Source of the DNA: Gelidibacter mesophilus DSM 14095
GTDB lineage: Bacteria; Bacteroidota; Bacteroidia; Flavobacteriales; Flavobacteriaceae
Assembly (NCBI RefSeq): GCF_000423005.1
Contig: NZ_KE383968.1
Location: forward strand, 124,001-188,000
DNA: 64,000 nt
Direction of reading: 5' to 3'
Of this stretch, positions 1-64,000 are shown piece after piece (positions within the stretch are counted from its first letter, which is position 1; the number at the start of each line of letters is the position of its first letter). The notes under the pieces were generated by a model, which was not told the origin of the DNA, searched no databases, and saw only the letters and a list, made by a program, of their open reading frames with translations. The translations under genes and the position numbers were made by a program.

Positions 1-309
1 TCCTGTATTGATATCCCATTTTTCGTGCACAGTTGGTTTTCCGCGACGCAATGGCGCGGCATCCATAATATCATCATGGATTAAAGAGAAATTATGAAAA
101 ATCTCAACACTTAAAGCGGCATTGAGTGCATGCTCATAATCGTCGTTGAAAGCTTCAGCAGTCATTAAGGTTAAAATGGGTCTTAGACGTTTACCTCCCA
201 AGCCCAAAATATATAATATCGGATCGTATAGTGAGTTAGGTTCTTTTGATTGCACTTTCTCCTTTAGATAAGCGATAAATGCACGGTGATAAAATGGAAT
301 ATTTTGCAT
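1..309 (-). CDS. Polyprenyl (farnesyl/geranylgeranyl-type) diphosphate synthase, N-terminal part
   Basis: This is the first 103 codons of a trans-isoprenyl diphosphate synthase; the rest lies beyond the left edge. These enzymes condense isopentenyl diphosphate onto allylic diphosphates to make C15 to C40 isoprenoid precursors in the cytoplasm. Visible motifs are the GGKRLRP substrate-binding segment and the first aspartate-rich motif DDIMD, followed by PLRRGKPTVH. In the usual proteins of about 325 residues these lie at similar distances from the N-terminus. The ATG at 309 lies only 4 bases downstream of a TAnnTTTG -7 element (TATTTTTG, 321 to 314 on this strand), so the transcript is probably leaderless or nearly so. 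The gene is divergent from the tetR-efflux operon. Product chain length cannot be judged from this fragment. Confidence 0.93.
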   Translation of the reverse strand, partial: MQNIPFYHRAFIAYLKEKVQSKEPNSLYDPILYILGLGGKRLRPILTLMTAEAFNDDYEHALNAALSVEIFHNFSLIHDDIMDAAPLRRGKPTVHEKWDINTG

Positions 310-377
310 GAAGCAAAAATAAAGGAAATCGGCTCAGAAAAGCAATATTAAAATTATATTAAACTTTGGAAACTTTA

Positions 378-408
378 TTTGTTTTTAAAGTTTCCTATCG
401 TATTTTTG
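378..408 (+). promoter_or_regulatory. Bacteroidota-type promoter of the tetR-efflux operon
   Basis: TTTG at 378-381 and TATTTTTG (TAnnTTTG) at 401-408 are separated by 19 bases, matching the -33/-7 consensus of Bacteroidota sigma-ABfr promoters. Only 9 bases separate the -7 box from the ATG at 418, so the 5' leader should be a few bases at most. The location also argues against initiating the protein at the upstream in-frame TTG at 379, which lies inside the -33 box. Confidence 0.75.
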
Positions 409-417
409 CGCCCTATT

Positions 418-1035
418 ATGAGAGAAAAGATTATACATAGAGCTACGGAATTGTTCCTGACACTTGGTTTCAAAAGCGTTACTATGGATGATATTGCCAA
501 TGAATTGGGCATTTCAAAGAAAACCATCTACGTGCATTTCGAAAATAAAACCAAATTGGTCGAGTCCACAACCTTAGAAATGTTTGCACTCATTTCACAC
601 GGTATTGACGGTATATGCCAACTGCAAAAAGATCCTATTGAAGAAATTTACGATATCAAACAGCTTGTATTGGAACATTTAAAGGATGAGAAATCATCTC
701 CTTACCATCAATTACAAAAATATTATCCTAAGATTTTTAACTCTTTACGATCCAAACAATTTGGTTTGATGGATGCTTGTGTAGTGAATAATTTAAAACG
801 CGGCATAGCGCTCGGACTTTATAGAGATACCATCGAAATTGCATTTATCTCCAAAATTTATTTCGCCTCTATAATGTCATTAAAAGACAAACAGTTATTT
901 CCGTTAAAAGTCTTTTCCATGGCCTCCTTAATGAACTATTATATCGAATACCACGTCAGGGGTATTTGCACACCAAAAGGCTTGAAAGTACTTTCAAAAA
1001 TCATCAACAATCAAATACAACCCAATGACAAATAA
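418..1035 (+). CDS. TetR/AcrR family transcriptional repressor of the efflux operon
   Basis: This is a 205-residue one-component regulator. The N-terminal 50 residues form the TetR helix-turn-helix (ATELFLTLGFKSVTMDDIA then GISKKTIYVHFENK), and the rest is an all-helical ligand-binding domain without a recognisable specificity signature. The start was put at ATG 418 because the upstream in-frame TTG (379) falls within the promoter. The stop overlaps the start of the TolC gene by 11 bases, so the two are co-translated. By family behaviour it most likely represses its own operon and is released by a pump substrate; the substrate is unknown. Confidence 0.9.
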   Translation: MREKIIHRATELFLTLGFKSVTMDDIANELGISKKTIYVHFENKTKLVESTTLEMFALISHGIDGICQLQKDPIEEIYDIKQLVLEHLKDEKSSPYHQLQKYYPKIFNSLRSKQFGLMDACVVNNLKRGIALGLYRDTIEIAFISKIYFASIMSLKDKQLFPLKVFSMASLMNYYIEYHVRGICTPKGLKVLSKIINNQIQPNDK

Positions 1036-2368
1036 GTTTCATATACTTTTATTAATCCTGTTTCCTTTCATCATGTTCTCACAAGAGGCACCTACAGCAT
1101 TCAGCTTGCAGGAAGCTATTGATTTCGCACTTGAAAATAACCGACAATCCATTAATGCTGAACGCGACATTGAAGCTGCTGAGGCCCAAAAATGGGAAAC
1201 AACGGCCACTGGATTGCCGCAATTGAATGCAGGGGTTGACTATCAAAACTTCTTGAAACAACAAGTTCAAGTGATTCCGGCGGAATTTTTTGGCGGTAAC
1301 CCCGGCGAGTTTGCTGAAGTTATTTTTGGCACCAAACAAAACATCAATGCCACCGCCACCTTAACCCAAAAGATTTTTGATGGCTCCTATATTGTAGGTT
1401 TACAATCCGCCAAAGTGTTTTTGGAAATTTCAAAGAATGCCAAAACCAAAACAGATTTGGAAGTCAGAAAAGCGGTCATCAACGCCTACGGCAACGTATT
1501 GGTGGCTGATGAGAGCATTGTGATATTAGATCGTAATTTAGAAGTGCTACAACAAAACCTCAACGAAACCATCAAGATCTTTGAAAATGGACTGGCAGAG
1601 GAAGAGAGCGTTGAGCAATTACAAATTACACTTGCAGGTATTGAAAGCAATTTGAACAACATGACCCGATTGAAAACCATGGCTTACCAAATGCTCAATA
1701 TGACACTTGGTCTGGACATTAATCGTCCGATAAGGCTAACTGATGATTTGCAAGAACTAACTGAACAATACATTTCTATTGGATTATTACAAACCGAAGC
1801 TGATATCGAAAACACGATTGACTATCAAATTGCAGAAAATGACAAAACCTCCAAAGAGCTCATGCTTAAGTTAGAAAAAAGCAAGAGCTTACCAACCTTG
1901 GATGCGTTCATCAACGGTGGTTATTCCGCATTTCGCGATGATTTCAGCTTTACACAAAAAAATCAAGAATGGTATGGGTCCTCTCTTTTTGGTGTTAGTT
2001 TAAATATTCCAATTTTTAGTTCCGGAATGCGAAGCGCTTCTTCGCAACGTGCGAGAATTAATGTTGAAAAAGCAGAAACAGATCTGCTAGAAACAGAACA
2101 AAATATCGAATTGGAAATTTCTAACGCCAAAAGCGAATATCAATTTGCAATTGAAGAATACGATAATAAGAAGCGAAATTTGAGATTGGCAGAGCGTATT
2201 GAAGCCAAAAACCAAACAAAATTCTTTGAAGGAATTTCATCAAGTTTTGACTTGCGTCAGGCACAAACGCAGCTTTATACAGCTCAACAAGATTTTTTAC
2301 AATCCATGGTAGATGTCATAAAGGCTAAAGCTGAATTGGAAACTGCTTTGAATGTAATCACTAACTAA
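1025..2368 (+). CDS. TolC family outer membrane efflux protein
   Basis: This 447-residue protein has an N-terminal signal peptide (hydrophobic stretch ending FPFIMFSQ) and two OEP repeats rich in coiled-coil helix. The starts FSLQEAIDFALENNRQ and the GVSLNIPIFSSGMRSA segment are typical of the family. It should form a trimeric outer membrane channel that receives drugs or other solutes from the periplasmic adaptor and RND pump encoded at 3023-7703. It overlaps the tetR gene by 11 bases. The operon is interrupted after it by about 650 bases of inserted DNA carrying a GxxExxY gene, so whether the pump genes still depend on the tetR promoter is unclear. Confidence 0.93.
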   Translation: MTNKFHILLLILFPFIMFSQEAPTAFSLQEAIDFALENNRQSINAERDIEAAEAQKWETTATGLPQLNAGVDYQNFLKQQVQVIPAEFFGGNPGEFAEVIFGTKQNINATATLTQKIFDGSYIVGLQSAKVFLEISKNAKTKTDLEVRKAVINAYGNVLVADESIVILDRNLEVLQQNLNETIKIFENGLAEEESVEQLQITLAGIESNLNNMTRLKTMAYQMLNMTLGLDINRPIRLTDDLQELTEQYISIGLLQTEADIENTIDYQIAENDKTSKELMLKLEKSKSLPTLDAFINGGYSAFRDDFSFTQKNQEWYGSSLFGVSLNIPIFSSGMRSASSQRARINVEKAETDLLETEQNIELEISNAKSEYQFAIEEYDNKKRNLRLAERIEAKNQTKFFEGISSSFDLRQAQTQLYTAQQDFLQSMVDVIKAKAELETALNVITN

Positions 2369-2376
2369 ATATAAAT

Positions 2377-2540
2377 AACCGCAAGGACGCAAAGAAAGTC
2401 GCAAAGTTCGCAATTATATCGGGGAATGATTTGCAAAAATTAAAACAAACAAGAACCTGTTTAACAAAATGATAAATGAATTTTAATTTCTAAAACTCTT
2501 TGCGACCTTCGCGAAAAAATCTTTGCGAACATTGCGTTTT
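2377..2540 (+). repeat. CGCAAAG-rich imperfect inverted repeat next to the GxxExxY gene
   Basis: Two G/C-richer arms stand out in an AT-rich spacer. The left arm at 2377-2412 contains repeated GCAAG/GCAAAG/CGCAA units. The right arm at 2497-2538 contains CTTTGCGA and TTTGCGAAC units and is roughly its reverse complement. Between the arms the sequence is AT-rich and has no open frame. From general knowledge, similar GCAAAG-type repeats often accompany GxxExxY genes in many bacteria, so the repeat and the gene downstream are probably one inserted unit. The boundaries are approximate. Confidence 0.6.
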
Positions 2541-2590
2541 AAAAAAAATAAAATACTAATAGATATGGTCTTCAATTTATAATAGAAATC

Positions 2591-2964
2591 ATGACAGAAA
2601 ACGAAATTTCTAAAATAGTGTTTGACTGTGCTATAAAAATCCATAGAGCCCTAGGACCAGGTCTTTTCAAAAGTGCTTATGAAGCCTGCATGTTTCATGA
2701 GTTAAAAAAAACCGGGGTTCTTGTTGAAAAACAAAGAGCAATACCTCTTATTTATGAAGATGTTAAACTGGAAGTAGGTTATAGGGTAGATATCATCACT
2801 GAAAACAAAGTTATCTTAGAAATTAAATCAGTTGATACTTTGAACGATGTCCATATTGCTCAAGTATTAACCTATTTAAAACTATCAGATTTAAATTAGG
2901 CATGCTTCTTAATTTTAACGTCGCACTGATTAAAAACGGAATAAAAAGAATCTCAAATAATTGA
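2591..2964 (+). pseudogene. GxxExxY family protein, frameshifted near the C-terminus
   Basis: The open frame from ATG 2591 encodes 102 residues of a GxxExxY protein (PD-(D/E)XK nuclease-like superfamily, function unknown): IVFDCAIKIHRALGPG, VEKQRAIPLIYEDVKLEVGY, the nuclease-like signature VDIITENKVILEIKSVD, and AQVLTYLKL. It stops at TAG 2897-2899. In the next frame, from 2893, translation continues as KLGMLLNFNVALIKNGIKRI to TGA 2962-2964, exactly the usual family ending. A single missing A in the run at 2893-2895 would explain this and restore about 124 residues, the normal length. The name-giving motif is GLFKSAY, with Lys27 in place of the usual Glu. The gene sits inside the efflux operon. 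It could be a true pseudogene, a recent mutation or a sequencing error. Confidence 0.8.
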
Positions 2965-3022
2965 TAATAAAAACAACACTTTTTTCAGCTTAGGCTCCAT
3001 ATTACAATTAAACCAATTAATT

Positions 3023-4210
3023 ATGAAATACATACTCACCATTTTAACCATTAGCATTCTTATCACTTCTTGTGGTGACGGCCAAAAAAACACGGTTGAA
3101 AGTGCATTAAAAAGCAACAACCTGGAAACCATCAGAAAAAAAAGAGCAGAATTGGTGGATGATCAACAAGTTATTCATGATAAAATCAAGAGGCTTGACG
3201 AGAAAATATCGGTTTTGGATACCACTAAAAACATTCCGTTGATTACCACATTTAAAGCCCAAACAAAAGAATTCAACCATGTGTTGGAGCTTCAAGGTAG
3301 TGTTACCACAAAAAATTTAATGGTCTTAAAACCTGAATACAATGGTATTCTTACCAATGTTTATGTAAAGAAAGGTCAAAAAGTAAGTCAAGGTCAAATC
3401 TTGGGTAAAATTGACGATGGTGGGCTAAGCCAACAATTGGCCCAGCAACAAATTCAAACCAATCTCGCACAAACCACCTTTGAGCGTCAAAAGCGTTTAT
3501 GGGATCAAAAAATTGGTAGTGAGATCCAGTTTCTACAAGCAAAATCCACTTATGAAGGGCAGGCAGAAGCCGTTAACCAACTCCAGCAACAAATAGAAAA
3601 AACAATTATTAAAGCACCCTTTTCTGGAACTATTGATGACGTCATCACGGAACAAGGCAATGTTGTAGCTGCGGGACAAACCCAATTAATGCGCATTGTG
3701 AATTTAGAGAATATGTATATTGAAACTGAAGTTCCTGAGCGCTATGTCAACAGTATTACTGCTGGCAAAAATGTAGAAGTCAATTTTCCGGTTCTTGGCA
3801 AGACCATAGATGCCAAAGTGCGTCAAACCAGTAGCGTCATCAATTCATCCAACAGAACGTTTAAAGCAGAAGTTGACATCCCAAATAAGGATCAGTCTAT
3901 TAAGCCAAATTTAACTGCACGACTTAAAATTAACGATTACACCAATGAAAATGCATTATTGATTCCACAAAGTATCATTTCTGAAAACGCTGAGGGCGAA
4001 CAATATGTATATGTTGTAAAAGATAAGAACAGCAAAGGACAAGGCACCGCTTCACGGGTGATTATTAAAACCGGAAGAACCCAAGGTGACGATATTGAAG
4101 TGCTGGAAGGCATTGAAAATGATGCCGAATTGATTCAGGAAGGCGCAAGAAGTGTGAAAGACGGGCAAACCGTAGAAGTGCTAATACTAGACAACCAACA
4201 GAATGACTAA
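3023..4210 (+). CDS. RND efflux periplasmic adaptor (HlyD/AcrA-like) lipoprotein
   Basis: This is a 395-residue membrane fusion protein. The signal peptide ends in the lipobox ITSC (Cys at residue 17), so the protein is probably anchored in the inner membrane by lipid. The order is a short coiled region (residues 25-65), a barrel-sandwich lipoyl half (NVYVKKGQKVSQGQILGKI), an alpha hairpin, the second lipoyl half (TIIKAPFSGTIDDVITEQGN), then a beta-barrel and membrane-proximal domain. It should bridge the pump at 4203 and the TolC protein at 1025. It overlaps the pump gene by 8 bases. Its own start lies about 60 bases downstream of the end of the GxxExxY insert. Confidence 0.93.
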   Translation: MKYILTILTISILITSCGDGQKNTVESALKSNNLETIRKKRAELVDDQQVIHDKIKRLDEKISVLDTTKNIPLITTFKAQTKEFNHVLELQGSVTTKNLMVLKPEYNGILTNVYVKKGQKVSQGQILGKIDDGGLSQQLAQQQIQTNLAQTTFERQKRLWDQKIGSEIQFLQAKSTYEGQAEAVNQLQQQIEKTIIKAPFSGTIDDVITEQGNVVAAGQTQLMRIVNLENMYIETEVPERYVNSITAGKNVEVNFPVLGKTIDAKVRQTSSVINSSNRTFKAEVDIPNKDQSIKPNLTARLKINDYTNENALLIPQSIISENAEGEQYVYVVKDKNSKGQGTASRVIIKTGRTQGDDIEVLEGIENDAELIQEGARSVKDGQTVEVLILDNQQND

Positions 4211-7200
4211 GAAGAAAAAGCAAGTGGAAAAAGAATTTGGCTTGTCTTCATGGGCCATAAACAATAAGACGACAATGTATGTTCTTATTGCCGTGATTTT
4301 TTATTTGGGAATTGCTGCGTTTTTTAATATGCCTCGAGAAAGTTTTCCTGAGGTTAATGAAACTAAAATTTATGTCAGTTCCATTTTTCCAGGAAATACT
4401 GCGGAAGACATTGAGAAACTTATTACAGATCCGCTTGAAGACAAATTAAAAACGGTCAGTAATGTAGTGGATATCACGTCTACCTCCCAGGAAGATTTTT
4501 CTATGGTGATTGTAGAATTTGACGAGAACATTACTGTTGAACAGGCCAAACAAAAGGTAAAAGACGAGATAGATAGTGAAACCTCTAGTGAAGATTGGCC
4601 AACTTTTAATGAGGCCAAAGTAGAACCTAACGTTTTTGAGTTGAGCCTTTCCGAAGAGATGCCTATTCTGAATATTAATATTTCAGGAGATTACACGGTT
4701 GAAAAACTTAAGGAATTTGCCGAATATCTTCAGGATGAAATTGAAGACATCCAGGAAATTAAAAAAGCAGACATTCGCGGTGCCCAGGAAAAGGAAGTAG
4801 AAGTTGCGGTGGATATCTATAAAATGATGGCTTCACAAGTTAACTTTAATGATATTATTGGAGCGATTAAAAACGGCAACGTTACCATGTCTGCCGGCAA
4901 TTTAATTGCGAGTGGGCAACGACGAACCATTCGTATTTTAGGCGAGATTGATTCCCCTAAAGAATTGGAGAATTTTGTGGTAAAATCAGAAGATGGCAAT
5001 GCTATTTATCTAAAGGATGTGGCCACGGTTACCTTTAAAGAAGAAGACAAAACAACATTTGCCCGAGAATTCGGCGATCCCGTTGTGATGTTGGATGTTA
5101 AAAAGCGTGCAGGAAAAAACATGGTGGCTGCCGTAGAACAGATTACCGCAATCGTTGAAAAAACGAAAGCAGACGTATTTCCTCAAGATCTTATTGTCAC
5201 CATAGCAAATGATCAATCGTCAGTAACTATCGGTCAGGTAGATGATTTGGTCAATAATATTATTTTTGGAGTCATCCTGGTGGTCACCGTCCTCATGTTC
5301 TTCTTAGGCTTTAAAAATGCCATTTTCGTTGGGTTTGCCATTCCAATGTCCATGTTCATGTCTCTTATGATCCTGAATTTAATGGGCCAGAGTTTAAATA
5401 CGATGGTCCTCTTCGGATTAATCATGGGACTCGGAATGTTGGTGGATAACGGGATTGTGGTAGTTGAAAACGTCTATCGTTTGATGGACGAAGAAGGTAT
5501 GAGTCGTGTTGAAGCGGCCAAAAAAGGAATTGGTGAAATTGTCTTCCCCATTATTATTTCCACCGCAACTACGGTGGCAGCATTTATTCCTTTAGGCCTA
5601 TGGCCGGGAATCATGGGAGAGTTTATGATGATTCTGCCAATTACGCTATCAGTAGTTCTAGGCTCCTCATTATTTGTCGCCATATTTTTCAACTCCGTAT
5701 TGGTGTCTCAGTTTATGAGTATTGAGGACAAAAATATGCCGCTCAAACGGATTATTATTACGACAAGCGTCATGGCTATTCTAGGTCTGATCGTGTTTTT
5801 TACCGCAGGCGACTATCGGGCGCTAGGAACGCTCATGATATTCACGGCTATCATGTTGTGGGTGTATCGTTTCTTCTTAAGAAAATGGGCCAATAGCTTC
5901 CAAAACAACACGTTGGTTAAACTTGAGAATTGGTATGAACGTCAGCTACGGAAGTCACTGTCCGGCAAAATGCCGTATATTTTAACAGTAGGCACTTTTG
6001 CATTGCTCATCTTGGCTTTTGTTGGGTTTGGAGCCTCATTAGGCACACAACGTACAAAAGTGGAATTTTTCCCGGACAATAAACCGAATCAAATCATAGT
6101 CTATATTGAATATCCGCAAGGGACCGCCATTGAAAAAACCAATGCGATTACCAAACAGATTGAAAAACGGGTCTATAATGTGATTAATGACAAACAATAT
6201 AAAGAAGACGATTATAATTTTTTAGTGGAAAGTGCTGTTTCACAAGTTGGTGAAGGTGCAGGAGATCCTCGAAACGACATGGGGTCGGCTGCTGAAATGC
6301 CGCATAAAGCAAAAATAACGGCATCCATGCGCGAGTATAAATTCCGAAATGGTGCGGACAGTGAATTGCTGCGTCAAAAAGTCCAGCAAGCCTTGGTTGG
6401 CATTTATCCTGGGGTACTTATTTCAGTAGAGAAAGATGCCAACGGGCCGCCGGTAGGATCACCGATCAATATTGAAATTGAAGGTGACGATTACAACGAA
6501 TTGATTGTTACCGCAGAAAATATGCGTGAGTTTATAAACTCTAAAAACGTAGCTGGGATTGATGAGCTTAAAATTGACGTAAATAAAGACAAGCCAACCA
6601 TGCGTGTGACGGTGGATCGTGAAAAGGCAGGAGAGCTAGGTGTGAGTGCTTCCCAAGTAGGTCAGCAATTGCGTAATTCTATTTTTGGTGCCAAGGCGGG
6701 TATTTATAAAGAAGATGGAGATGATTTTGATATTTACGTGCGCTTTAATGAAGAGAATCGGTATAATACCAGCGCCTTATTTAATCAAAACATTACGTTT
6801 AGAGATAATAAGGGACAGATAAAGAACATCCCATTAACAACGCTTATTAAATACGAAAACAATTCTGGATTTAGTGCCATTAAACACAAAGGCACTAACC
6901 GTGTGGTAACCGTTTATTCTGCGTTATCTCCGGGGTATACTGATGCGGGTGCAATTGTGACGCAAATTCAAAATGAAATGAAGAGTTTTGAAGGCCTGCC
7001 AGAAAACATAAAAATTGATTATACCGGCCAGATCGAAGAACAGGAAAAGCAAATGACTTTCTTGGTTGGCGCTTTTGCCACGGGACTAGGACTGATTTTC
7101 TTTATTTTGATATTTCAATTTAACTCCATTTCAAAACCTGCCATTATCATGTTGGCTATATTTTTAAGTTTTATTGGTGTGTTTGGAGGTATTGTAATAA

Positions 7201-7703
7201 CGGGCAGTGCCTTTGTAATCATGATGACCATGGTAGGAATTATTTCTTTGGCCGGAATTGTGGTCAACAATGGCGTGGTGCTCTTAGATTATGCCGAATT
7301 GCTCATTGAACGAAAGAAGTATGAGCTCGATCTTGAAAAATCTGATTATTTAGAAACAGACGATCTTTTTGAAAGTATCGTTAAGGCAGGAAAAGCAAGA
7401 TTACGTCCTGTTTTGTTAACCGCTATTACCACCATTCTAGGTTTGGTACCTTTGGCAATTGGTCTGAATATTAATTTCTTTTCACTATTTAGAGAATTTG
7501 ATGCGGATATTTATGTGGGTGGAGACAACGTCGTGTTTTGGGGTCCATTGGCATGGACGGTTATTTACGGATTGATCATTGCAACATTTCTGACATTAAT
7601 AGTGGTTCCTATTTTATTTTTCTTGGTCACAAAATTCAAAATGTGGTTGCGTGTCAAACTGAAATCAGTTAACAAAGATTTAGATCAAGAATTGGCTGAA
7701 TAA
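4203..7703 (+). CDS. RND family efflux permease (AcrB/HAE1-like)
   Basis: This 1166-residue inner membrane transporter is driven by the proton gradient and exports substrates through the adaptor and TolC. It has the expected RND layout: TM1 near residues 25-45, a first large periplasmic loop, TM2-6 (from about residue 345), a second periplasmic loop, and TM8-12. The TM4 segment reads GMLVDNGIVVVENVYRL, with Asp-Asn where E. coli AcrB has the Asp-Asp pair; this variant is common in HAE-like pumps. It is about 120 residues longer than AcrB, partly from an extra hydrophobic segment around residues 515-560. It overlaps the adaptor by 8 bases and is followed by a strong terminator. The substrate is not predictable. 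Confidence 0.94.
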   Translation: MTKKKKQVEKEFGLSSWAINNKTTMYVLIAVIFYLGIAAFFNMPRESFPEVNETKIYVSSIFPGNTAEDIEKLITDPLEDKLKTVSNVVDITSTSQEDFSMVIVEFDENITVEQAKQKVKDEIDSETSSEDWPTFNEAKVEPNVFELSLSEEMPILNINISGDYTVEKLKEFAEYLQDEIEDIQEIKKADIRGAQEKEVEVAVDIYKMMASQVNFNDIIGAIKNGNVTMSAGNLIASGQRRTIRILGEIDSPKELENFVVKSEDGNAIYLKDVATVTFKEEDKTTFAREFGDPVVMLDVKKRAGKNMVAAVEQITAIVEKTKADVFPQDLIVTIANDQSSVTIGQVDDLVNNIIFGVILVVTVLMFFLGFKNAIFVGFAIPMSMFMSLMILNLMGQSLNTMVLFGLIMGLGMLVDNGIVVVENVYRLMDEEGMSRVEAAKKGIGEIVFPIIISTATTVAAFIPLGLWPGIMGEFMMILPITLSVVLGSSLFVAIFFNSVLVSQFMSIEDKNMPLKRIIITTSVMAILGLIVFFTAGDYRALGTLMIFTAIMLWVYRFFLRKWANSFQNNTLVKLENWYERQLRKSLSGKMPYILTVGTFALLILAFVGFGASLGTQRTKVEFFPDNKPNQIIVYIEYPQGTAIEKTNAITKQIEKRVYNVINDKQYKEDDYNFLVESAVSQVGEGAGDPRNDMGSAAEMPHKAKITASMREYKFRNGADSELLRQKVQQALVGIYPGVLISVEKDANGPPVGSPINIEIEGDDYNELIVTAENMREFINSKNVAGIDELKIDVNKDKPTMRVTVDREKAGELGVSASQVGQQLRNSIFGAKAGIYKEDGDDFDIYVRFNEENRYNTSALFNQNITFRDNKGQIKNIPLTTLIKYENNSGFSAIKHKGTNRVVTVYSALSPGYTDAGAIVTQIQNEMKSFEGLPENIKIDYTGQIEEQEKQMTFLVGAFATGLGLIFFILIFQFNSISKPAIIMLAIFLSFIGVFGGIVITGSAFVIMMTMVGIISLAGIVVNNGVVLLDYAELLIERKKYELDLEKSDYLETDDLFESIVKAGKARLRPVLLTAITTILGLVPLAIGLNINFFSLFREFDADIYVGGDNVVFWGPLAWTVIYGLIIATFLTLIVVPILFFLVTKFKMWLRVKLKSVNKDLDQELAE

Positions 7704-7725
7704 TCTTGAATGTTCAGTACTGAAA

Positions 7726-7756
7726 GGCTAAATGACATTGTTATTTAGCCTTTTTT
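7726..7756 (+). terminator. Rho-independent terminator of the efflux operon
   Basis: A perfect 8-bp stem GGCTAAAT/ATTTAGCC (7726-7733 with 7743-7750), a 9-base loop and six T residues (7751-7756) lie 23 bases after the RND stop codon. Confidence 0.88.
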
Positions 7757-8124
7757 CATCCAATGATTAGCGATTAACTATGATTTGTTAAAACATTTGT
7801 GGACATACAAACAGATCATTAGCAGGTTTAGTATTAGCACAACACCTTCGCACAACTTAAGACGCATTTAGAAGTGGCTGAGCTTATAATGCCAGACCTT
7901 CCGATAGATCGAAACCTAAAGACTCTGTAACGGTCAACCGTTAATCGAAAAATCGGTTATCTTGGTACTACCATCACATCTTATTTACGAGCATGTTAAG
8001 GTGAGCAACGCGTTATGAAAATCCATGTCGAAAATGGTTGAAAGCCATAAAGAAAATGCATTAAAGCAATAGCTTAGACCATCCATTTAAGTTGGGATTG
8101 AACCCTCATTTTGGGACTGATAAG
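7757..8124. other. Non-coding gap between two terminators
   Basis: These 368 bases lie between the terminator of the efflux operon and the terminator of the convergent phosphate permease gene. I see no open frame longer than about 15 codons and no tRNA-like fold. The stretch 7858-7895 resembles 33089-33131 (shared ATTTAGA and GGCTGAGCT words), which may be a weak dispersed repeat or chance. Confidence 0.5.
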
Positions 8125-8168
8125 AAAAACACTCTTAATTGACGGTATGTCTACTAAGAGTGTTTTTT
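8125..8168 (-). terminator. Bidirectional terminator after the phosphate permease gene
   Basis: The arms AAAAACACTCTTA (8125-8137) and TAAGAGTGTTTTTT (8155-8168) form a long A/T-flanked stem with a run of T on each strand. It lies 27 bases beyond the stop codon of the PiT gene. Confidence 0.85.
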
Positions 8169-8194
8169 ATGAAATTAAAAATAATCCGAAGTTC

Positions 8195-10513
8195 TTACTT
8201 CTTATGTTTATCCGGAAAAGGTATCGGTTTTACAGAACTGTCATGTGCGAGATGATATTCTTCCAATAAATTCATGGTTGCTGTCAACAAATCTTTGGTT
8301 TCCAACAAAATAGTAAAGTAAAGTGTCGTGTTTTTAGGACTGGATTCTTCCGTACGTGTACGTTCCACTTGTTTCTGAATTTTATCAGTCACCAAGCTTA
8401 TAATCTCTTTTTTCCTTCCTAGAATAATGCCTATTTCTTCAAAAGAGTGCGATTCAAAAGCATTCCTAGTATTGTTGAACAAGCGCTCAAAGCGCTCATC
8501 TACCTCTTTAAGCTCTTTTATTTGACTGAACTTTAATTTTTTGTGGTTATTATGAATGTGTTTATGGCTCACCTTAGAAATGTATTCCAATGATTGGGTC
8601 ATGTCCTGTAAATACCCTAAAATATTAATATAAAAATTACTGGCACCCACACTTGAATCATCCAAATTCTTGATGAAATAGAAGATATTGTCACGCAATT
8701 CATCCACCTCGTCTGAAAGTTTCTTCACCTGCTTTTTATTCTTCTTTAATAACGAAAGATCCTGTAAAGCAAGGCCGTTTATGGCATTGGTATAAATCTT
8801 ATTCCCACGCTTAACAACGTTGGCAATGTTTTTAGCACTCTCATGTATGACGCCTTGTACAGAGCTACTTTCAGTTTTGCTCAAACGATCTTCGGCTTTG
8901 GTCTCTTTCAGTTTTTCATTATGCGCAATAGAGCTTTTGATAAGCAATCCAAAAGCCACCAACAATAAAATCGGGAACATGATCTTAATGTTCAGATTAA
9001 GTAAATACGCCACTAACGCAGCCGCAAAAAACGCACTGAAAGCAGTAAAGAACCAACCTCCTATCACATTTAACACCCCTGCCACTCTATACACGGCACT
9101 CTCCGCTCCCCAAGCTCTATCTGCAAGCGAAGAACCCATGGCCACCATAAACGTAACGTATGTTGTGGATAAGGGCAGTTGGTAAGATGTTGCAATAGCA
9201 ATCAATACAGCAGCAACCATAAGGTTAACCGCAGCTCTAACCAAATCAAATGAAGGCAATTCGTGTACTTTATCTTTGGAAAGTTTGATTACAGGCGCCT
9301 CAAACTGTTTGTCAATTTTATCTTCCAACGATTTTGGTAATATATATGAGGAGACTTGCGATACTCCCATGGCCATTCTCACAAAGGTTCTAGACAGAAA
9401 GTTGGGTTGAAAACGTTCTTTCGTTTCTCCCTGACTTGACAAATCGATGGACGTTTGGACCACACCTTTAGCCTTTGAGGAAAACCAAAGTGTTACCACC
9501 ATGACTAAACCTGCAATGAGCAACAAGAGTGTGGGCGTAGTCGCTTTTTCACTCAAACTAGCCATTGAAAACTCCGAAGCTGATAATCCCAAGGTATTGA
9601 TTTCTGGATTTGTAAAATCTGAATACGCCTGGAAAGCGCCCATAGACGGTCCAATAAAGTTAACCAAATCATTCCCAGCAAAGGCTAATGCCAGAGCAAA
9701 AGTCCCTACTAAAATGACAACCTTATAAATATTGGAATTAAAAAAAGCAATCAGAACATAAGATAATGCAAGCCAAAAAACAAGGCTTATGGACACGATA
9801 TAAACGGCTTGGTGCTCTAAAAAGTCATTTACTGTTTCTCCATTAATGATATCAAAGGTTTGATTGGCTAAACTGGTCCCCCCAATACCTTTGATAAAAA
9901 TAAAATACGTGATGGAAGTCAGAGCGATACCTCCAAATACGGCACCCACCCAATTGGCTTTTCGTTCAAAATCATAAGAGAGAAACAACCGTGCCACCCA
10001 CTGCACAAAGGCTCCAATAGAAAATGCAATAACGACGGACAGTAAGATTCCGAAAATAATTTCTGATACTTTTTCGGTATTAATATAGTCGAAGACCTCT
10101 ATAAATCCGCCCCCATTTTGACTGATTTTAATTAAGGTCATTGCTACAGAGGCTCCAAGCAACTCAAACACAATGGAAACTGTTGTGGATGTAGGCAATC
10201 CTATAGAATTGAAAAAATCTAGGAGTAAAATATCAGTGAGCATCACCGCCATGAAGATAATCATAATCTCGCTAAACATAAATTGTTCAGGATTGAAGAT
10301 TCCTTTTCTGGCAATCTCCATCATTCCACTCGAAAACATAGCCCCAATTCCGATCCCAAGGCTGGCCACAATCATTAGAGTTCTAAAAGAAACCGCCTTG
10401 GAACCCATTGCAGAATTCAAAAAATTTACTGCATCATTGCTCACTCCAACTACCAAATCAGCAACTGCCAATATGGCTAAGGCAATAATCATGTATAAGT
10501 AAAAATTGTCCAT
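8195..10513 (-). CDS. PiT family inorganic phosphate transporter with C-terminal cytosolic helical domain
   Basis: This 772-residue cation-coupled phosphate permease has the PHO-4 repeats in the N-terminal half (GVSNDAVNFLNSAMGS, and FAGNDLVNFIGPSMGAF near residue 280). It has about 12 membrane segments up to residue 530 and a conserved PLSTTYVTFMVAMGSSLADRAWG segment around 450. Residues 560-760 form a soluble, helical PhoU/DUF47-like region that bacterial PiT proteins of about 420-500 residues lack; such tails are usual in Bacteroidota. It is transcribed 69 bases after the porin gene and probably shares its promoter and Pho-box-like repeat. The porin would bring phosphate across the outer membrane and this permease across the inner membrane. 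Confidence 0.93.
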   Translation of the reverse strand: MDNFYLYMIIALAILAVADLVVGVSNDAVNFLNSAMGSKAVSFRTLMIVASLGIGIGAMFSSGMMEIARKGIFNPEQFMFSEIMIIFMAVMLTDILLLDFFNSIGLPTSTTVSIVFELLGASVAMTLIKISQNGGGFIEVFDYINTEKVSEIIFGILLSVVIAFSIGAFVQWVARLFLSYDFERKANWVGAVFGGIALTSITYFIFIKGIGGTSLANQTFDIINGETVNDFLEHQAVYIVSISLVFWLALSYVLIAFFNSNIYKVVILVGTFALALAFAGNDLVNFIGPSMGAFQAYSDFTNPEINTLGLSASEFSMASLSEKATTPTLLLLIAGLVMVVTLWFSSKAKGVVQTSIDLSSQGETKERFQPNFLSRTFVRMAMGVSQVSSYILPKSLEDKIDKQFEAPVIKLSKDKVHELPSFDLVRAAVNLMVAAVLIAIATSYQLPLSTTYVTFMVAMGSSLADRAWGAESAVYRVAGVLNVIGGWFFTAFSAFFAAALVAYLLNLNIKIMFPILLLVAFGLLIKSSIAHNEKLKETKAEDRLSKTESSSVQGVIHESAKNIANVVKRGNKIYTNAINGLALQDLSLLKKNKKQVKKLSDEVDELRDNIFYFIKNLDDSSVGASNFYINILGYLQDMTQSLEYISKVSHKHIHNNHKKLKFSQIKELKEVDERFERLFNNTRNAFESHSFEEIGIILGRKKEIISLVTDKIQKQVERTRTEESSPKNTTLYFTILLETKDLLTATMNLLEEYHLAHDSSVKPIPFPDKHKK

Positions 10514-10582
10514 AATTTAGTTTAAAATCGTTTGCAAATATCCTGACAGTTTTTTAATGGGATGTTACCTAATTGTTATTAT

Positions 10583-11788
10583 TTAAAAGTGAATTGCAAA
10601 TTGCAATTGCCACAATAAAAAGTCATTTTGAATTTCTAGATCTAAATAACTTACATCCGTTTGCACTTTTAATTTATGTCCCAAAATATATTTAGAAACG
10701 CCCAGTGTGTATTGGTTAAGAGGATTATTGCCTGTGACAACCTTATCAAACCCTATATTGGTATATCTTCCAGAAACTTCCCAATGGTTTTCAAACATAT
10801 ACCCTGACTGAAGATTAACACCATTGCCCACCTGCACCACATCACCGGTAAGAGTACCGTCTGAATTCTTAGCTAAAGGATCTGCCGCCGTTCTATTGGC
10901 ATATTCAGCCATAAAAGAAAATCCTTGATATTTGAACATCGCATCAATAAATAACGTTGAAATATCAGTTTCATAAAAACCTATATCATTCAACATATAT
11001 GCGCCTCTATTGCTTAGGTTCTTAACCGCCTTATTGTTATAATCATAGGTAACACCTAACGCCAGTTTAGGCGTATTTTCTCTGTAGATATCTCCTCCTA
11101 TATAATCTCCTCCCTTCTTTGTAAAATCCCCAAAAGGAAGGAGCACTAGCCGGGTGGTATACTGAAAGCCACCAACATTACCAGACGTAATATTGCGTCC
11201 TTCACCTTGAGATATGGCAAAGGCTTCCTTAACTACAAACTTTTTAGAAAGATTAAAATGATGTCTGAATTGAACGCCAAGATCTCTGCCGACATTATAA
11301 GTAGCATTTAAAAGTGAGCGATCTACCAATTGAAGATTTCCGGAGGACACCAGCTGCTCCCTGTTTCCTGGAAGTTTAGTTTGCCCGAACCAAAACTCAA
11401 AGTCTTTATAAAAATTCCACTTCATCACCGCATCCAAAATATAACGTGGGGCGTTGGAGGTATAAATTGAGCCCCCAGAAATATCTCTGTTGGCAAGACC
11501 TATGGCTATTTTATAAGTTAACTTGGGTGAGTAGGCAAAACCATCGAGTTTTATTCGTGCTCTTCTGATCAAAAAATTAGATTCGAAATCCGAGAATCTA
11601 TCCTCCTGTTCTTGCGATTCTGAAAACACCTGGAATTGTATTTGCATTCCGACTTTCATAGACCACGTACTATCCTTTCCTTTGAGATTCAAAATCCCAT
11701 TTCCAAATTTGGGCGCATCAACTTCTTGGGCATTGGAATTAAAAAAAGCAAGAAAAAGCACCACCAGAAGCGTTAATTGAAGTTTCAT
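10583..11788 (-). CDS. OprO/OprP-like phosphate-selective porin
   Basis: This is a 401-residue outer membrane protein. A signal peptide (hydrophobic core ending AFFNSNAQ) is followed by a beta-rich barrel of the porin O/P family: early GMQIQFQVFSE and FLIRRARIKLDGFAY, GQTKLPGNREQLVSSGNLQLVDRS in the middle, GVSKYILGHKLKVQTDVSY near the end and a terminal aromatic/hydrophobic strand FAIHF. It should provide an anion or phosphate channel in the outer membrane. It is the first gene of a two-gene unit with the PiT permease. A tandem repeat resembling a Pho box lies 43-70 bases upstream of the start. Substrate preference is inferred from family and neighbour, not shown. Confidence 0.9.
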   Translation of the reverse strand: MKLQLTLLVVLFLAFFNSNAQEVDAPKFGNGILNLKGKDSTWSMKVGMQIQFQVFSESQEQEDRFSDFESNFLIRRARIKLDGFAYSPKLTYKIAIGLANRDISGGSIYTSNAPRYILDAVMKWNFYKDFEFWFGQTKLPGNREQLVSSGNLQLVDRSLLNATYNVGRDLGVQFRHHFNLSKKFVVKEAFAISQGEGRNITSGNVGGFQYTTRLVLLPFGDFTKKGGDYIGGDIYRENTPKLALGVTYDYNNKAVKNLSNRGAYMLNDIGFYETDISTLFIDAMFKYQGFSFMAEYANRTAADPLAKNSDGTLTGDVVQVGNGVNLQSGYMFENHWEVSGRYTNIGFDKVVTGNNPLNQYTLGVSKYILGHKLKVQTDVSYLDLEIQNDFLLWQLQFAIHF

Positions 11789-11830
11789 AGATTAGTATGA
11801 GTTCCTAGAATTGTAAATAACCAACTCTAA

Positions 11831-11858
11831 TGTTAATTTAATGTTTCGTAAATGTTAA
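11831..11858 (-). promoter_or_regulatory. Pho-box-like tandem repeat upstream of porin-PiT unit
   Basis: On the minus strand three hexamers TTAACA, GAAACA, TTAACA (11858-11853, 11847-11842, 11836-11831) are separated by 5 bases each, giving an exact 11-bp period. This matches the direct-repeat architecture of PhoB/PhoP sites, especially the TT(A/C/T)ACA form known from Bacillus PhoP. The downstream promoter lacks a clear TAnnTTTG box, as expected for an activator-dependent promoter. A similar array precedes the TonB receptor gene at 60021. Confidence 0.6.
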
Positions 11859-11956
11859 GTTTTTAGAAAAATGGTGTAAAAAGACCAGGGCTTAACAGGA
11901 TAATAACAATTCCAACCATAAAAACGGTTTTTATGAATACAAAATGTCAACTTAAT

Positions 11957-12589
11957 CTATTGACCATTAAAAGTATTCATGGTGATATTTACACCTGCAG
12001 TCCCAAAGGATTTAATGAGTTCTACCGACTTATCCAAACGTTCAGACAATTTAGAATCTTCTTCTGCCGTCCATTCTCCTAAAACATAATCCACTTGTCT
12101 CCCCTGACTAAAAGCGTCACTAATACCAAACCTAAAACGATTGTAATTGGTTGTTTGCAGTTTATCCTGGGTGTCCTTAAGTCCGTTATGGCCACCCGCA
12201 CTTCCTTTTGTTTTCAAACGAATGGTTCCGAATGGCAAATTCAGATCATCGGTAATCACCAACAGGTTTTCAAGAGGCACATTTTCTTTGTTTAGCCAAT
12301 ACTGGATGGCTTTTCCACTTAAATTCATATAGGTATTGGGTTTTAACAAAATGAACTGTCGTCCTTTAAATTTATAAACGGTGAGGTCTCCCAGTTTTTG
12401 GGTTTCAAAACTTAAACCTTCCATTTTGGCCAAATGATCCAATATTTTGAAGCCAATATTATGGCGGGTATTGGCATAATCACTACCGATATTGCCTAAA
12501 CCTACGATGAGATATTTTTTCATGACGTTTTCTTCAACAGGTGTTTTGGTTTTTGATGATTTAAAAATATGGTGTAAAAAACTTAGCAT
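11957..12589 (-). CDS. pth: Peptidyl-tRNA hydrolase
   Basis: This 210-residue cytoplasmic enzyme cleaves peptidyl-tRNA released from stalled ribosomes. The conserved GLGNIGSDYANTRHNIGF contains the catalytic His, and further motifs are PNTYMNLSG, DDLNLPFG with the key Asp, and GGHNGLKD. The catalytic domain starts at the internal Met23 (MKKYLIVGLGNIG). The preceding 22 residues (MLSFLHHIFKSS...) are basic and hydrophobic; such an extension is usual in flavobacterial homologues, so I kept the upstream start, but initiation at 12523 is possible. It lies downstream of rplY and prs in the common prs-ctc-pth arrangement, though a terminator-like hairpin separates it from rplY. Confidence 0.95.
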   Translation of the reverse strand: MLSFLHHIFKSSKTKTPVEENVMKKYLIVGLGNIGSDYANTRHNIGFKILDHLAKMEGLSFETQKLGDLTVYKFKGRQFILLKPNTYMNLSGKAIQYWLNKENVPLENLLVITDDLNLPFGTIRLKTKGSAGGHNGLKDTQDKLQTTNYNRFRFGISDAFSQGRQVDYVLGEWTAEEDSKLSERLDKSVELIKSFGTAGVNITMNTFNGQ

Positions 12590-12681
12590 TTCAGTTCAAA
12601 TTCTATTTGTGCTGGTGAAAAATAATCTTTTTTGCGAAAATGCCTGAAGAATTCACACAAACAATTATTAACTAGGCATCC

Positions 12682-12810
12682 TCAGGTCTGTAAACCTGAA
12701 ATTAAATACCGAAGTCAAAAACAGTTGCCAACGTTAGTGATTGAGATCCTGCCAAAAGGCGGGATGAGTTTAACCAGAATATTCCAATGCGCCTTCGGCT
12801 ATTGGAATAT
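12682..12810. repeat. Cluster of three intergenic hairpins between rplY and pth
   Basis: Three separate inverted repeats lie within 130 bases: TCAGGT/ACCTGA (12682-12699), ATCCTGCC-AAAA-GGCGGGAT (12746-12765, one G-T pair) and a perfect 10-bp stem ATATTCCAAT/ATTGGAATAT (12779-12810) with an inner GCC/GGC stem. The density and the A4 loop resemble REP-type or degraded miniature mobile elements. No open frame of convincing composition covers them. Confidence 0.5.
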
Positions 12811-12820
12811 GGGTTTCACT

Positions 12821-12856
12821 AAAAAAAAAAGCATCCTGAATAAACAGAATGCTTTT
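12821..12856 (-). terminator. Terminator-like hairpin after rplY
   Basis: An A-rich run with AAAAGCAT (ending 12834) pairs imperfectly with AATGCTTTT (12848-12856). Read on the minus strand it ends in a long T run, 22 bases beyond the rplY stop. It could attenuate transcription into pth. Confidence 0.7.
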
Positions 12857-12877
12857 AAATATATTGCAAGGCAAGAT

Positions 12878-13519
12878 TTACTCTTGAGTTTCAGTTGCTT
12901 CTGCACCTTCTGCAGCAGCTTCTGCTCCTTCTTCAAGTTCGTCTTCCTCTTCGGCTTCAAACTCAGCAACACTTGCTCTAGAACGTCTAACTTGACAAAT
13001 TACAGTATTGTCTGGGTGTAAGAAAGTAAAATCCGGATTTGGCAATTCAGTAATATACATTTTATTCCCAATCTTTAAAGGCGTAATATCAACCTCAATA
13101 AAATCTGGCAAGTTTGATGGAATTGCTTTTACTTTAAGGTGACGCTGGTTTTTACGTAAAACACCACCGTTCAATACCCCTTTGGAAGATCCGATATAAC
13201 GAACAGGGATTTCCATGGTAATTTCTTTATCGTCAAATAACTGATAGAAATCTATGTGTAAGATTCTGTCAGTTACTGGGTGAAATTGGATGTCTTGCAT
13301 GATAGCATTAAGCGACGTTCCATCTTCTAAGGCAATCACAACTGTATGCGCATTTGGCGTATAAACCAGTTTAGAGAAAGCCAATTCAGGTGCTGAGAAA
13401 TGCATTGCTTTGTCTCCTCCGTATAATACGCAAGGAACCTGACCAGCATTACGTAAGGCTTTTGTTACTTTCTTGCCCACGCTTTCTCTTTGAGATCCGT
13501 TGATTGTAATTGATTTCAT
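12878..13519 (-). CDS. rplY: Large-subunit ribosomal protein L25 / general stress protein Ctc
   Basis: This 213-residue protein is of the long CTC form of L25, which binds 5S rRNA. The N-terminal L25 domain (residues 1-90) includes [27 protein letters not shown] and [11 protein letters not shown]; the C-terminal TL5 beta domain (90-190) follows. The last 25 residues are almost all Glu and Ala, a low-complexity acidic tail common in the Bacteroidota proteins. It lies 60 bases downstream of prs on the same strand. A 129-codon frame on the opposite strand over its 3' end is an artefact of this acidic tail. Confidence 0.96.
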
Positions 13520-13579
13520 TTAAAATTTATTTATTAATTATTACTATTATTTATTAGTTGAGGTTGAGCCTGTCAAAAC

Positions 13580-14521
13580 CTACATTAGAAATTTAGAGCT
13601 AATTGATTTGTTATAGTGTACATTATGCATCACTCCCGCAAATAAATCGGCACAACTGATCACTCTAATTTTATCACTTTTTTGTTTTAGCGGAATTGAA
13701 TCGGTTACGATCAACTCTTCCAATTTTGAATTCTCCAAGCGCTCATAGGCGTTACCAGATAATATAGGATGTGTGCAAATTGCTCTCACGCTCAATGCTC
13801 CACGCTCTATCATTAAATCAGCGGCTGCAGTCAAGGTGCCAGCGGTATCTACCATATCATCCACTAAGACCACGTTTTTTCCAGTAACATCACCAATCAG
13901 CTCCATATGCGAAATCACATTGGCCTTTTCGCGTTGTTTATAACAAATTACCACATCACTTTCCAAAGCTTTAGAATAGGCATAAGCTCTTTTTGAACCG
14001 CCCATATCTGGGGAAGCAATCGTCAAGTTATCTAAATTTAAGCTTCTTAAATAAGGCAAAAACACTGTGGAGGCAAATAAATGATCCACCGGTTTTTCAA
14101 AAAAGCCTTGAATTTGATCCGCATGTAAATCCATAGTGATAATGCGGGTTGCCCCGGCTGCTTCCAACATTTTCGCTACCAGTTTGGCAGCTATTGGCAC
14201 TCTCGGTTTATCTTTTCTATCTTGCCTAGCCCAACCAAAATAAGGTAAAACCGCCGTAATATGTCTTGCTGATGCGCGCTTTGCGGCATCAATCATCAAT
14301 AACATTTCCATCAGGTTTTGAGGCCCAGGATGCGTTGATCCTATTATAAAAACTCGCGTTCCTCTTATAGATTCCTCATAAGATGGTTGAAACTCTCCAT
14401 CACTATATGTTGATGTAATCACTTTCCCTAATGGCGCACCATAGGTAGCTGCAATTTTTTCTGCAAGTTCTGTGCTCTGTGAACAAGCAAAAATTTTAGC
14501 TTCTGTAACAAAGTTAGGCAT
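13580..14521 (-). CDS. prs: Ribose-phosphate pyrophosphokinase
   Basis: This 313-residue cytoplasmic enzyme makes phosphoribosyl pyrophosphate from ribose-5-phosphate and ATP for nucleotide, histidine and tryptophan synthesis. Motifs are FACSQSTELAEKIA near the N-terminus, GSTHPGPQNLMEMLLMIDAAKRASA, the PYFGWARQDRKDKPR flexible/ATP loop, and the PRPP-binding loop VVLVDDMVDTAGTL. The length is typical of class I enzymes. A -7 box (TAAATTTG, 14581-14574 on this strand) lies 52 bases upstream. It is divergent from the tRNA-Leu gene and upstream of rplY. Confidence 0.97.
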   Translation of the reverse strand: MPNFVTEAKIFACSQSTELAEKIAATYGAPLGKVITSTYSDGEFQPSYEESIRGTRVFIIGSTHPGPQNLMEMLLMIDAAKRASARHITAVLPYFGWARQDRKDKPRVPIAAKLVAKMLEAAGATRIITMDLHADQIQGFFEKPVDHLFASTVFLPYLRSLNLDNLTIASPDMGGSKRAYAYSKALESDVVICYKQREKANVISHMELIGDVTGKNVVLVDDMVDTAGTLTAAADLMIERGALSVRAICTHPILSGNAYERLENSKLEELIVTDSIPLKQKSDKIRVISCADLFAGVMHNVHYNKSISSKFLM

Positions 14522-14573
14522 TTGGAATTGAGTGTTTTATAACGAATTAATCCTCGTTTTGTTTAACAGGCTG

Positions 14574-14581
14574 CAAATTTA
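14574..14581 (-). promoter_or_regulatory. -7 element of the prs promoter
   Basis: TAAATTTG (TAnnTTTG) on the minus strand leaves a leader of about 45 bases before the prs ATG. There is no clear TTTG at the expected upstream distance. Confidence 0.55.
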
Positions 14582-14625
14582 AGAATTTATTTGGACAGAA
14601 AAAGTATAAAAGAAGGATATTTTAG

Positions 14626-14655
14626 TTGTTAGTAGAAAAATATTTTATAATTTTG
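14626..14655 (+). promoter_or_regulatory. Promoter of tRNA-Leu
   Basis: TTG at 14626-14628 and TAATTTTG at 14648-14655 are separated by 19 bases, placing transcription start about 45 bases upstream of the mature tRNA 5' end. Confidence 0.65.
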
Positions 14656-14707
14656 CAGTCGATTTAATAGCATTTCGATGTTCTTAAATTATATTTACCA
14701 AATAATT

Positions 14708-14789
14708 GCTCAAGTGGTGGAATTGGTAGACACGTTGGATTCAAAATCCAATGTCGCGAGACGTGCGGGTTCGATTCCCGCCTTGAGTA
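14708..14789 (+). tRNA. tRNA-Leu (anticodon CAA)
   Basis: This is an 82-base class II tRNA. The acceptor stem is GCTCAAG/CTTGAGT with a terminal G-T pair. The D-loop contains GGTAGAC. The anticodon stem TTGGA/TCCAA encloses the loop TTCAAAA, giving anticodon CAA for UUG codons. A long variable arm (TGTCGCGAGACGT) is typical of leucine tRNAs, and the T arm is GCGGG-TTCGATT-CCCGC. The discriminator is A, and CCA is not encoded. It stands alone with its own promoter and terminator. Confidence 0.97.
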
Positions 14790-14793
14790 CAAA

Positions 14794-14825
14794 AGGCTTC
14801 AACAGAAATGTTGGAGTCTTTTTTT
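14794..14825 (+). terminator. Terminator of tRNA-Leu
   Basis: The stem AGGCTTCAACA/TGTTGGAGTCT with a GAAA loop and two G-T pairs is followed by a T run, 5 bases after the tRNA 3' end. Confidence 0.85.
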
Positions 14826-14965
14826 ATTTGCGGGTACCGCATAGACACAACATTCTTCTTTTTTTGTAGAGTGAAAACTTACAATCCGTAAAATTTCGTG
14901 CAGATAATTTGCGGTTAAAGTACGATGTTGATCATAAAACGCTTCAATTTCGTTTCAAGACTGCT

Positions 14966-15283
14966 TTAAAGTTCGTCATATCCTTTAAAATCCGGACTTA
15001 CGATACGTTTCCATTCGGGATGTTTTTTAATGTACGCAAACACATACTGACAAAAAGGAAGTAAAAGAGTGCTGTTCTCGTCAAGATAATGTAAAGTTTT
15101 CTCCACCACAGCGCTTGCGGCACCTTTTCCTTTAAGCTCAGGATCCGTTTCGGTATGGATCAAGGCAATTTTATCGCCAGGTGCTTTATAATCGATGAAG
15201 GCATAATGGCCGTCAACCTCGATTTCGAATCGCTTCTTATCTTCGTTTTTAACTAATGGGATGTCATTATAATCTATTTTCAT
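14966..15283 (-). CDS. Small GNAT-fold N-acetyltransferase (YidJ/Gcn5-like, acetyltransf_CG type)
   Basis: This 105-residue protein is a minimal GNAT domain: beta strands around FEIEVDGHYAFIDYKAPGD and IALIHTETDPELKGKGAASAVVEKTLHYL, containing the acetyl-CoA pyrophosphate-binding pattern LKGKGAA, then CQYVFAYIKKHPEWKRIV typical of the family. Length matches the single-domain YidJ/YjdJ proteins. The acceptor substrate is unknown. It lies alone, downstream of the YceI cluster and separated from it by a terminator. Confidence 0.85.
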   Translation of the reverse strand: MKIDYNDIPLVKNEDKKRFEIEVDGHYAFIDYKAPGDKIALIHTETDPELKGKGAASAVVEKTLHYLDENSTLLLPFCQYVFAYIKKHPEWKRIVSPDFKGYDEL

Positions 15284-15418
15284 AACTTTTTTTTAAATGT
15301 TATCTATAATTGCTTTAAAAGTGCAGGGCGACGTAAGATTTTAAAAATGATGTGACCTTATTTGGTGTTTACTCAGATAAGTCCTTTAAACTCCCCTGAC
15401 AATTTCATGAAATTTAAT

Positions 15419-15457
15419 TAAAAAAAATGGGATTGACGTCTAAAACAACCAATCCCA
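15419..15457 (-). terminator. Terminator after the YceI gene
   Basis: A perfect 8-bp stem TGGGATTG/CAATCCCA (15428-15435 with 15450-15457) is followed on the minus strand by a T run (15427-15421), 25 bases after the YceI stop. Confidence 0.85.
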
Positions 15458-15481
15458 ATCATCTCTATTTCGAATTTACAA

Positions 15482-15994
15482 TTATTGTTTAATAAACTGA
15501 AGATCAATTACAAATTGAATCGTATCACTCACTACAATACTTCCTGCTTCTGTAACTGCACTCCAAGTAAGCCCAAAATCTTTTCGGTTGATTTTTCCTG
15601 TAATTTCAAAACCAGCTTTGGTCTGTTCATAAGGATCTACCGCAGTACCATTAAAATCTGTATTTAAAGTAATTTCTTTAGTGACATCTTTGATGGTTAA
15701 ATCTCCAACCAACTTGTTGCCATCGAATGATGTCGATTTAAACGTCAATTCAGGATATTTTTCTGCATTGAAAAAATCTTCTGACTTTAAATGCGTATCT
15801 CTATCTTCATTTTTCGTATTGATAGAATCCACCTTTGCAGTAAAGTCGAATTTTGCATTCTTGAAATCATCATTTTCCGTTTCAGCCGTGGCATCAAATT
15901 CTTCAAATGCTCCTTTTACGGTTGAAATCATCATGTGCTTTACTTTAAATCCTACTTCCGAGTGAGATTCGTCTACTTTCCATTTCGTTGCCAT
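15482..15994 (-). CDS. YceI family protein, no signal peptide
   Basis: This 170-residue lipocalin-like beta-barrel protein is predicted to bind a hydrophobic or polyisoprenoid ligand. The family opening KWKVDESHSEVGFKVKHMM is intact, with later KSEDFFNAEKYPELTFKSTSF and GKINRKDFGLTW. Unlike E. coli YceI it starts directly with MATKWKVD and has no signal peptide, so it is probably cytoplasmic. It is the last gene of a co-directional group with the hydrolase, pirins, FMN reductase and Crp regulator, which points to a stress or redox role rather than a defined pathway. Confidence 0.9.
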   Translation of the reverse strand: MATKWKVDESHSEVGFKVKHMMISTVKGAFEEFDATAETENDDFKNAKFDFTAKVDSINTKNEDRDTHLKSEDFFNAEKYPELTFKSTSFDGNKLVGDLTIKDVTKEITLNTDFNGTAVDPYEQTKAGFEITGKINRKDFGLTWSAVTEAGSIVVSDTIQFVIDLQFIKQ

Positions 15995-16037
15995 ATCTAT
16001 AATATTTTAAATTGTTATAATTGTTAAAATTTGAATT

Positions 16038-16598
16038 TTATTGTTTTACCATATCTTCTGCATACTGCACACCAATACCGTAGGTGCCTCCAAAACGTTT
16101 TATTAAACTCATAACATCATCGTACGTTTCTTTATTGGCCCAATCCCGTTGTATCTCTAACAAGTACTGCATTGAAGTTATCGGTCTGATACCGGCTTGT
16201 ATCAATCTCTGTATGGCCGTTTCGTGTACTTCCTTGGTCATATCACAACAAGAATCCTTGATCACATAAACTTCATAACCTTCATTAAATGCCGATAGTG
16301 CCGGTAGTGCCAAACAAACACTTGTCCAACTCCCTGACATTACAATTTTTTTCTTGTCTTTTCCAGTTACTGCTTTATGCGTTTTGTCATCTTCCCAAGC
16401 ATTCAATGTTGTGCTATTGATGTATTCATCTTGATTTGGAAAAACCTCAAGTATTTCTGGAAACACAGGACCCGTAAATGTATCCCTGGCAATGGTTGTC
16501 ACCACCGTAGGAATGTTAAAAATTTTAGAAGCGCCGCAAACAAGACCTATGTTGTTTCTCAACTCCATAAGGTTGTGACTATGGTTTCCAAAAGCCAT
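16038..16598 (-). CDS. Isochorismatase-like (YcaC-type) hydrolase, unusual or missing 5' end
   Basis: From ATG 16598 the protein has 186 residues, about 20 fewer than YcaC-type cysteine hydrolases. It keeps the core: ASKIFNIPTVVTTIARDTFTGP, NAWEDDKTHKAV, and the nucleophile strand MSGSWTSVCLALPALSAF with the catalytic Cys. The missing first strand is not absent from the DNA: the frame stays open upstream to a stop at 16676-16674 and reads PELISRDIHILFIINQESQ into the ATG. That stretch looks like the first helix and strand of the fold but has no ATG, GTG or TTG. In addition, the place where the catalytic Asp is expected reads INQES, with Asn. It may start at a rare codon (ATT 16661 or CTG 16649), or be a decayed or inactive enzyme. 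Confidence 0.75.
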   Translation of the reverse strand: MAFGNHSHNLMELRNNIGLVCGASKIFNIPTVVTTIARDTFTGPVFPEILEVFPNQDEYINSTTLNAWEDDKTHKAVTGKDKKKIVMSGSWTSVCLALPALSAFNEGYEVYVIKDSCCDMTKEVHETAIQRLIQAGIRPITSMQYLLEIQRDWANKETYDDVMSLIKRFGGTYGIGVQYAEDMVKQ

Positions 16599-16760
16599 CT
16601 GACTTTCTTGATTAATTATAAATAATATATGAATGTCTCTACTTATCAGTTCTGGGCTAATTCTTTTATTATTTTACACTCTTTTCAATTTTGTGTCATT
16701 TCTGACGGTCGACAATTAACGATATTAGTTAGTGTTTGATTGATGCATTAACATTAATAA

Positions 16761-17477
16761 TTAGTTCATTTGCATGGGCACCTCCATTAAAAGCACGCGG
16801 GCATCCTCTGTGGCTTTAACGGTAAAGCTGTCTGTATCCCAAACGCCCATTCCATCTCTTTTTGAAAGTTTTTCTCCATTCAGTTCAACTTCTCCTTCAA
16901 GGATAAAGACATAGACGCCATTTCCTTTTTTGTTGATGTTGTACTCATCTTCATTGCCTTTTGAGAATTTTCCAATATGGAACCAGGCATCTTGATGCAC
17001 CCATACACCTTGGTCATTTTCATTAGGAGAAAGTACTTGATAGAATGCGTTTTCCTTTGCTATATCCTTTAGTGAAATTTGGTCATAACGTGGCTTGACG
17101 TTTCGTTTGTTTGGAATAACCCAAATTTGCAGAAATTTTACAGGCTTATCTGGATTGTTATTGTACTCTGAATGCATCACCCCAGTACCAGCGCTCATAA
17201 CTTGAATATCGCCTTCTCTGATAATGGTCTTGTTGCCCATATTATCTTCATGCTTTAAATCGCCTTCCAATGGGATGGAAACAATTTCCATATCTTGATG
17301 CGGATGTGAGCCAAAACCTCTGCTTTCTGAAACGGTATCGTCATTTAACACTCTCAATACGCCAAAGTTCATGCGCTCAGGATTGTGATAATTGGCAAAA
17401 CTGAACGTGTGTTTTGAATGTAGCCACCCGTGATTGGCATCACCTCGTGTGTCTGCTCTGTGAATTATTGTGTTCAT
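16761..17477 (-). CDS. Pirin family protein (YhhW-like, short form)
   Basis: This 238-residue bicupin has the N-terminal pirin metal site GSHPHQDMEIVSIPLEGDLKH and the GDIQVMSAGTGVMHSEYN signature. The C-terminal cupin (YVFILEGEVELNGEKLSKRDGMG) is degenerate. E. coli YhhW has quercetinase activity, and other pirins act as redox-sensitive cofactors, so the substrate is open. It lies between the FMN reductase and hydrolase genes on the same strand, with a second, longer pirin two genes upstream. Confidence 0.92.
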   Translation of the reverse strand: MNTIIHRADTRGDANHGWLHSKHTFSFANYHNPERMNFGVLRVLNDDTVSESRGFGSHPHQDMEIVSIPLEGDLKHEDNMGNKTIIREGDIQVMSAGTGVMHSEYNNNPDKPVKFLQIWVIPNKRNVKPRYDQISLKDIAKENAFYQVLSPNENDQGVWVHQDAWFHIGKFSKGNEDEYNINKKGNGVYVFILEGEVELNGEKLSKRDGMGVWDTDSFTVKATEDARVLLMEVPMQMN

Positions 17478-17600
17478 AGTTTTTAGTTCTTTATTGGTAG
17501 ATAATTTTAACCTACCCTATTAATAATTTATAAATTTTTCAGGTTTTCTTTATTTCAATTTGCAAGGTCAGAAACTCCAATGAGTGTTGTCACTGAAAAA

Positions 17601-18176
17601 TTATTTAGAGTCTTCCCGCATTCTTTTTAAGGCTTTGGTCCAACTTTGTAATTTTTCCAGCATTACATGTGCTGATTTCTCTAAAGGTTCATTTGCTTCA
17701 AAAACCTCATCTTCATTAATAAATTGAGTAAAGAAAGGGATGTTTACAGCTTGTGGCAATGGCATCATTCCTAAAGTAGTGATGGTTAACTTTAATTCTT
17801 GAATGGCTCTCGTTCCTCCTGATACACCACCATAACTCACAAAGCCCACGGGTTTTTCCTGCCATTCTTCAAACAAATAATCCATCGCGTTTTTTAGGGT
17901 AGCCGGAGGACCATAATTGTATTCCGGTGTCACGAATACATAAGCATCGGCTTCATCAATCGCTTTACTCCATTTTCTGGTATGTTCTTTAGTATATTGA
18001 CGCAATCGTGGATGATTTGGCTCGTCCATTAAAGGCAAGTCTATTTCTTTTAAATCCAATAGTTCCACTTCAAAATCGGCATGTTGCTTTACAATTTTCA
18101 AAAACCAATCTGCAACGATTGGGCCTTTCCGTGAGGGTCTCGTGCTACCGATGATCACTTTCAGTTTATATTTCAT
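17601..18176 (-). CDS. NADPH-dependent FMN reductase-type flavoprotein
   Basis: This 191-residue protein has a flavodoxin-like fold. The FMN phosphate loop is GSTRPSRKGPIVADW at the N-terminus, followed by TPEYNYGPPATLKNAMDYL and GFVSYGGVSGGTRA, the hallmarks of the NADPH-dependent FMN reductase (azoreductase/quinone reductase) family. It should reduce quinones or other electrophiles in the cytoplasm. It begins 52 bases downstream of the longer pirin gene, so the two are probably co-transcribed. Confidence 0.92.
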   Translation of the reverse strand: MKYKLKVIIGSTRPSRKGPIVADWFLKIVKQHADFEVELLDLKEIDLPLMDEPNHPRLRQYTKEHTRKWSKAIDEADAYVFVTPEYNYGPPATLKNAMDYLFEEWQEKPVGFVSYGGVSGGTRAIQELKLTITTLGMMPLPQAVNIPFFTQFINEDEVFEANEPLEKSAHVMLEKLQSWTKALKRMREDSK

Positions 18177-18228
18177 CTTTTCTTTATTTTATTTATTTTT
18201 TGGTTAATATCAACTAAGGCGTTGTTCA

Positions 18229-19107
18229 TCAATCTTCCAAATAGCCGAATTTTCCAATGTTAAAATCATTGAAGGCTTCCATCAATTCCGCTCTGGTATT
18301 CATTACAAATGGGCCTTGTGCGGCAATGGGCTCATTAATCGGTTCGCCACTTAAAATCAAAACTAAAGCATCATCCACGGCTTCTATATTAAATTTTTCG
18401 CCATCGTTTGACATAAGTGCCAAATGATCTGTAGGTACTTTTTCTGTGCCATTAATGATGATATTTCCTTCCAACACCAAAAGTGCCGTATTGTACTCTG
18501 CCGATATTTGAAAATCTGCTTTCCCGCCTTTTTTCAGCCTCGCATTGAATAAATGCACTGGCGTAAAGGTTGATGCAGAGCCTTGGACGCCGTTGTATTC
18601 TCCAGCAATTACCTCAATTGTTCCTTCATGGTTTGGCAATTCATGGCGCTTGATATCTTTACTTTTTATAGCCTGATACTTGGGAGTGGTTTTTTTATAT
18701 TTTGCAGGAAGATTCACCCAAAGTTGTACCATCTGAAAATCACCACCCTTTTTACTCCATTCTTCCTCATGATATTCTTTATGCAAAATGCCATTGGCAG
18801 CGGTCATCCATTGCACATCGCCTTCGCCAATAACGCCACCACCGCCACTACTGTCGTGATGGGCCACCCTGCCTTTATAAGCAATTGTTACGGTCTCAAA
18901 ACCTTTATGTGGATGTACACCCACGCCTTTTGGCTTATCGGAAGGTGGAAAATTGTAGGTGGAATTATAGTCCAGCATTAAAAACGGACTCATCCGTTGC
19001 ATATCCAATCTAAATCCACTTGGGATAAAATTATGTACCCTAAAACCATCACCTACAAAATGAGGCGCTCTAGGGCTTGCTACTAGTTCTACTGTCCTTG
19101 TTTTCAT
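18229..19107 (-). CDS. Pirin family protein (long form)
   Basis: This 292-residue two-cupin pirin carries the metal-binding GVHPHKGFETVTIAYKGRVAHHDS motif in the N-terminal domain, GEGDVQWMTAANGILHKEYH after it, and a C-terminal domain ending in the pirin_C pattern GEPINEPIAAQGPFVMNTRAEL. It is a different subfamily from the protein at 16761. A -7 box (TAACTTTG, 19137-19130 on this strand) is 22 bases upstream of the start, so it probably opens the transcription unit with the FMN reductase. Confidence 0.93.
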   Translation of the reverse strand: MKTRTVELVASPRAPHFVGDGFRVHNFIPSGFRLDMQRMSPFLMLDYNSTYNFPPSDKPKGVGVHPHKGFETVTIAYKGRVAHHDSSGGGGVIGEGDVQWMTAANGILHKEYHEEEWSKKGGDFQMVQLWVNLPAKYKKTTPKYQAIKSKDIKRHELPNHEGTIEVIAGEYNGVQGSASTFTPVHLFNARLKKGGKADFQISAEYNTALLVLEGNIIINGTEKVPTDHLALMSNDGEKFNIEAVDDALVLILSGEPINEPIAAQGPFVMNTRAELMEAFNDFNIGKFGYLED

Positions 19108-19129
19108 TTGTCAATAATTTGATTTGAAA

Positions 19130-19137
19130 CAAAGTTA
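19130..19137 (-). promoter_or_regulatory. -7 element upstream of long pirin gene
   Basis: TAACTTTG matches TAnnTTTG and lies 22 bases before the pirin ATG. No TTTG is found at the normal upstream distance, which suggests an activated promoter, possibly by the adjacent Crp/Fnr protein. Confidence 0.5.
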
Positions 19138-19229
19138 CGTTATCACATCATCCTGTGCATTGATGTATGATAAGAAGTTATAGAAAGCGTAATGGACTGA
19201 AATTAGTGGTTATCAGACCTTTTGATACT

Positions 19230-19823
19230 CTATTTTTTGAAATTTTTACGCGCCAAATCTTTACGAACCCTACTTAAACTTTCTGGGGTAATTCCCAAAT
19301 AAGAGGCTACCATGGTTAGAGGAACGCGCAATAGGATATCGGGGTACATTTCAATAAATTCGAGATATCTTCTTTCAGCACTGGCACTTAACAACAAATT
19401 AATTCGATTCTGTAAATGTCTGATGTGGTTGTGGAGAAGTCTGTCATTAAAAGTAGTGAAAGAAGGGATTTTTTCTGAAAGCAGCTGTATGAAATTTTCA
19501 TCAATCAGAACCACTTCACTGTCCTCAAGAGCTTGAATATAGTAGCGTGAAGGACTATCAAAATAGACACTTTCTCTATCGGTTACAAACCAGTTTTCTG
19601 GTGCAAAGGAAATGGTGTGCTCTTTACCATTATCATCTATCGAATATTGTCTTAGGAGTCCTTTCTCCACAAAAAACGTATGCTTGCAATAGTCGTTTTC
19701 ACTCAATAGAAAGTCATTCTTTTTAATTTCCTTGAGGATGCAAGTATCGAATAATGTCGAAATAGAATCACTTTCAATGTGGAGTTTTGAACTTAAATAG
19801 TCTACTATTCTGAGATGTTGCAT
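19230..19823 (-). CDS. Crp/Fnr family transcriptional regulator
   Basis: This 197-residue regulator has an N-terminal cyclic-nucleotide-binding-like domain (FDTCILKEIKKNDFLLSENDYCK, then HTFFVEKGLLRQYSIDDNGKEHTISFAPENW) and a C-terminal winged helix with recognition helix LTMVASYLGITPESLSRVRKDL. The Bacteroidota subfamily lacks the classical cAMP-contact residues and its ligand is unknown. It is at the upstream end of the pirin/reductase/YceI group on the same strand, and so is the likely regulator of that group. A TAAATTTG -7 box lies 33 bases upstream of the start (19864-19857). Confidence 0.92.
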   Translation of the reverse strand: MQHLRIVDYLSSKLHIESDSISTLFDTCILKEIKKNDFLLSENDYCKHTFFVEKGLLRQYSIDDNGKEHTISFAPENWFVTDRESVYFDSPSRYYIQALEDSEVVLIDENFIQLLSEKIPSFTTFNDRLLHNHIRHLQNRINLLLSASAERRYLEFIEMYPDILLRVPLTMVASYLGITPESLSRVRKDLARKNFKK

Positions 19824-19856
19824 AAGGAATGAAAAGTTATGGCAATTTTAATCCAT

Positions 19857-19864
19857 CAAATTTA
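19857..19864 (-). promoter_or_regulatory. -7 element of the Crp/Fnr gene
   Basis: TAAATTTG on the minus strand lies 33 bases before the start codon; no clear -33 box is present. Confidence 0.5.
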
Positions 19865-20084
19865 CGTTTTTAAATTGAAGTTATCTGGTTGGATTTCTCC
19901 GCGTTTCCTCTTCTTCTCAATGATCACGGTTTTTATGGACGATTTTTAAAACCCACCAAAAGGTTCATTCTTTTTAGCGATGACGCCTGCCTACTCCCTA
20001 TAAAAATCGACTTGCAACACCTCTACTTTTCTCGATACAAAGCGCATCCAATAATTGAGGGATGACAATGGTCATAGCATTTGA

Positions 20085-20116
20085 TTTGATGAAGCTTTAC
20101 CTTTATCCTACTTTTA
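20085..20116 (+). promoter_or_regulatory. Probable promoter of fhs
   Basis: TTTG (20085-20088) is followed after 20 bases by TACTTTTA (20109-20116), one mismatch from TAnnTTTG, 6 bases before the ATG. The rest of the 19824-20122 spacer shows nothing recognisable. Confidence 0.45.
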
Positions 20117-20122
20117 AAAATC

Positions 20123-21799
20123 ATGGATCTTATGACAGAAATACAGATTGCACACAGCGTTACACCTAAACATATCAGAGAAATTGCGGCAAAATTGGCA
20201 ATTCCTGAAGATAAGTTGGAATACTATGGAAACGACAAAGCAAAACTTCCGTTAGACCTCATTGATGAAGAAAAAGTAAAAGCCAACACACTTATATTAG
20301 TAACCGCAATTACGCCTACCCAACCGGGGGAAGGCAAAACCACGACTTCCATTGGTTTGGTTGATGCTCTCAATATTTTAAATAAGAAAGCGGTTGCAGT
20401 GATTAGAGAACCAAGTTTAGGCCCAGTATTCGGCATTAAGGGTGGTGCAGCAGGGGGTGGATGGAGCCAAGTTATTCCTATGGTGGATATTAATCTGCAT
20501 TTTACAGGAGATTTTCATGCCATCGAAAAAGCCAATAATCTCCTTTCTGCGCTTATAGAAAATAACATTCAAAGTAAATCGCGACGGCTTGGTATTGATC
20601 CAAGAACGGTAGTTTGGAAACGGTGCATGGATATGAATGATCGCGCCTTGAGAAATATTGTATCGGCACTTGGCGGAAAAGCGGGTGGCGTTCCCAGAGA
20701 AACCGGGTTTAATATTACTGCAGCTTCTGAGATTATGGCCATCTTGTGCCTGGCCTCAGACTTAGAAGATCTTAAAAAAAGATGCGGAAATATCTATCTG
20801 GCCGATACTTGGGAAGGCAAACCTGTTTTTGCCAAGGATTTAAATGCCGAAGGTGCTATGGCGGTGCTCTTAAAAGACGCCATAAAACCGAATCTCGTTC
20901 AAACCTTAGAAGGCAGTCCGGCAATTATCCACGGCGGACCTTTTGCCAATATTGCCCAAGGCACCAATTCTATTGTAGCCACAAAAATGGGAATGACCTT
21001 AAGTGATTATACCATCACCGAAGCTGGGTTCGGATCTGATTTAGGTGCGGAAAAATTCATGAATATTAAGTGTCGAGCGGCTGGCATCTCTCCTAAGACT
21101 GCGGTTTTAGTTGCTACAATTAGAGCATTAAAATACCATGGTGGCAAATCGTTAAGAGAGATTACTCAAGAAGATCTGGAAGCGCTTAAAAACGGTCTTC
21201 CTAATTTGGAACGCCATATCGCCAGTTTGAAAAGCTTTGGAATACCCATTGTAGTTTCCATAAATGCCTTTAAATCTGATACAGAGGCTGAAATAAAAAT
21301 AGTGCAAGACCATTGTGAAAAATTAGGGATTCCCGTGGCATTAAGCTATGGGTGGGCAAAAGGCGGCAAAGGTTGTTTGGATCTCGCTGAAAAAGTCATA
21401 AAGTCGGCAAACTCTAGTACCAACCAATTTCACCCTACTTACAATCTCGATGACACGATACCTACCAAAATGAAGAATATCACCCAAACTGTTTATGGTG
21501 GAGATCATGTTATTTTGAGTGATTTGGCAAAACTTCAATTACGTAAATACGAAGCCATGGGTTTTGCAAATCTGCCAGTCTGTATGGCTAAAACGGAGAA
21601 GAGTTTTACTGATGATCAGAAACGATTGGGGCGTCCAGTAAAATTCGATATCCATATTAGAGAGTTTGAAATCGCTACAGGCGCTGGTTTTATCATTCCG
21701 ATTGCGGGTAATATGCTGGGTATGCCTGGCTTACCTGCTATCCCTGCCGCAGAGAAGATCACTATTGACAAAGATGGCACTATTGAAGGTTTATTTTAA
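20123..21799 (+). CDS. fhs: Formate-tetrahydrofolate ligase
   Basis: This 558-residue cytoplasmic enzyme makes 10-formyl-tetrahydrofolate from formate, ATP and tetrahydrofolate, feeding purine and one-carbon metabolism. It has the P-loop PTQPGEGKTTTSIGL near residue 70, the family segment REPSLGPVFGIKGGAAGGG, FTGDFHAI, and the C-terminal GAGFIIPIAGNMLGMPGLP. Length agrees with the usual 555-560 residues. It stands alone and no operon partner is evident. The start used (MDLMTEIQIAHSVTP) could also be the internal Met4. Confidence 0.97.
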   Translation: MDLMTEIQIAHSVTPKHIREIAAKLAIPEDKLEYYGNDKAKLPLDLIDEEKVKANTLILVTAITPTQPGEGKTTTSIGLVDALNILNKKAVAVIREPSLGPVFGIKGGAAGGGWSQVIPMVDINLHFTGDFHAIEKANNLLSALIENNIQSKSRRLGIDPRTVVWKRCMDMNDRALRNIVSALGGKAGGVPRETGFNITAASEIMAILCLASDLEDLKKRCGNIYLADTWEGKPVFAKDLNAEGAMAVLLKDAIKPNLVQTLEGSPAIIHGGPFANIAQGTNSIVATKMGMTLSDYTITEAGFGSDLGAEKFMNIKCRAAGISPKTAVLVATIRALKYHGGKSLREITQEDLEALKNGLPNLERHIASLKSFGIPIVVSINAFKSDTEAEIKIVQDHCEKLGIPVALSYGWAKGGKGCLDLAEKVIKSANSSTNQFHPTYNLDDTIPTKMKNITQTVYGGDHVILSDLAKLQLRKYEAMGFANLPVCMAKTEKSFTDDQKRLGRPVKFDIHIREFEIATGAGFIIPIAGNMLGMPGLPAIPAAEKITIDKDGTIEGLF

Positions 21800-21946
21800 G
21801 AGGATCAACTGGATAGTTTAAGCACTGGAATGGTTGACTCCCGTCGCATCCATCATAAATTATTAATCTAAGCTTGGAAACTAATGAGCGTCAAAATTCA
21901 ATCTGGAAATTTAACTTTCTAAAAATTCATTAAAACATTATTTAGT

Positions 21947-22909
21947 CTATCTAAAATTGAGATCAATCCATTCAAACATTTCTCTATAGACAGTTTCTCT
22001 CACGGATTTCTGTGAAAGAACTAAATCGTGCATGCCATTTTCAATTTCACAATTGGTGATATTACCATTGAGCTGATTGGCATAATAGGCGATGTGTTTG
22101 ACATTCAAAACCGCATCTCCTTTCATAAAGCGCTCTGACCATTTTTTATCATTGACCGATTGACTGCTGTATAAAACCAAAGTCGGAACATCTAGCGTCA
22201 GCTTGTTTTGTATGCTTTTATGAGCTGTGCGAATGGCATTGATAAAACTCAGAGTCACTTTTGGAATATCATGAGGTTTCCAATTTAGTAAGTAATTCCA
22301 TTCACCATATTTCTGACGATGGAGGCTGTAACCATATAGCTTTGAAAAGCCACCCGAGATTAGGAGGTTAGGCAGAAATCTGCTTAAAAACGACAGAAGA
22401 GGCACGCCAAGATTTCTTTCAATGCCATTAAGGTTAAACTCATAAAATGGACTGTTACATATCAAGCCATGGAATAAAGTACTCCTTAAATTCCTGCCAG
22501 CATAATTGGTTAGAATGAGTCCACCGGTGGAATGCCCCATTAAAAGAACTTCCATATTATTTTCGGATTTAATGATTTGTAAAGCCTCGTTGATTTCTTC
22601 ATCATACTCCAGAAGTGAATGCACGTTATTCATTTTCTGATGCGCCAACAAGGAACGGCCATATTTTCTTAAATCCAAGGCATAAAAATTATAAGCGGCG
22701 CCGTTAAAGCGTTGGGCCATTTGGTCTTGAAAAAAATAATCGTTAAAACCATGCACATATAGAACAGCTTTAACGGATGGTATTTCGGATTTCTTGCGAA
22801 CCAATGTGGCTATGACCTCACCTTCATAATCGTCAGCATAGTTGAGCCTCCGTTGCTGAAATCCATCACCAAGTAAGTCTCTTTCATAATCCCCATCGCT
22901 ATATATCAT
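21947..22909 (-). CDS. Alpha/beta hydrolase (monoglyceride lipase/lysophospholipase-like)
   Basis: This is a 320-residue serine hydrolase. The oxyanion-side HG motif is AVLYVHGFNDYF, the nucleophile elbow MGHSTGGLIL holds the catalytic Ser, and ENGMHDLVLSQKSVRE supplies the catalytic His. There is no signal peptide, so it is cytoplasmic. It resembles the serine aminopeptidase/S33-like lysophospholipase group; the substrate cannot be assigned. It is followed by a small GNAT gene upstream on the same strand with 59 bases between. Confidence 0.9.
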   Translation of the reverse strand: MIYSDGDYERDLLGDGFQQRRLNYADDYEGEVIATLVRKKSEIPSVKAVLYVHGFNDYFFQDQMAQRFNGAAYNFYALDLRKYGRSLLAHQKMNNVHSLLEYDEEINEALQIIKSENNMEVLLMGHSTGGLILTNYAGRNLRSTLFHGLICNSPFYEFNLNGIERNLGVPLLSFLSRFLPNLLISGGFSKLYGYSLHRQKYGEWNYLLNWKPHDIPKVTLSFINAIRTAHKSIQNKLTLDVPTLVLYSSQSVNDKKWSERFMKGDAVLNVKHIAYYANQLNGNITNCEIENGMHDLVLSQKSVRETVYREMFEWIDLNFR

Positions 22910-22968
22910 TGCTCTTAACTTTTCTTAATATTCATAAATTTAAAAATTGGTTGTGGAGCATTGCTCAT

Positions 22969-23430
22969 TCACAATACTATTTTTTCCATCTCAATGGTTT
23001 TCCAATAGTCATTTCCAACTTTGACATAGTTAATTGATTTATCTGTTCGGGAAAATCCAACTTTTTCATAACACTTAATTACGCCGCCATTCCAAGAATA
23101 ACCATTTAGAATAATTCTTTCGTTTTTAAGATTTTTAAACCCAAATTCGGTAAGTTTCTTAATCAATTTGGTTCCGATACCTTTCCCTAGTACCGTTTTT
23201 TCTCCGATTAAAATTCGCGCTAATTTTGCATCTTTATTGTTTTTCTTTAAAATGCTTATTTCCGCTATTCCAATACATCGTTTTTCTTCATTTACCACCT
23301 TAAATACCGTTCGGTTCGCATTAGATAAATAAATTTCGACTTGTCTTTTGTCGACAGGAAATGTAAAAATAGTCCCAGCAAAGTGGATTAATTCCGCATC
23401 ATTTGAATCCATTTTTTGAGATACGTCCAA
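22969..23430 (-). CDS. GNAT family N-acetyltransferase
   Basis: This 153-residue protein has a single GNAT domain. Motif A is ARILIGEKTVLGKGIGTKLIKKL, with the acetyl-CoA pyrophosphate loop GKGIGT, followed by IILNGYSWNGGVIKCYEKVGFSR (motif B). It probably acetylates a small molecule or an amino group on a protein; no neighbour indicates which. It lies upstream of the alpha/beta hydrolase gene. Confidence 0.88.
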   Translation of the reverse strand: MDVSQKMDSNDAELIHFAGTIFTFPVDKRQVEIYLSNANRTVFKVVNEEKRCIGIAEISILKKNNKDAKLARILIGEKTVLGKGIGTKLIKKLTEFGFKNLKNERIILNGYSWNGGVIKCYEKVGFSRTDKSINYVKVGNDYWKTIEMEKIVL

Positions 23431-23752
23431 TCTTTTATTTTAAAAGGCTCTAATTCTATCACGATTTCTATTAGTTTGCTGTCAGCTTATTTTATGGAGA
23501 ACTGAAGAGTCAAGTAAGAAAACAGTTGGGTCCGCACGCCTCTAAAATACTAAAAATTGGCCAAGCTCAAAAAAGACCATAGGATTTAAAAATCAGCAAA
23601 TATCGGAACAATTATATTTTGACAATTCCGAATACAACCGCTTAAAACATTTCAAGATCCTTCCCTTATCGGCTAAACACCCACTAAAATTCTCATAAGA
23701 TTGACAATAAAATTTGTAAATTATCCCAAATTTCAACTTACAATTTACATTT
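23431..23752. other. Intergenic region without recognised features
   Basis: These 322 bases lie between divergent genes. I see no consensus TAnnTTTG box on either strand, no strong hairpin and no convincing short gene. Confidence 0.5.
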
Positions 23753-24682
23753 ATGAAAACAATTCTGTTGAGTACTATGGCATTCTTCTTGTCATGCCAT
23801 CTTTTTCTAACCGCCCAAGAAACCGATAAAAACCTTGAAAAAGGCTTGGCAGAACTCGTAAAAACCTTTGAAGGAGATGTTGGGATTTATGTTTATAATC
23901 TCAAAACCGACAAAGAAGCCGCAATCAATGCAGATACCATTTTCCCAACCGCAAGTATCGTAAAAGTCCCCATTTTGATTGAAGTGTTCAACCAAATCAA
24001 AGTGGGGAAATTGCGTTATAATGATACCTTGGTTTATGATGCCAAAAGAAAATATGGAGGCTCGGGCTTAATGCAGTTTTATAAGGATAGTACGGTTACG
24101 GACCTCCGTACATTGACCTCATTGATGATTACAGTAAGCGATAACACGACCTCACTTTGGTGCCAAGAACTTGTAGGTGGAGGATTAGCCATCAATAAAA
24201 CCATGGCAGATTTAGGCTTGACGCATACCAGAGTCAACAGCCGAACGGAAGGGAGAACCAAAGATTGGGAAATCTACGGTTGGGGCCAAACCACACCACG
24301 CGAAATGGCATCATTGCTGATAAAAATGAGAAAAAGGACGTTGGTTGATGAAACTTCGAGTGATGAAATGTACCGTCTCATGACCAATTCCTTCTATACG
24401 GATTATTCGCTTTCTCAAATTCCACCCTACGTACAAACCGCTGCCAAACAAGGCATGGTCAATAAGTCACGATCGGAATTGGTCATGGTCAATGCGCCAC
24501 ACGGCGATTATGTTTTTTATATTGCTTCCAAAAACAACACCGACGAATCTTGGGGTTTTGATAATAAGGCTTGGCAATTACAGCGCACAATTTCCGCCTA
24601 TTTATGGCATTATTTCGAACCAGAGTCTGAATGGAAGCCAGCATCAGGATTTACGGATTTAGTAAAAGGACTGAGATATTGA
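23753..24682 (+). CDS. Secreted class A beta-lactamase-fold serine hydrolase (first of tandem pair)
   Basis: This 309-residue protein has a signal peptide (residues 1-22, ending LFLTAQ). Ser68-x-x-Lys71 (TASIVKVP) and Ser129-Asp-Asn (VSDNTTS) match the class A active site. The third box reads KQG (Lys232) rather than KTG or KSG. The omega-loop region goes from DWEIYGWGQTTPREM with no ExxLN motif, so the deacylating Glu/Asn pair of true penicillinases cannot be located. It may be a peptidase, esterase or PBP-like enzyme rather than an antibiotic resistance determinant. A paralogue follows 75 bases downstream. Confidence 0.88.
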   Translation: MKTILLSTMAFFLSCHLFLTAQETDKNLEKGLAELVKTFEGDVGIYVYNLKTDKEAAINADTIFPTASIVKVPILIEVFNQIKVGKLRYNDTLVYDAKRKYGGSGLMQFYKDSTVTDLRTLTSLMITVSDNTTSLWCQELVGGGLAINKTMADLGLTHTRVNSRTEGRTKDWEIYGWGQTTPREMASLLIKMRKRTLVDETSSDEMYRLMTNSFYTDYSLSQIPPYVQTAAKQGMVNKSRSELVMVNAPHGDYVFYIASKNNTDESWGFDNKAWQLQRTISAYLWHYFEPESEWKPASGFTDLVKGLRY

Positions 24683-24757
24683 CTCTATCTAGTTTCTGTA
24701 CAAGATGAAATCTAATAGGTTTAACCTGGCCTTTTATCCTTTTAAAAAAAATTAACG

Positions 24758-25696
24758 ATGATTTTTAGAGTATTAGTTTTATTACTATTTATGGCCTGTA
24801 ACAATTTATTCGCACAAGACATGGTATTACCCTCTTATTACGTCGCGGATCCACAGCTGTCACAACAGCTAGAAACCATGGTTAAGGATTTAGGTTTGGA
24901 CAGGGATTTTGAAGTTGGTGAGGATGGGATTGAACAAATTTCTTTGGCGGTCATTGATCTGAACGGAGAAACTCCAAGATTAAGCGGTGTCAATTACGAT
25001 AACTTCATTTATCCGGCCTCCATTTACAAAATCTATGTCGCTGCTGAAATCCTCCGCCAGATAGCCATAGACAGCCTAAATCTTGATGATTCGTATAGGG
25101 TACAATCTCCGAACGATGTTGATAAAACCAAGGAAATCGAAAATGACCCGAGAGCTTTATTACAGCATGGCGATAGCGTCACGGTCAACTACCTGCTAGA
25201 CCTGATGATCACCCGAAGTGACAATACTGCCTCAAATTGCCTGATTGATATTGCTCAGCGTCCTAAAATCAACAACCTGATGCACCGGTATCATTGGCAG
25301 GGCAGCGAGGTCACAAGAAAGTTTTTAAGTCGAAAATTTGAAGACTCTAATTATAAGGAAGCTGAAGGCACAATGACCTGCGCGTTACACGCTGCCGATT
25401 TCATGTATAAGGTTCAAACGAATCAGTTGGTCAATCCTTGGGTAAGCATGCAAATGAAGACCTTATTGGGCAGGCAATTGGACAAAAGCAAATTGGCTGC
25501 CGGAATGCCAGAAAACGTGATGTATTATCACAAAACCGGATGGTGGTCCTATTGGACAAACGATGTGGGGATTGTTGACGATGGCCAAACAAAATATATA
25601 ATAGCCTGTTTCTTGCCTCTTGAGGAAGAACTGGCACTACCAAAGATGAAAGAGCTATCCAAACGTATTTACGATTTGATGAAAGAACGCCATTAG
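24758..25696 (+). CDS. Class A beta-lactamase-like serine hydrolase (second of tandem pair)
   Basis: This 312-residue exported protein has an N-terminal hydrophobic segment that ends either at a possible lipobox (FMAC) or at a signal peptidase I site (NLFAQ). Active-site boxes are Ser88-x-x-Lys91 (PASIYKIY), Ser154-Asp-Asn (RSDNTAS) and Lys259-Thr-Gly (YHKTGWW). It is only distantly similar to the preceding protein, so the pair is an old duplication or a pairing of related functions. As in the first protein, a canonical omega-loop ExxLN motif is not obvious, and a cell-wall or peptide substrate is as likely as a beta-lactam. Confidence 0.85.
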   Translation: MIFRVLVLLLFMACNNLFAQDMVLPSYYVADPQLSQQLETMVKDLGLDRDFEVGEDGIEQISLAVIDLNGETPRLSGVNYDNFIYPASIYKIYVAAEILRQIAIDSLNLDDSYRVQSPNDVDKTKEIENDPRALLQHGDSVTVNYLLDLMITRSDNTASNCLIDIAQRPKINNLMHRYHWQGSEVTRKFLSRKFEDSNYKEAEGTMTCALHAADFMYKVQTNQLVNPWVSMQMKTLLGRQLDKSKLAAGMPENVMYYHKTGWWSYWTNDVGIVDDGQTKYIIACFLPLEEELALPKMKELSKRIYDLMKERH

Positions 25697-25808
25697 CCTT
25701 TCCAATGATCCATTTCCCAATAATATATCATTAGGCTTAAAAAACAAAAAAGACTTTAAAAATTGGTGCGCTATTTTCATTTATATCACCTAAAACCTAA
25801 AGGTAAAT

Positions 25809-26831
25809 TTAATCTATCAGCGCTTTAAGTCTGTCAACCGCCTGTTCAGCAGTAATATCTCTCTGCGGCGAACCAAACATTTCGTAGCCCACCATAAATT
25901 TCTTTACCGTGGCACTTCTCAATAATGGTGGATAAAAACTCATATGCCAATGCCAATGGTCATTGGCTTCTCCATTTGTTGGCGCTTGATGGATCCCACT
26001 CGAATAAGGAAATGAGGTCTGAAATAACGCATCATAAGCTTTCGTTATTTTAGAAATGGCATCGGCAAAGGCCATACTTTCAGCCTCAGAGAGCGCAGTG
26101 ATGTCTCTGTAGTTTTGTTTTGGCACAATCATAGTTTCAAAAGGCCATACCGCCCAAAATGGCGTAAGCACTACAAAGTCATCATTTTGATAAATGATGC
26201 GCTCATTGGCTTCCAACTCTTGCTTTAGGTAATCACCCAGAAGACTGCTGTTATTTTCTTCAAAATAGACCTGTTGGTGCTTATCTTTCTTTTCTACTTC
26301 ATTGGGTAATGTGGACTGGCTCCAAATCTGGCCATGTGGATGCGGATTGCTACACCCCATAACCGCTCCTTTGTTTTCAAAAATCTGAACATAATTAATA
26401 CGTTCATTTGAACCTAAAGCACGATATTCGTTTTGCCACGCTTTGACGACCTTATTAATATCTACAACATTCATATCCGCCAAGCTTTTTGAGTGATCTG
26501 GGCTAAAGCATATCACCTTACAAATGCCTTGTTCACTTTCCGCTTTAAACAAGCCATCGTTAACAGAAAATGTTGGCGATGTGGTTTGCAACGCGGCAAA
26601 ATCATTCGTGAAAACGAAAACATCTTTATAATCAGGGTTTTTTTCGCCGTTGATGCGCGTATTCCCGGCACATAAATAACAGCTTGGGTCATGTGCAGGA
26701 CGTTGGGCATTAGATATGGCTTCATTCTGTCCTTGCCACGGACGTTTGGCTCTGTGCGGAGACACCAACACCCATTCGCCAGTAAGAATATTATAGCGTT
26801 TATGTGAATACTCCTGTAAATTATGGTCCAT
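25809..26831 (-). CDS. galT: Galactose-1-phosphate uridylyltransferase
   Basis: This 340-residue cytoplasmic enzyme is the second step of the Leloir pathway, exchanging UMP between UDP-glucose and galactose-1-phosphate. The catalytic His-Pro-His is in CSNPHPHGQIWSQ, and zinc-ligand candidates are in DPSCYLCAGN. The C-terminal HWHMSFYPPLLRS segment is conserved. It is the last gene of the gal operon, 21 bases after galK. Confidence 0.96.
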   Translation of the reverse strand: MDHNLQEYSHKRYNILTGEWVLVSPHRAKRPWQGQNEAISNAQRPAHDPSCYLCAGNTRINGEKNPDYKDVFVFTNDFAALQTTSPTFSVNDGLFKAESEQGICKVICFSPDHSKSLADMNVVDINKVVKAWQNEYRALGSNERINYVQIFENKGAVMGCSNPHPHGQIWSQSTLPNEVEKKDKHQQVYFEENNSSLLGDYLKQELEANERIIYQNDDFVVLTPFWAVWPFETMIVPKQNYRDITALSEAESMAFADAISKITKAYDALFQTSFPYSSGIHQAPTNGEANDHWHWHMSFYPPLLRSATVKKFMVGYEMFGSPQRDITAEQAVDRLKALID

Positions 26832-26852
26832 AATAGATTTGTTATTTAATTA

Positions 26853-28001
26853 TCACTTTACAATATGAGTGCCCGCAGAGAGCATGACTTCATAAATGGA
26901 GCAGGCTGTTCCAAATTCATTCTTAAATCGTTTTGATACGTCTGTCTTAAATGCTTCTGCTTTACTTTTTAATACCAAATTTATGGTACAGCCCCCAAAG
27001 CCGCCGCCCATCATTCGGGCCCCAACTACGTCCGGACTCTCTTGCGCTTGTTCCACCAAAAAATCGAGTTCGGCACAACTCACTTTATATTGATTGCTCA
27101 ACCCATCATGGGATTGAAAAAGCAAGGCTCCCAAAGTTTCTACATCATCCTTTTCTATTGCTTTCGCAAATTCCTTGACCCGATTATTTTCTTCAATAAT
27201 ATATAATGCCTTTTGATAATCCGCATCTGTGATCTCTGCTTTGATGCTATCTAAATCTGCTTTTGAGGCATCTCTTAATGCGACAATACCAAGACGTTTC
27301 GATACATTTTCACATACGTCACGACGGTCGTTATAAGCCGACTCGGATAAGTCATGTTTCACATTGGTATTAATGAGCATAATCTCATAATCCTTAAAAT
27401 CTATTTTATAAGGTTTTGAGGTGACCGTTCTGCAATCTAAAAGCAAAGCGCTGTCTTCTATACCAAACATACTGGCATACTGGTCCATAATGCCACATTT
27501 TACACCGGCATAATGGTGTTCCGCTTTTTGGGACACTAAGATCATTTCTTCTTTAGATAAACCGAGATGGAACAGTTCATTTAATCCAAAAACAAAGCTG
27601 TTCTCTAGTGCTGCCGATGAAGACATACCCGCACCACCCGGAATATTTCCCGCAAAAACAGCATTGAAATTTTTAGGTTTTTTTCCAAGAATTTGTAATT
27701 CTGCAACCACACCCAAGATATAATTGCGCCATTCGCCCATTTTTATCGGCGCTATGCCTACAATATCAAACTCATGCAATTCCTCCTTATTTAAAGCAAA
27801 AACCTTACTGGTTGGAGCATCACTTTTTTGAATGGCCAAGGCAATGCCCATATTGATAGCTGCCGGAAACACAAAACCTTCATTATAATCCGTATGCTCT
27901 CCTATCAAATTGATTCTCCCTGGGGAAAATACCATAAGAGGCTCTGTTTTAAATTGGGCCTTAAAGCTGTCTTTAACTTCTGTTATAAGTTTCTTATTCA
28001 T
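26853..28001 (-). CDS. galK: Galactokinase
   Basis: This 382-residue GHMP kinase phosphorylates galactose at C1. Motif 1 is PGRINLIGEHTDYNEGFVFP, the ATP loop is GAGMSSSAALE, and motif 3 is GARMMGGGFGGC. I chose ATG 28001 (MNKKLITEV). An in-frame ATG 26 codons further upstream would run into the symporter gene and add a Cys/Trp-rich stretch unlike any galactokinase. From 28001 the gene begins 5 bases after the symporter stop. No galE gene is in the window, so UDP-galactose epimerase must come from elsewhere. Confidence 0.96.
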   Translation of the reverse strand: MNKKLITEVKDSFKAQFKTEPLMVFSPGRINLIGEHTDYNEGFVFPAAINMGIALAIQKSDAPTSKVFALNKEELHEFDIVGIAPIKMGEWRNYILGVVAELQILGKKPKNFNAVFAGNIPGGAGMSSSAALENSFVFGLNELFHLGLSKEEMILVSQKAEHHYAGVKCGIMDQYASMFGIEDSALLLDCRTVTSKPYKIDFKDYEIMLINTNVKHDLSESAYNDRRDVCENVSKRLGIVALRDASKADLDSIKAEITDADYQKALYIIEENNRVKEFAKAIEKDDVETLGALLFQSHDGLSNQYKVSCAELDFLVEQAQESPDVVGARMMGGGFGGCTINLVLKSKAEAFKTDVSKRFKNEFGTACSIYEVMLSAGTHIVK

Positions 28002-28006
28002 AATAA

Positions 28007-29653
28007 TTACGCAAAATAGATATAAACACCAACGACAATCAAGCAAATAGCAATGCCAGCTTGTTTCACATATTTCCAAGGGGTGATATCCACTTGATTG
28101 GTGTACTGTTGCACAAAAGGTACTTCTCTTGGTTTTATTTTTCCGATGATCAACATGATGATGATGTTCAGTACGAACAAAATTGCCATGATATCCAAAA
28201 AGTGAGGATAGGCTTGCGCTTTTATCAATTCTAGAGCAGAAACGTCCGTGATTCCAGATGCCGCTGCACTTTCAAGTGCATTATCAATAAAATAGTCCTT
28301 AAGGAAGAATTGACTCAGGCAATACAACAAACACCCAGATATCAACCCTACTTTAGCAGCAACCGCAGGCACCCGTTTGGTGGTGTATCCAACCACTATT
28401 ATCGTTAAAATTGGGATGCTATAAATACCGTTAATTTCTTGTAGATAATCAAATAAACTGCCCGCATTTGCAATAAGTGGCGCAATAAACATAGCGGCTA
28501 TGGCCAATACAACTCCAAATGTTTTACCGTATTTAACGACGGTCTTTTCATCAGCCTCTTTATTGATATGTTGCTTGTAAACGTCAATTCCAAATAAGGT
28601 TACTGAACTATTCAACACGCTATTAAACGAACTTAAAATAGCGCCAAACAATACAGCGGCGAAAAAACCAACCCATGCTGACGGCAATACCTTTTTAACT
28701 AACATCGGATAGGCGCTATCGGCATTATCCAAACCTCCTTGGAAGATGTGAAAGGCAATTAGCCCTGGCAACACCACAATGATTGGTCCCAATATTTTTA
28801 TAAATCCAGCCAACAACAATCCCTTTTGACCTTCCTTCAAATTTTTTGCCCCAAGTGCTCTCTGAATAATTTGTTGGTTGGTCCCCCAATAAAACAAATT
28901 CACCAACATCATACCCGTAAAAATGGTGTAGAATGGTACGGGATCCGTAGGGCCACCCATCGATTTAAATTTATCGGGATTTTCAGTGACCAATATTGAA
29001 AGACCGTCCAACAGATTGCCATCACCAATCATCATCAAACCAAAAATAGGAATCAAAAGTCCCCCAATCAACAATCCAATGGCATTGATGGAATCTGATA
29101 CGGCAACCGCTTTCAACCCCCCAAATACGGCATAGATAGAACCAATAACACCAATTCCCCATACACAGATCCATATCGATTCCGTATGAGTGACCCCCAA
29201 CAATTCCGGTACATCGAACATGCCGCTGATAGCAAGAGATCCGGAGTATAAAATAACCGGGAGCAACACCACCACATACCCAGAAAGAAATAAAATAGAG
29301 GTCAATGTTTTGGTAGTAACGTCAAAACGTTCGGCTAGGAAACCGGGAACGGTAGTCAGTCCTCCTTTTAAATATCTTGGCAGTAAGAAAATGGCGGTAA
29401 CTACCATGGCAACCGCTGCTAAAGTTTCCCAAACCATTACAGACAATCCACTTTGATAGGCAGATCCATTGAGTCCTACAATCTGTTCTGTAGATAAATT
29501 AGTGAGTAATAATGAGCCTGCAATGACACCTGCCGTTAAACTACGTCCCCCTAAGAAATAACCATCTGAAGAGCCTTCATCTGTTTTTCGGGTTTTTAAA
29601 TAGGAGATTACAGCGACAAGGACCGTAAACCCAATAAAGGTTAATATTTGCAT
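28007..29653 (-). CDS. Sodium/galactose symporter (SSS family, SGLT-like)
   Basis: This 548-residue integral membrane transporter has about 14 membrane helices. The opening DGYFLGGRSLTAGVIAGSLLLTNLSTEQIVGLNGSAY closely follows the vSGLT pattern of the Vibrio Na+/galactose transporter. Placement between the mutarotase and galactokinase genes, with 2 and 5 bases between reading frames, makes galactose (or glucose) the probable substrate. Other SSS members carry other sugars, myo-inositol or sialic acid, but the context is clear. Confidence 0.93.
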   Translation of the reverse strand: MQILTFIGFTVLVAVISYLKTRKTDEGSSDGYFLGGRSLTAGVIAGSLLLTNLSTEQIVGLNGSAYQSGLSVMVWETLAAVAMVVTAIFLLPRYLKGGLTTVPGFLAERFDVTTKTLTSILFLSGYVVVLLPVILYSGSLAISGMFDVPELLGVTHTESIWICVWGIGVIGSIYAVFGGLKAVAVSDSINAIGLLIGGLLIPIFGLMMIGDGNLLDGLSILVTENPDKFKSMGGPTDPVPFYTIFTGMMLVNLFYWGTNQQIIQRALGAKNLKEGQKGLLLAGFIKILGPIIVVLPGLIAFHIFQGGLDNADSAYPMLVKKVLPSAWVGFFAAVLFGAILSSFNSVLNSSVTLFGIDVYKQHINKEADEKTVVKYGKTFGVVLAIAAMFIAPLIANAGSLFDYLQEINGIYSIPILTIIVVGYTTKRVPAVAAKVGLISGCLLYCLSQFFLKDYFIDNALESAAASGITDVSALELIKAQAYPHFLDIMAILFVLNIIIMLIIGKIKPREVPFVQQYTNQVDITPWKYVKQAGIAICLIVVGVYIYFA

Positions 29654-29655
29654 AA

Positions 29656-30582
29656 TTAATTGATTAGTTGGTTCATTTGTATTTTATCTGTTAACTTTTC
29701 AAAAGTAATATTCCATAGCACACTATAGCTAGAATTAGGCTGTAATATTTGCAAACCTATCTTATTATTGAAACTGTCTGTAGCTCCGGTCATGGGCTCG
29801 ATAGCAATTACATTTGAGGCTTTAGGTGTATAAAGCTGTAAGTAGTTGTCATTGGAACTACTTGTCATAGTAAGATGGTACCCTGGGGTATAAAACTGGA
29901 ATGTATTGTTTTGAAGTTGATATCCGTCATCTAATGTTACATTTTTCAGTTGAAATGGCATTTTCACATCAAAAGGAGCGGTTCCGGAAACAATGTGTTG
30001 TGCGTCGCATAAATACTTCGTAGCGCTTTCAAAACTAAGAGCACTTTCATCTAAATTTTTACTGGCAAAATATGGGTGCCAACCTAGAGTAAACGGGAAG
30101 GTCTTATGGCCTTTATTGATAATTTCAACCGCTAAGCTCAGGGTTTCATCAGTCAAGATATAGATTAATAAAATATGAAATTGAAAGGGAAAGCCTTTAC
30201 AACCTTCATGTTTGTATTGTAAAGTGACAGAACCTGAACTGACCGAAAGTGAGCTATCCACACAATCAAATGGCTTATCGTAAACCAGTCCGTGAAGTGC
30301 GTTATTTTTGTCCACTTCATTGCAATTTAAAACATAGCTGTGGCCGTCAAACGTGTATTTACCATCCCTAACTCTGTTCGCAAATGGAAACAAAATGGAC
30401 GATGCATAATTGTCTTTATAGGTTGAAGGGTCAAAATCTGCCAACACTCGGGTTTTTTTAAACATGAGGTCACTGAGTCGGCCACCTTGATTAAGACAGA
30501 GTGTCGCCTTAGAGCTATTGTCAGGATTGCTAATTTCTATAAATTGTAGGTCTTTTACCTCCTTTTGGGTTAGTGTGTACAA
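29656..30582 (-). CDS. Aldose 1-epimerase (mutarotase)
   Basis: This 308-residue galactose mutarotase-like protein equilibrates alpha and beta sugar anomers before galactokinase. Seen are FANRVRDGKYTFDGHSYVL (Arg substrate contact), NALHGLVYDKPF (first catalytic His), GWHPYFA and a Glu-containing AIEPMTGATDSF near the end. It has no signal peptide, unlike some secreted GalM homologues. It starts 4 bases after the GntR gene and ends 2 bases before the symporter. Confidence 0.92.
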   Translation of the reverse strand: MYTLTQKEVKDLQFIEISNPDNSSKATLCLNQGGRLSDLMFKKTRVLADFDPSTYKDNYASSILFPFANRVRDGKYTFDGHSYVLNCNEVDKNNALHGLVYDKPFDCVDSSLSVSSGSVTLQYKHEGCKGFPFQFHILLIYILTDETLSLAVEIINKGHKTFPFTLGWHPYFASKNLDESALSFESATKYLCDAQHIVSGTAPFDVKMPFQLKNVTLDDGYQLQNNTFQFYTPGYHLTMTSSSNDNYLQLYTPKASNVIAIEPMTGATDSFNNKIGLQILQPNSSYSVLWNITFEKLTDKIQMNQLIN

Positions 30583-30586
30583 CTAT

Positions 30587-31585
30587 TTATAATGATTTTC
30601 TGATTATTAATCGGTTAGGGTTTTCAACTTGAGCGAACTCCTTATTCAAGATCATTTGCGCCAAGCGTTGGCCCATTAAATTGAAATCGGTGGAGATGGT
30701 TGTGATGCCATCTTCAACGATTTCTTTTAATAAAGTGTCATTATAGGAAATGATGCCAATATCTTTTGCAATGGACAGCTGCTGCTCTTTAATGCGTTTT
30801 ATTATTCGTATTAGATTCTTATCGTCTAAGATAATATAAAGTTCGCCATGGCGCAATTCTCTATTCATAAGGTTGTCAATAATTTCATGATCTATACGGT
30901 GATGCGCACAAAACAAGAGAAAACCATCTTTAATACCTTGCGGTTGACGAGCAGCCGGAAACAATAAAACTAATTTTTTATAGGCATTGATTTGCTCTAG
31001 CGCTGCTTCAAGGCCTTTATAAATGTCCTTTTTAAAATTTTGAAATACAGAAGGATAATTCTTAAGTTCTGGATGTGTCTGATCTAAAATATAGACATTT
31101 TCGGCCGGCAATCGCTCTATGGTTTGCGCGGTATTATTGAGATTGGCAGGCATAATAACATAGGCACTGTAATCGCCCACGTTATCGTTGATCAATCTGT
31201 TGAACATGTCATTGTTAAAGTGATGAAAGAAAATATCCACTTGTATGTTATCACCCAAACTGGTCAGGAATGAGTTGTACAAATCTTCTTTAAAAGAATT
31301 GAATTCGTCAAACAGCAAGAATATTTTTTGACTAATATCTACCTCTTCACTATTGACATAATAGCCTTTCCCAACGATAGAATGAATGATGCCACGTGTT
31401 TTCAGCTCGTTAAAAGCAGTAAGAACCGTATCTCTTGAGAGCGAATTTTGGTTTTTAATACTGTTCAAAGAAGGGAGTTTGTCCCCCTTTTTTAAAGTAC
31501 CGGTCACAATAGCCTCTTCAATAGAAGCAACAATTTGTTTGTACTTAGGGATGCCTGACTTTTCTTTAACAGTGACAATTCTCAT
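30587..31585 (-). CDS. GntR-type regulator with LacI-like sugar-binding domain, gal operon
   Basis: This 332-residue transcription factor has an N-terminal GntR winged helix (IPKYKQIVASIEEAIVTGTLKKGDKLPSLNSI and LSRDTVLTAFNELKTRGII, residues 13-75) and a C-terminal periplasmic-binding-protein-like domain of LacI type that should sense galactose or a derivative. As first gene of the operon it is autoregulated. Its ATG is only 4 bases after a perfect -7 box (TAAATTTG), so the mRNA is probably leaderless. Paired ACTGGTA repeats just upstream of the -33 box are the likely operator. Confidence 0.93.
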   Translation of the reverse strand: MRIVTVKEKSGIPKYKQIVASIEEAIVTGTLKKGDKLPSLNSIKNQNSLSRDTVLTAFNELKTRGIIHSIVGKGYYVNSEEVDISQKIFLLFDEFNSFKEDLYNSFLTSLGDNIQVDIFFHHFNNDMFNRLINDNVGDYSAYVIMPANLNNTAQTIERLPAENVYILDQTHPELKNYPSVFQNFKKDIYKGLEAALEQINAYKKLVLLFPAARQPQGIKDGFLLFCAHHRIDHEIIDNLMNRELRHGELYIILDDKNLIRIIKRIKEQQLSIAKDIGIISYNDTLLKEIVEDGITTISTDFNLMGQRLAQMILNKEFAQVENPNRLIIRKSL

Positions 31586-31589
31586 AGAA

Positions 31590-31620
31590 CAAATTTAGAA
31601 AAATTTAACATATAAACAAA
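31590..31620 (-). promoter_or_regulatory. gal operon promoter
   Basis: On the minus strand TTTG (31620-31617), 19 bases, then TAAATTTG (31597-31590) give a full -33/-7 match. The start codon of gntR is at 31585, so transcription should start at or within a few bases of the ATG. Confidence 0.78.
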
Positions 31621-31636
31621 CTGGTAGGTACTGGTA
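31620..31636 (-). promoter_or_regulatory. Candidate operator: ACTGGTA direct repeat
   Basis: Two ACTGGTA copies (31620-31626 and 31630-31636) have a 10-bp period, on the same face of the helix, and abut the -33 box of the gal promoter. Position and symmetry fit a site for the GntR/LacI-type regulator encoded by the first gene. Confidence 0.5.
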
Positions 31637-31648
31637 GTTATTTTCAAA

Positions 31649-31656
31649 AAGAAACA
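31649..31656 (+). promoter_or_regulatory. -7 element on the lacI side
   Basis: TATATTTG matches TAnnTTTG and points toward lacI at 31789 with a leader of about 127 bases; no TTTG at -33. The candidate operator lies just upstream and could affect both directions. Confidence 0.45.
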
Positions 31657-31788
31657 ATTATATTTGTGAGTTCAGTTTTAGGTTTAGAAATAGATTGAAA
31701 AAATTATCTAGAAAGTGAAAGCTACCGATGTCGAGGTTTAAAAACCTTGGTTGTTGAAGTTTAATATACGAGTCAAAATAAAATAGTT

Positions 31789-32790
31789 ATGATACAAACA
31801 AGAACCACATTAGCCGAGATGTCTAAAGCCTTGAATCTATCTATCTCTACAGTTTCAAAATCGCTTTCTGGTAGTCCTGAAATTAGTTTACCAACCCAAA
31901 CACGAGTTCGTGATTTTGCAAAATCCTGCAACTACATTCCTAATAATTTTGCTTCAGGCTTAAGAAAAGGCTACACCAATACTATTGGCTTGGTCATCCC
32001 GAATATTCTAAATTCTTTTTACGCCAAAGTATTGGCCGGCATTGAAAATCATTTGGACCAGAACAATTACAAACTCATTACCTCTATTTCCAACGAATCC
32101 ATCGACAAAGAATCAAAAAGCTTAAACAAAATGGCAGGTGGCTATGTTGACGGTCTTATTATGTGTGTCTCGAAAGAAACGGAACTCACAAACACTTACG
32201 ATCATATTAAGGCACTCACTGGTAGAGGTACGCCCTTAGTATTATTTGATAGAATATGTGAAATGATTGATTGTGACAAAGTGATTATTGATGATTATAA
32301 ATCGGCTTATGAAACAACCGATTATCTTATAAAGCACAAAGGGCTTAAAAACATTGTAATGACCTCTCTCATTAATGGCTTACATCACGGAAAATTGAGA
32401 GCCGAAGGGTTTAAAGACGCTCTAAAAACGAACCATCTAAGTACTGAAAATAAAATTATAGTTGCGGATACTCCAGAAGCACTAAAGATCAAGCTTACCG
32501 CTTTTTTAGAAAATGATACTACCGTTGATGGCGTTTTTGGTCTTAACGAACAGGCTATTGTTCAAACCATACAAGTCACCAACGTATTAAAATCCTATTC
32601 TAAGCATCAAGATATTGTTATTGCTGGATTTTGCAATCATTATCAGGCAAATTACCATCCCGATCTGATAATTGTTGAGCAAAATGCAGAGACTATTGGT
32701 GCTGCTGCGGCAAAACTGATTATTAAACGAATTAAAAGCAAAGAAATGCAACCGTTTTACACAAAAATGATTGCTACTGAATTGGTTTAA
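31789..32790 (+). CDS. LacI family transcriptional regulator
   Basis: This 333-residue regulator has the LacI helix-turn-helix and hinge (TLAEMSKALNLSISTVSKSLSG, then RDFAKSCNYIPNNFASGLRKG, residues 6-62) and a periplasmic-binding-protein-like effector domain starting NTIGLVIPNILNSFYAKVLAGIE. It is divergent from the gal operon, 203 bases between starts. It could share control of galactose genes or act on a distant locus; the sequence does not decide. The effector is probably a sugar. Confidence 0.92.
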   Translation: MIQTRTTLAEMSKALNLSISTVSKSLSGSPEISLPTQTRVRDFAKSCNYIPNNFASGLRKGYTNTIGLVIPNILNSFYAKVLAGIENHLDQNNYKLITSISNESIDKESKSLNKMAGGYVDGLIMCVSKETELTNTYDHIKALTGRGTPLVLFDRICEMIDCDKVIIDDYKSAYETTDYLIKHKGLKNIVMTSLINGLHHGKLRAEGFKDALKTNHLSTENKIIVADTPEALKIKLTAFLENDTTVDGVFGLNEQAIVQTIQVTNVLKSYSKHQDIVIAGFCNHYQANYHPDLIIVEQNAETIGAAAAKLIIKRIKSKEMQPFYTKMIATELV

Positions 32791-33176
32791 CAATCCGTTT
32801 AGAAAATCTCAAAATAACCCAAAAGGATGCATTGGATTTTTAATATGCATTCCTTTATACCTATTTTCTATCGCAACTACCAAGACCTATTTTTTAGGTC
32901 AAACCTTAATATATTGACCACCGAATCTTTAAGTTACGAAAAAAAATATCCTTCATTTTTAAAATGAAACGTCTCTACATCCATCAATTTTTTACTTCAG
33001 CGCATATATATGACAAGGCATTCAGCATCTACGTCAGTTTAAATGCGTCAGGATTTAATGCATGAGAGCATTTTTTTAATTGTAAATTTAAGGCATGATT
33101 TAGATGGCTGAGCTGTGATTAATAGCATCAGGCAATTCATTGAATATTTAAAAATATAATTTCAAAAACAAGACTT
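32791..33176. other. Intergenic region, one hairpin, otherwise empty
   Basis: An imperfect hairpin AAAGGATGCAT/ATGCATTCCTTT (32822-32856, one bulge) follows lacI and may terminate it, though the T run is poor. The stretch 33089-33131 shares short words with 7858-7895. I see no open frame and no consensus promoter for the gene at 33177. Confidence 0.45.
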
Positions 33177-34112
33177 ATGAAAACACTACGTAAAGCTTTA
33201 ATAGTTTGTATCGTAACAGGTACAGGCTATTTTACCCAAGCTCAAGAGAATATTACTGTTGACGATTCGCAAAAATTCTACTTTCGGGTCAGTGCCGGTT
33301 ATAGTTTTGAATCTGGCAAAACCGAATTTAATAACGCCGATCCCAACGAACTCACCGGCATTAAGCAATCTACAGACGTTACAGTAAATGCCGATGGATC
33401 TTCTGTAAATGTCAAATCACTTAACGGAACTGTCGGCGCCGGCGTAAAAGCCAATGTGACTGCTGGCTATATGTTCAATCCATATATTGGTGCAGAATTG
33501 GGCGTGAGTTACTTTCATGGCGACAAAACTTTAATCGGACGCTTAAGAAGTCCACAGGTTGCTTCTGAAGAAAACACGTATTTAAGAGGTTTTGACGTTG
33601 CTCCAGGAATCTTCTTGACCCCAAATTTCAAAACTGTAAATCCTTATGCCCGTATTGGATTAATTGTTCCAATTGCAGGTCATCTTACTATTGAAACTAT
33701 TGCAAGACAAACCAATGCCGGAGGCCCTGGCACTGATATTATGGTGGAAGCCAAAAGTGAAGTTAAAGCCAAATTTAGTGTGGGATATTTTGGCGCCATT
33801 GGTCTCAACTATCCTATTAGTGACAATTTGAGCATTTTTGGAGAGGTTGAAATCAAGAATTTAAGTATTAAAAGTAAATCGGCAGAAATCGTTGAATATT
33901 CTACCACTGCTATCACCAATGGACAATCGCAATTGGTACCTGGTCAACAATTGGCAGATCTTCCTGTTTATGAAAAGCAATTTGAGTTTAGTGATGATTA
34001 CAATCAAAGTACCACAACCCCACCCAACCAGAATGCACCTAGAGAGATTCCAACACAATTTGTAAATGCAAGCGGTACGGGAATCAATGTTGGGGTTAGG
34101 TTTACACTATAA
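33177..34112 (+). CDS. Outer membrane beta-barrel protein
   Basis: This 311-residue protein has a signal peptide (ending YFTQAQ) and alternating beta-strand composition: FYFRVSAGYSFESGKT, VKANVTAGYMFNPYIGAELGVSYF, VGYFGAIGLNYPISDNLSIFGEVE, and a terminal strand GINVGVRFTL ending in an aromatic-then-Leu pattern typical of outer membrane barrels. It resembles OmpA/OprF-type eight-stranded barrels without a peptidoglycan-binding domain. It is followed by a DUF2147 gene after 9 bases, so both are co-transcribed. Function is unknown. Confidence 0.82.
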   Translation: MKTLRKALIVCIVTGTGYFTQAQENITVDDSQKFYFRVSAGYSFESGKTEFNNADPNELTGIKQSTDVTVNADGSSVNVKSLNGTVGAGVKANVTAGYMFNPYIGAELGVSYFHGDKTLIGRLRSPQVASEENTYLRGFDVAPGIFLTPNFKTVNPYARIGLIVPIAGHLTIETIARQTNAGGPGTDIMVEAKSEVKAKFSVGYFGAIGLNYPISDNLSIFGEVEIKNLSIKSKSAEIVEYSTTAITNGQSQLVPGQQLADLPVYEKQFEFSDDYNQSTTTPPNQNAPREIPTQFVNASGTGINVGVRFTL

Positions 34113-34121
34113 TTAGAGCTC

Positions 34122-34568
34122 ATGAAAACACTAAAAACATATTTTTTATACCTTGGACTGCTATTTTCAAGCACCTTGATGGTTCAATCACAAAACATAG
34201 AAGGCCAATGGAAAACGGTAGATGATGAAACTGGAAAGACGCGATCTATTGTTGAATTGTATAAGGATAATGGAAAAATCTACGGAAAGATTGTCAAACT
34301 ATTGAATCCTGAAGATAAAGGAAAGTTATGCATAAAATGTACTGGCGAGGACTATAATCAACCAATTGAAGGATTAGTGATTGCTAAAGGTTTGACAAAA
34401 GAAAAAGGCGACAATGCCTACGAAGGAGGCACTATTTTTGACCCACAAAAAGGAAAGGAATATAAATGTAAGATGTGGATTGATAATGACGCCCCAAACA
34501 CGTTGAACGTTCGCGGGTATGTTGGATTTTTCTACAGAACCCAAAAATGGTATCGCGTAACGGATTAA
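34122..34568 (+). CDS. DUF2147 domain secreted protein
   Basis: This 148-residue protein has a signal peptide (residues 1-24, ending MVQSQ) and a DUF2147 domain: IEGQWKTVDDETGKTRSIVELY, KIYGKIVKLLNP, the Cys pair in GKLCIKCTGEDYNQP, and WYRVTD at the C-terminus. The family is periplasmic, with a lipocalin-like beta fold and no known biochemical role. It is co-directional with, and 9 bases from, the barrel gene and ends in a strong terminator. Confidence 0.9.
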   Translation: MKTLKTYFLYLGLLFSSTLMVQSQNIEGQWKTVDDETGKTRSIVELYKDNGKIYGKIVKLLNPEDKGKLCIKCTGEDYNQPIEGLVIAKGLTKEKGDNAYEGGTIFDPQKGKEYKCKMWIDNDAPNTLNVRGYVGFFYRTQKWYRVTD

Positions 34569-34592
34569 AACCCTAATAGAAGATGAAAATTG

Positions 34593-34625
34593 AAAAGCAC
34601 TTAATTTATTTTAAGTGCTTTTTTT
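34593..34625 (+). terminator. Bidirectional terminator between DUF2147 and nuclease genes
   Basis: A stem AAAGCACTTAA/TTAAGTGCTT with a 6-base loop is flanked by A and T runs (T run 34619-34625). It separates two convergent genes and can serve both. Confidence 0.85.
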
Positions 34626-34644
34626 ATCTCTTAGAAGATTGAAA

Positions 34645-36024
34645 TTATTGAAGTTGCAAAGTTTGGGTCGCGGAAGACTGCAACAACAGTTTTCTCAAAA
34701 TCCCCTGAATTTCTGTAGTTTCTTTCTGCGGAATAAGAAAAGCTTCCAAATCCTCCGCATTTAAAATCTGTTCTGATTTCTCTATAAAGCCATAACCAAG
34801 ATAAAGTCCGTTTTTTATGAGTACAAAAGCTTCTTCTTCCAAGTGGCGGCCTTTTTCTTTTAAAACGACATTTTGGTTGGAGTTGGCCATATAATCAATC
34901 GCTAAACTCACGCGTTCATTATAATCAATAATAGATTCTTCATCTTTACAAACACCTTTGCAATTGGCTAATTTGTAATGCGAGCAGGTCCAGACATTTT
35001 CCTGCAAATGGCAATATTTTGGACAGAGTTCAAATTGTTCGCACACCTGCTCTAAAAAAAGTCTGCAATCGCGAATGCTATGCAAAATTTGCAACGGATT
35101 TGGTGTTGCCTTCAGCGTATTCCAAGCCAAATGCTGAATGCCTTGCCTATCTTCATAACTGAAAACGGCATACGGTTTTGGCACACGTTTGGCCGCTTGG
35201 TTGTAAATGGGAAAGTGATGTTTTATGGCCGCATCCTCCATCAACCGCGCCACAAGATCACTTCCTGAAAGTTCAAAATCGATATGGGTGGTTTCTCTAC
35301 AAAGGTTCAGTTCCTTTTCTTTTTTATCATAGAAATGTCCTAAAACACGTTTTTTTAAATTGAGTGCTTTCCCTACATAAATAATTTTCCCCTTTTTATT
35401 TTTGAAATAATAAATCCCCGCACCATTTGGAATCCCTTCAAAAATTGCGCTAGGCAAATGCGAGGGCAAAGTCGCTTCTTTAGAACCTTTTTTCAGAAAG
35501 TCGGCAAAAACCGTATCTGATTTTTCATGAGCCAATAATTTTTCAAATAAGGTGACGGTCGCTTCCGCATCGCCTCGTGCCCGATGTCTGTCAACCAAAG
35601 TAATATCTAAGGAATTGCATAATTTCCCTAAACTATACGATCGAAATCCAGGAAATAAAACGCGCGATAATCTGATTGTACAAAGTTTTCGACGTCTGAA
35701 ATCGGTGTCAATCTTCTTGAACTCATTACGGATCACGTTGTAATCAAAATTGACATTATGGGCCACAAAGATACTGTCTTCAGTAATGGACAAGATATTC
35801 TCTGAAATCTCTGCAAAGGTAGGTGCATCAGCAACCATGGCGTTATCAATACCGGTTAGTGCCGTTATATAATCGGGAATTAACGCTTGCGGATTTACTA
35901 AGGATGTGAATTCAGCCAGAACTTTTTCGCCATCATGTTTAAAAATGGAAATTTCCGTGATTTCATTGCCACGTCCAGTGGTCTCCACATCAATAATGGT
36001 ATAGGTCGTTTTTGCTTTTCCCAT
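34645..36024 (-). CDS. DnaQ-like 3'-5' exonuclease fused to UvrC/Cho-type GIY-YIG nuclease
   Basis: This 459-residue fusion joins two nuclease domains. Residues 7-165 form a DEDDh exonuclease: Asp12/Glu14 in IIDVETTG, Asp94 in HNVNFDYNVI, His147 and Asp152 in RHRARGDAEATV, as in DNA polymerase III epsilon. Residues 198-290 are a UvrC-like GIY-YIG endonuclease (GAGIYYFKNKKGKIIYVGKA then LKKRVLGHF). The C-terminal third has Cys residues (CEQFELCPKYC) that may bind metal. Its ATG overlaps the TAA of the S24 repressor gene (TAATG), so it is translationally coupled to that regulator. A role in excision repair or proofreading under damage control is the likely reading. Confidence 0.92.
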   Translation of the reverse strand: MGKAKTTYTIIDVETTGRGNEITEISIFKHDGEKVLAEFTSLVNPQALIPDYITALTGIDNAMVADAPTFAEISENILSITEDSIFVAHNVNFDYNVIRNEFKKIDTDFRRRKLCTIRLSRVLFPGFRSYSLGKLCNSLDITLVDRHRARGDAEATVTLFEKLLAHEKSDTVFADFLKKGSKEATLPSHLPSAIFEGIPNGAGIYYFKNKKGKIIYVGKALNLKKRVLGHFYDKKEKELNLCRETTHIDFELSGSDLVARLMEDAAIKHHFPIYNQAAKRVPKPYAVFSYEDRQGIQHLAWNTLKATPNPLQILHSIRDCRLFLEQVCEQFELCPKYCHLQENVWTCSHYKLANCKGVCKDEESIIDYNERVSLAIDYMANSNQNVVLKEKGRHLEEEAFVLIKNGLYLGYGFIEKSEQILNAEDLEAFLIPQKETTEIQGILRKLLLQSSATQTLQLQ

Positions 36025-36794
36025 TATGCCATTTTTTGAACGGCTTCCAATTCCACCTTTAATTCTTGGAACATGGCCATAATACTACTCATTTTCAACT
36101 CCTTTTCATCATATTCCTGAGTATTGATGCAACAGGTAAATTCCCACAACTCCAACACATTCTCAACAGGAACCTCATAAGGCTGATAGGTCTTATTATC
36201 GCTGCTCAATAACAAGGTTTGCTTCTGGTCTATCAAATTATAAAGACGCTTATAAACCAGACCATCATCTTTGGTCAGCACAATATAAGTGCGTCCGTTT
36301 TTCACATCTTGAATATCTTCCACAAATTTGGCCACCACAAAGGCCCCGTCTTTTACCGGCAACATGGAATCGCCTTTGATAGGAAAAGCCCGATGGGTTC
36401 CCGTTGGAAGAAAAGGTAATTTGATTTTTTGGAGCTGTTCAATATATTCCGGATCATCATAACCGGAAAGATATCCTGCAGATGCTTTTGCAGGAACAAT
36501 CTCAATGAGATCCTCATTGTCTTCATTGACGGTGATGGGAAACAGGACGCGTTTACTACCAATATCGATAAAGGAAGTATCCTTGGCTTTGCGCAAATCA
36601 TTTTTGACTAAAATATCAATGGGGATTTTAAAATAATTGGATAAATCAATCAGCCGATCGATGGGTGGTTCTGAACGCCCCTCTTCATAAGACCCCACGA
36701 TGGATCGCGACCAACCCAACTCATCGGCAAAACGCTCTTGGGAAAGCTGTTTCAGCGACCTTAAATGTTTGATGTTTATTTGTATGTATTTCAT
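36024..36794 (-). CDS. XRE-HTH / S24 LexA-like self-cleaving repressor
   Basis: This 256-residue protein has an N-terminal XRE helix-turn-helix (residues 8-62: LSQERFADELGWSRSIVGSYEEG) and a C-terminal S24 peptidase domain. The cleavage site is Ala106-Gly107 (KASAGYLSG), the nucleophile is Ser143 in GDSMLP, and the general base is Lys182 in VYKRL. Spacings of 37 and 39 residues match E. coli LexA (35 and 37). It therefore has everything needed for RecA-stimulated self-cleavage. Given its coupling to a nuclease gene and the two polymerases nearby, it is the probable damage sensor of the island. Confidence 0.92.
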   Translation of the reverse strand: MKYIQINIKHLRSLKQLSQERFADELGWSRSIVGSYEEGRSEPPIDRLIDLSNYFKIPIDILVKNDLRKAKDTSFIDIGSKRVLFPITVNEDNEDLIEIVPAKASAGYLSGYDDPEYIEQLQKIKLPFLPTGTHRAFPIKGDSMLPVKDGAFVVAKFVEDIQDVKNGRTYIVLTKDDGLVYKRLYNLIDQKQTLLLSSDNKTYQPYEVPVENVLELWEFTCCINTQEYDEKELKMSSIMAMFQELKVELEAVQKMA

Positions 36795-36863
36795 GATTTT
36801 CTGCTAAGCTTGGTTATTGACAAAAAGAGGCTAATAATCTTATAAAAGTTTGTAAATCTATTT

Positions 36864-37184
36864 TCAAAAATCCTTAAACGGAAGACTCAACTCAAAGACA
36901 TTATTCGGATTTTGATAGCTATTGAAGATCCTTAAAATATAGATATGATCTCCTTCCACTCTATAAATGATCTTAAAACTCCATTTGGTCACAAACCGAA
37001 TGTTTTCTGAATTATAAACAGGCTCCATCGGGTATTTATAAGGATCATTTTCCAAACTATCACAAAGTTTGGAAAATGTTTTTAAAACCAACAGCGCATT
37101 TTGCGGTTTTCTTTGGACCATGAGTTCTATCTTCTCACGAAGATCCTCAACGGCTTTAGAGTGCCAACTTATTATCATCTGCAA
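36864..37184 (-). CDS. RelE/ParE family toxin
   Basis: This 106-residue protein opens with the family pattern IISWHSKAVEDLREKIELM and continues with a beta sheet ending in VTKWSFKIIYRVEGDHIYILRIFNSYQNP, the ParE/RelE fold. The C-terminal IFNSYQNP matches the usual position of ParE-like basic/aromatic residues. It overlaps the antitoxin gene by 29 bases, so translation is coupled. ParE members poison gyrase and RelE members cleave mRNA; the sequence does not discriminate with certainty. Confidence 0.88.
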   Translation of the reverse strand: MQMIISWHSKAVEDLREKIELMVQRKPQNALLVLKTFSKLCDSLENDPYKYPMEPVYNSENIRFVTKWSFKIIYRVEGDHIYILRIFNSYQNPNNVFELSLPFKDF

Positions 37185-37416
37185 TAGGTTTTAAAACATC
37201 AAAAGTTGTCTTTAGAGAAGCTTCTTTAGTGTCAATCTCAACATTCAACGCATTTAAATCTTCAATATAATCATGTTCAGAAATTGGAAGTCCGTTCACA
37301 TCATAAGCAAAGACATTCTCCTTATCCAAGAGGTCTTTAACCTTCTCCAATACCTGTCTATTCGAAAGGCCCAAAATACGTTGTGCCACAGCGATTTTTA
37401 AAATTTCTGTTTCCAT
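37156..37416 (-). CDS. Antitoxin of the RelE/ParE-type module
   Basis: This 86-residue acidic protein starts with an ordered N-terminal half (ILKIAVAQRILGLSNRQVLEKVKDLL) and ends in a Lys/Asp/Glu-rich tail, the usual layout of a dimerising DNA-binding domain and toxin-wrapping tail. It is immediately upstream of, and overlaps, the toxin gene. It lies between the toxin and the divergent polymerase gene and may bind the repeats in the shared intergenic region. Confidence 0.8.
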   Translation of the reverse strand: METEILKIAVAQRILGLSNRQVLEKVKDLLDKENVFAYDVNGLPISEHDYIEDLNALNVEIDTKEASLKTTFDVLKPIADDNKLAL

Positions 37417-37501
37417 AATTAACGAAATTAAATTTCTCTTTCAATCTTCCGGCATGAATCTTAAGTCATCGGTCTCAATCATCTTGATTCTTGATTCTTA
37501 A

Positions 37502-37550
37502 ACTTACTACAAATATAAGCAAGACTTACTACATATAATAGTTAATTTTG
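37502..37550 (+). promoter_or_regulatory. Promoter of the short DnaE gene with paired ACTTACTAC repeats
   Basis: ACTTACTAC occurs at 37502-37510 and 37524-37532 (22-base period, two helical turns). The second copy sits where the -33 box should be, and a TAATTTTG -7 box follows at 37543-37550, 23 bases before the ATG. No TTTG is found 19 bases upstream of it. The repeat is a candidate site for the S24 repressor or for the antitoxin. Confidence 0.55.
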
Positions 37551-37573
37551 AAAAATAATAAATTCAATACCTC

Positions 37574-40500
37574 ATGTATCTCAACTGCCACACCTATTAC
37601 AGTCTTCGCTACGGCACTATCAAGCCCGAGCAATTGCTCGCTATTGCTTCAGAAAATGGCTTACAGACTCTGGCGTTGACAGATATTAATAGTACATCAG
37701 CATGTTTGGACTTTGTGAGATTGTCATCAAAATACAAAATAAAACCAGTATTGGGTGTCGATTTTAGAAATGGGGCCCAACAACGGTTTATTCTTATTGC
37801 CAAAGACAATAACGGATTCAAAAACATTAATCATTACCTCTCCGAATTCCTGCACAATTCTGAATTGGAAATCCCTGAAATGGCTCCAGAACTACAAGAT
37901 GTTTTTGTAATCTACCCATATATCCATAAAAAAACATACCAACTTAAAGATCACGAATTCTTAGGCATCAAACCCCAGGATCTTAACCATCTCAAATTCT
38001 CAAAATGGAATTCCCTACGGCATAAATTGGTCGTATTACAGACCGTTTCTTTTCAGAATAAGAAAGATTTTAATACCCACCGCTTATTGCGTGCCATTGA
38101 CAACAATACCTTATTGAGCAAACTTTCAAAAAGCGAACAAGGTTTGGAAACGGACAAAATGTTGCCCTATCAGGAATTGTGTGCTACTTATAATGAATTT
38201 CCTGAACTGCTGGAAAACACTTCGACCATTCTTGAAAAATGTAGTATTGATTTTGATTTTTCACAAGAAAATCCAAACAACCAACACTCTTACACTCATA
38301 ATGAAGCATTAGATTTAAGGTTACTTAGAAAACTCACTTATGACGGATTGCATTACCGTTATAAAAAACCCGGCGAACGCATCTTTACCCGTATTGAAAA
38401 AGAGCTCTCCATCATTGAACAAAAAGGCTTTGTCTCCTATTTTTTGATCAATTGGAAGATTCTCAAATACGCCCGGAGCAAGAATTACTTTTACGTGGGC
38501 CGTGGCAGTGGCGCCAATAGCATTGTGGCGTATTTACTCAGAATTACAGATGTGGACCCGGTGGAACTCGACCTATACTTTGAACGTTTTATCAACGTTT
38601 TTAGGCAGAACCCGCCCGATTTTGATCTTGATTTTTCATGGCGCGATCGCGATGATATTACAGATTTCATCTTTTCAAAATTCACGAATACCGCTTTAAT
38701 CGCCGTCTATAACACTTTTAAATTCAAAGCCTCCGTTAGGGAGTTGGGGAAAGTCTTTGGCCTTCCAAAAGCAGAAATGGACCTGCTCACTAAAGGCAAA
38801 TATAACGTTCAGCACTTGGATAAACTGTCTCAACTCGTGATCAAATACAGCACTTATATTCAAGGCTTTCCCAACTATTTAGGCATTCATGCAGGCGGAA
38901 TTTTAATTGCCGAAAAGCCCATCCATTATTATGGGGCCACTTTTATGCCGCCAAAAGGGTATGCCACCACACAATTTGATATGGTTGTAGCTGAAGATAT
39001 TGGCCTCTATAAATTTGATATCTTGAGTCAGCGCGGACTCGGAAAAATTAAGGAAGCTACCGAAATTGTTGCTTATAACCATCCTGAAAAACCGCTCATT
39101 GACATCCACGACATCAAACGCTTCAAACAAGATTTGCGCATTAAACATTTGCTCAAAAACGCCAAAGCTATCGGCTGTTTTTATGTAGAATCTCCTGCAA
39201 TGCGTATGCTCATGCGGAAATTACAGGTCGATAATTATTTGGGCTTGGTGGCTGCCAGTTCTGTAATCCGTCCTGGCGTTGCTAAAAGTGGGATGATGCG
39301 CGAATATATTTTGCGGTATCGCGATCCTGAACGTCGTAAGGATGCTCCAAAAGTATTGCTCGACATCATGCCAGAAACTTATGGCGTGATGGTGTATCAG
39401 GAAGACGTGATCAAGGTGGCGCACTATTTTGGCGGACTCACTTTAGGAGAGGCCGATATGCTACGACGTGGGATGTCTGGAAAATTCCGATCGCGGGATG
39501 AATTCATGAAAGTAAAACAACAATTTTTTGATAATTGCAAAAAAGCAGGAAAACCAGATGAATTGGTAGCAGACATTTGGCGACAGATTGAAAGTTTTGC
39601 AGGCTATGCCTTTGCCAAAGGCCATTCTGCATCCTATGCTGTGGAAAGCTACCAGAGTTTATTTTTGAAAGCTTACTTCCCATTGGAATATATGGTGGCC
39701 ACAATCAATAATTTTGGCGGTTTCTATAGCACAGAACTCTATGTTCAGGAAGCGCGAATGGATGGCGGAACTATAGAGGCACCGTGCGTCAACACCAGTT
39801 TTACACAAACGATCATTCATGGGAGAACAATTTACCTCGGATTTATGCTCCTGCAATCTTTTGAATCAAAAACCATCAAACGCATCGTGAAAGAACGCAA
39901 TGCACAGGGTAACTTTTTGAGTTTGGACGATTTTATTGAACGGGTGCCCATTTCCATAGAACAGATTTCAATATTGATAAAAATAAATGCCTTCAGATTT
40001 ACTGGCAACAACAAACGCGAACTGCTTTGGGAAGCCCACTTAAAAATCAATAAACATGCCGTTCAGGAACCTGTCTTTACGTTATTTAAAGCCGAACGTA
40101 TCCACTATAAAACGCCTGAATTGCCAAGTACTGCTTTGGAAAACGCCTTTGATGAAATTGAACTGTTGGGCTTTCCTCTCTGCAATCCGTTTTACCTGTT
40201 GGAAAAACGTTCTGTAAATCCGTTACGGGCAAAACATTTAGCTCCCTTGGAAGGAAAGACCGTTACCATTGAAGGGTATCTCATTACCGCCAAAAATACC
40301 AAAACCACGAATGGGAAAATCATGCATTTTGGAAATTTCTTGGATCGCGATGGTGATTTTGTGGACACGGTACACTTTCCGCCTGTAGCCGCCAGATATC
40401 CTTTTAGAGGGAAAGGTATTTATAGCATCACAGGAAAGGTGGTGATTGAATTTGATTGCGTCACTATTGAAGTGAGCCATATGGAACGATTAGCGGTTAT

Positions 40501-40621
40501 TGAGGATCCGAGGTATAGTACAAGCCCATCTCCTAAATCCCCTTCCCCAAGGAAAGGGGACTTCAGTGGCGGCTTGGTGCGAAAATCGAAGTTGAAGTTG
40601 ACATCAGAGGTATTGTCATGA
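37574..40621 (+). CDS. Error-prone type DNA polymerase III alpha subunit (short DnaE)
   Basis: This 1015-residue C-family polymerase is about 400 residues shorter than the replicative DnaE of Bacteroidota. The order is an N-terminal PHP domain (LNCHTYYSLRYGTIKPEQLL, LALTDINST), a palm with the catalytic pair PPDFDLDFSWRD and a third Asp in YKFDILSQRGLGKI, a fingers/HhH region (GYAFAKGHSASYAVESYQS), and a C-terminal OB domain (VTIEGYLITAKNTKTT). It resembles DnaE2/ImuC-like translesion enzymes. The final 30 residues (from SPSPKSPSPRKGD) are encoded by an intergenic-type repeat. It is the first plus-strand gene of the damage island and divergent from the antitoxin. Confidence 0.92.
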   Translation: MYLNCHTYYSLRYGTIKPEQLLAIASENGLQTLALTDINSTSACLDFVRLSSKYKIKPVLGVDFRNGAQQRFILIAKDNNGFKNINHYLSEFLHNSELEIPEMAPELQDVFVIYPYIHKKTYQLKDHEFLGIKPQDLNHLKFSKWNSLRHKLVVLQTVSFQNKKDFNTHRLLRAIDNNTLLSKLSKSEQGLETDKMLPYQELCATYNEFPELLENTSTILEKCSIDFDFSQENPNNQHSYTHNEALDLRLLRKLTYDGLHYRYKKPGERIFTRIEKELSIIEQKGFVSYFLINWKILKYARSKNYFYVGRGSGANSIVAYLLRITDVDPVELDLYFERFINVFRQNPPDFDLDFSWRDRDDITDFIFSKFTNTALIAVYNTFKFKASVRELGKVFGLPKAEMDLLTKGKYNVQHLDKLSQLVIKYSTYIQGFPNYLGIHAGGILIAEKPIHYYGATFMPPKGYATTQFDMVVAEDIGLYKFDILSQRGLGKIKEATEIVAYNHPEKPLIDIHDIKRFKQDLRIKHLLKNAKAIGCFYVESPAMRMLMRKLQVDNYLGLVAASSVIRPGVAKSGMMREYILRYRDPERRKDAPKVLLDIMPETYGVMVYQEDVIKVAHYFGGLTLGEADMLRRGMSGKFRSRDEFMKVKQQFFDNCKKAGKPDELVADIWRQIESFAGYAFAKGHSASYAVESYQSLFLKAYFPLEYMVATINNFGGFYSTELYVQEARMDGGTIEAPCVNTSFTQTIIHGRTIYLGFMLLQSFESKTIKRIVKERNAQGNFLSLDDFIERVPISIEQISILIKINAFRFTGNNKRELLWEAHLKINKHAVQEPVFTLFKAERIHYKTPELPSTALENAFDEIELLGFPLCNPFYLLEKRSVNPLRAKHLAPLEGKTVTIEGYLITAKNTKTTNGKIMHFGNFLDRDGDFVDTVHFPPVAARYPFRGKGIYSITGKVVIEFDCVTIEVSHMERLAVIEDPRYSTSPSPKSPSPRKGDFSGGLVRKSKLKLTSEVLS
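40538..40560. repeat. CCCCTT hairpin repeat invading the dnaE 3' end
   Basis: TCCCCTTCC and GGAAAGGGGA (one bulge, CCAA loop) form a G/C-rich hairpin inside the last 30 codons. This type of CCCCTT...AAGGGGA element is normally found between genes in flavobacterial genomes, and here it encodes the Ser/Pro/Lys-rich tail of the polymerase. Confidence 0.5.
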
Positions 40622-40807
40622 ATTTTTATTGCTACCAAGGATTCTCTCTAAAATTATCGAGATGCTAAAATGGATGGTTATATTAAACAGAACTAATATG
40701 AGGCAAGTCTTTGGGCATCAAGCTCCCTTGATGGGAATAAAGTATCAATTTTCAAACACGTCCAAATCAAATCTTATATCTTATGTCTATCCTCTTTGTT
40801 TTTCCTG

Positions 40808-40853
40808 CCCACCCCCTACCATCTACCCCCTACCCTCTATCCTCTAAACCCCC
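40808..40853 (-). other. G-run tract with quadruplex potential upstream of the Y-family polymerase gene
   Basis: The plus strand is almost pure pyrimidine with C runs at 40808-40810, 40812-40816, 40826-40830, 40833-40835 and 40849-40853. The minus strand (template for the downstream gene) therefore has five G runs of 3 to 5, separated by loops of 1, 9, 2 and 13 bases, in an otherwise AT-rich spacer ending 10 bases before the ATG. It may form a G-quadruplex. Confidence 0.45.
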
Positions 40854-40863
40854 TTTATAACAC

Positions 40864-42081
40864 ATGACCTCCCAACGCAACATAGTACACATGGATCTCG
40901 ACACTTTTTTCGTGTCTTGCGAGCGCCTGCTCGATAGTCGCTTGATTGGGAAACCCGTACTTATTGGTGGCACCAGCGATAGAGGCGTTGTGGCTTCTTG
41001 TAGTTATGAAGCACGAACCTTTGGGATTCATTCCGCTATGCCTATGCGCATGGCAAAACAGCTCTGCCCAGAAGCCATCATTCTTCGTGGAGATGCCGGC
41101 ACGTACACCAAATTTTCACAAAATGTGACAGACGTCATCAAAGACACCGTGCCCCTATATGAGAAATCATCCATTGACGAGTTTTATATCGATCTGACGG
41201 GCATGGACAAGTTTTTTGGCTGTCACAAATTGGCTTCAGAATTGCGCCAACGCATCATGCGCGAAACGGGACTGCCCATTTCCTTTGGCTTGTCGCTCAA
41301 CAAAACTGTTTCCAAAATTGCTACAGGAGAGGCAAAACCCAATAACGAAATCCAAATTCTTTCAGGGAACGAAAAACCATTTTTAGCACCTTTGTCCGTT
41401 AAGAAAATCCCGATGGTGGGCGATGTGACTTACAAATCTCTGTGCGACTTGGGCATCAAACAAATTAAAACTGTTCAAGAAATGCCTATGGAGCTCATGT
41501 ATAAAGTGCTCGGTAAAAACGGCCTCGGCATTTGGAATAAGGCCAACGGTATTGACCCTTCACCAGTGATTCAATATCAAGAACGAAAATCCATTTCTAC
41601 CGAGCGTACTTTCAATAAAGACACCACAGATATGGCAAAACTGAAAGGGATTGTTATTGCTATGGCCGAGAATTTGGCTTATCAGCTACGTCGCGGCAAT
41701 AAACTAACGGCATGTGTGACTTTCAAGATCCGTTATTCTGATTTTCAGACTTACACGCAACAGCAGCGTATTCCGTATAGCGCCATGGATCATAATATCA
41801 TTCCCGTCGTGTTGGATTTATTTGAAAAGCTTTATAAAAGACGGCTTTTAGTACGGCTGATCGGTGTTAAGTTCAGTCATTTGGTAGAAGGCGGACATCA
41901 GGTCAATTTATTTGACGACGACACGAAATTTCTTCATTTAAGCGAAGCGATTGACAAAATGCGCGAACGCTATGGCGACAGAGCGGTTATTAGTGCCGCT
42001 GGCATGGAAGCGCGCTCCATCGGCCGGTGGAATCCGTTTAATGGAGAACCACCACCACTGTTGCCGCATCGAAAGTTTTAG
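40864..42081 (+). CDS. dinB: Y-family translesion DNA polymerase (DinB/UmuC-like)
   Basis: This 405-residue polymerase copies damaged DNA with low fidelity. The catalytic carboxylates are Asp11 in VHMDLDTFF and Asp105-Glu106 in SSIDEFYIDLTG. CSYEARTFGIHSAMP is the conserved nucleotide-binding segment, and the little-finger domain covers residues 235-345. QVNLF at residues 346-350 is a textbook beta-clamp binding motif. It lies 242 bases downstream of the short DnaE gene on the same strand. I call it DinB/Pol IV-type by family, but functionally it may act with DnaE as ImuB does with ImuC. Confidence 0.93.
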   Translation: MTSQRNIVHMDLDTFFVSCERLLDSRLIGKPVLIGGTSDRGVVASCSYEARTFGIHSAMPMRMAKQLCPEAIILRGDAGTYTKFSQNVTDVIKDTVPLYEKSSIDEFYIDLTGMDKFFGCHKLASELRQRIMRETGLPISFGLSLNKTVSKIATGEAKPNNEIQILSGNEKPFLAPLSVKKIPMVGDVTYKSLCDLGIKQIKTVQEMPMELMYKVLGKNGLGIWNKANGIDPSPVIQYQERKSISTERTFNKDTTDMAKLKGIVIAMAENLAYQLRRGNKLTACVTFKIRYSDFQTYTQQQRIPYSAMDHNIIPVVLDLFEKLYKRRLLVRLIGVKFSHLVEGGHQVNLFDDDTKFLHLSEAIDKMRERYGDRAVISAAGMEARSIGRWNPFNGEPPPLLPHRKF

Positions 42082-42089
42082 GCTCTGGG

Positions 42090-42110
42090 TTTCTTGTTTC
42101 TTGTTTCTTG
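42090..42110 (+). repeat. TTTCTTG x3 short tandem repeat
   Basis: Three perfect TTTCTTG units lie just after the Y-family polymerase stop. Repeats of this size are prone to slippage; no gene is disrupted here. Confidence 0.8.
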
Positions 42111-42239
42111 TTTAAGATTAAAAAAAGTCGTCATTAATCTCAAGCGTTCCTAAGTTTTCTACCAAGGTCGAAATGAACTGTAAGTCTCATAAGACTCTAA
42201 TTTCGAGATTTATTCGGGCAATCGTTTTTCAAAATATAT

Positions 42240-42270
42240 TTTGCAGCTACTCCCATTCCTCGTACCTTTG
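42240..42270 (+). promoter_or_regulatory. Promoter of the HupE/UreJ gene
   Basis: TTTG at 42240-42243, a 19-base spacer and TACCTTTG at 42263-42270 match the full -33/-7 consensus, 22 bases before the ATG at 42293. Confidence 0.78.
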
Positions 42271-42292
42271 ATGCTACCCAAATAACAAACTT

Positions 42293-42883
42293 ATGCTCGA
42301 CAATTTTTGGTTTAACGTAAAGTACGGCATGAACCATGTTTTGGACATCCAAGCCTACGATCATGTCCTGTTTTTATTGGTTCTTACGGTTCCTTATATG
42401 TTTAAGGATTGGAAACGCATTCTACTTTTAGTTACCATGTTTACGTTAGGTCATACCATCAGTTTAGTATTGGCCGTTTACGGAATTGTTAGCGTCAATG
42501 CCAGTTTAGTCGAATTTTTGATTCCAATAACCATTTTGATTGTAGCCTTATACAACGTGTTTACCGCGGGAAAGAAAGCTCCAAGTGAGAAAATTGGAAT
42601 TCTATTTTTATCGACATTATTTTTCGGCTTAATTCACGGATTGGGTTTTGCTGGAGAATTCAGAATGTTTGTGGGCAGAGCCGAAAATAAATTATTGCCT
42701 CTCATTGAGTTTGCCTTAGGAATAGAGTTAGCACAAATAATCATTGTATTTGTGGTCCTGTTTTTAGGCTTTTTATGTCAGACCATTTTCAGGTTTTCAA
42801 GACGGGACTGGATTGTGGTTCTTTCCGCTGTTGTTGTAGGATTGGTAATCCCGATGCTCTTAAACAATCCGTTATTTACCTAA
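42293..42883 (+). CDS. HupE/UreJ_2 family membrane protein
   Basis: This 196-residue integral membrane protein has about six helices. The family opening is GMNHVLDIQAYDHVLFLLVL, with His/Asp residues likely to bind metal, then FTLGHTISLVLA and LFFGLIHGLGFAGEFR, two more His-containing motifs. HupE/UreJ proteins are thought to import nickel or cobalt, but no hydrogenase or urease is nearby and the Bacteroidota members are uncharacterised. Its promoter is one of the clearest in the window. Confidence 0.88.
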   Translation: MLDNFWFNVKYGMNHVLDIQAYDHVLFLLVLTVPYMFKDWKRILLLVTMFTLGHTISLVLAVYGIVSVNASLVEFLIPITILIVALYNVFTAGKKAPSEKIGILFLSTLFFGLIHGLGFAGEFRMFVGRAENKLLPLIEFALGIELAQIIIVFVVLFLGFLCQTIFRFSRRDWIVVLSAVVVGLVIPMLLNNPLFT

Positions 42884-42954
42884 TGCCAAAAGGTTTACCT
42901 AAAACTTTAACTCTAAATTGTAAAAATTAAAATACGAAGCTTTTAAATTCGTTG

Positions 42955-42962
42955 TAGGTTTG
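42955..42962 (+). promoter_or_regulatory. -7 element upstream of dCMP deaminase gene
   Basis: TAGGTTTG matches TAnnTTTG and leaves a leader of about 45 bases before ATG 43013. The -33 box is not evident. Confidence 0.45.
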
Positions 42963-43012
42963 CAACAGAGAATAATCAGTGGCACTAGGGCAGCCAAATA
43001 AAAAATAAATTA

Positions 43013-43444
43013 ATGCCAAAGAAAAAACAATTACGTTACGACAAAGCGTATTTAAGAATAGCTAAAGAATGGGGCAAGCTCTCCCATTGCAAACGCAAGC
43101 AGGTTGGCGCCCTCATTGTTAAAGATCGGATGATTATTTCTGACGGTTATAATGGCACTCCTACAGGTTTTGAAAATTACTGCGAAGATGATGAGGGATA
43201 TACCAAATGGTACGTGCTTCACGCTGAAGCCAACGCCATATTAAAAGTGGCAGCCTCAACGCAATCCTGTAAAGGCGCCACCTTATATATTACCTTATCA
43301 CCTTGTAAGGAATGCAGTAAATTGATCCATCAAGCTGGCATCATTCGTGTTGTGTATAAAGAAGGCTACAAAGATGATTCAGGGCTCGAATTTTTGACGA
43401 AAGCCGGTATCGAATTACAACATATTGAAGATTTAAATGCATAA
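43013..43444 (+). CDS. Deoxycytidylate deaminase family protein (ComEB-like)
   Basis: This 143-residue zinc-dependent deaminase probably converts dCMP to dUMP for thymidylate synthesis. The catalytic HAE is in VLHAEANAIL and the zinc-ligand PCxxC is in TLSPCKECSKLI; CKRKQVGALIV and DGYNGTPTGFENYCED match dCMP deaminases. Its stop overlaps the start of the CtpA gene (TAATG), so the two are translationally coupled; this pairing is common in flavobacteria but has no obvious metabolic reason. Confidence 0.93.
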   Translation: MPKKKQLRYDKAYLRIAKEWGKLSHCKRKQVGALIVKDRMIISDGYNGTPTGFENYCEDDEGYTKWYVLHAEANAILKVAASTQSCKGATLYITLSPCKECSKLIHQAGIIRVVYKEGYKDDSGLEFLTKAGIELQHIEDLNA

Positions 43445-45036
43445 TGGCTTTTAATAAAAAATATATTCCATTAATTATTGGTGTTGCCATTGCAGCTGGC
43501 GTCCTTATTGGCGGAAAACTCAATTTCACCGATACGTCTGACCGTCTCTTCACTTCAAACAGTAAAAAGGACAAGCTCAACCGGTTAATTGATTATATAG
43601 ATTATGAGTATGTAGATGATGTCAATACTGATAGCATTGTGGATGTTACGGTCAATGGAATTTTAGACAAACTCGATCCGCATTCCACCTACATTCCTAA
43701 AAACGAGCTACAACGGGTTACTGAAAACATGAAAGGTGATTTTGTAGGCATAGGCGTGAGTTTCTATACCTACAAAGATACTATTGCTGTGATCAGACCT
43801 CTTGAAGGAGGCCCAAGTGAAAACGCAGGGATTAAAAGTGGGGATCGGATTATCATGGCCGATAACGATTCTATTTTTGGACGTGATTGGAGTAATGAAG
43901 ACATTATTAAGAAACTTAAAGGCGATAAAAACACCAAGATAAAATTGAAAGTTTTCCGAAAAGGGGAAGAAAATTTACTTGATTTTACCATAAAACGCGC
44001 AAACATTCCTATCAATAGTGTGGATGCAGCTTATATGCTTACCAACGAATTGGCCTATATTAAAATCAATAGGTTTGCGGAGTCCACATATAAAGAATTC
44101 AAAAAAGCACTGGATGCTATGCAAGACAAAGGTGCTACCAAATTGGTATTGGACCTGAGAAATAATCCTGGAGGTTTTCTGGCAATTGCCGAACAGATTG
44201 TCGATGAATTTTTGGAAAATGGAAAATTGATTCTCTATACAAAGAACAAATCTGGACGCGTTGAAAAAAGCTTCGCTACCCGTAAAGGCGATTTTGAAGA
44301 GGGCGAAGTGTTTATTTTGATCAATGAAAATTCAGCTTCAGCAAGTGAAATTGTTGCCGGCGCATTGCAAGACAATGATAAAGGGACGATAGTTGGTCGC
44401 AGAAGTTATGGAAAAGGCTTGGTACAACGTGAAATGGCATTGGGTGACGGTAGCGCCGTACGTTTAACCGTCTCTAGATATTATACTCCAACAGGACGCT
44501 CCATACAACGTCCTTATGAAAATGGCCATAACGAAGAATACTACAATGATTATTACAAACGTCGAAGCAGTGGCGAATTTAACGATGACGTCAATATTGA
44601 AGTGGCAGACTCCTTAAAGTTTACGACGCCTAAAGGAAAAATTGTCTATGGTGGCGGAGGGATTATTCCTGATATTTTCGTGCCTTTGGACACCAGTATT
44701 CAGAATGAAACTTTAAATTTCATTAGACATAGCGGACTTATTAATTACTTTGTTTTTGAAGAGCTGGATAAAGATCGGAAAAATTACAAAGATATTTCCA
44801 GACAGGATTTCATCTCTGATTTTGAAGTCGATGACGAGGTTGTCATGCGCTTTCAGGACTATTTGAATTCAAGAGGAGGCACCAGAGTAACTTTTGTGGC
44901 CTATAATAAGGAAATGAAACAGCTTATCAAGGCTGCCTTAGCCGATCAGCTTTATGGCTCAAACACTTCTGAGGAAATATTAAACGCTTCGGATGAGATG
45001 GTACAAGAAGTCATCAAGCTGAGCATCGAGCAATAG
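43444..45036 (+). CDS. C-terminal processing protease, S41 family (CtpA-like)
   Basis: This 530-residue serine protease is anchored in the inner membrane by an N-terminal helix (IPLIIGVAIAAGVLIGG). Residues 85-170 form a PDZ domain (MKGDFVGIGVSFYTYKD, AGIKSGDRIIMAD). The S41 core includes VLDLRNNPGGFLAIAEQIVDEF, catalytic Ser in NENSASASEIVAGAL and Lys in GRRSYGKGLVQ. The protease domain faces the periplasm, where it trims or degrades envelope proteins. The start overlaps the deaminase stop by one base. Confidence 0.95.
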   Translation: MAFNKKYIPLIIGVAIAAGVLIGGKLNFTDTSDRLFTSNSKKDKLNRLIDYIDYEYVDDVNTDSIVDVTVNGILDKLDPHSTYIPKNELQRVTENMKGDFVGIGVSFYTYKDTIAVIRPLEGGPSENAGIKSGDRIIMADNDSIFGRDWSNEDIIKKLKGDKNTKIKLKVFRKGEENLLDFTIKRANIPINSVDAAYMLTNELAYIKINRFAESTYKEFKKALDAMQDKGATKLVLDLRNNPGGFLAIAEQIVDEFLENGKLILYTKNKSGRVEKSFATRKGDFEEGEVFILINENSASASEIVAGALQDNDKGTIVGRRSYGKGLVQREMALGDGSAVRLTVSRYYTPTGRSIQRPYENGHNEEYYNDYYKRRSSGEFNDDVNIEVADSLKFTTPKGKIVYGGGGIIPDIFVPLDTSIQNETLNFIRHSGLINYFVFEELDKDRKNYKDISRQDFISDFEVDDEVVMRFQDYLNSRGGTRVTFVAYNKEMKQLIKAALADQLYGSNTSEEILNASDEMVQEVIKLSIEQ

Positions 45037-45137
45037 AGCCACTTTCTATTAATCTTGTTTATGAACTATTTGCATTTTTAACTGGAAATCATCCTTACAG
45101 CTAGCCACTCTAAACACCGGTATTCTGCGTTTCGTCT

Positions 45138-45740
45138 TTAGTTTTTATCGTGCACGTGGCTGTGCTTTCCATCATTCCAAAGAGTCAACACATCAGTTGC
45201 CACTTGGGCGCCACTACCACAGGCAATAGCAAACTGACTTCTCCATCCCGCCAGAGTTCCTGCAACGTAAAGTCCATCTTCTATTTTATGATCTTCATTT
45301 TTTAACCAAATACGTTCCTTTTCAGCAACCGTTTTTGGGTGTGGCTCAATATATGACTCGAGACCTTCAATGGTGATAAGGTTGGTATATCCTACAGCAA
45401 TAACAGCAATTTTTGTGTGGTAGGTCTTTTTAGTGGTGGTAACTGTAAAACCCTCAGAAGATTTTGATATGGATTTTACTTTTTCATTCTCAATCTGTTC
45501 TACATGTGGATATAAAGTATCGAGTTGTTCTTTACCTTGTATCAAGATATCTGAACCGAGAGTTCCTGGCGCTAAACCCAAAACATTATTGAACAAAGCG
45601 GTTTGCAAATGTGACGTTCTTTGGTGAGCGATCAAACCAATACGCTTGTTTTCAGCAAACGATTTTGTTTTTGCCGAGCCCAATACCAATGCACACGACA
45701 TTCCAGCAGCGCCAGCACCAACAATTAAAACGTCATACAT
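45138..45740 (-). CDS. Small FAD/NAD(P)-dependent oxidoreductase (thioredoxin reductase-like half)
   Basis: This 200-residue protein has an N-terminal FAD-binding Rossmann motif VLIVGAGAAGMSCALVLGSA and a C-terminal segment GLYVAGTLAGWRSQFAIACGSGAQVATDVL that would contact the flavin. It lacks the separate NAD(P) domain and the CxxC of thioredoxin reductases, and is about 100 residues shorter than they are. A His-rich tail (GKHSHVHDKN) may bind metal. It overlaps the small membrane protein gene upstream by 8 bases. Confidence 0.85.
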   Translation of the reverse strand: MYDVLIVGAGAAGMSCALVLGSAKTKSFAENKRIGLIAHQRTSHLQTALFNNVLGLAPGTLGSDILIQGKEQLDTLYPHVEQIENEKVKSISKSSEGFTVTTTKKTYHTKIAVIAVGYTNLITIEGLESYIEPHPKTVAEKERIWLKNEDHKIEDGLYVAGTLAGWRSQFAIACGSGAQVATDVLTLWNDGKHSHVHDKN

Positions 45741-45942
45741 TGCGCTTCTCCTTAGAAAGTTTCTCTATGCGTTTTGAAATTCTTAGAATCTGCAAGAGAA
45801 CAATCGCACAAAGAGATAAAAGTATAGTAATCAACCCTACAATACTTTCTCCACCAAATAGATTATTGAAATTAAGTTTTGTCACATTAAAACCAATGAG
45901 CCCCAATGCGATAACCGTTAAAATTATAGATAAAATTTTCAT
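45733..45942 (-). CDS. Small two-helix membrane protein, uncharacterised
   Basis: This 69-residue protein has two hydrophobic helices (ILSIILTVIALGLIGFNV and ESIVGLITILLSLCAIVLLQIL) joined by a short polar loop, and a basic tail RISKRIEKLSKEKRNV. It is not a family I can name with certainty. Its 8-base overlap with the oxidoreductase gene and 17-base gap after MarC indicate one transcript, and support it being a real gene. Confidence 0.78.
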   Translation of the reverse strand: MKILSIILTVIALGLIGFNVTKLNFNNLFGGESIVGLITILLSLCAIVLLQILRISKRIEKLSKEKRNV

Positions 45943-45959
45943 AAAAGATGATTATTAAA

Positions 45960-46547
45960 TTAAGACATCTCAAACAAGGTCTTGATATTTGCTGCAAATA
46001 ATTTCACTGCAATGGCTAATAAAATAACACCAAATATTTTACGGATGATATTGATACCACTTGGTCCCAAAAACCGCTCAATTCTTGCTGAGGTCTTTAA
46101 CACCACAAAGATAACAACAACATTTAACAAAACCGCAACAATGATATTTTCTACAGAATATTCAGCTCGTAAAGACAGCAATGTTGTTAAACTTCCAGGA
46201 CCTGCAATCAATGGGAACGCCAATGGAAATACCGTTGCGGTCATATTGCCGCTCTCTTCATTCTTGTACAACGTAATTCCAAGCGTCATTTCCAAAGAAA
46301 TAAAGAATAGAATAAAAGCACCTGCCACCGCAAAAGAGTTGATATCAATTCCAATTAGAGACAAAATGTTTTGACCTATAAATAGAAAAATAATAAGGAT
46401 GACACCAGCAATAAGAGAAGCCTTACCACTTTCAATATGTCCGAATTTTTTACGTAAATCGATAACTATTGGTATGTTACCAATAATATCAATGACCGCA
46501 AAAAGAATCATAAACGCCGTGAATATTTCTTTAAAATCAAATTGCAT
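45960..46547 (-). CDS. MarC family integral membrane protein
   Basis: This is a 195-residue membrane protein with six predicted helices (AFMILFAVIDIIGNIPIVIDLRKKF at the start, AVAGAFILFFISLEMTLGI in the middle, PLAFPLIAGPGSLTTLLSL after it). The FPLAxPLIAGPG motif is diagnostic of the MarC/UPF0056 group. Despite its name, E. coli MarC is not shown to confer drug resistance; the role is unknown. It is the first gene of a unit with the small membrane protein and oxidoreductase. A TACTTTTG -7 box lies 25 bases upstream of the start. Confidence 0.92.
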   Translation of the reverse strand: MQFDFKEIFTAFMILFAVIDIIGNIPIVIDLRKKFGHIESGKASLIAGVILIIFLFIGQNILSLIGIDINSFAVAGAFILFFISLEMTLGITLYKNEESGNMTATVFPLAFPLIAGPGSLTTLLSLRAEYSVENIIVAVLLNVVVIFVVLKTSARIERFLGPSGINIIRKIFGVILLAIAVKLFAANIKTLFEMS

Positions 46548-46571
46548 ACTTCTAAGCTTTTAATTTTTTTG

Positions 46572-46579
46572 CAAAAGTA
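46572..46579 (-). promoter_or_regulatory. -7 element of the MarC gene
   Basis: TACTTTTG on the minus strand (46579-46572) matches TAnnTTTG and is 25 bases before the MarC start. Confidence 0.5.
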
Positions 46580-46625
46580 GATTATTAATACTGATTCTTA
46601 ATGCAAAATAACTATAAATTTTAGC

Positions 46626-46633
46626 TACTTTTG
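46626..46633 (+). promoter_or_regulatory. -7 element of the DUF3109 gene
   Basis: TACTTTTG matches TAnnTTTG; the ATG is at 46681, giving a leader of about 40 bases. Confidence 0.5.
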
Positions 46634-46680
46634 CTTCCCATTTTTGCACTAAAAAGAACTCATTTTTAAGCCAATACATT

Positions 46681-47247
46681 ATGTTTCAATTAGGAAAAAC
46701 TATTGTTTCAGAAGACATCATCGAAAAGGATTTTGTATGCAATCTATCTGCATGCAAAGGTGCTTGTTGTATTGACGGCGACGCCGGTGCGCCTTTAGAA
46801 TTGGCTGAGACCAAAATCATGCAGGACATCTATCCTAAGGTCAAACCTTTTATGCGTCAATCGGGAATTGAGGCGGTTGAGGCGCAAGGCACTTTTATCA
46901 CTACGGAAGATGGCGAATTTGAAACGCCGTTAATTGATGGGGCAGATTGCGCCTATGTGTTCTTTGACAAAAAAGGAACAGCCCTTTGCGCTATTGAAGA
47001 GGCTCATAACCAAGGTGAAATTGATTGGAAGAAACCGGTTTCATGTCATTTATACCCCATCCGCGTTAAAGAATACTCTGAATTCTCAGCAATCAATTAT
47101 CATAAATGGGAAATTTGTGATGATGCCTGTACTTTAGGCAAAGAGCTTCAAGTACCCGTATATAAATTTGTAAAGCAGGCCCTTATCAGAAAATTTGGCG
47201 AAGATTGGTATATGGAATTGGAGAAAGTGGCCGAAAATCATCGTTAG
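46681..47247 (+). CDS. DUF3109 family cysteine-rich protein
   Basis: This 188-residue protein has a Cys-rich N-terminus CNLSACKGACCIDGDAGAPL and further Cys residues in ADCAYVFF, TALCAIEEA, SCHLYPIRV and EICDDACTLG. The pattern resembles the zinc/iron-binding YkgJ-like (CxxCC) group. No signal peptide is present, so it is cytoplasmic and may bind a metal cluster. The family is widespread in Bacteroidota and uncharacterised. It is a single-gene unit, divergent from MarC. Confidence 0.9.
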   Translation: MFQLGKTIVSEDIIEKDFVCNLSACKGACCIDGDAGAPLELAETKIMQDIYPKVKPFMRQSGIEAVEAQGTFITTEDGEFETPLIDGADCAYVFFDKKGTALCAIEEAHNQGEIDWKKPVSCHLYPIRVKEYSEFSAINYHKWEICDDACTLGKELQVPVYKFVKQALIRKFGEDWYMELEKVAENHR

Positions 47248-47500
47248 TTGATATCTTTTTACAGAAATTCATACTTATTACTACCATACTTTCAGGATAG
47301 TTCAAACCGTTAATATCTCATCGGATCTTCATCGAGAACACTATTTATGATGCTTTAAGAAAAAACTATGTAGGTGTTTTGAAGTAGTAAGCGACTCACC
47401 CAAAACGGCAATTCACGCATTGAAATAGCTGTTACACAAAATCACTATTGAGAATACCCGCTCATAACGCTACTTTTGATAAAATTTAAATATTGCTTTT

Positions 47501-48133
47501 ATGAAGACAGTTATTAGCATCTTAATAGTCACAATCTCTTTCTCCTCTACGTTATCGGCTCAAATAACAGCAACCATAGTTTTTGAAAATCATAGTGACA
47601 AAACCACCATTTCTGGTGTTTTCTATAGTTCAGCAACCAATCAAAGTGTGCCAATTCATTCCTTGGAAAATATTAGTATTGATCTTCCCGAAAATGGATC
47701 TTATAATTTTCAATTTTATTCAGAGGACGTTCGTGCATTTATCCCTAACCCTGTTAAGATAACCCATCGGAAAAGCACTGTAATCATTAAATTGGAAAAT
47801 AAACCTGAACGTGTTGATTTGAGCAGCATTCCAAATTCTTTTTTGATAAAAAACATCTCTGATTTCTCAAGAGAACAAATTGAAGAAGCCATTACCCAGA
47901 ACACCATAAACTTTATATGTCATGGTTTGGTTTCATTAAACTCTGAAAGTGTTCAATCTTTTAAAAATGAATTTGGCGTTGGGTTTATTAGCCAAAATTG
48001 TGTTATTGATCCCGTTTCGTTTAAAATAGCAATGGCCAATAACAAAAGAATTGAAACGTATTTGAACTTAAAATATGGAAAAGGATGGAAAAACAAACTT
48101 CCGATGCTTCCTTTCGGAATGCAGGGCACTTGA
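47501..48133 (+). CDS. Secreted protein of unknown function
   Basis: This 210-residue protein has a signal peptide (residues 1-21, ending STLSAQ). Residues 22-105 look like a small beta-sandwich (NHSDKTTISGVFYSS, YNFQFYSEDVRAFIPNPV), and the C-terminal half contains NFICHGLVSLNSESVQSF and ends NLKYGKGWKNKLPMLPFGM. Two Cys residues could pair after export. I cannot assign a family. It stands alone between unrelated genes; the 253-base spacer upstream shows no consensus promoter. Confidence 0.7.
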   Translation: MKTVISILIVTISFSSTLSAQITATIVFENHSDKTTISGVFYSSATNQSVPIHSLENISIDLPENGSYNFQFYSEDVRAFIPNPVKITHRKSTVIIKLENKPERVDLSSIPNSFLIKNISDFSREQIEEAITQNTINFICHGLVSLNSESVQSFKNEFGVGFISQNCVIDPVSFKIAMANNKRIETYLNLKYGKGWKNKLPMLPFGMQGT

Positions 48134-48255
48134 AATCCAAAATGAAAGCTCGAGCTAACACCTTAAACAAATTCATTCTTCACGAGAAACCTTTAATTTA
48201 TAAGACTCAATGCTACAATGGCACATATGCACACTAGGTCATTTATAACTAAAAA

Positions 48256-50247
48256 TCATGCTGTCTTTAAATTGTTCGCACTTGTTGGAATATGCACAAT
48301 AACTTTGGTACCCAAAGACTTCCCATCAGCATCGTACATATCTTCAATGTCCATTTTATAATCTGTAGTAAAACGTTTGGAAAAGTTAGCCAACCGCGCT
48401 TTAGTAATAGCCAAGCCAACTGATTTTCTTTTCAAGACTCTGCCGTGATTTATTTCTTCAGAAGCTTTTCTTCCTATACCATTATCTGTAATTGAAACAT
48501 TTATAAAATCATTATCTACCTTATATACTCTCAATTCAATTTGTTTATTATCTTTTTTAGATGACAGTCCGTGCCATAAGGCATTTTCAAGAAAAGGCTG
48601 TAAAATAAGAGACGGCACTTTAATGATGGATGTATTAATCCCAGGTTCAACATGTACCGTGAAACTGATTTCATTGGAAAATCTAATATTTTCAATGTTC
48701 ATGTAAAGTTGCATCGTATCCAATTCATCTTCTAAAGAAATTTCCTTTTCGGTTGAGGCAATCAATATTTTCCTGATAAATTTTGAAAACTTGTTCAAAT
48801 AATAAACTGCATTTTCTTTTTCATTATTGATAATATAGAGTTTGATAGAATTTAAAGAGTTAAATATGAAATGTGGATTCATCTGACTTCTCAGCATATC
48901 TTGCTCGAGGGTGATGATCTGCTTTTCATGACTCAACTGTCTATTCCTATTTATGGCAATCATAATACCGGCAATAATTGCCAAAACCAAAAGAGCTGCC
49001 CAAAAAATGGTTTGATTGCGTTGGAGCTTTGATTTCACCAATTCATTCTCACTGGCCAATTGTATAATTTGGTTGTTTTTGGCCTCATTCTCATATTGTA
49101 TGATGATATCACTCACATATTGCATATTACGCTCAGTGAAAATGGTGTTTTCAAGCTCAACCGCTTTCTCATAATGATTTAATGCTGCTTCATAATCTTT
49201 ATTTTTCTTATATAAATCAGCCAAACGTTTATGGGCATCAACGGTCGATGTTTTTAAGCCATAGGTCCCAGAAACGTCCAATCCTTTCTTAAGATTAATT
49301 TCTGCCAAACTATCCATTCCTAACTTTTGTTGTACCCAGCCCAAATTGATATAAGCATAAGAAATATAATATTGATCCCCCAATCGAAGTGCTTTTTTCA
49401 AGCCTTCTTCAATGATCGTTTTAGCTTCCTTATATTTTTTTTGTTTGATATAAACCTGTCCAATACTATTGTAACAAATGACCCGGCCAACTTCTGAATC
49501 AATCTGTTCGTTATAATCCAAAGAACGCTTATAGTTTACTAATGCCAAATCGAGAAGTCCTTTGGCCTCATCAGCGTAGCCCAGATTATGATAGTTGATG
49601 GCCAAGCCCAGTCTATTTCCAGTTTGATTTTCAATAACTAATGACTTTTCAAATTGCTCAATGGCCAAATCATATTGTTTTAAAGTCAAATAAACATTTC
49701 CCATGCTGTTTTGGGATACGGCAATACTCGCCTTTAATTCTGGCGTTGTTATTTCAGCCGAATTGGCGAGATCCAAAGCTTCTTTATGATAATCAAGAGC
49801 TGGTTTAATGAAATCCATCCGTCTGTAAACCACACCAATCATATTGAGACTAATAACTTCCAACTCTATATTATGAGCTTCCTGAGCTAATTTTTGTGCC
49901 TTTTTATGCATCTCTAAGGCGGTTTCGTAAAAAGATCTATTTCTATAAATTTCACCCAACTTATTAAAAGCATAACTTTCAACCTCTAAGGCATGGGCTT
50001 TTGATGCTCTGTTTGCCAAGCTTTTCAAAACCAAACTGTCATTTCTAAACCCTGAAAATAGCTCATCAATTGCCGCGTATTCTTTAGGCCATGAATTATT
50101 CATATGTTGTAAGATACTTTCAAAATCACTCGGCTTTTCATTTTGGGCCTGAAGAGAAACCACAGCACCAAAAAGCAACATGCCGGTAAGAAAAGGCATA
50201 ACATATCCTTTAATAAATGCTATATGTTTTAGGGAAACTTGCTGCAT
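48256..50247 (-). CDS. TPR-containing sensor histidine kinase (LytS/HisKA_7-like)
   Basis: This 663-residue membrane kinase has an N-terminal export signal (GYVMPFLTGMLLFGAVVSLQAQ) and a periplasmic region of about 300 residues made of tetratricopeptide repeats (ELEVISLNMIGVVYRRMDF, NRLGLAINYHNLGYADEAKG and others). A coiled segment and one membrane helix follow (IFWAALLVLAIIAGIMIAI, about residues 415-435). The catalytic part has the His_kinase box QMNPHFIFNSLNSI and an ATPase domain with LQPFLENALWHGL and ITDNGIGRKAS. It should phosphorylate the LytTR regulator encoded 4 bases upstream. The signal it senses is unknown. Confidence 0.93.
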   Translation of the reverse strand: MQQVSLKHIAFIKGYVMPFLTGMLLFGAVVSLQAQNEKPSDFESILQHMNNSWPKEYAAIDELFSGFRNDSLVLKSLANRASKAHALEVESYAFNKLGEIYRNRSFYETALEMHKKAQKLAQEAHNIELEVISLNMIGVVYRRMDFIKPALDYHKEALDLANSAEITTPELKASIAVSQNSMGNVYLTLKQYDLAIEQFEKSLVIENQTGNRLGLAINYHNLGYADEAKGLLDLALVNYKRSLDYNEQIDSEVGRVICYNSIGQVYIKQKKYKEAKTIIEEGLKKALRLGDQYYISYAYINLGWVQQKLGMDSLAEINLKKGLDVSGTYGLKTSTVDAHKRLADLYKKNKDYEAALNHYEKAVELENTIFTERNMQYVSDIIIQYENEAKNNQIIQLASENELVKSKLQRNQTIFWAALLVLAIIAGIMIAINRNRQLSHEKQIITLEQDMLRSQMNPHFIFNSLNSIKLYIINNEKENAVYYLNKFSKFIRKILIASTEKEISLEDELDTMQLYMNIENIRFSNEISFTVHVEPGINTSIIKVPSLILQPFLENALWHGLSSKKDNKQIELRVYKVDNDFINVSITDNGIGRKASEEINHGRVLKRKSVGLAITKARLANFSKRFTTDYKMDIEDMYDADGKSLGTKVIVHIPTSANNLKTA

Positions 50248-50250
50248 GTC

Positions 50251-50985
50251 TTATAACTTTTCTAGAAAGTCTGATTTTCTTTGTCTTGCTACCGGTATTT
50301 TATGATTAGACTCTAAAATAACATAGCCTTCATTTTTTATAAATTCTTTAATTTTTTTTAAGTTGATAATGTAGGAATTGTGTATCCTGAAAAATTGATT
50401 TACAGGTAAAACGCCATTCATTTCTTTCAACTTCTTGGTCAAAACAATGTTTTGGCCATTCTCCACCACAATCGTACTATAATTTCCATCGGATTCCACA
50501 TATAAGATTTCATCCGCATCTAAAAAAATGAGTTTACCATCGGTGTTTATAGTAATCTTTTTCTGATCAAATTTTGAATTAAAATTGAGCAATACCTCTT
50601 CAATTTTAGAAGAAGCAACCATTTTAGAACTGTACTTTTTGATTTTTTTTATAGTTTCTTCCAAATCATCGGAGTCAATTGGCTTCAACAAATAATCTAT
50701 GGCATCATTCTTTAAAGCTTTTATTGCAAATTCATTATAGGCTGTGGTAATTACCACAGCAAAATCTTTGTTGGAAAGCTTTTCCAAGAACTGAAATCCA
50801 TCCATGGTGGGCATTTGAATATCCAAAAACAAACAGTCCAACAGGTTATTATCTAAATAATCAATAGCCTCTTCAGGACTGGTGAATGTTTTGATAACCT
50901 GAATGTCGTCACTAAAATTTGAAAGTTCCCAAGTGAGACTTTGAATAGCCTTTGGCTCATCGTCAACTATTACAGCTTTTATCAT
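50251..50985 (-). CDS. LytTR-type response regulator
   Basis: This 244-residue regulator has a receiver domain (Asp8-Asp9, phosphoacceptor Asp55 in CLFLDIQMPTMDGF, Lys101 in YLLKPID) and a C-terminal LytTR DNA-binding domain from about residue 142 (ITINTDGKLIFLDADEILY, then HNSYIINLKKIKEF). LytTR proteins bind pairs of 9-bp direct repeats with 12-13-base spacers. A pair matching this design lies at 51120-51153, 135 bases upstream of its start. It is co-transcribed with the kinase gene. Confidence 0.94.
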   Translation of the reverse strand: MIKAVIVDDEPKAIQSLTWELSNFSDDIQVIKTFTSPEEAIDYLDNNLLDCLFLDIQMPTMDGFQFLEKLSNKDFAVVITTAYNEFAIKALKNDAIDYLLKPIDSDDLEETIKKIKKYSSKMVASSKIEEVLLNFNSKFDQKKITINTDGKLIFLDADEILYVESDGNYSTIVVENGQNIVLTKKLKEMNGVLPVNQFFRIHNSYIINLKKIKEFIKNEGYVILESNHKIPVARQRKSDFLEKL

Positions 50986-51119
50986 AGATTAAATATAATA
51001 ATATTAGTCTTGGCTTTGATGCAAAAATGTATGGTTAGCATTATTTCCTGTATAATATGCATATTATAACAATTAATACAATTTATCCACTTCATTTATA
51101 TTGCGTAACAAATAACAAT

Positions 51120-51169
51120 TACCAACTATACAGTTTTTCATACCAACTATACAAAAGTCTATAAATTTG
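51120..51169 (+). promoter_or_regulatory. LytTR-type direct repeat overlapping the -33 region of a promoter
   Basis: TACCAACTATACA occurs at 51120-51132 and again at 51141-51153, a 21-base period. On the minus strand each contains ATAGTTGGT, 8 of 9 positions of the AgrA-type LytTR consensus. A TAAATTTG -7 box follows at 51162-51169 with no TTTG at -33, so the second repeat replaces it, as in an activator-dependent promoter. The promoter points away from the regulator gene, toward a terminator at 51271 with no gene between. Confidence 0.6.
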
Positions 51170-51174
51170 AAGGT

Positions 51175-51297
51175 AAAATTATCGACATTTGACAAAGGGA
51201 TTTATTTAATTACCTAATAAGAAGTGATCGTGGGGATTCACTTTTAGATTAAATGCTATTAATCAATAGAAGTCAGGGGTCAAACCCTGACTTTTTT
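51175..51297 (+). ncRNA. Candidate small RNA under LytTR control
   Basis: This interval between a TAnnTTTG promoter (51162-51169) and a strong intrinsic terminator (51271-51297) would give a transcript of about 120 bases. It holds a first hairpin AAGTGA/TCACTT (near 51222-51246) and no convincing open frame. It lies between two divergently transcribed genes, so neither of them needs the terminator. The 5' end is predicted only. Confidence 0.45.
51271..51297 (+). terminator. Intrinsic terminator of the candidate small RNA
   Basis: A perfect 8-bp stem AGTCAGGG/CCCTGACT (51271-51278 with 51285-51292) with a 6-base loop is followed by six T residues. Confidence 0.85.
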
Positions 51298-51366
51298 AAT
51301 AGACATTTATCTTTTATAACGCTATTTTCTAATAATAATTTCAGTTAGTTTAGTTAATTATTGTTT

Positions 51367-51398
51367 AAAAAAGGAACGTCAAAAGACGTTCCTTTTAA
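51367..51398. terminator. Second, bidirectional terminator in the same spacer
   Basis: A perfect 12-bp stem AAAAGGAACGTC/GACGTTCCTTTT (51369-51380 with 51385-51396) encloses an AAAA loop, flanked by A and T runs. It follows the first terminator by 70 bases with no gene between, and may end a longer form of the small RNA or an antisense transcript. Confidence 0.75.
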
Positions 51399-51538
51399 AT
51401 TTTCATAAACCTTGTACTCTCTTAAATTATTAGGGTCTAAATGAAGATGAGTCACTACTCTGAAGACGATTAATTTGGCTTCAGGTTATTAAAAATTAAA
51501 GCTTCACTTTTTATATTTTTATTCTTGAACGAGAACCC

Positions 51539-51546
51539 TATATTTG
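51539..51546 (+). promoter_or_regulatory. -7 element of the RDD gene
   Basis: TATATTTG matches TAnnTTTG and lies 21 bases before ATG 51568. It contains an in-frame TTG that would otherwise look like an upstream start. Confidence 0.55.
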
Positions 51547-51567
51547 GAAGCTTTAATTGTTTTTAAT

Positions 51568-52068
51568 ATGAGGTCCCAAAATATTATAATTACTGAAAGC
51601 ATGTTGGCCAGCAATGGCAAGCGTTTCATCAATTATCTTATAGATTTAATCCCACAATATGCAATCAGTTTTGGTATAGGGTACGCCTCTGTTTACCTGG
51701 CAGAGTACATCGGTTATTATGGGCTTAGCGATTTTTTGTTAGACATCTCTTTTGCTGAAGAATTGCTCTTCAATTATGTGCTACTCATATTTTACTATGT
51801 CCTTTTTGAAAGCCTCACTTCTAAATCTTTGGGAAAATATGCTACTAATACAAAAGTGATCTTGCAGAATGGACAGGAACCTACCCCGAAGGATATTCTT
51901 ATCAGAAGTTTTTGCAGATTAATCCCTTTTGATGCTTTATCCTTTTTAGGAACCAAGGGTAAAGGTTGGCATGATTCCATTTCAAAAACTTATGTCGTCG
52001 ATAGTGAAGCCTTTGAAGCCGCTAAGCTATTAGCCAATGAACTCGATCAAATAGGCCATTTATCTTAA
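51568..52068 (+). CDS. RDD family membrane protein
   Basis: This 166-residue protein has an RDD domain with about three membrane helices. The family signature has diverged: FINYLIDLIPQYAISFGIGY (Arg-Asp replaced by an N-Y-L-I-D core), LFESLTSKSLGKYATNTKVI and DILIRSFCRLIPFDALSFL. Function in bacteria is mostly unknown; some relatives act in Na+/Li+ exchange. I used ATG 51568 because an upstream TTG lies in the promoter. It is followed by aspS after 105 bases, which has its own promoter. Confidence 0.85.
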   Translation: MRSQNIIITESMLASNGKRFINYLIDLIPQYAISFGIGYASVYLAEYIGYYGLSDFLLDISFAEELLFNYVLLIFYYVLFESLTSKSLGKYATNTKVILQNGQEPTPKDILIRSFCRLIPFDALSFLGTKGKGWHDSISKTYVVDSEAFEAAKLLANELDQIGHLS

Positions 52069-52123
52069 TAAACATCCTAATTATCAGATATGGGCAAAAC
52101 CCAACAATTGTTTTCCCTTTTTA

Positions 52124-52153
52124 TTTGATACTCATATAACTTGCTTAAATTTG
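52124..52153 (+). promoter_or_regulatory. aspS promoter
   Basis: TTTG at 52124-52127, an 18-base spacer and TAAATTTG at 52146-52153 fit the -33/-7 consensus, 19 bases before the ATG. Confidence 0.7.
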
Positions 52154-52172
52154 CACTTCAATTTTTCATACT

Positions 52173-53930
52173 ATGTACAGAAGTCACAACTGTGGTGAGT
52201 TAAGAGCATCACATATCGATAAAGAAGTTACACTTTCAGGGTGGGTACAAAAGAGTCGCGACAAAGGATTCGTGCTTTGGGTCGATCTACGCGACCGTTA
52301 CGGCATTACGCAGCTTGTATTTGATGATGAGCGCAGTTCAAAATCACTGATGGAACAAGCACAAAGCCTAGGCCGGGAGTTTGTTATTCAAGCCAAAGGC
52401 ACCGTTATTGAACGCGCTTCAAAAAACGCGAATATTCCAACAGGTGATATCGAAGTTTTAGTTTCAGAATTGACCATTTTAAATTCTGCACTTCTTCCGC
52501 CTTTTACCATTGAAGACAATACCGATGGTGGGGAAGAATTACGAATGAAATACCGCTACTTGGATATCCGCAGAAATCCTGTGAAAAACAGTTTGATTTT
52601 TAGGGCCAAAGTCGCACAAGAAGTTCGCAACTATTTATCAAATGAAGGTTTTATAGAAGTTGAAACACCGTATTTAATCAAATCAACGCCAGAAGGCGCT
52701 CGTGATTTTGTGGTACCAAGCCGTATGAATGAAGGCCAATTTTATGCGCTTCCGCAGAGCCCACAAACCTTCAAACAACTCTTGATGGTTGGGGGCATGG
52801 ACAAATATTTCCAAATTGTAAAATGCTTCAGGGATGAGGATTTACGTGCAGACAGACAACCTGAATTCACACAAATTGACTGCGAAATGGCATTTGTGGA
52901 GCAAGAAGACATTTTAGATGCTTTTGAAGGCTTGACACGTCATTTATTGAGAGAAGTTAATGGCGTGGACATCGAAAAATTCCCACGTATGACTTATGAT
53001 GAAGCCATGGCGAAATACGGAAACGATAAACCGGACATTCGCTTCGGGATGGAGTTTGGAGACTTAAATACGGCAACACAGCATAAGGATTTTGGCGTAT
53101 TCAACAGTGCAGAATTGGTCATCGGTATTGCAGTTCCTGGCGGGAATACCTATACACGTAAAGAAATTGACCAATTAATTGATTGGGTAAAGCGTCCGCA
53201 AATTGGTGCTTTGGGCATGATTTACGCACGTTATAATGACGATGGCACATTTAAATCGTCAGTGGATAAATTTTATGATCAAGAAGATTTAGCGAAATGG
53301 GCAGAAATAACAGGTGCCAAACCTGGAGATCTTATTTGTGTGCTCTCAGGAGATGCGCATAAAGTTAGACCGCAACTAAGCGCCTTACGTATGGAACTGG
53401 CCACACGTATGGGCTTGCGAAATCCGAAAGAATTTGCGCCCTTATGGGTAGTTGATTTCCCATTATTGGAATGGGATGAAGATACGGAACGTTTTCACGC
53501 TATGCATCACCCGTTCACGGCTCCAAAACCAGGGCAATTGGAACTTTTAAAAACCGATCCGGGCGCAGTAAAAGCCAATGCCTATGACTTGGTCTTGAAC
53601 GGCAACGAAATTGGCGGTGGATCCATTAGGATTCACGACAAGAAAACCCAAGCCTTAATGTTTGATTATTTAGGGTTTACGCCTGAAGAGGCCACTGCTC
53701 AATTTGGGTTTTTAATGGATGCCTTCCAATATGGGGCACCACCGCACGGTGGATTGGCCTTTGGCTTGGACCGATTAGTGGCAATTCTGGGCGGCCAGGA
53801 AACCATTCGCGATTTTATTGCATTCCCAAAAAACAATTCTGGGCGTGATGTTATGATTGATGCACCTGCGCCAATTGATGATAAACAACTTGACGAACTG
53901 AGCTTAAAGCTTAATATAAAATCCAAATAA
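52173..53930 (+). CDS. aspS: Aspartyl-tRNA synthetase
   Basis: This 585-residue class IIb synthetase has an N-terminal OB anticodon-binding domain ([21 protein letters not shown], residues 15-105). The core carries motif 1 ([15 protein letters not shown]), motif 2 ([20 protein letters not shown]) and motif 3 ([15 protein letters not shown]). The GAD insertion domain is at about residues 280-410. Length and layout are of the bacterial type. It is a single gene closed by a strong terminator. Confidence 0.98.
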
Positions 53931-53934
53931 TTCG

Positions 53935-53959
53935 AGTCCTGCATTGCGCAGGACTTTTT
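53935..53959 (+). terminator. Intrinsic terminator of aspS
   Basis: A perfect 8-bp stem AGTCCTGC/GCAGGACT with an ATTGC loop and four T residues lies 5 bases after the aspS stop and 10 bases before the next start codon. Confidence 0.85.
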
Positions 53960-53968
53960 GTATAAAAG

Positions 53969-55771
53969 ATGCCAAAACAGAAGTCATTAAAGCGGTTTTT
54001 AATATTGAGATATAAATATATTTCTCAAAAAAACTTTGTTTATGTACTCTGTATCCTTGTTGGTCTAGTGGTCGGATTGGCATCAGTAGTTTTAAAAAAC
54101 ATCACCTTTGCCATACAAAAAGGGCTGGAACTGGGGATCATTATTTCCCACAACCAACTTTACTTTGTTTTACCGATAATTGGTCTCCTTTTAGTATATC
54201 TGTTTAAAAAATACTTGGTACGAAAAGAGTTGATACCATCTGTTCCTCCAGTTTTAAAACGCGCTATCCCCTCTTTGTTATATTCTTTATTGCGGCAAAA
54301 AGGACTCCTTTCCTATAAACTTATATACCATCCGTTAATAATGGCGCCGCTAACCGTTGGGTTTGGTGGATCAGTAGGATTATTAGGACCGGCAATAACA
54401 TCAGGCTCCGCTTTAAGTTCCAATTTAAGCAGATTGTTGAGGGTGGATAGAAAAACCAGAACCCTTCTTATTGCTTGTGCTACCGCCGGCGCGATGGCGT
54501 CTATGTTTAAATCGCCCATTGCAGGAATTGTCTTTGCAATTGAAGTGTTCAGTCTCGATTTAACATTCGCATCCTTATTGCCATTACTAATTTCTTCTAT
54601 TTGCTCGATTTTAACCTCCTACTTTTTTTTGGGAGATGAAGTATTATTCGACTTTACGGTTTCAGATACGTTTACTATTGAAGACACCCCTTTCTATATT
54701 ATTTTAGGAATTGGAACAGGGATTGCATCATTATATTTCACAAAGATATACTTCGCTATTTATGCTTTTTTTGACCGATTCAAAACGCGCTTTGTAAAAT
54801 TACTTGTTGGCGGTTTGGCCATAGGAATTATGCTTTATTTTATTCCGCCACTTTATGGGGAAGGCTTAAGTTTTACCAGAGATTTGTTTAGTGGCGATTA
54901 TTTGCACGCCTTGGGTTCCAACCCATTTGACAACTATTTGGATAATGTTTGGGTAGTCATTGTGCTGCTTCTCGGATTTTCACTTTTTAAAGTCATCGCC
55001 ATGACCACCACCTTTGCAGCGGGCGGTGTAGGAGGAATTATTGTTCCTACCATGGTAATGGGGAGTGCGCTGGGAAATGTTATCGCTAAAATATTAAATA
55101 ATTTAGGCCTCGGGTTTCATGTTTCTGAAGCCAATTTCACTTTGGTAGGAATGGCAGGATTAATTGCCGGCGTCATTCATGCACCTTTGACCGCCATCTT
55201 TTTGATTGCTGAAATTACAGGTGGCTATGCTCTATTCTTACCTCTAATGATTACGGTGGCCATTTCATATATGATTACTAAAAACTACATGGAACATACT
55301 ATTTATACCCGTGAGTTGGCAGAAAGAGGAGATCTCCTAACCCATGATAGAGACAAAAACGTATTAACCTTAATGCGGCTAGAAACCGTAATTGAAAGAA
55401 ACTTTATCCAATTAAACCCAACCATGACTTTTGGAGAAATGCTTCATAAAGGGGTCTCCAAATCAACACGAAATTTGTTTCCGGTAACGGATTCTGAGAA
55501 TCGCTTTTTGGGGGTTATACTATTGGATGATATCCGGGAATTACTGTTTGATCAGAAATTATATGACAGCACTTTTGTTTCAGATTATATATACAATCCT
55601 CCAGATTTGATTATTTTTGAAGAAGATAACATGCAAACCGTTATGGATAAGTTTCAAAGCTCGGGCGCCTGGAACCTTCCTGTAATAAAGAATGGAAAGT
55701 ATGATGGTTTTGTATCAAAATCTAAACTATTGACTGCATATAGAAGTCAACTGATTAACTTTAACAAATAA
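53969..55771 (+). CDS. ClC-type chloride channel with CBS pair, gating glutamate replaced
   Basis: This 600-residue membrane protein has the ClC core (about residues 25-445, with GFGGSVGLLGP, AGAMASMFKSPIAGIVFAIEV, AAGGVGGIIVPTMVMGSALGN) and two C-terminal CBS domains (about 455-600). In ClC antiporters the second conserved loop reads GREGP or, in Bacteroidota, GLEAP, with a gating glutamate. Here the position is Leu139 (codon 54383-54385, in GSVGLLGP). Without this residue proton coupling is lost in studied ClCs, so this may be an anion channel or an altered exchanger. It overlaps the following small gene by one base. Confidence 0.9.
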   Translation: MPKQKSLKRFLILRYKYISQKNFVYVLCILVGLVVGLASVVLKNITFAIQKGLELGIIISHNQLYFVLPIIGLLLVYLFKKYLVRKELIPSVPPVLKRAIPSLLYSLLRQKGLLSYKLIYHPLIMAPLTVGFGGSVGLLGPAITSGSALSSNLSRLLRVDRKTRTLLIACATAGAMASMFKSPIAGIVFAIEVFSLDLTFASLLPLLISSICSILTSYFFLGDEVLFDFTVSDTFTIEDTPFYIILGIGTGIASLYFTKIYFAIYAFFDRFKTRFVKLLVGGLAIGIMLYFIPPLYGEGLSFTRDLFSGDYLHALGSNPFDNYLDNVWVVIVLLLGFSLFKVIAMTTTFAAGGVGGIIVPTMVMGSALGNVIAKILNNLGLGFHVSEANFTLVGMAGLIAGVIHAPLTAIFLIAEITGGYALFLPLMITVAISYMITKNYMEHTIYTRELAERGDLLTHDRDKNVLTLMRLETVIERNFIQLNPTMTFGEMLHKGVSKSTRNLFPVTDSENRFLGVILLDDIRELLFDQKLYDSTFVSDYIYNPPDLIIFEEDNMQTVMDKFQSSGAWNLPVIKNGKYDGFVSKSKLLTAYRSQLINFNK

Positions 55772-56004
55772 TGAAATACTTTATAATTATTTTAACCATA
55801 GCCAGTTTAGGCAGTATTGCAGGAGGTTTTATTTTTGACACTGACTATTCCCAAAAAATGATTGGGTTTGGAGTCGTTGGCTTATTTCTCTTTGTATTTC
55901 CGTTATTTGCCTATTACCGATGGAAAGACAAAGATTTTAGGGATTATATGCTCACCAAGGAAAATCTTGATAAGATGCGCGAAAATGAAAAACATAAGTT
56001 TTAA
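55771..56004 (+). CDS. Small two-helix membrane protein downstream of ClC
   Basis: This 77-residue protein has two hydrophobic helices (FIIILTIASLGSIAGGFIF and MIGFGVVGLFLFVFPLFAY) and a charged C-terminal tail RWKDKDFRDYMLTKENLDKMRE. It is not assigned to a named family by me. Its ATG overlaps the ClC stop (ATGA), so translation is coupled and it may be an accessory subunit of the channel. Its 3' end overlaps the convergent tadA gene by 4 bases. Confidence 0.8.
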   Translation: MKYFIIILTIASLGSIAGGFIFDTDYSQKMIGFGVVGLFLFVFPLFAYYRWKDKDFRDYMLTKENLDKMRENEKHKF

Positions 56005-56450
56005 TTTAGATTTCGTTTTTCAATAAAGAAGCGTTTTAACAGCTGCGCTGACTCCTCCGCCAAAATCCCACCAATCATCACCGTCTTAGGATGCAGCTTG
56101 GTTTTTAATGCGATACAGCCTCTCTCATGATCTCTTGCGCCGTAAACAATTTTACTTATTTGACTCCAGTATAAGGCGCCAGCACACATTTGACAAGGCT
56201 CTAAAGTCACATACAGCGTACAGTTCACCAGATATTTTCCTCCTAAAAAATTGGAAGCTGCAGTAATAGCCTGCATCTCAGCATGAGCTGTCACATCAGT
56301 AAGAAGCTCGGTTAAATTATGAGCTCTAGCAATAATTCTATTGTCAATCACAATTAAAGCACCCACAGGAATTTCTCCTCTATCAAAAGCATATTCAGCT
56401 TCCTGCAAAGCTTTTCTCATAAAATAATCGTCATCAAAAGGGTTTTCCAC
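56001..56450 (-). CDS. tadA: tRNA adenosine(34) deaminase / nucleoside deaminase
   Basis: This 149-residue zinc deaminase has HAE in VTAHAEMQAITAASNFLGGKY and PCxxC in VTLEPCQMCAGALYWSQISKIVYGA. FMRKALQEAEYAFDRGEIPVGALIV matches TadA, which converts adenosine to inosine at position 34 of tRNA-Arg(ACG). Guanine deaminases share the fold, so the assignment is by best pattern and essential-gene expectation. It is divergent from dxs, with starts 62 bases apart. Confidence 0.93.
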   Translation of the reverse strand: MENPFDDDYFMRKALQEAEYAFDRGEIPVGALIVIDNRIIARAHNLTELLTDVTAHAEMQAITAASNFLGGKYLVNCTLYVTLEPCQMCAGALYWSQISKIVYGARDHERGCIALKTKLHPKTVMIGGILAEESAQLLKRFFIEKRNLN

Positions 56451-56496
56451 GAGCCAATCTTCAAAGGTTAAAAATCAAAAATACAATTTCAAATGC

Positions 56497-56504
56497 TACA
56501 TTTG
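56497..56504 (+). promoter_or_regulatory. -7 element of dxs
   Basis: TACATTTG matches TAnnTTTG and is only 7 bases before the dxs ATG, so the leader is expected to be nearly absent. Confidence 0.6.
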
Positions 56505-56511
56505 TAGTCTG

Positions 56512-58290
56512 ATGAAAAAATTATTAGACCATATCCATTCGCCTTCAGATTTAAGAGTCTTAAATCAAGAGGACCTACCACAACTTGCCAAAGAATTACG
56601 CGAATTTATTGTGGATATTGTGGCCACCAAAGAAGGTCATTTAGGAGCTAGCCTAGGAGTAATTGAACTGACCATCGCCCTTCATTATGTCTTTCAAACC
56701 CCTTTAGACTTGTTGGTTTGGGATGTGGGCCATCAGGCATACGGACACAAAATATTGACCGGAAGAAAAGAAATTTTTGATACCAACAGACAACTGCATG
56801 GCATTAGTGGTTTTCCAAAAAGAGATGAAAGCGATTATGACACATTTGGTGTAGGCCACTCCTCCACCTCTATTTCTGCGGCACTAGGCATGGCCATCGC
56901 CTCACAGTTAAAAGGTGAAGACCGGCATCATGTCGCTATTATTGGTGATGCCTCCATCGCCAGCGGAATGGCATTTGAAGGCCTTAATCACGCTGGGGTC
57001 ACAGATGCCAATTTACTGGTCATACTTAATGACAACGCTATTGGCATTGACCCAAGTGTAGGTGCTTTAAAACAATATTTGACCAATGTCAAAAAAGGGA
57101 CTGAAAAACAAGACAATATTTTTGAAGCCCTTAATTTCAATTATTCCGGACCTATTGACGGACACGATTTAGATGCTCTAATTTCTGAATTAAACCGAAT
57201 GAAAACCGTCAAGGGCCCTAAGTTTTTACACGTGATTACCACCAAAGGAAAAGGCCTGAAACAAGCTGAAGAAAATCAGGTCACCTATCATGCACCCGGA
57301 AAATTTGATTCTATCACTGGAGAATTGATTAAGAAGTCAGCGTCTTCACTTACAAAATTTCAGGATGTTTTTGGAGTGACCATAGTTGAGTTGGCTGAAC
57401 AAAACCCAAAGATTGTAGGCATCACACCTGCAATGCCAACAGGAAGTTCTCTAAAATTTATGATGGACCTAATGCCAGATCGCGCTTTTGACGTTGGTAT
57501 TGCAGAGCAGCATGCCGTAACACTTTCCGCAGGTATGGCCACCCAAGGGATGGTCGTTTTTTGTAATATTTATTCTACATTTTTGCAACGGGCTTATGAC
57601 CAAGTGATCCATGATGTGGCGCTACAGAATTTACCAGTTGTTTTTTGTTTGGATCGTGCAGGCCTGGTTGGCGAAGATGGCGCAACCCATCATGGCGTTT
57701 TTGATTTGGCGTATTTAAGATGCATTCCAAACCTCATCATTTGTGCACCCCGTGATGAGATTGAACTGCGTAACATCATGTACACCGCCCAATTGGGACT
57801 TGAACACCCCATAGCTATAAGGTATCCTCGCGGGTATGGCGTGATTGCAAATTGGAAGTTACCTTTTAAAAAATTGGAAATTGGCAAAGGTGAAATGCTC
57901 AAGCAAGGAACAAAAATTGCCATTCTAAGTGTCGGATTTATGGCCGAAAACGCGAAAGAAGCGATATTAAAAGTAGATCCTAAATATGAAATTGCGCATT
58001 ATGATATGCGGTTTATTAAACCTTTGGACGAACCACTGTTACACTCCATTTTCAAGTCATTTAAGTATCTCATTACTATGGAAGACGGCACTATTACGGG
58101 GGGATTTGGAACAGCAATTTTAGAATTTGCCGCACAACATTACTATCATATCCCTATAAAAACAGTGGGCGTTCCTGATAATTTCATAGAACACGGCAGT
58201 GTTTCACAATTGCAGGTATTAGCGCAGATGGATGCGACCTATATCGTCAAATGCATTGAATACGCTTTACTCGTTATCGAGTCCAACTAA
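56512..58290 (+). CDS. dxs: 1-deoxy-D-xylulose-5-phosphate synthase
   Basis: This 592-residue thiamine-diphosphate enzyme performs the first step of the MEP isoprenoid pathway, joining pyruvate and glyceraldehyde-3-phosphate. Seen are EGHLGASLGVIELTIALHYVF, the TPP motif GDASIASGMAFEGLNHAG ending in NDN, the catalytic region VGIAEQHAVTLSAGMA, and FCLDRAGLVGEDGATHHGVFD. It is slightly shorter than E. coli Dxs (620). The last 24 bases overlap a small gene on the opposite strand. The polyprenyl diphosphate synthase at the left edge uses products of the same pathway. Confidence 0.97.
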   Translation: MKKLLDHIHSPSDLRVLNQEDLPQLAKELREFIVDIVATKEGHLGASLGVIELTIALHYVFQTPLDLLVWDVGHQAYGHKILTGRKEIFDTNRQLHGISGFPKRDESDYDTFGVGHSSTSISAALGMAIASQLKGEDRHHVAIIGDASIASGMAFEGLNHAGVTDANLLVILNDNAIGIDPSVGALKQYLTNVKKGTEKQDNIFEALNFNYSGPIDGHDLDALISELNRMKTVKGPKFLHVITTKGKGLKQAEENQVTYHAPGKFDSITGELIKKSASSLTKFQDVFGVTIVELAEQNPKIVGITPAMPTGSSLKFMMDLMPDRAFDVGIAEQHAVTLSAGMATQGMVVFCNIYSTFLQRAYDQVIHDVALQNLPVVFCLDRAGLVGEDGATHHGVFDLAYLRCIPNLIICAPRDEIELRNIMYTAQLGLEHPIAIRYPRGYGVIANWKLPFKKLEIGKGEMLKQGTKIAILSVGFMAENAKEAILKVDPKYEIAHYDMRFIKPLDEPLLHSIFKSFKYLITMEDGTITGGFGTAILEFAAQHYYHIPIKTVGVPDNFIEHGSVSQLQVLAQMDATYIVKCIEYALLVIESN

Positions 58291-58425
58291 ATCTGCCTGC
58301 TGTGGGGCAGTATCAATATTTACCTGAATTGGGGAATCGTTCGTCTTTGAAAGGTCATTTATCACCAATAAAAAAGACACCGTTATAAACAGAATGGCTA
58401 AGGCACCAAGGATATTTTTTTTCAT
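58267..58425 (-). CDS. Small single-helix membrane protein, uncharacterised
   Basis: From ATG 58425 the product is 52 residues: MKKN, a hydrophobic helix ILGALAILFITVSFLLVI, then a polar tail ending ADLVGLDNE. An upstream in-frame start would run through the promoter: TATATTTG (58455-58448 on this strand) lies 22 bases before this ATG and supports the shorter protein. It lies between dgt and the convergent dxs, overlapping the dxs 3' end by 24 bases. No function can be assigned. Confidence 0.6.
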   Translation of the reverse strand: MKKNILGALAILFITVSFLLVINDLSKTNDSPIQVNIDTAPQQADLVGLDNE

Positions 58426-58447
58426 AATTTGGGAGTTCGGAGTTACC

Positions 58448-58455
58448 CAAATATA
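58448..58455 (-). promoter_or_regulatory. -7 element of the small membrane protein gene
   Basis: TATATTTG on the minus strand matches TAnnTTTG, 22 bases before the start codon at 58425. Confidence 0.5.
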
Positions 58456-58498
58456 CAAAAATATCGACAAGATGTAATCTTTTTACGATAAAAGACAC

Positions 58499-59842
58499 TT
58501 AAAAATGTGTCCCCTGTAGTTTTTTATGAGTAGAAATTGCCTTACTGTCAGAAAACTTAGCGACGTAATTACAGATGCCCAATAAACTGTGATAGAGGTT
58601 TTCCTGATTCAAATCTAAAGTTTTCGGGAAAATTTTAAGGATCAGCTTATGGTAACTACTCAATGTGCCTTCATGATGATTGACGATGGTGTCTGTAAAA
58701 ACCTCTAAAATACCATCAATAATTTTGTAACCTGCTATTTCTTTATTGATGACCTCTTCCGATTGATAAACCTTTTCAACACTCAGTTTAATGATATCCT
58801 TAATCTGCGCTTGATACTTCGAAACATCCAATAAAGCTTTATCGAATTGACCTTTTAGAATAGCATCTTCATGCGTCATAAACAAATCGACAGCTTCATT
58901 GATCAAAGTACTGATGGCGAGTGCTCGCAAATAACTGATCCGATCTTCTGTATTGGACAACGCATGATAATTATTAGTATTTATTGTGTTTCTTACTAAT
59001 TTTATAAGATATTCAAGTGCATATTCTTCATTAATCAGTCCCAAGTTAATACCATCCTCAAAGTCGATGATCGTATAACAAATATCATCCGCAGCTTCTA
59101 CAAGATACGCCAAGGGATGTCTGGAATAACTGATATCTTGATTGCCAGTTCGATCTATCAGTCCAAGTTCATTGGCAACATCCACAAATGCCTCTTTTTC
59201 ACTTTGAAAAAACCCATATTTTTTATCAGCAATATGTGAACTTGGCTTTTTTGGTAAGGATTCCTTCGGGTATTTCATAAAGGCCCCAAGCGTTGCATAG
59301 CTTAAACGCAGTCCACCTAATCTTCCTACTCGACTTTCAGTCAATATTTTAAACCCATTGGCATTCCCTTCAAAAGCACATAAATCCTGATATTCCTTTT
59401 CGGTCAGATGTGCTTTAAACTTTTTGCCTGAGCCGTTCCTAAAAAATTCGCCAATAGCTTTCTCACCAGAATGTCCAAAAGGTGGATTCCCAATATCATG
59501 AGATAAGGCCGCTGCGGCAACAATAGCTCCAAAATCATTGGCTTGGTACCCATGAATGCTTTGAAGATGTGGATATTTTGCCAATACTTCTTGGCCTACG
59601 CGTCTTCCAAGGCTTCTACCCACCACACTTACTTCCAAACTGTGGGTTAAACGGGTGTGCACAAAATCAGTATTTGACAATGGAATGACCTGAGTTTTGT
59701 CTTGAAGACTTCTAAATTCAGAAGAAAAAATGATCCGATCATAGTCTACTTCAAAACCCAAACGGGTTTCATCCTGTTCCTTTCTGATCCGTTTATGCGA
59801 ATCGCCAAATCGTTTCAATGATAATAATTGCTCCCAGTTCAT
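58499..59842 (-). CDS. dgt: dGTP triphosphohydrolase (HD superfamily)
   Basis: This 447-residue HD phosphohydrolase opens with WEQLLSLKRFGDSHKRI, DYDRIIFSSEFRSLQDKTQVIPL and the metal-ligand histidines in THSLEVSVVGRSLGRRVG. The HD pair lies in AALSHDIGNPPFGHSGEKAI, and AADDICYTIIDFEDGINLGLI supplies another Asp ligand. It hydrolyses dNTPs (by family preference dGTP) to deoxynucleoside and triphosphate, setting nucleotide pools. It stands upstream of the small membrane protein and divergent from the TonB receptor. Confidence 0.95.
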   Translation of the reverse strand: MNWEQLLSLKRFGDSHKRIRKEQDETRLGFEVDYDRIIFSSEFRSLQDKTQVIPLSNTDFVHTRLTHSLEVSVVGRSLGRRVGQEVLAKYPHLQSIHGYQANDFGAIVAAAALSHDIGNPPFGHSGEKAIGEFFRNGSGKKFKAHLTEKEYQDLCAFEGNANGFKILTESRVGRLGGLRLSYATLGAFMKYPKESLPKKPSSHIADKKYGFFQSEKEAFVDVANELGLIDRTGNQDISYSRHPLAYLVEAADDICYTIIDFEDGINLGLINEEYALEYLIKLVRNTINTNNYHALSNTEDRISYLRALAISTLINEAVDLFMTHEDAILKGQFDKALLDVSKYQAQIKDIIKLSVEKVYQSEEVINKEIAGYKIIDGILEVFTDTIVNHHEGTLSSYHKLILKIFPKTLDLNQENLYHSLLGICNYVAKFSDSKAISTHKKLQGTHF

Positions 59843-59909
59843 AGTAAGGTTTTATGCGTCCGCAAGATACATTTTTCAATGTTAAATTAAGAAGTCCATT
59901 TTGCAATAA

Positions 59910-59948
59910 TTTACATACCGCTAACATTTACCTAACTTTTTTGTGACC
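59910..59948 (+). promoter_or_regulatory. Pho-box-like tandem repeat upstream of the TonB receptor
   Basis: Four hexamers TTTACA (59910-59915), CTAACA (59921-59926), CTAACT (59932-59937) and GTGACC (59943-59948) are spaced by 5 bases each, an exact 11-bp period. The first two fit the Pho-box form TT(A/C/T)ACA or differ in one base; the last two are weaker. The run ends 72 bases before ATG 60021. The same architecture precedes the phosphate porin gene (11831-11858). Confidence 0.5.
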
Positions 59949-60020
59949 TAGGTTTCATCTTAAGTTAACCTCGCTCTTGCACATCATGACTTTCTTTGCG
60001 GTGACTTTTATAACCAACAT

Positions 60021-62756
60021 ATGAAGACTATTTTAATTGCATTACCATTTCTTTTCACCACTATATTGAGTGCGCAATCCAAGGCATCCATTGCCGGAAA
60101 ACTGATTGACAAAGAATATAACAATGAGCCTCTAGCCTTTGGAAACGTGCTCATTAAAGGCACCACGATTGGAACGACATCAGATATGGATGGCACCTAC
60201 GTTTTCGATAACTTAAATGAAGGACAGTACACATTAATATACAGTTATGTAGGCTATGAAACAAAGGAGTTGGAGGTTGCGGTTGCAGCAGGAAAAGTTG
60301 TGAGCATCAACGTGGATATGGTTGCCGACGCCGCAGCTTTAGACGAAGTTTTAATTACTACTACCACTCGAAAAGAAAGCGAAATAGCCTTACTCCTGAC
60401 CCAAAGAAAAGCCATTGAAATCAAGCAAAATATCGGCATTGAGGAATTATCGAGAAAAGGTGTGAGTGATGTGGCAGCTGCTGTCACCAAGACTACCGGT
60501 GTTTCAAAACAAGTAGGGTCAAACACTATTTATGTACGTGGTCTTGGCGATCGTTACAATTCAACTTCCATTAATGGTCTTCCGGTGACTTCGAATGATC
60601 CTGAAAAGAAAAACATTGATCTTGATATTTTCTCAACAGATATCGTCGAATTTATATCAATTGATAAAGTCTATAGTTCCAATATTTCTGGAGACTTTGC
60701 TGGTGGAAACGTTGATATCACTTCCATAAACTATAAAGGAAAAGGCATGTTCGAATTTTCCTTGGGCTCCACCATAGGAACTAATGCCGTTCAAAAATTC
60801 AACAATTTCCAATTACAGGAGGGTCCTAAAAAATCCGGTTTCTCTTCTTATGGTGTTCCCAACGATCCTCTTAATGGCTATAATTTTGAAAACAGCTTGG
60901 CACCAGTAAAAGAAAAACCTTTAGGTGGCAAGATTGGGTTAAAAGCAGGAAAATCTTTTGAAATTGGAGCAGAGGGTAGCCTTAACTTATTTGCAACGGC
61001 TGGTTTTGATAATGGTTTTGGATATCGTGAAGGCATTAACCAAAGTGTCAGTGCGCAGGGTGCTAAATTAAAATCCTTCCATCAAGAGCGCTTTTCTTAT
61101 CACACCAATACCACGGGTATGTTTAATGCAAATTATCGCATCAACGCTAAGCATAAACTAGCTTATAACTTTTTAATGGTGAACTCTTCCAATCAAATGA
61201 GAGACACTTATGAAGGGTTTATACGGGACATCGCTGAAGATGATAACGGACTGATACAACGCAGCACCTACATTCAAAATACCTTATTTATCCATCAATT
61301 GTTAGGAAACCATCAATTGTCTGATCAATTCGATTTTGATTGGGCTGCTTCTTACAATAAAGTGGAAGGCGATATGCCAGATAGAACGCAAAACACTTTG
61401 AAGTATGTGGATGAGGCCAATGGGTATGTTTTTGCGCAAAACACAATTACAGATAACCACAGGTATTATCAAAACTTGATTGAAGATGAGCTGGCCGCCA
61501 ACCTCTCCGTTAGTTATAAACTGAATGAAGATGCGAATGGTAATTCTAAAGGAAAAGTAATCTTAGGCTATAATGGCCGATTGAAAAAACGTGATTTTGA
61601 AGCCATTCAATTTAATTTCAGAATTTCTGGCCCTCAGCTCAACACGACAGTTGATCCTGACAATCTAGACCTGTTTTTAAATCAACAAAATTTCGAAAAT
61701 GGTCTCTTTAATATTGAATCGTTCGCTGGTTTAACCCCTCAAACGTATGATGGCGAACAAACCATTCACGCAGGTTTTGCCAGCCTACACTACAAGTTTA
61801 CCGATAGATTGAGCGCGATAACGGGCATACGATTCGAAAAAGTAGAACAGACCGTTTCCTGGAGAACGCAGTTGGATGCCTCAGGGAAAAGTAACACGTT
61901 TAATAGGAATGAATTTTTACCAAGTATCATCTTAAAATATGAACTAGACGACACCCAAAATTTACGCCTAGGCGCAAGTAAAACCTATACCCTACCACAA
62001 TTTAAAGAAAGGGCCCTATTTATTTATGAAGATGTTACAGAGGTCAAAGTGGGTAACCCAGATCTCTATCCCTCACAAAACTATAACTTAGATTTAAAAT
62101 GGGAAATGTTTCCTAAAAACTCAGAACTTTTATCAGTCACTGCTTTTGGAAAATATATTTTAGACCCAATAAACGAAATCACCTTAGCCTCTTCTACCAA
62201 TGATATTTCATTTATAAACACAGGCGACACAGGCTACGTTTATGGCGCTGAGATTGAATTTAGAAAAGACATTTTCAACTTTAACGAAGCACAATCCAAT
62301 AAACTTTCGGCAGGATTTAATGCTTCTTATATGCAAACGCATCAAGACCTGGATTCTGAAAAGGTAAGAGAGGAAACCAACTACAACACCAATCTTACAA
62401 ATGACACTTCAAGCTTTACCGGAGCTTCAGATTTTTTATTGAACGCAGATTTGACCTACTTCAAAGATCTTGGTAATTCCGCTAACATGATGGCTACGTT
62501 GGCCTATTCTTATACTTCTGAAAGTCTTTATGCTTTAGGGGTAGAAACTAAGGGCAACTTGGTTGACAAGGGTATAGGCTCATTGGATTTCATACTGAAA
62601 ACCGACATAAATAAAAATTTCGCCATTGATCTTACCGTGTTCAACATGCTTAATCCTGCTATAGAAAGGTTTCAGGAAAATGCGACAGAAAACATAACAG
62701 TCTTGTCTTACAAACGCGGTGCTTTTTTCAAACTGGGATTGCGCTACCAATTATAA
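60021..62756 (+). CDS. TonB-dependent receptor with carboxypeptidase-regulatory-like domain
   Basis: This 911-residue outer membrane receptor has a signal peptide (residues 1-19, ending ILSAQ). A CarboxypepD_reg-like domain spans residues 22-105 (IAGKLIDKEYNNEPLAFGNVLIKGTTIGTTSDMDGTY in part), and the plug domain includes NTIYVRGLGDRYNSTSINGLPV at about 170-195. The 22-stranded barrel ends GAFFKLGLRYQL, an aromatic-rich terminal strand. It is not followed by a SusD-type partner but by a surface lipoprotein. The upstream Pho-box-like array suggests a role in acquisition of phosphate-containing substrates; this is inference. Confidence 0.92.
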   Translation: MKTILIALPFLFTTILSAQSKASIAGKLIDKEYNNEPLAFGNVLIKGTTIGTTSDMDGTYVFDNLNEGQYTLIYSYVGYETKELEVAVAAGKVVSINVDMVADAAALDEVLITTTTRKESEIALLLTQRKAIEIKQNIGIEELSRKGVSDVAAAVTKTTGVSKQVGSNTIYVRGLGDRYNSTSINGLPVTSNDPEKKNIDLDIFSTDIVEFISIDKVYSSNISGDFAGGNVDITSINYKGKGMFEFSLGSTIGTNAVQKFNNFQLQEGPKKSGFSSYGVPNDPLNGYNFENSLAPVKEKPLGGKIGLKAGKSFEIGAEGSLNLFATAGFDNGFGYREGINQSVSAQGAKLKSFHQERFSYHTNTTGMFNANYRINAKHKLAYNFLMVNSSNQMRDTYEGFIRDIAEDDNGLIQRSTYIQNTLFIHQLLGNHQLSDQFDFDWAASYNKVEGDMPDRTQNTLKYVDEANGYVFAQNTITDNHRYYQNLIEDELAANLSVSYKLNEDANGNSKGKVILGYNGRLKKRDFEAIQFNFRISGPQLNTTVDPDNLDLFLNQQNFENGLFNIESFAGLTPQTYDGEQTIHAGFASLHYKFTDRLSAITGIRFEKVEQTVSWRTQLDASGKSNTFNRNEFLPSIILKYELDDTQNLRLGASKTYTLPQFKERALFIYEDVTEVKVGNPDLYPSQNYNLDLKWEMFPKNSELLSVTAFGKYILDPINEITLASSTNDISFINTGDTGYVYGAEIEFRKDIFNFNEAQSNKLSAGFNASYMQTHQDLDSEKVREETNYNTNLTNDTSSFTGASDFLLNADLTYFKDLGNSANMMATLAYSYTSESLYALGVETKGNLVDKGIGSLDFILKTDINKNFAIDLTVFNMLNPAIERFQENATENITVLSYKRGAFFKLGLRYQL

Positions 62757-62805
62757 AACTCAATTATTAGAAATTTTAAACCAAAACAATTAAAAAGTAA
62801 ACACT

Positions 62806-63999
62806 ATGCAAAAATCAATTTCAAAATTTTTAGGAACAGCACTTTTATTCGCTTTAATATTTACAACCTCATGTTCCAGTGATGATGACAGTCCATCTAA
62901 TGGTGATGACGGAACAGCATTTGTACTAGAGCGAGATAATCTTAAAGGAGAAATCACTAAAGGCGAGGTCATTTTAGAATCCGGAACCTATAAACTAACA
63001 GGACAACTACTGGTAAATGCTGGTGCAAAACTGACCATCAAAAGCGGTGTTAAAATTGAAGCAACTTCTGTGGCCAGTGAGGATTTTGCTGCGGTAAGAT
63101 ATATTGCCGTTGCACAAGACGGAAAAATTGATGTTCAGGGCACCTCATCCAATCCTGTAGTCATGACAGCTACCACTCAATCTCCTGGAGCTTGGGGCGG
63201 ACTTGTATTATGTGGAAAGGCTCCGATTAATAAAGGTATTACAGCTTCTGCAGAAGTCTCAGATTTAACGTATGGCGGTGGAGATGCGAACGATAGCTCA
63301 GGATCCATTAAGTATTTAAGAATAGAATATTCAGGATTTGCCTATAACTCAGAAAAAGAATTTAACGGTCTTTCACTATTTGGTGTTGGAAATGGAACAA
63401 CTATAGAATATGTTCAGTCTTACGAGGGTTCAGATGATGGTTTTGAATTTTTCGGAGGCACAGCGATCGCAAAATATTTGGTAGTAAATAATAGTTCCGA
63501 ACAAGTTGGTGATGATTTATTCGACTGGACTGAAGGATGGTCAGGAACTGGCGAAAACTGGTATGGCATCAGAAAAAATGCTGGGAATAGAGGCATTGAG
63601 GCTGATAATAATTCAAATAATCATTTGGCCACCCCTATTTCCAACCCTACTATTAAAAATCTCACCTTAGTTGGCTTAGGAGCTGCCGACACCAGTTCAG
63701 AAACACAAGCCATTAAATTAAGAGTGGGCACAAAAGCGCAATTTGATAATGTGGTATTAAGCAATTGGAAAACAGGCTTTGACATTCAACATGACGAGAG
63801 CGTAGGCTATGTAACTGAAGGTTCTTTGGCTGCTACAAACGTTAAGTTTGATAAGGTCTCCACTTTAACTGTTGGAAAAAATACAGCAGGCGAAGCGGTT
63901 GATGTGTCTGGCGTGTACAGTATAAATGAAAATGCAACAGGTGCTGGTAACGGTATTGCTAAGCCTAGTTGGGCCAATGACTGGACCGTTGGTCTATAA
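62806..63999 (+). CDS. Surface lipoprotein with parallel beta-helix-like repeats
   Basis: This 397-residue lipoprotein has a signal peptide ending in the lipobox TTSC, followed by SSDDD, which fits the Bacteroidota lipoprotein export signal for display on the outer surface. The body is rich in short beta strands with Gly/Asn/Asp turns (AGAKLTIKSGVKIEAT, AQDGKIDVQGTSSNPVVMTA, WGGLVLCGKAPINKG, IEYVQSYEGSDDGFEFFGG), consistent with a right-handed beta helix. The family is often found after TonB receptors, sometimes mislabelled as multidrug transporter. It lies 49 bases after the receptor and may bind or process its ligand. The stop codon (63997-63999) is complete, just inside the window edge. 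Confidence 0.88.
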   Translation: MQKSISKFLGTALLFALIFTTSCSSDDDSPSNGDDGTAFVLERDNLKGEITKGEVILESGTYKLTGQLLVNAGAKLTIKSGVKIEATSVASEDFAAVRYIAVAQDGKIDVQGTSSNPVVMTATTQSPGAWGGLVLCGKAPINKGITASAEVSDLTYGGGDANDSSGSIKYLRIEYSGFAYNSEKEFNGLSLFGVGNGTTIEYVQSYEGSDDGFEFFGGTAIAKYLVVNNSSEQVGDDLFDWTEGWSGTGENWYGIRKNAGNRGIEADNNSNNHLATPISNPTIKNLTLVGLGAADTSSETQAIKLRVGTKAQFDNVVLSNWKTGFDIQHDESVGYVTEGSLAATNVKFDKVSTLTVGKNTAGEAVDVSGVYSINENATGAGNGIAKPSWANDWTVGL

Positions 64000-64000
64000 T

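Follow-up and report, generated by a model that had tools for sequence, protein, structure and literature searches.

Small RNAs and their control are, to our knowledge, little known in the Bacteroidota. The described system closest in plan to the locus reported here is agr of Staphylococcus aureus, where each of two divergent promoters, P2 of the regulator and P3 of RNAIII, has an AgrA site at about -60 (as described in PMC4227749). From the account of P2 and P3 in that paper, the points shared with the present locus are a LytTR regulator, tandem direct repeats and divergent promoters for the regulator and an effector RNA. LytTR operators are described as two repeats of 9–11 nt lying 11–13 nt apart, and the binding-site oligonucleotide of BtsR (YehT) of Escherichia coli in the same source has ACC cores which by our own count are 21 bp apart too (PMC4847170). 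BtsR is also the closest curated model for the regulator studied here, yet the protein is no BtsR equivalog by that model, its best NCBIfam match (PRK11697) reaching 130 bits versus a cut-off of 246. We know of no small RNA for BtsR. Among published RNAs, Rfp18 of Flavobacterium psychrophilum comes nearest; it is described as structured, conserved in its genus and required to keep the mRNAs of two metalloproteases at normal levels, with the third stem-loop as its predicted pairing region (PMC9723704).

The DNA analysed here is a stretch of 64,000 nucleotides from Gelidibacter mesophilus DSM 14095, called the window in the following. A preliminary description of it had suggested that a two-component system with a LytTR regulator controls a small RNA, as AgrA controls RNAIII. 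This suggestion is the best fit to the sequences now compared; the RNA interval, the operator, the -7 box and the regulator gene are conserved together. A trans-acting small RNA under LytTR control is the reading adopted here, and it is held with good confidence.

The locus and its predicted divergent promoters

The features of the locus are collected in Table 1. Domain scan and coordinates agree with the preliminary description that the paired repeats adjoin a LytTR regulator gene, and receiver and LytTR domain together make the product a response regulator of the PF04397 type. The gene of a TPR sensor histidine kinase lies directly behind it, presumably in one operon. On the other side of the interval a gene of the RDD family starts at about 51570 on the + strand, and two intrinsic terminators of the + strand stand between the LytTR and the RDD gene. 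As these two genes diverge, the first of the terminators belongs to another RNA, which had already been argued in the preliminary description. A Pfam scan of five neighbour genes found no agrB.

Table 1. Features of the locus in the window
Feature	Position	Strand	Basis
TPR sensor histidine kinase gene	48256..50247	-	TPR repeats; PF06580 over cut-off; HATPase_c just under its own cut-off
LytTR response regulator gene, 244 aa	50251..50985	-	receiver PF00072 and PF04397, both over Pfam cut-off
-7 box TATATTTA of LytTR gene	50990..50997	-	sequence; expected start 50985 is the first base of the ATG
Weaker LytTR operator pair facing the LytTR gene (predicted)	51028-51040 and 51049-51061	-	conserved in genus
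LytTR operator (predicted), distal repeat TACCAACTATACA	51120..51132	+	sequence; genus conservation; genome-wide pattern search
LytTR operator (predicted), proximal repeat TACCAACTATACA	51141..51153	+	sequence; genus conservation; genome-wide pattern search
-7 box GACATTTG of small-RNA promoter	51184..51191	+	GATATTTG-like box conserved in genus; 30 nt after operator
Small RNA, about 102 nt (predicted)	51196..51297	+	5' end expected from box position; match of covariance model R1 at 51194-51298, E 8e-21, not independent, as R1 contains the window's own sequence
Hairpin P2, G-rich loop GUGGG	51220..51245	+	folds alike in 9/9 genus sequences; 4/9 pairs change on both sides (50 sequences)
Hairpin P3 GAUUAAAUGCUAUUAAUC with shared element GCUAUUAAUC	51247..51264	+	invariant in genus; 96.7% of cells paired
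Intrinsic terminator of small RNA	51268..51297	+	10/12 pairs change on both sides (50 sequences)
Second terminator-ended element, AGTTAGTTTAGTTAATT then hairpin	51345..51396	+	sequence; terminator 51369-51396

The two copies of TACCAACTATACA repeat with a period of 21 bp, as stated before, and fit the form of a LytTR operator, so that the pair is a predicted site. The whole 4.43-Mb genome has no other exact copy, and the pair is unique genome-wide at up to 3 mismatches, where a reversed control pattern gives none. The 13-mer also has six near-copies in other parts of the genome (L003–L008); considered as operators, these were taken as chance, because each stands alone without a partner repeat (no second pair at up to 3 mismatches). 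The similarity to AgrA sites noted earlier amounts to 8 of 9 positions of what we take to be the AgrA consensus.

The promoter itself had to be placed anew. The TAnnTTTG box named in the preliminary description (TAAATTTG, 51162-51169) is not conserved in the genus and has the wrong spacing; the conserved box, with the genus consensus GATATTTG, follows the operator by 30 nt. The repeats consequently do not lie over the -33 region, as had been thought, and span about -76 to -43 relative to the expected start. The -7 box is described to occupy positions -12 to -5 (PMC9723704), which sets the expected start of the RNA near 51196. The LytTR mRNA would start close to the ATG of its gene and is thus expected to be leaderless. 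The weaker operator pair on the minus strand had been missed in the preliminary description. It faces the LytTR gene with a gap to the box like that on the RNA side, which gives the locus the plan of agr P2/P3, and autoregulation of the LytTR gene through this pair is predicted.

Judged from the sequence, both divergent promoters thus have LytTR repeats, one set of them predicted to be autoregulatory. The centre of the proximal repeat is at about -49 here compared with about -60 in the description of agr (PMC4227749). Further differences are the kinase, which is of the PF06580 type with TPRs, and the phylum. RNAIII is about 514 nt long, versus 102 nt for the RNA of this locus, which has no conserved reading frame and no relation in Rfam over the gathering score. 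The resemblance to agr concerns the plan and not the ancestry. The locus suggests that such a plan exists outside the Firmicutes, too, probably by convergence.

Structure of the probable small RNA

In all nine sequences of the genus the hairpins P2 and P3 and the terminator fold alike, together with a weaker 5' stem, at z scores from -2.6 to -5.1. For covariation, 50 sequences were aligned by the covariance model; this alignment (A5) was fitted to the model structure, so that its figures lean towards that structure. Standard pairs fill 94.5% of the pair cells, and 14 of the 27 pairs change on both sides, ten of them in the terminator, four in P2 and none in P3. A value this high was reached in 0 of 500 shuffles, and sliding the partner strand abolishes the signal. 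Since P3 has no change on both sides, covariation does not probe its structure, and P3 is kept by sequence.

A conserved reading frame was not found within the RNA. Those starting from an ATG in P3 or a GTG in P2 vary in length and frame across the relatives, and a peptide inside the RNA was rejected. None of the matches in Rfam 15, Flavo-1 included, exceeded the gathering score, and homology to an Rfam family was rejected; ten of the matches below threshold were at chance level and one lay elsewhere in L320. No report of this RNA was found in the main texts of the open PMC literature. From these sequence comparisons, it is very probable that the interval without a gene is a genuine small-RNA gene, which probably encodes a new regulatory RNA.

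Conservation and distribution

A query of 211 bases detected the interval in all nine Gelidibacter genomes at E 9e-27 or better, each time with the LytTR gene divergently upstream. An RNA core of about 40 nt is almost unchanged in the genus, where the neighbouring LytTR proteins are 81–87% identical to that of the window, and the alignment of the nine genomes has a near-unbroken block GTGATCGTGGGGATTCAC-TTT-AGATTAAATGCTATTAATC with drifting flanks. The preliminary description had considered that the interval might not be conserved and that the operator might be aimed at the regulator gene; the interval is conserved, and the operator facing the regulator is a second, separate one. That the operator serves only the regulator, the interval being a relic without transcript, can draw on the mirror operator, which would serve the LytTR gene. 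The near-invariant core and the covarying terminator make this explanation extremely improbable.

What follows the RNA changes within the genus. Within 1.5 kb downstream, an RDD gene was present in four genomes, AspS without a detected RDD gene in two, and neither in three. This bears on a leader or attenuator of the downstream RDD or aspS gene, in which LytTR would start transcription and the terminators would decide on read-through. An RDD gene on the + strand within 300 nt and two terminators in a row would suit such a leader, the more so as the second terminator element has relatives in other genera. The RNA stays, however, while the gene behind it changes, 27 of 30 loci lack both RDD and AspS over a distance of 1.5 kb, and the folds of the nine genus members offer no alternative to the terminator, so that attenuation is very unlikely. 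As for the second terminator element itself, a close form TTAGTTAGTT occurs in 17 of the 90 LytTR loci described below (shuffles 0.3%), the window copy being a variant which the pattern missed. The conserved block TTAGTTAGTTTAGTTAATTATTGGGG is followed by the second terminator in the window, in its variant form, and in these 17 other loci.

Beyond the genus the small RNA continues to be found. The exact pattern of P2 and P3 is present on 34 contigs, all of them from Bacteroidota, with Psychroserpens, Ichthyenterobacterium, Meridianimaribacter, Subsaxibacter and Aquaticitalea among the genera. A covariance search in related genomes, which the preliminary description had proposed, found the interval conserved and gave model matches in other Flavobacteriaceae: R1 matched at E<=0.01 in 73 of the 397 genomes of this family (81 rows), and the LytTR regulator was matched at E<=1e-85 in 122 of the 397. 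Seventy of the 81 rows were examined, the 30 best and 40 weaker ones, and 28 of the 70 had a divergent LytTR gene beside them. Among the 30 best, 23 have a LytTR orthologue divergently upstream at 165–252 nt, four of these being from the genus; among the 40 weaker ones the number is five, and most others appear by eye to be plain terminators. The 42 examined matches without LytTR within reach comprise 35 of the 40 weak and seven of the 30 strong ones. The result is a bounded RNA family of about fifty sequences from many marine flavobacteria, with a named regulator and a predicted operator and start.

The seven strong matches without LytTR within 1.5 kb (L032, L033, L035, L040, L043, L047 and L048, with L040 at a contig end) look by eye like true relatives under other promoters, and in that case the RNA is not tied to LytTR alone. 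Three of them, L032, L043 and L047, have a common alternative upstream box like TTACCTTTATA. One genome (G095) has the RNA twice, at L083 next to LytTR and at L033 without it. In three further loci (L088, L091 and L102, near position 2001), GCTATTAATC or a one-base variant stands before a terminator and behind a palindrome like ATGACnnnnGTCAT; these are perhaps relatives under another regulator.

At the level of the order, six matches at E<=0.001 came from a search of 296 genomes; three of them belong to the family and three to a different one. The latter three look by eye like terminators, L127 having some further likeness, and were rejected as members outside the family. The largest genus sampled (g127) is, judged by its size, presumably Flavobacterium. 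None of its 41 genomes has a LytTR match at E<=1e-60, and weak RNA matches occur in 17 of them; the seven that were inspected look like plain terminators. As regulator and RNA are thus missing from the g127 genomes searched, identity with Rfp18 is unlikely by this indirect comparison.

One promoter plan with different outputs

Ninety LytTR loci were compared, consisting of the 30 best-scoring ones and 60 chosen from the rest of the 122; the 32 left out include eleven in which this RNA had already been seen. On the divergent strand an operator pair with at most 5 mismatches in 24 is present in 80 of the 90 loci (shuffles 0.17%), and on the LytTR strand a weaker mirror pair at the same cut-off in 52 (shuffles 0.28%). 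Matches to the strict -7 pattern start 29–30 nt after the operator in 27 of 31 cases on the divergent side and in 67 of 84 on the LytTR side. Of the 80 divergent loci with operator, no more than 27 have the strict box at this distance; a loose box,.A..TT.., is found there in all 80, versus 12 of 80 at a control distance of 20–21 nt.

The promoter leads to this RNA in 17 of the 90 loci (matches of at least 44.9 bits), to a second RNA (RNA2) in nine, to a reading frame of 38–68 amino acids with a hydrophobic stretch, mostly of the MKKC type, in 45, and to none of the three in 19; as the 90 loci are not a fair sample, these are counts and not frequencies. In RNA2, GCTATTRR stands at the expected start and is repeated 34–45 nt further on; RNA2 shares GCUAUUAAUC with the RNA of the window. 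The hydrophobic MKKC family was noticed on the divergent side among L200–L259. Three example peptides have no match in Pfam or NCBIfam, and a fourth, compared with Pfam only, has none there. In a quick tree of the LytTR proteins (70 rows, namely 28 with this RNA, nine with RNA2, 20 with the peptide and 13 with none), the peptide rows are in one well-supported group of 23 rows and all but one of the nine RNA2 rows in a different group, with this RNA in the rest and with open forks. These loci suggest that the slot behind one promoter can be occupied by a non-coding RNA or, in its place, by a peptide.

The reading frame standing behind the same promoter in half of the loci raises the possibility that the RNA of the window, too, is the mRNA of a short peptide. 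It is highly improbable: RNA and reading frame classes never coincide in the 90 loci, the frames within the RNA are kept in neither phase nor length, and the changes in its stems are compensatory.

Proposed mechanism and candidate targets

According to the mechanism proposed for the LytTR-controlled small RNA, the kinase would activate the LytTR protein by phosphorylation, and the phosphorylated regulator would bind the strong tandem operator of 21 bp period and activate the RNA promoter with its imperfect -7 box. The transcript, a small RNA of about 102 nt, would end at the intrinsic terminator, and the weaker mirror operator would activate the regulator's own gene, which would yield an agr-like pair of divergent promoters. 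We infer activation of both promoters by LytTR, over repression, from the plan of the operators; trans action is likewise our inference, and the RNA would then most likely pair with mRNAs via exposed conserved bases, namely the P2 loop and GCUAUUAAUC in P3. Action by pairing is somewhat probable and is put forward with less confidence than LytTR control of a trans-acting RNA.

The complement of the P2 loop, TCCCCACGAT, was tried as a target and rejected: it has 35 matches in the nine genomes, nine of which are the small RNA itself, and the 26 others compare with 20 for a reversed control. In sister species, operator pairs were seen before a DUF4412 gene beside MarC (L164, L166 and L167, in three of nine genomes) and before a gene of the OmpA family (L150, L161, L162 and L168, in four of nine). 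By these predicted sites, the two genes are likely to belong to the LytTR regulon. Pairing of the RNA with the leaders of these two predicted LytTR targets was also considered and set aside: six of seven candidate leaders were outside the best 5% of shuffles and one was within, and no target was found.

The shared ten-base element

The element GCUAUUAAUC of P3 leads beyond this locus. The pattern TGCTATTAATC occurs 134 times in the nine genomes of the genus, nine of these in the small RNA itself, versus seven times for the reversed pattern. Of the 134 sites, 50 were taken and two that belong to the small RNA were set aside, which left 48 genus sites. At 17 of the 48 a -7-like box with 4 of 6 letters matching starts exactly 11 nt before the pattern, compared with 0–9 at other offsets, so that the element would often form the first transcribed bases. 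In other genera, where 30 sites were compared, six boxes at the 11-nt offset pass the strict cut versus 0–2 at others, and under the loose cut the numbers are six versus up to five. A terminator after the pattern is not enriched, being present at eight of the 48 genus sites versus 13 of 48 in the control direction, and at one of 30 versus four of 30 in other genera; TGCTATTAATC hence does not in general mark RNAs which end in a terminator. Many of the sites are coding or unexplained. The median copy number is 17 in 17 genomes with the RNA versus 3.5 in 62 others, which is a hint only, as 79 of 249 rows were used, the 62 include four without a LytTR match and descent was ignored. A role as boxA of rRNA was rejected, as the rRNA leaders seen in four of six genomes carry AGTTCATTAACATATTG instead.

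Pairing, protein binding or a preference in transcription start may each be the role of GCUAUUAAUC. This leads to the remaining explanation, in which LytTR control is the same as in the reading adopted and the RNA is a decoy that would, when the kinase is active, titrate a protein or an RNA binding GCUAUUAAUC. The enrichment of TGCTATTAATC and its frequent position at a transcript 5' end speak for a decoy, as do the two copies in RNA2 and the fact that two other terminator-ended RNAs begin with the element. But the enrichment is also found in genomes without a LytTR match (G041 and G077, for example), and in the present RNA the element lies inside the transcript, paired in P3. Taken together, the sites are moreover without enrichment of terminators, the boxA of rRNA differs, and a decoy would presuppose a hypothetical binding factor. 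A decoy is therefore regarded as unlikely.

A wider and rather doubtful proposal is that GCUAUUAAUC could be a common flavobacterial address. Several small RNAs under different regulators (the LytTR of this locus, one behind a gene of the LuxR/NarL type, and a second LytTR-like operator) would carry it, and a set of mRNAs would begin with it, so that several signals would converge on one RNA switch; in a large clade the LytTR output would have been exchanged between such an RNA and probably a one-helix membrane peptide at an unchanged promoter. The probability of this proposal was lowered slightly because, taken together, the TGCTATTAATC sites show no enrichment of following terminators.

Two further terminator-ended RNAs with GCTATTAATC were met, each in four genomes. 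The first starts with GCTATTAATC and has the hairpin TCCTGCCTCTCCCGATAA..TTCGGCATTGAGGCAGG (L320 near position 1500, which is C2:213897 of the own genome, L265, L278 and L328). It lies between genes of the schlafen type and of fructose-bisphosphatase, and a tandem LytTR-like site upstream is clear in three of the four loci. The second is small and directly follows a response-regulator gene of the LuxR type (L273, L283, L288 and L327, near position 1500), with the palindrome AATACGTAnnnnTACGTATT upstream and GCTATTAATC at the expected start.
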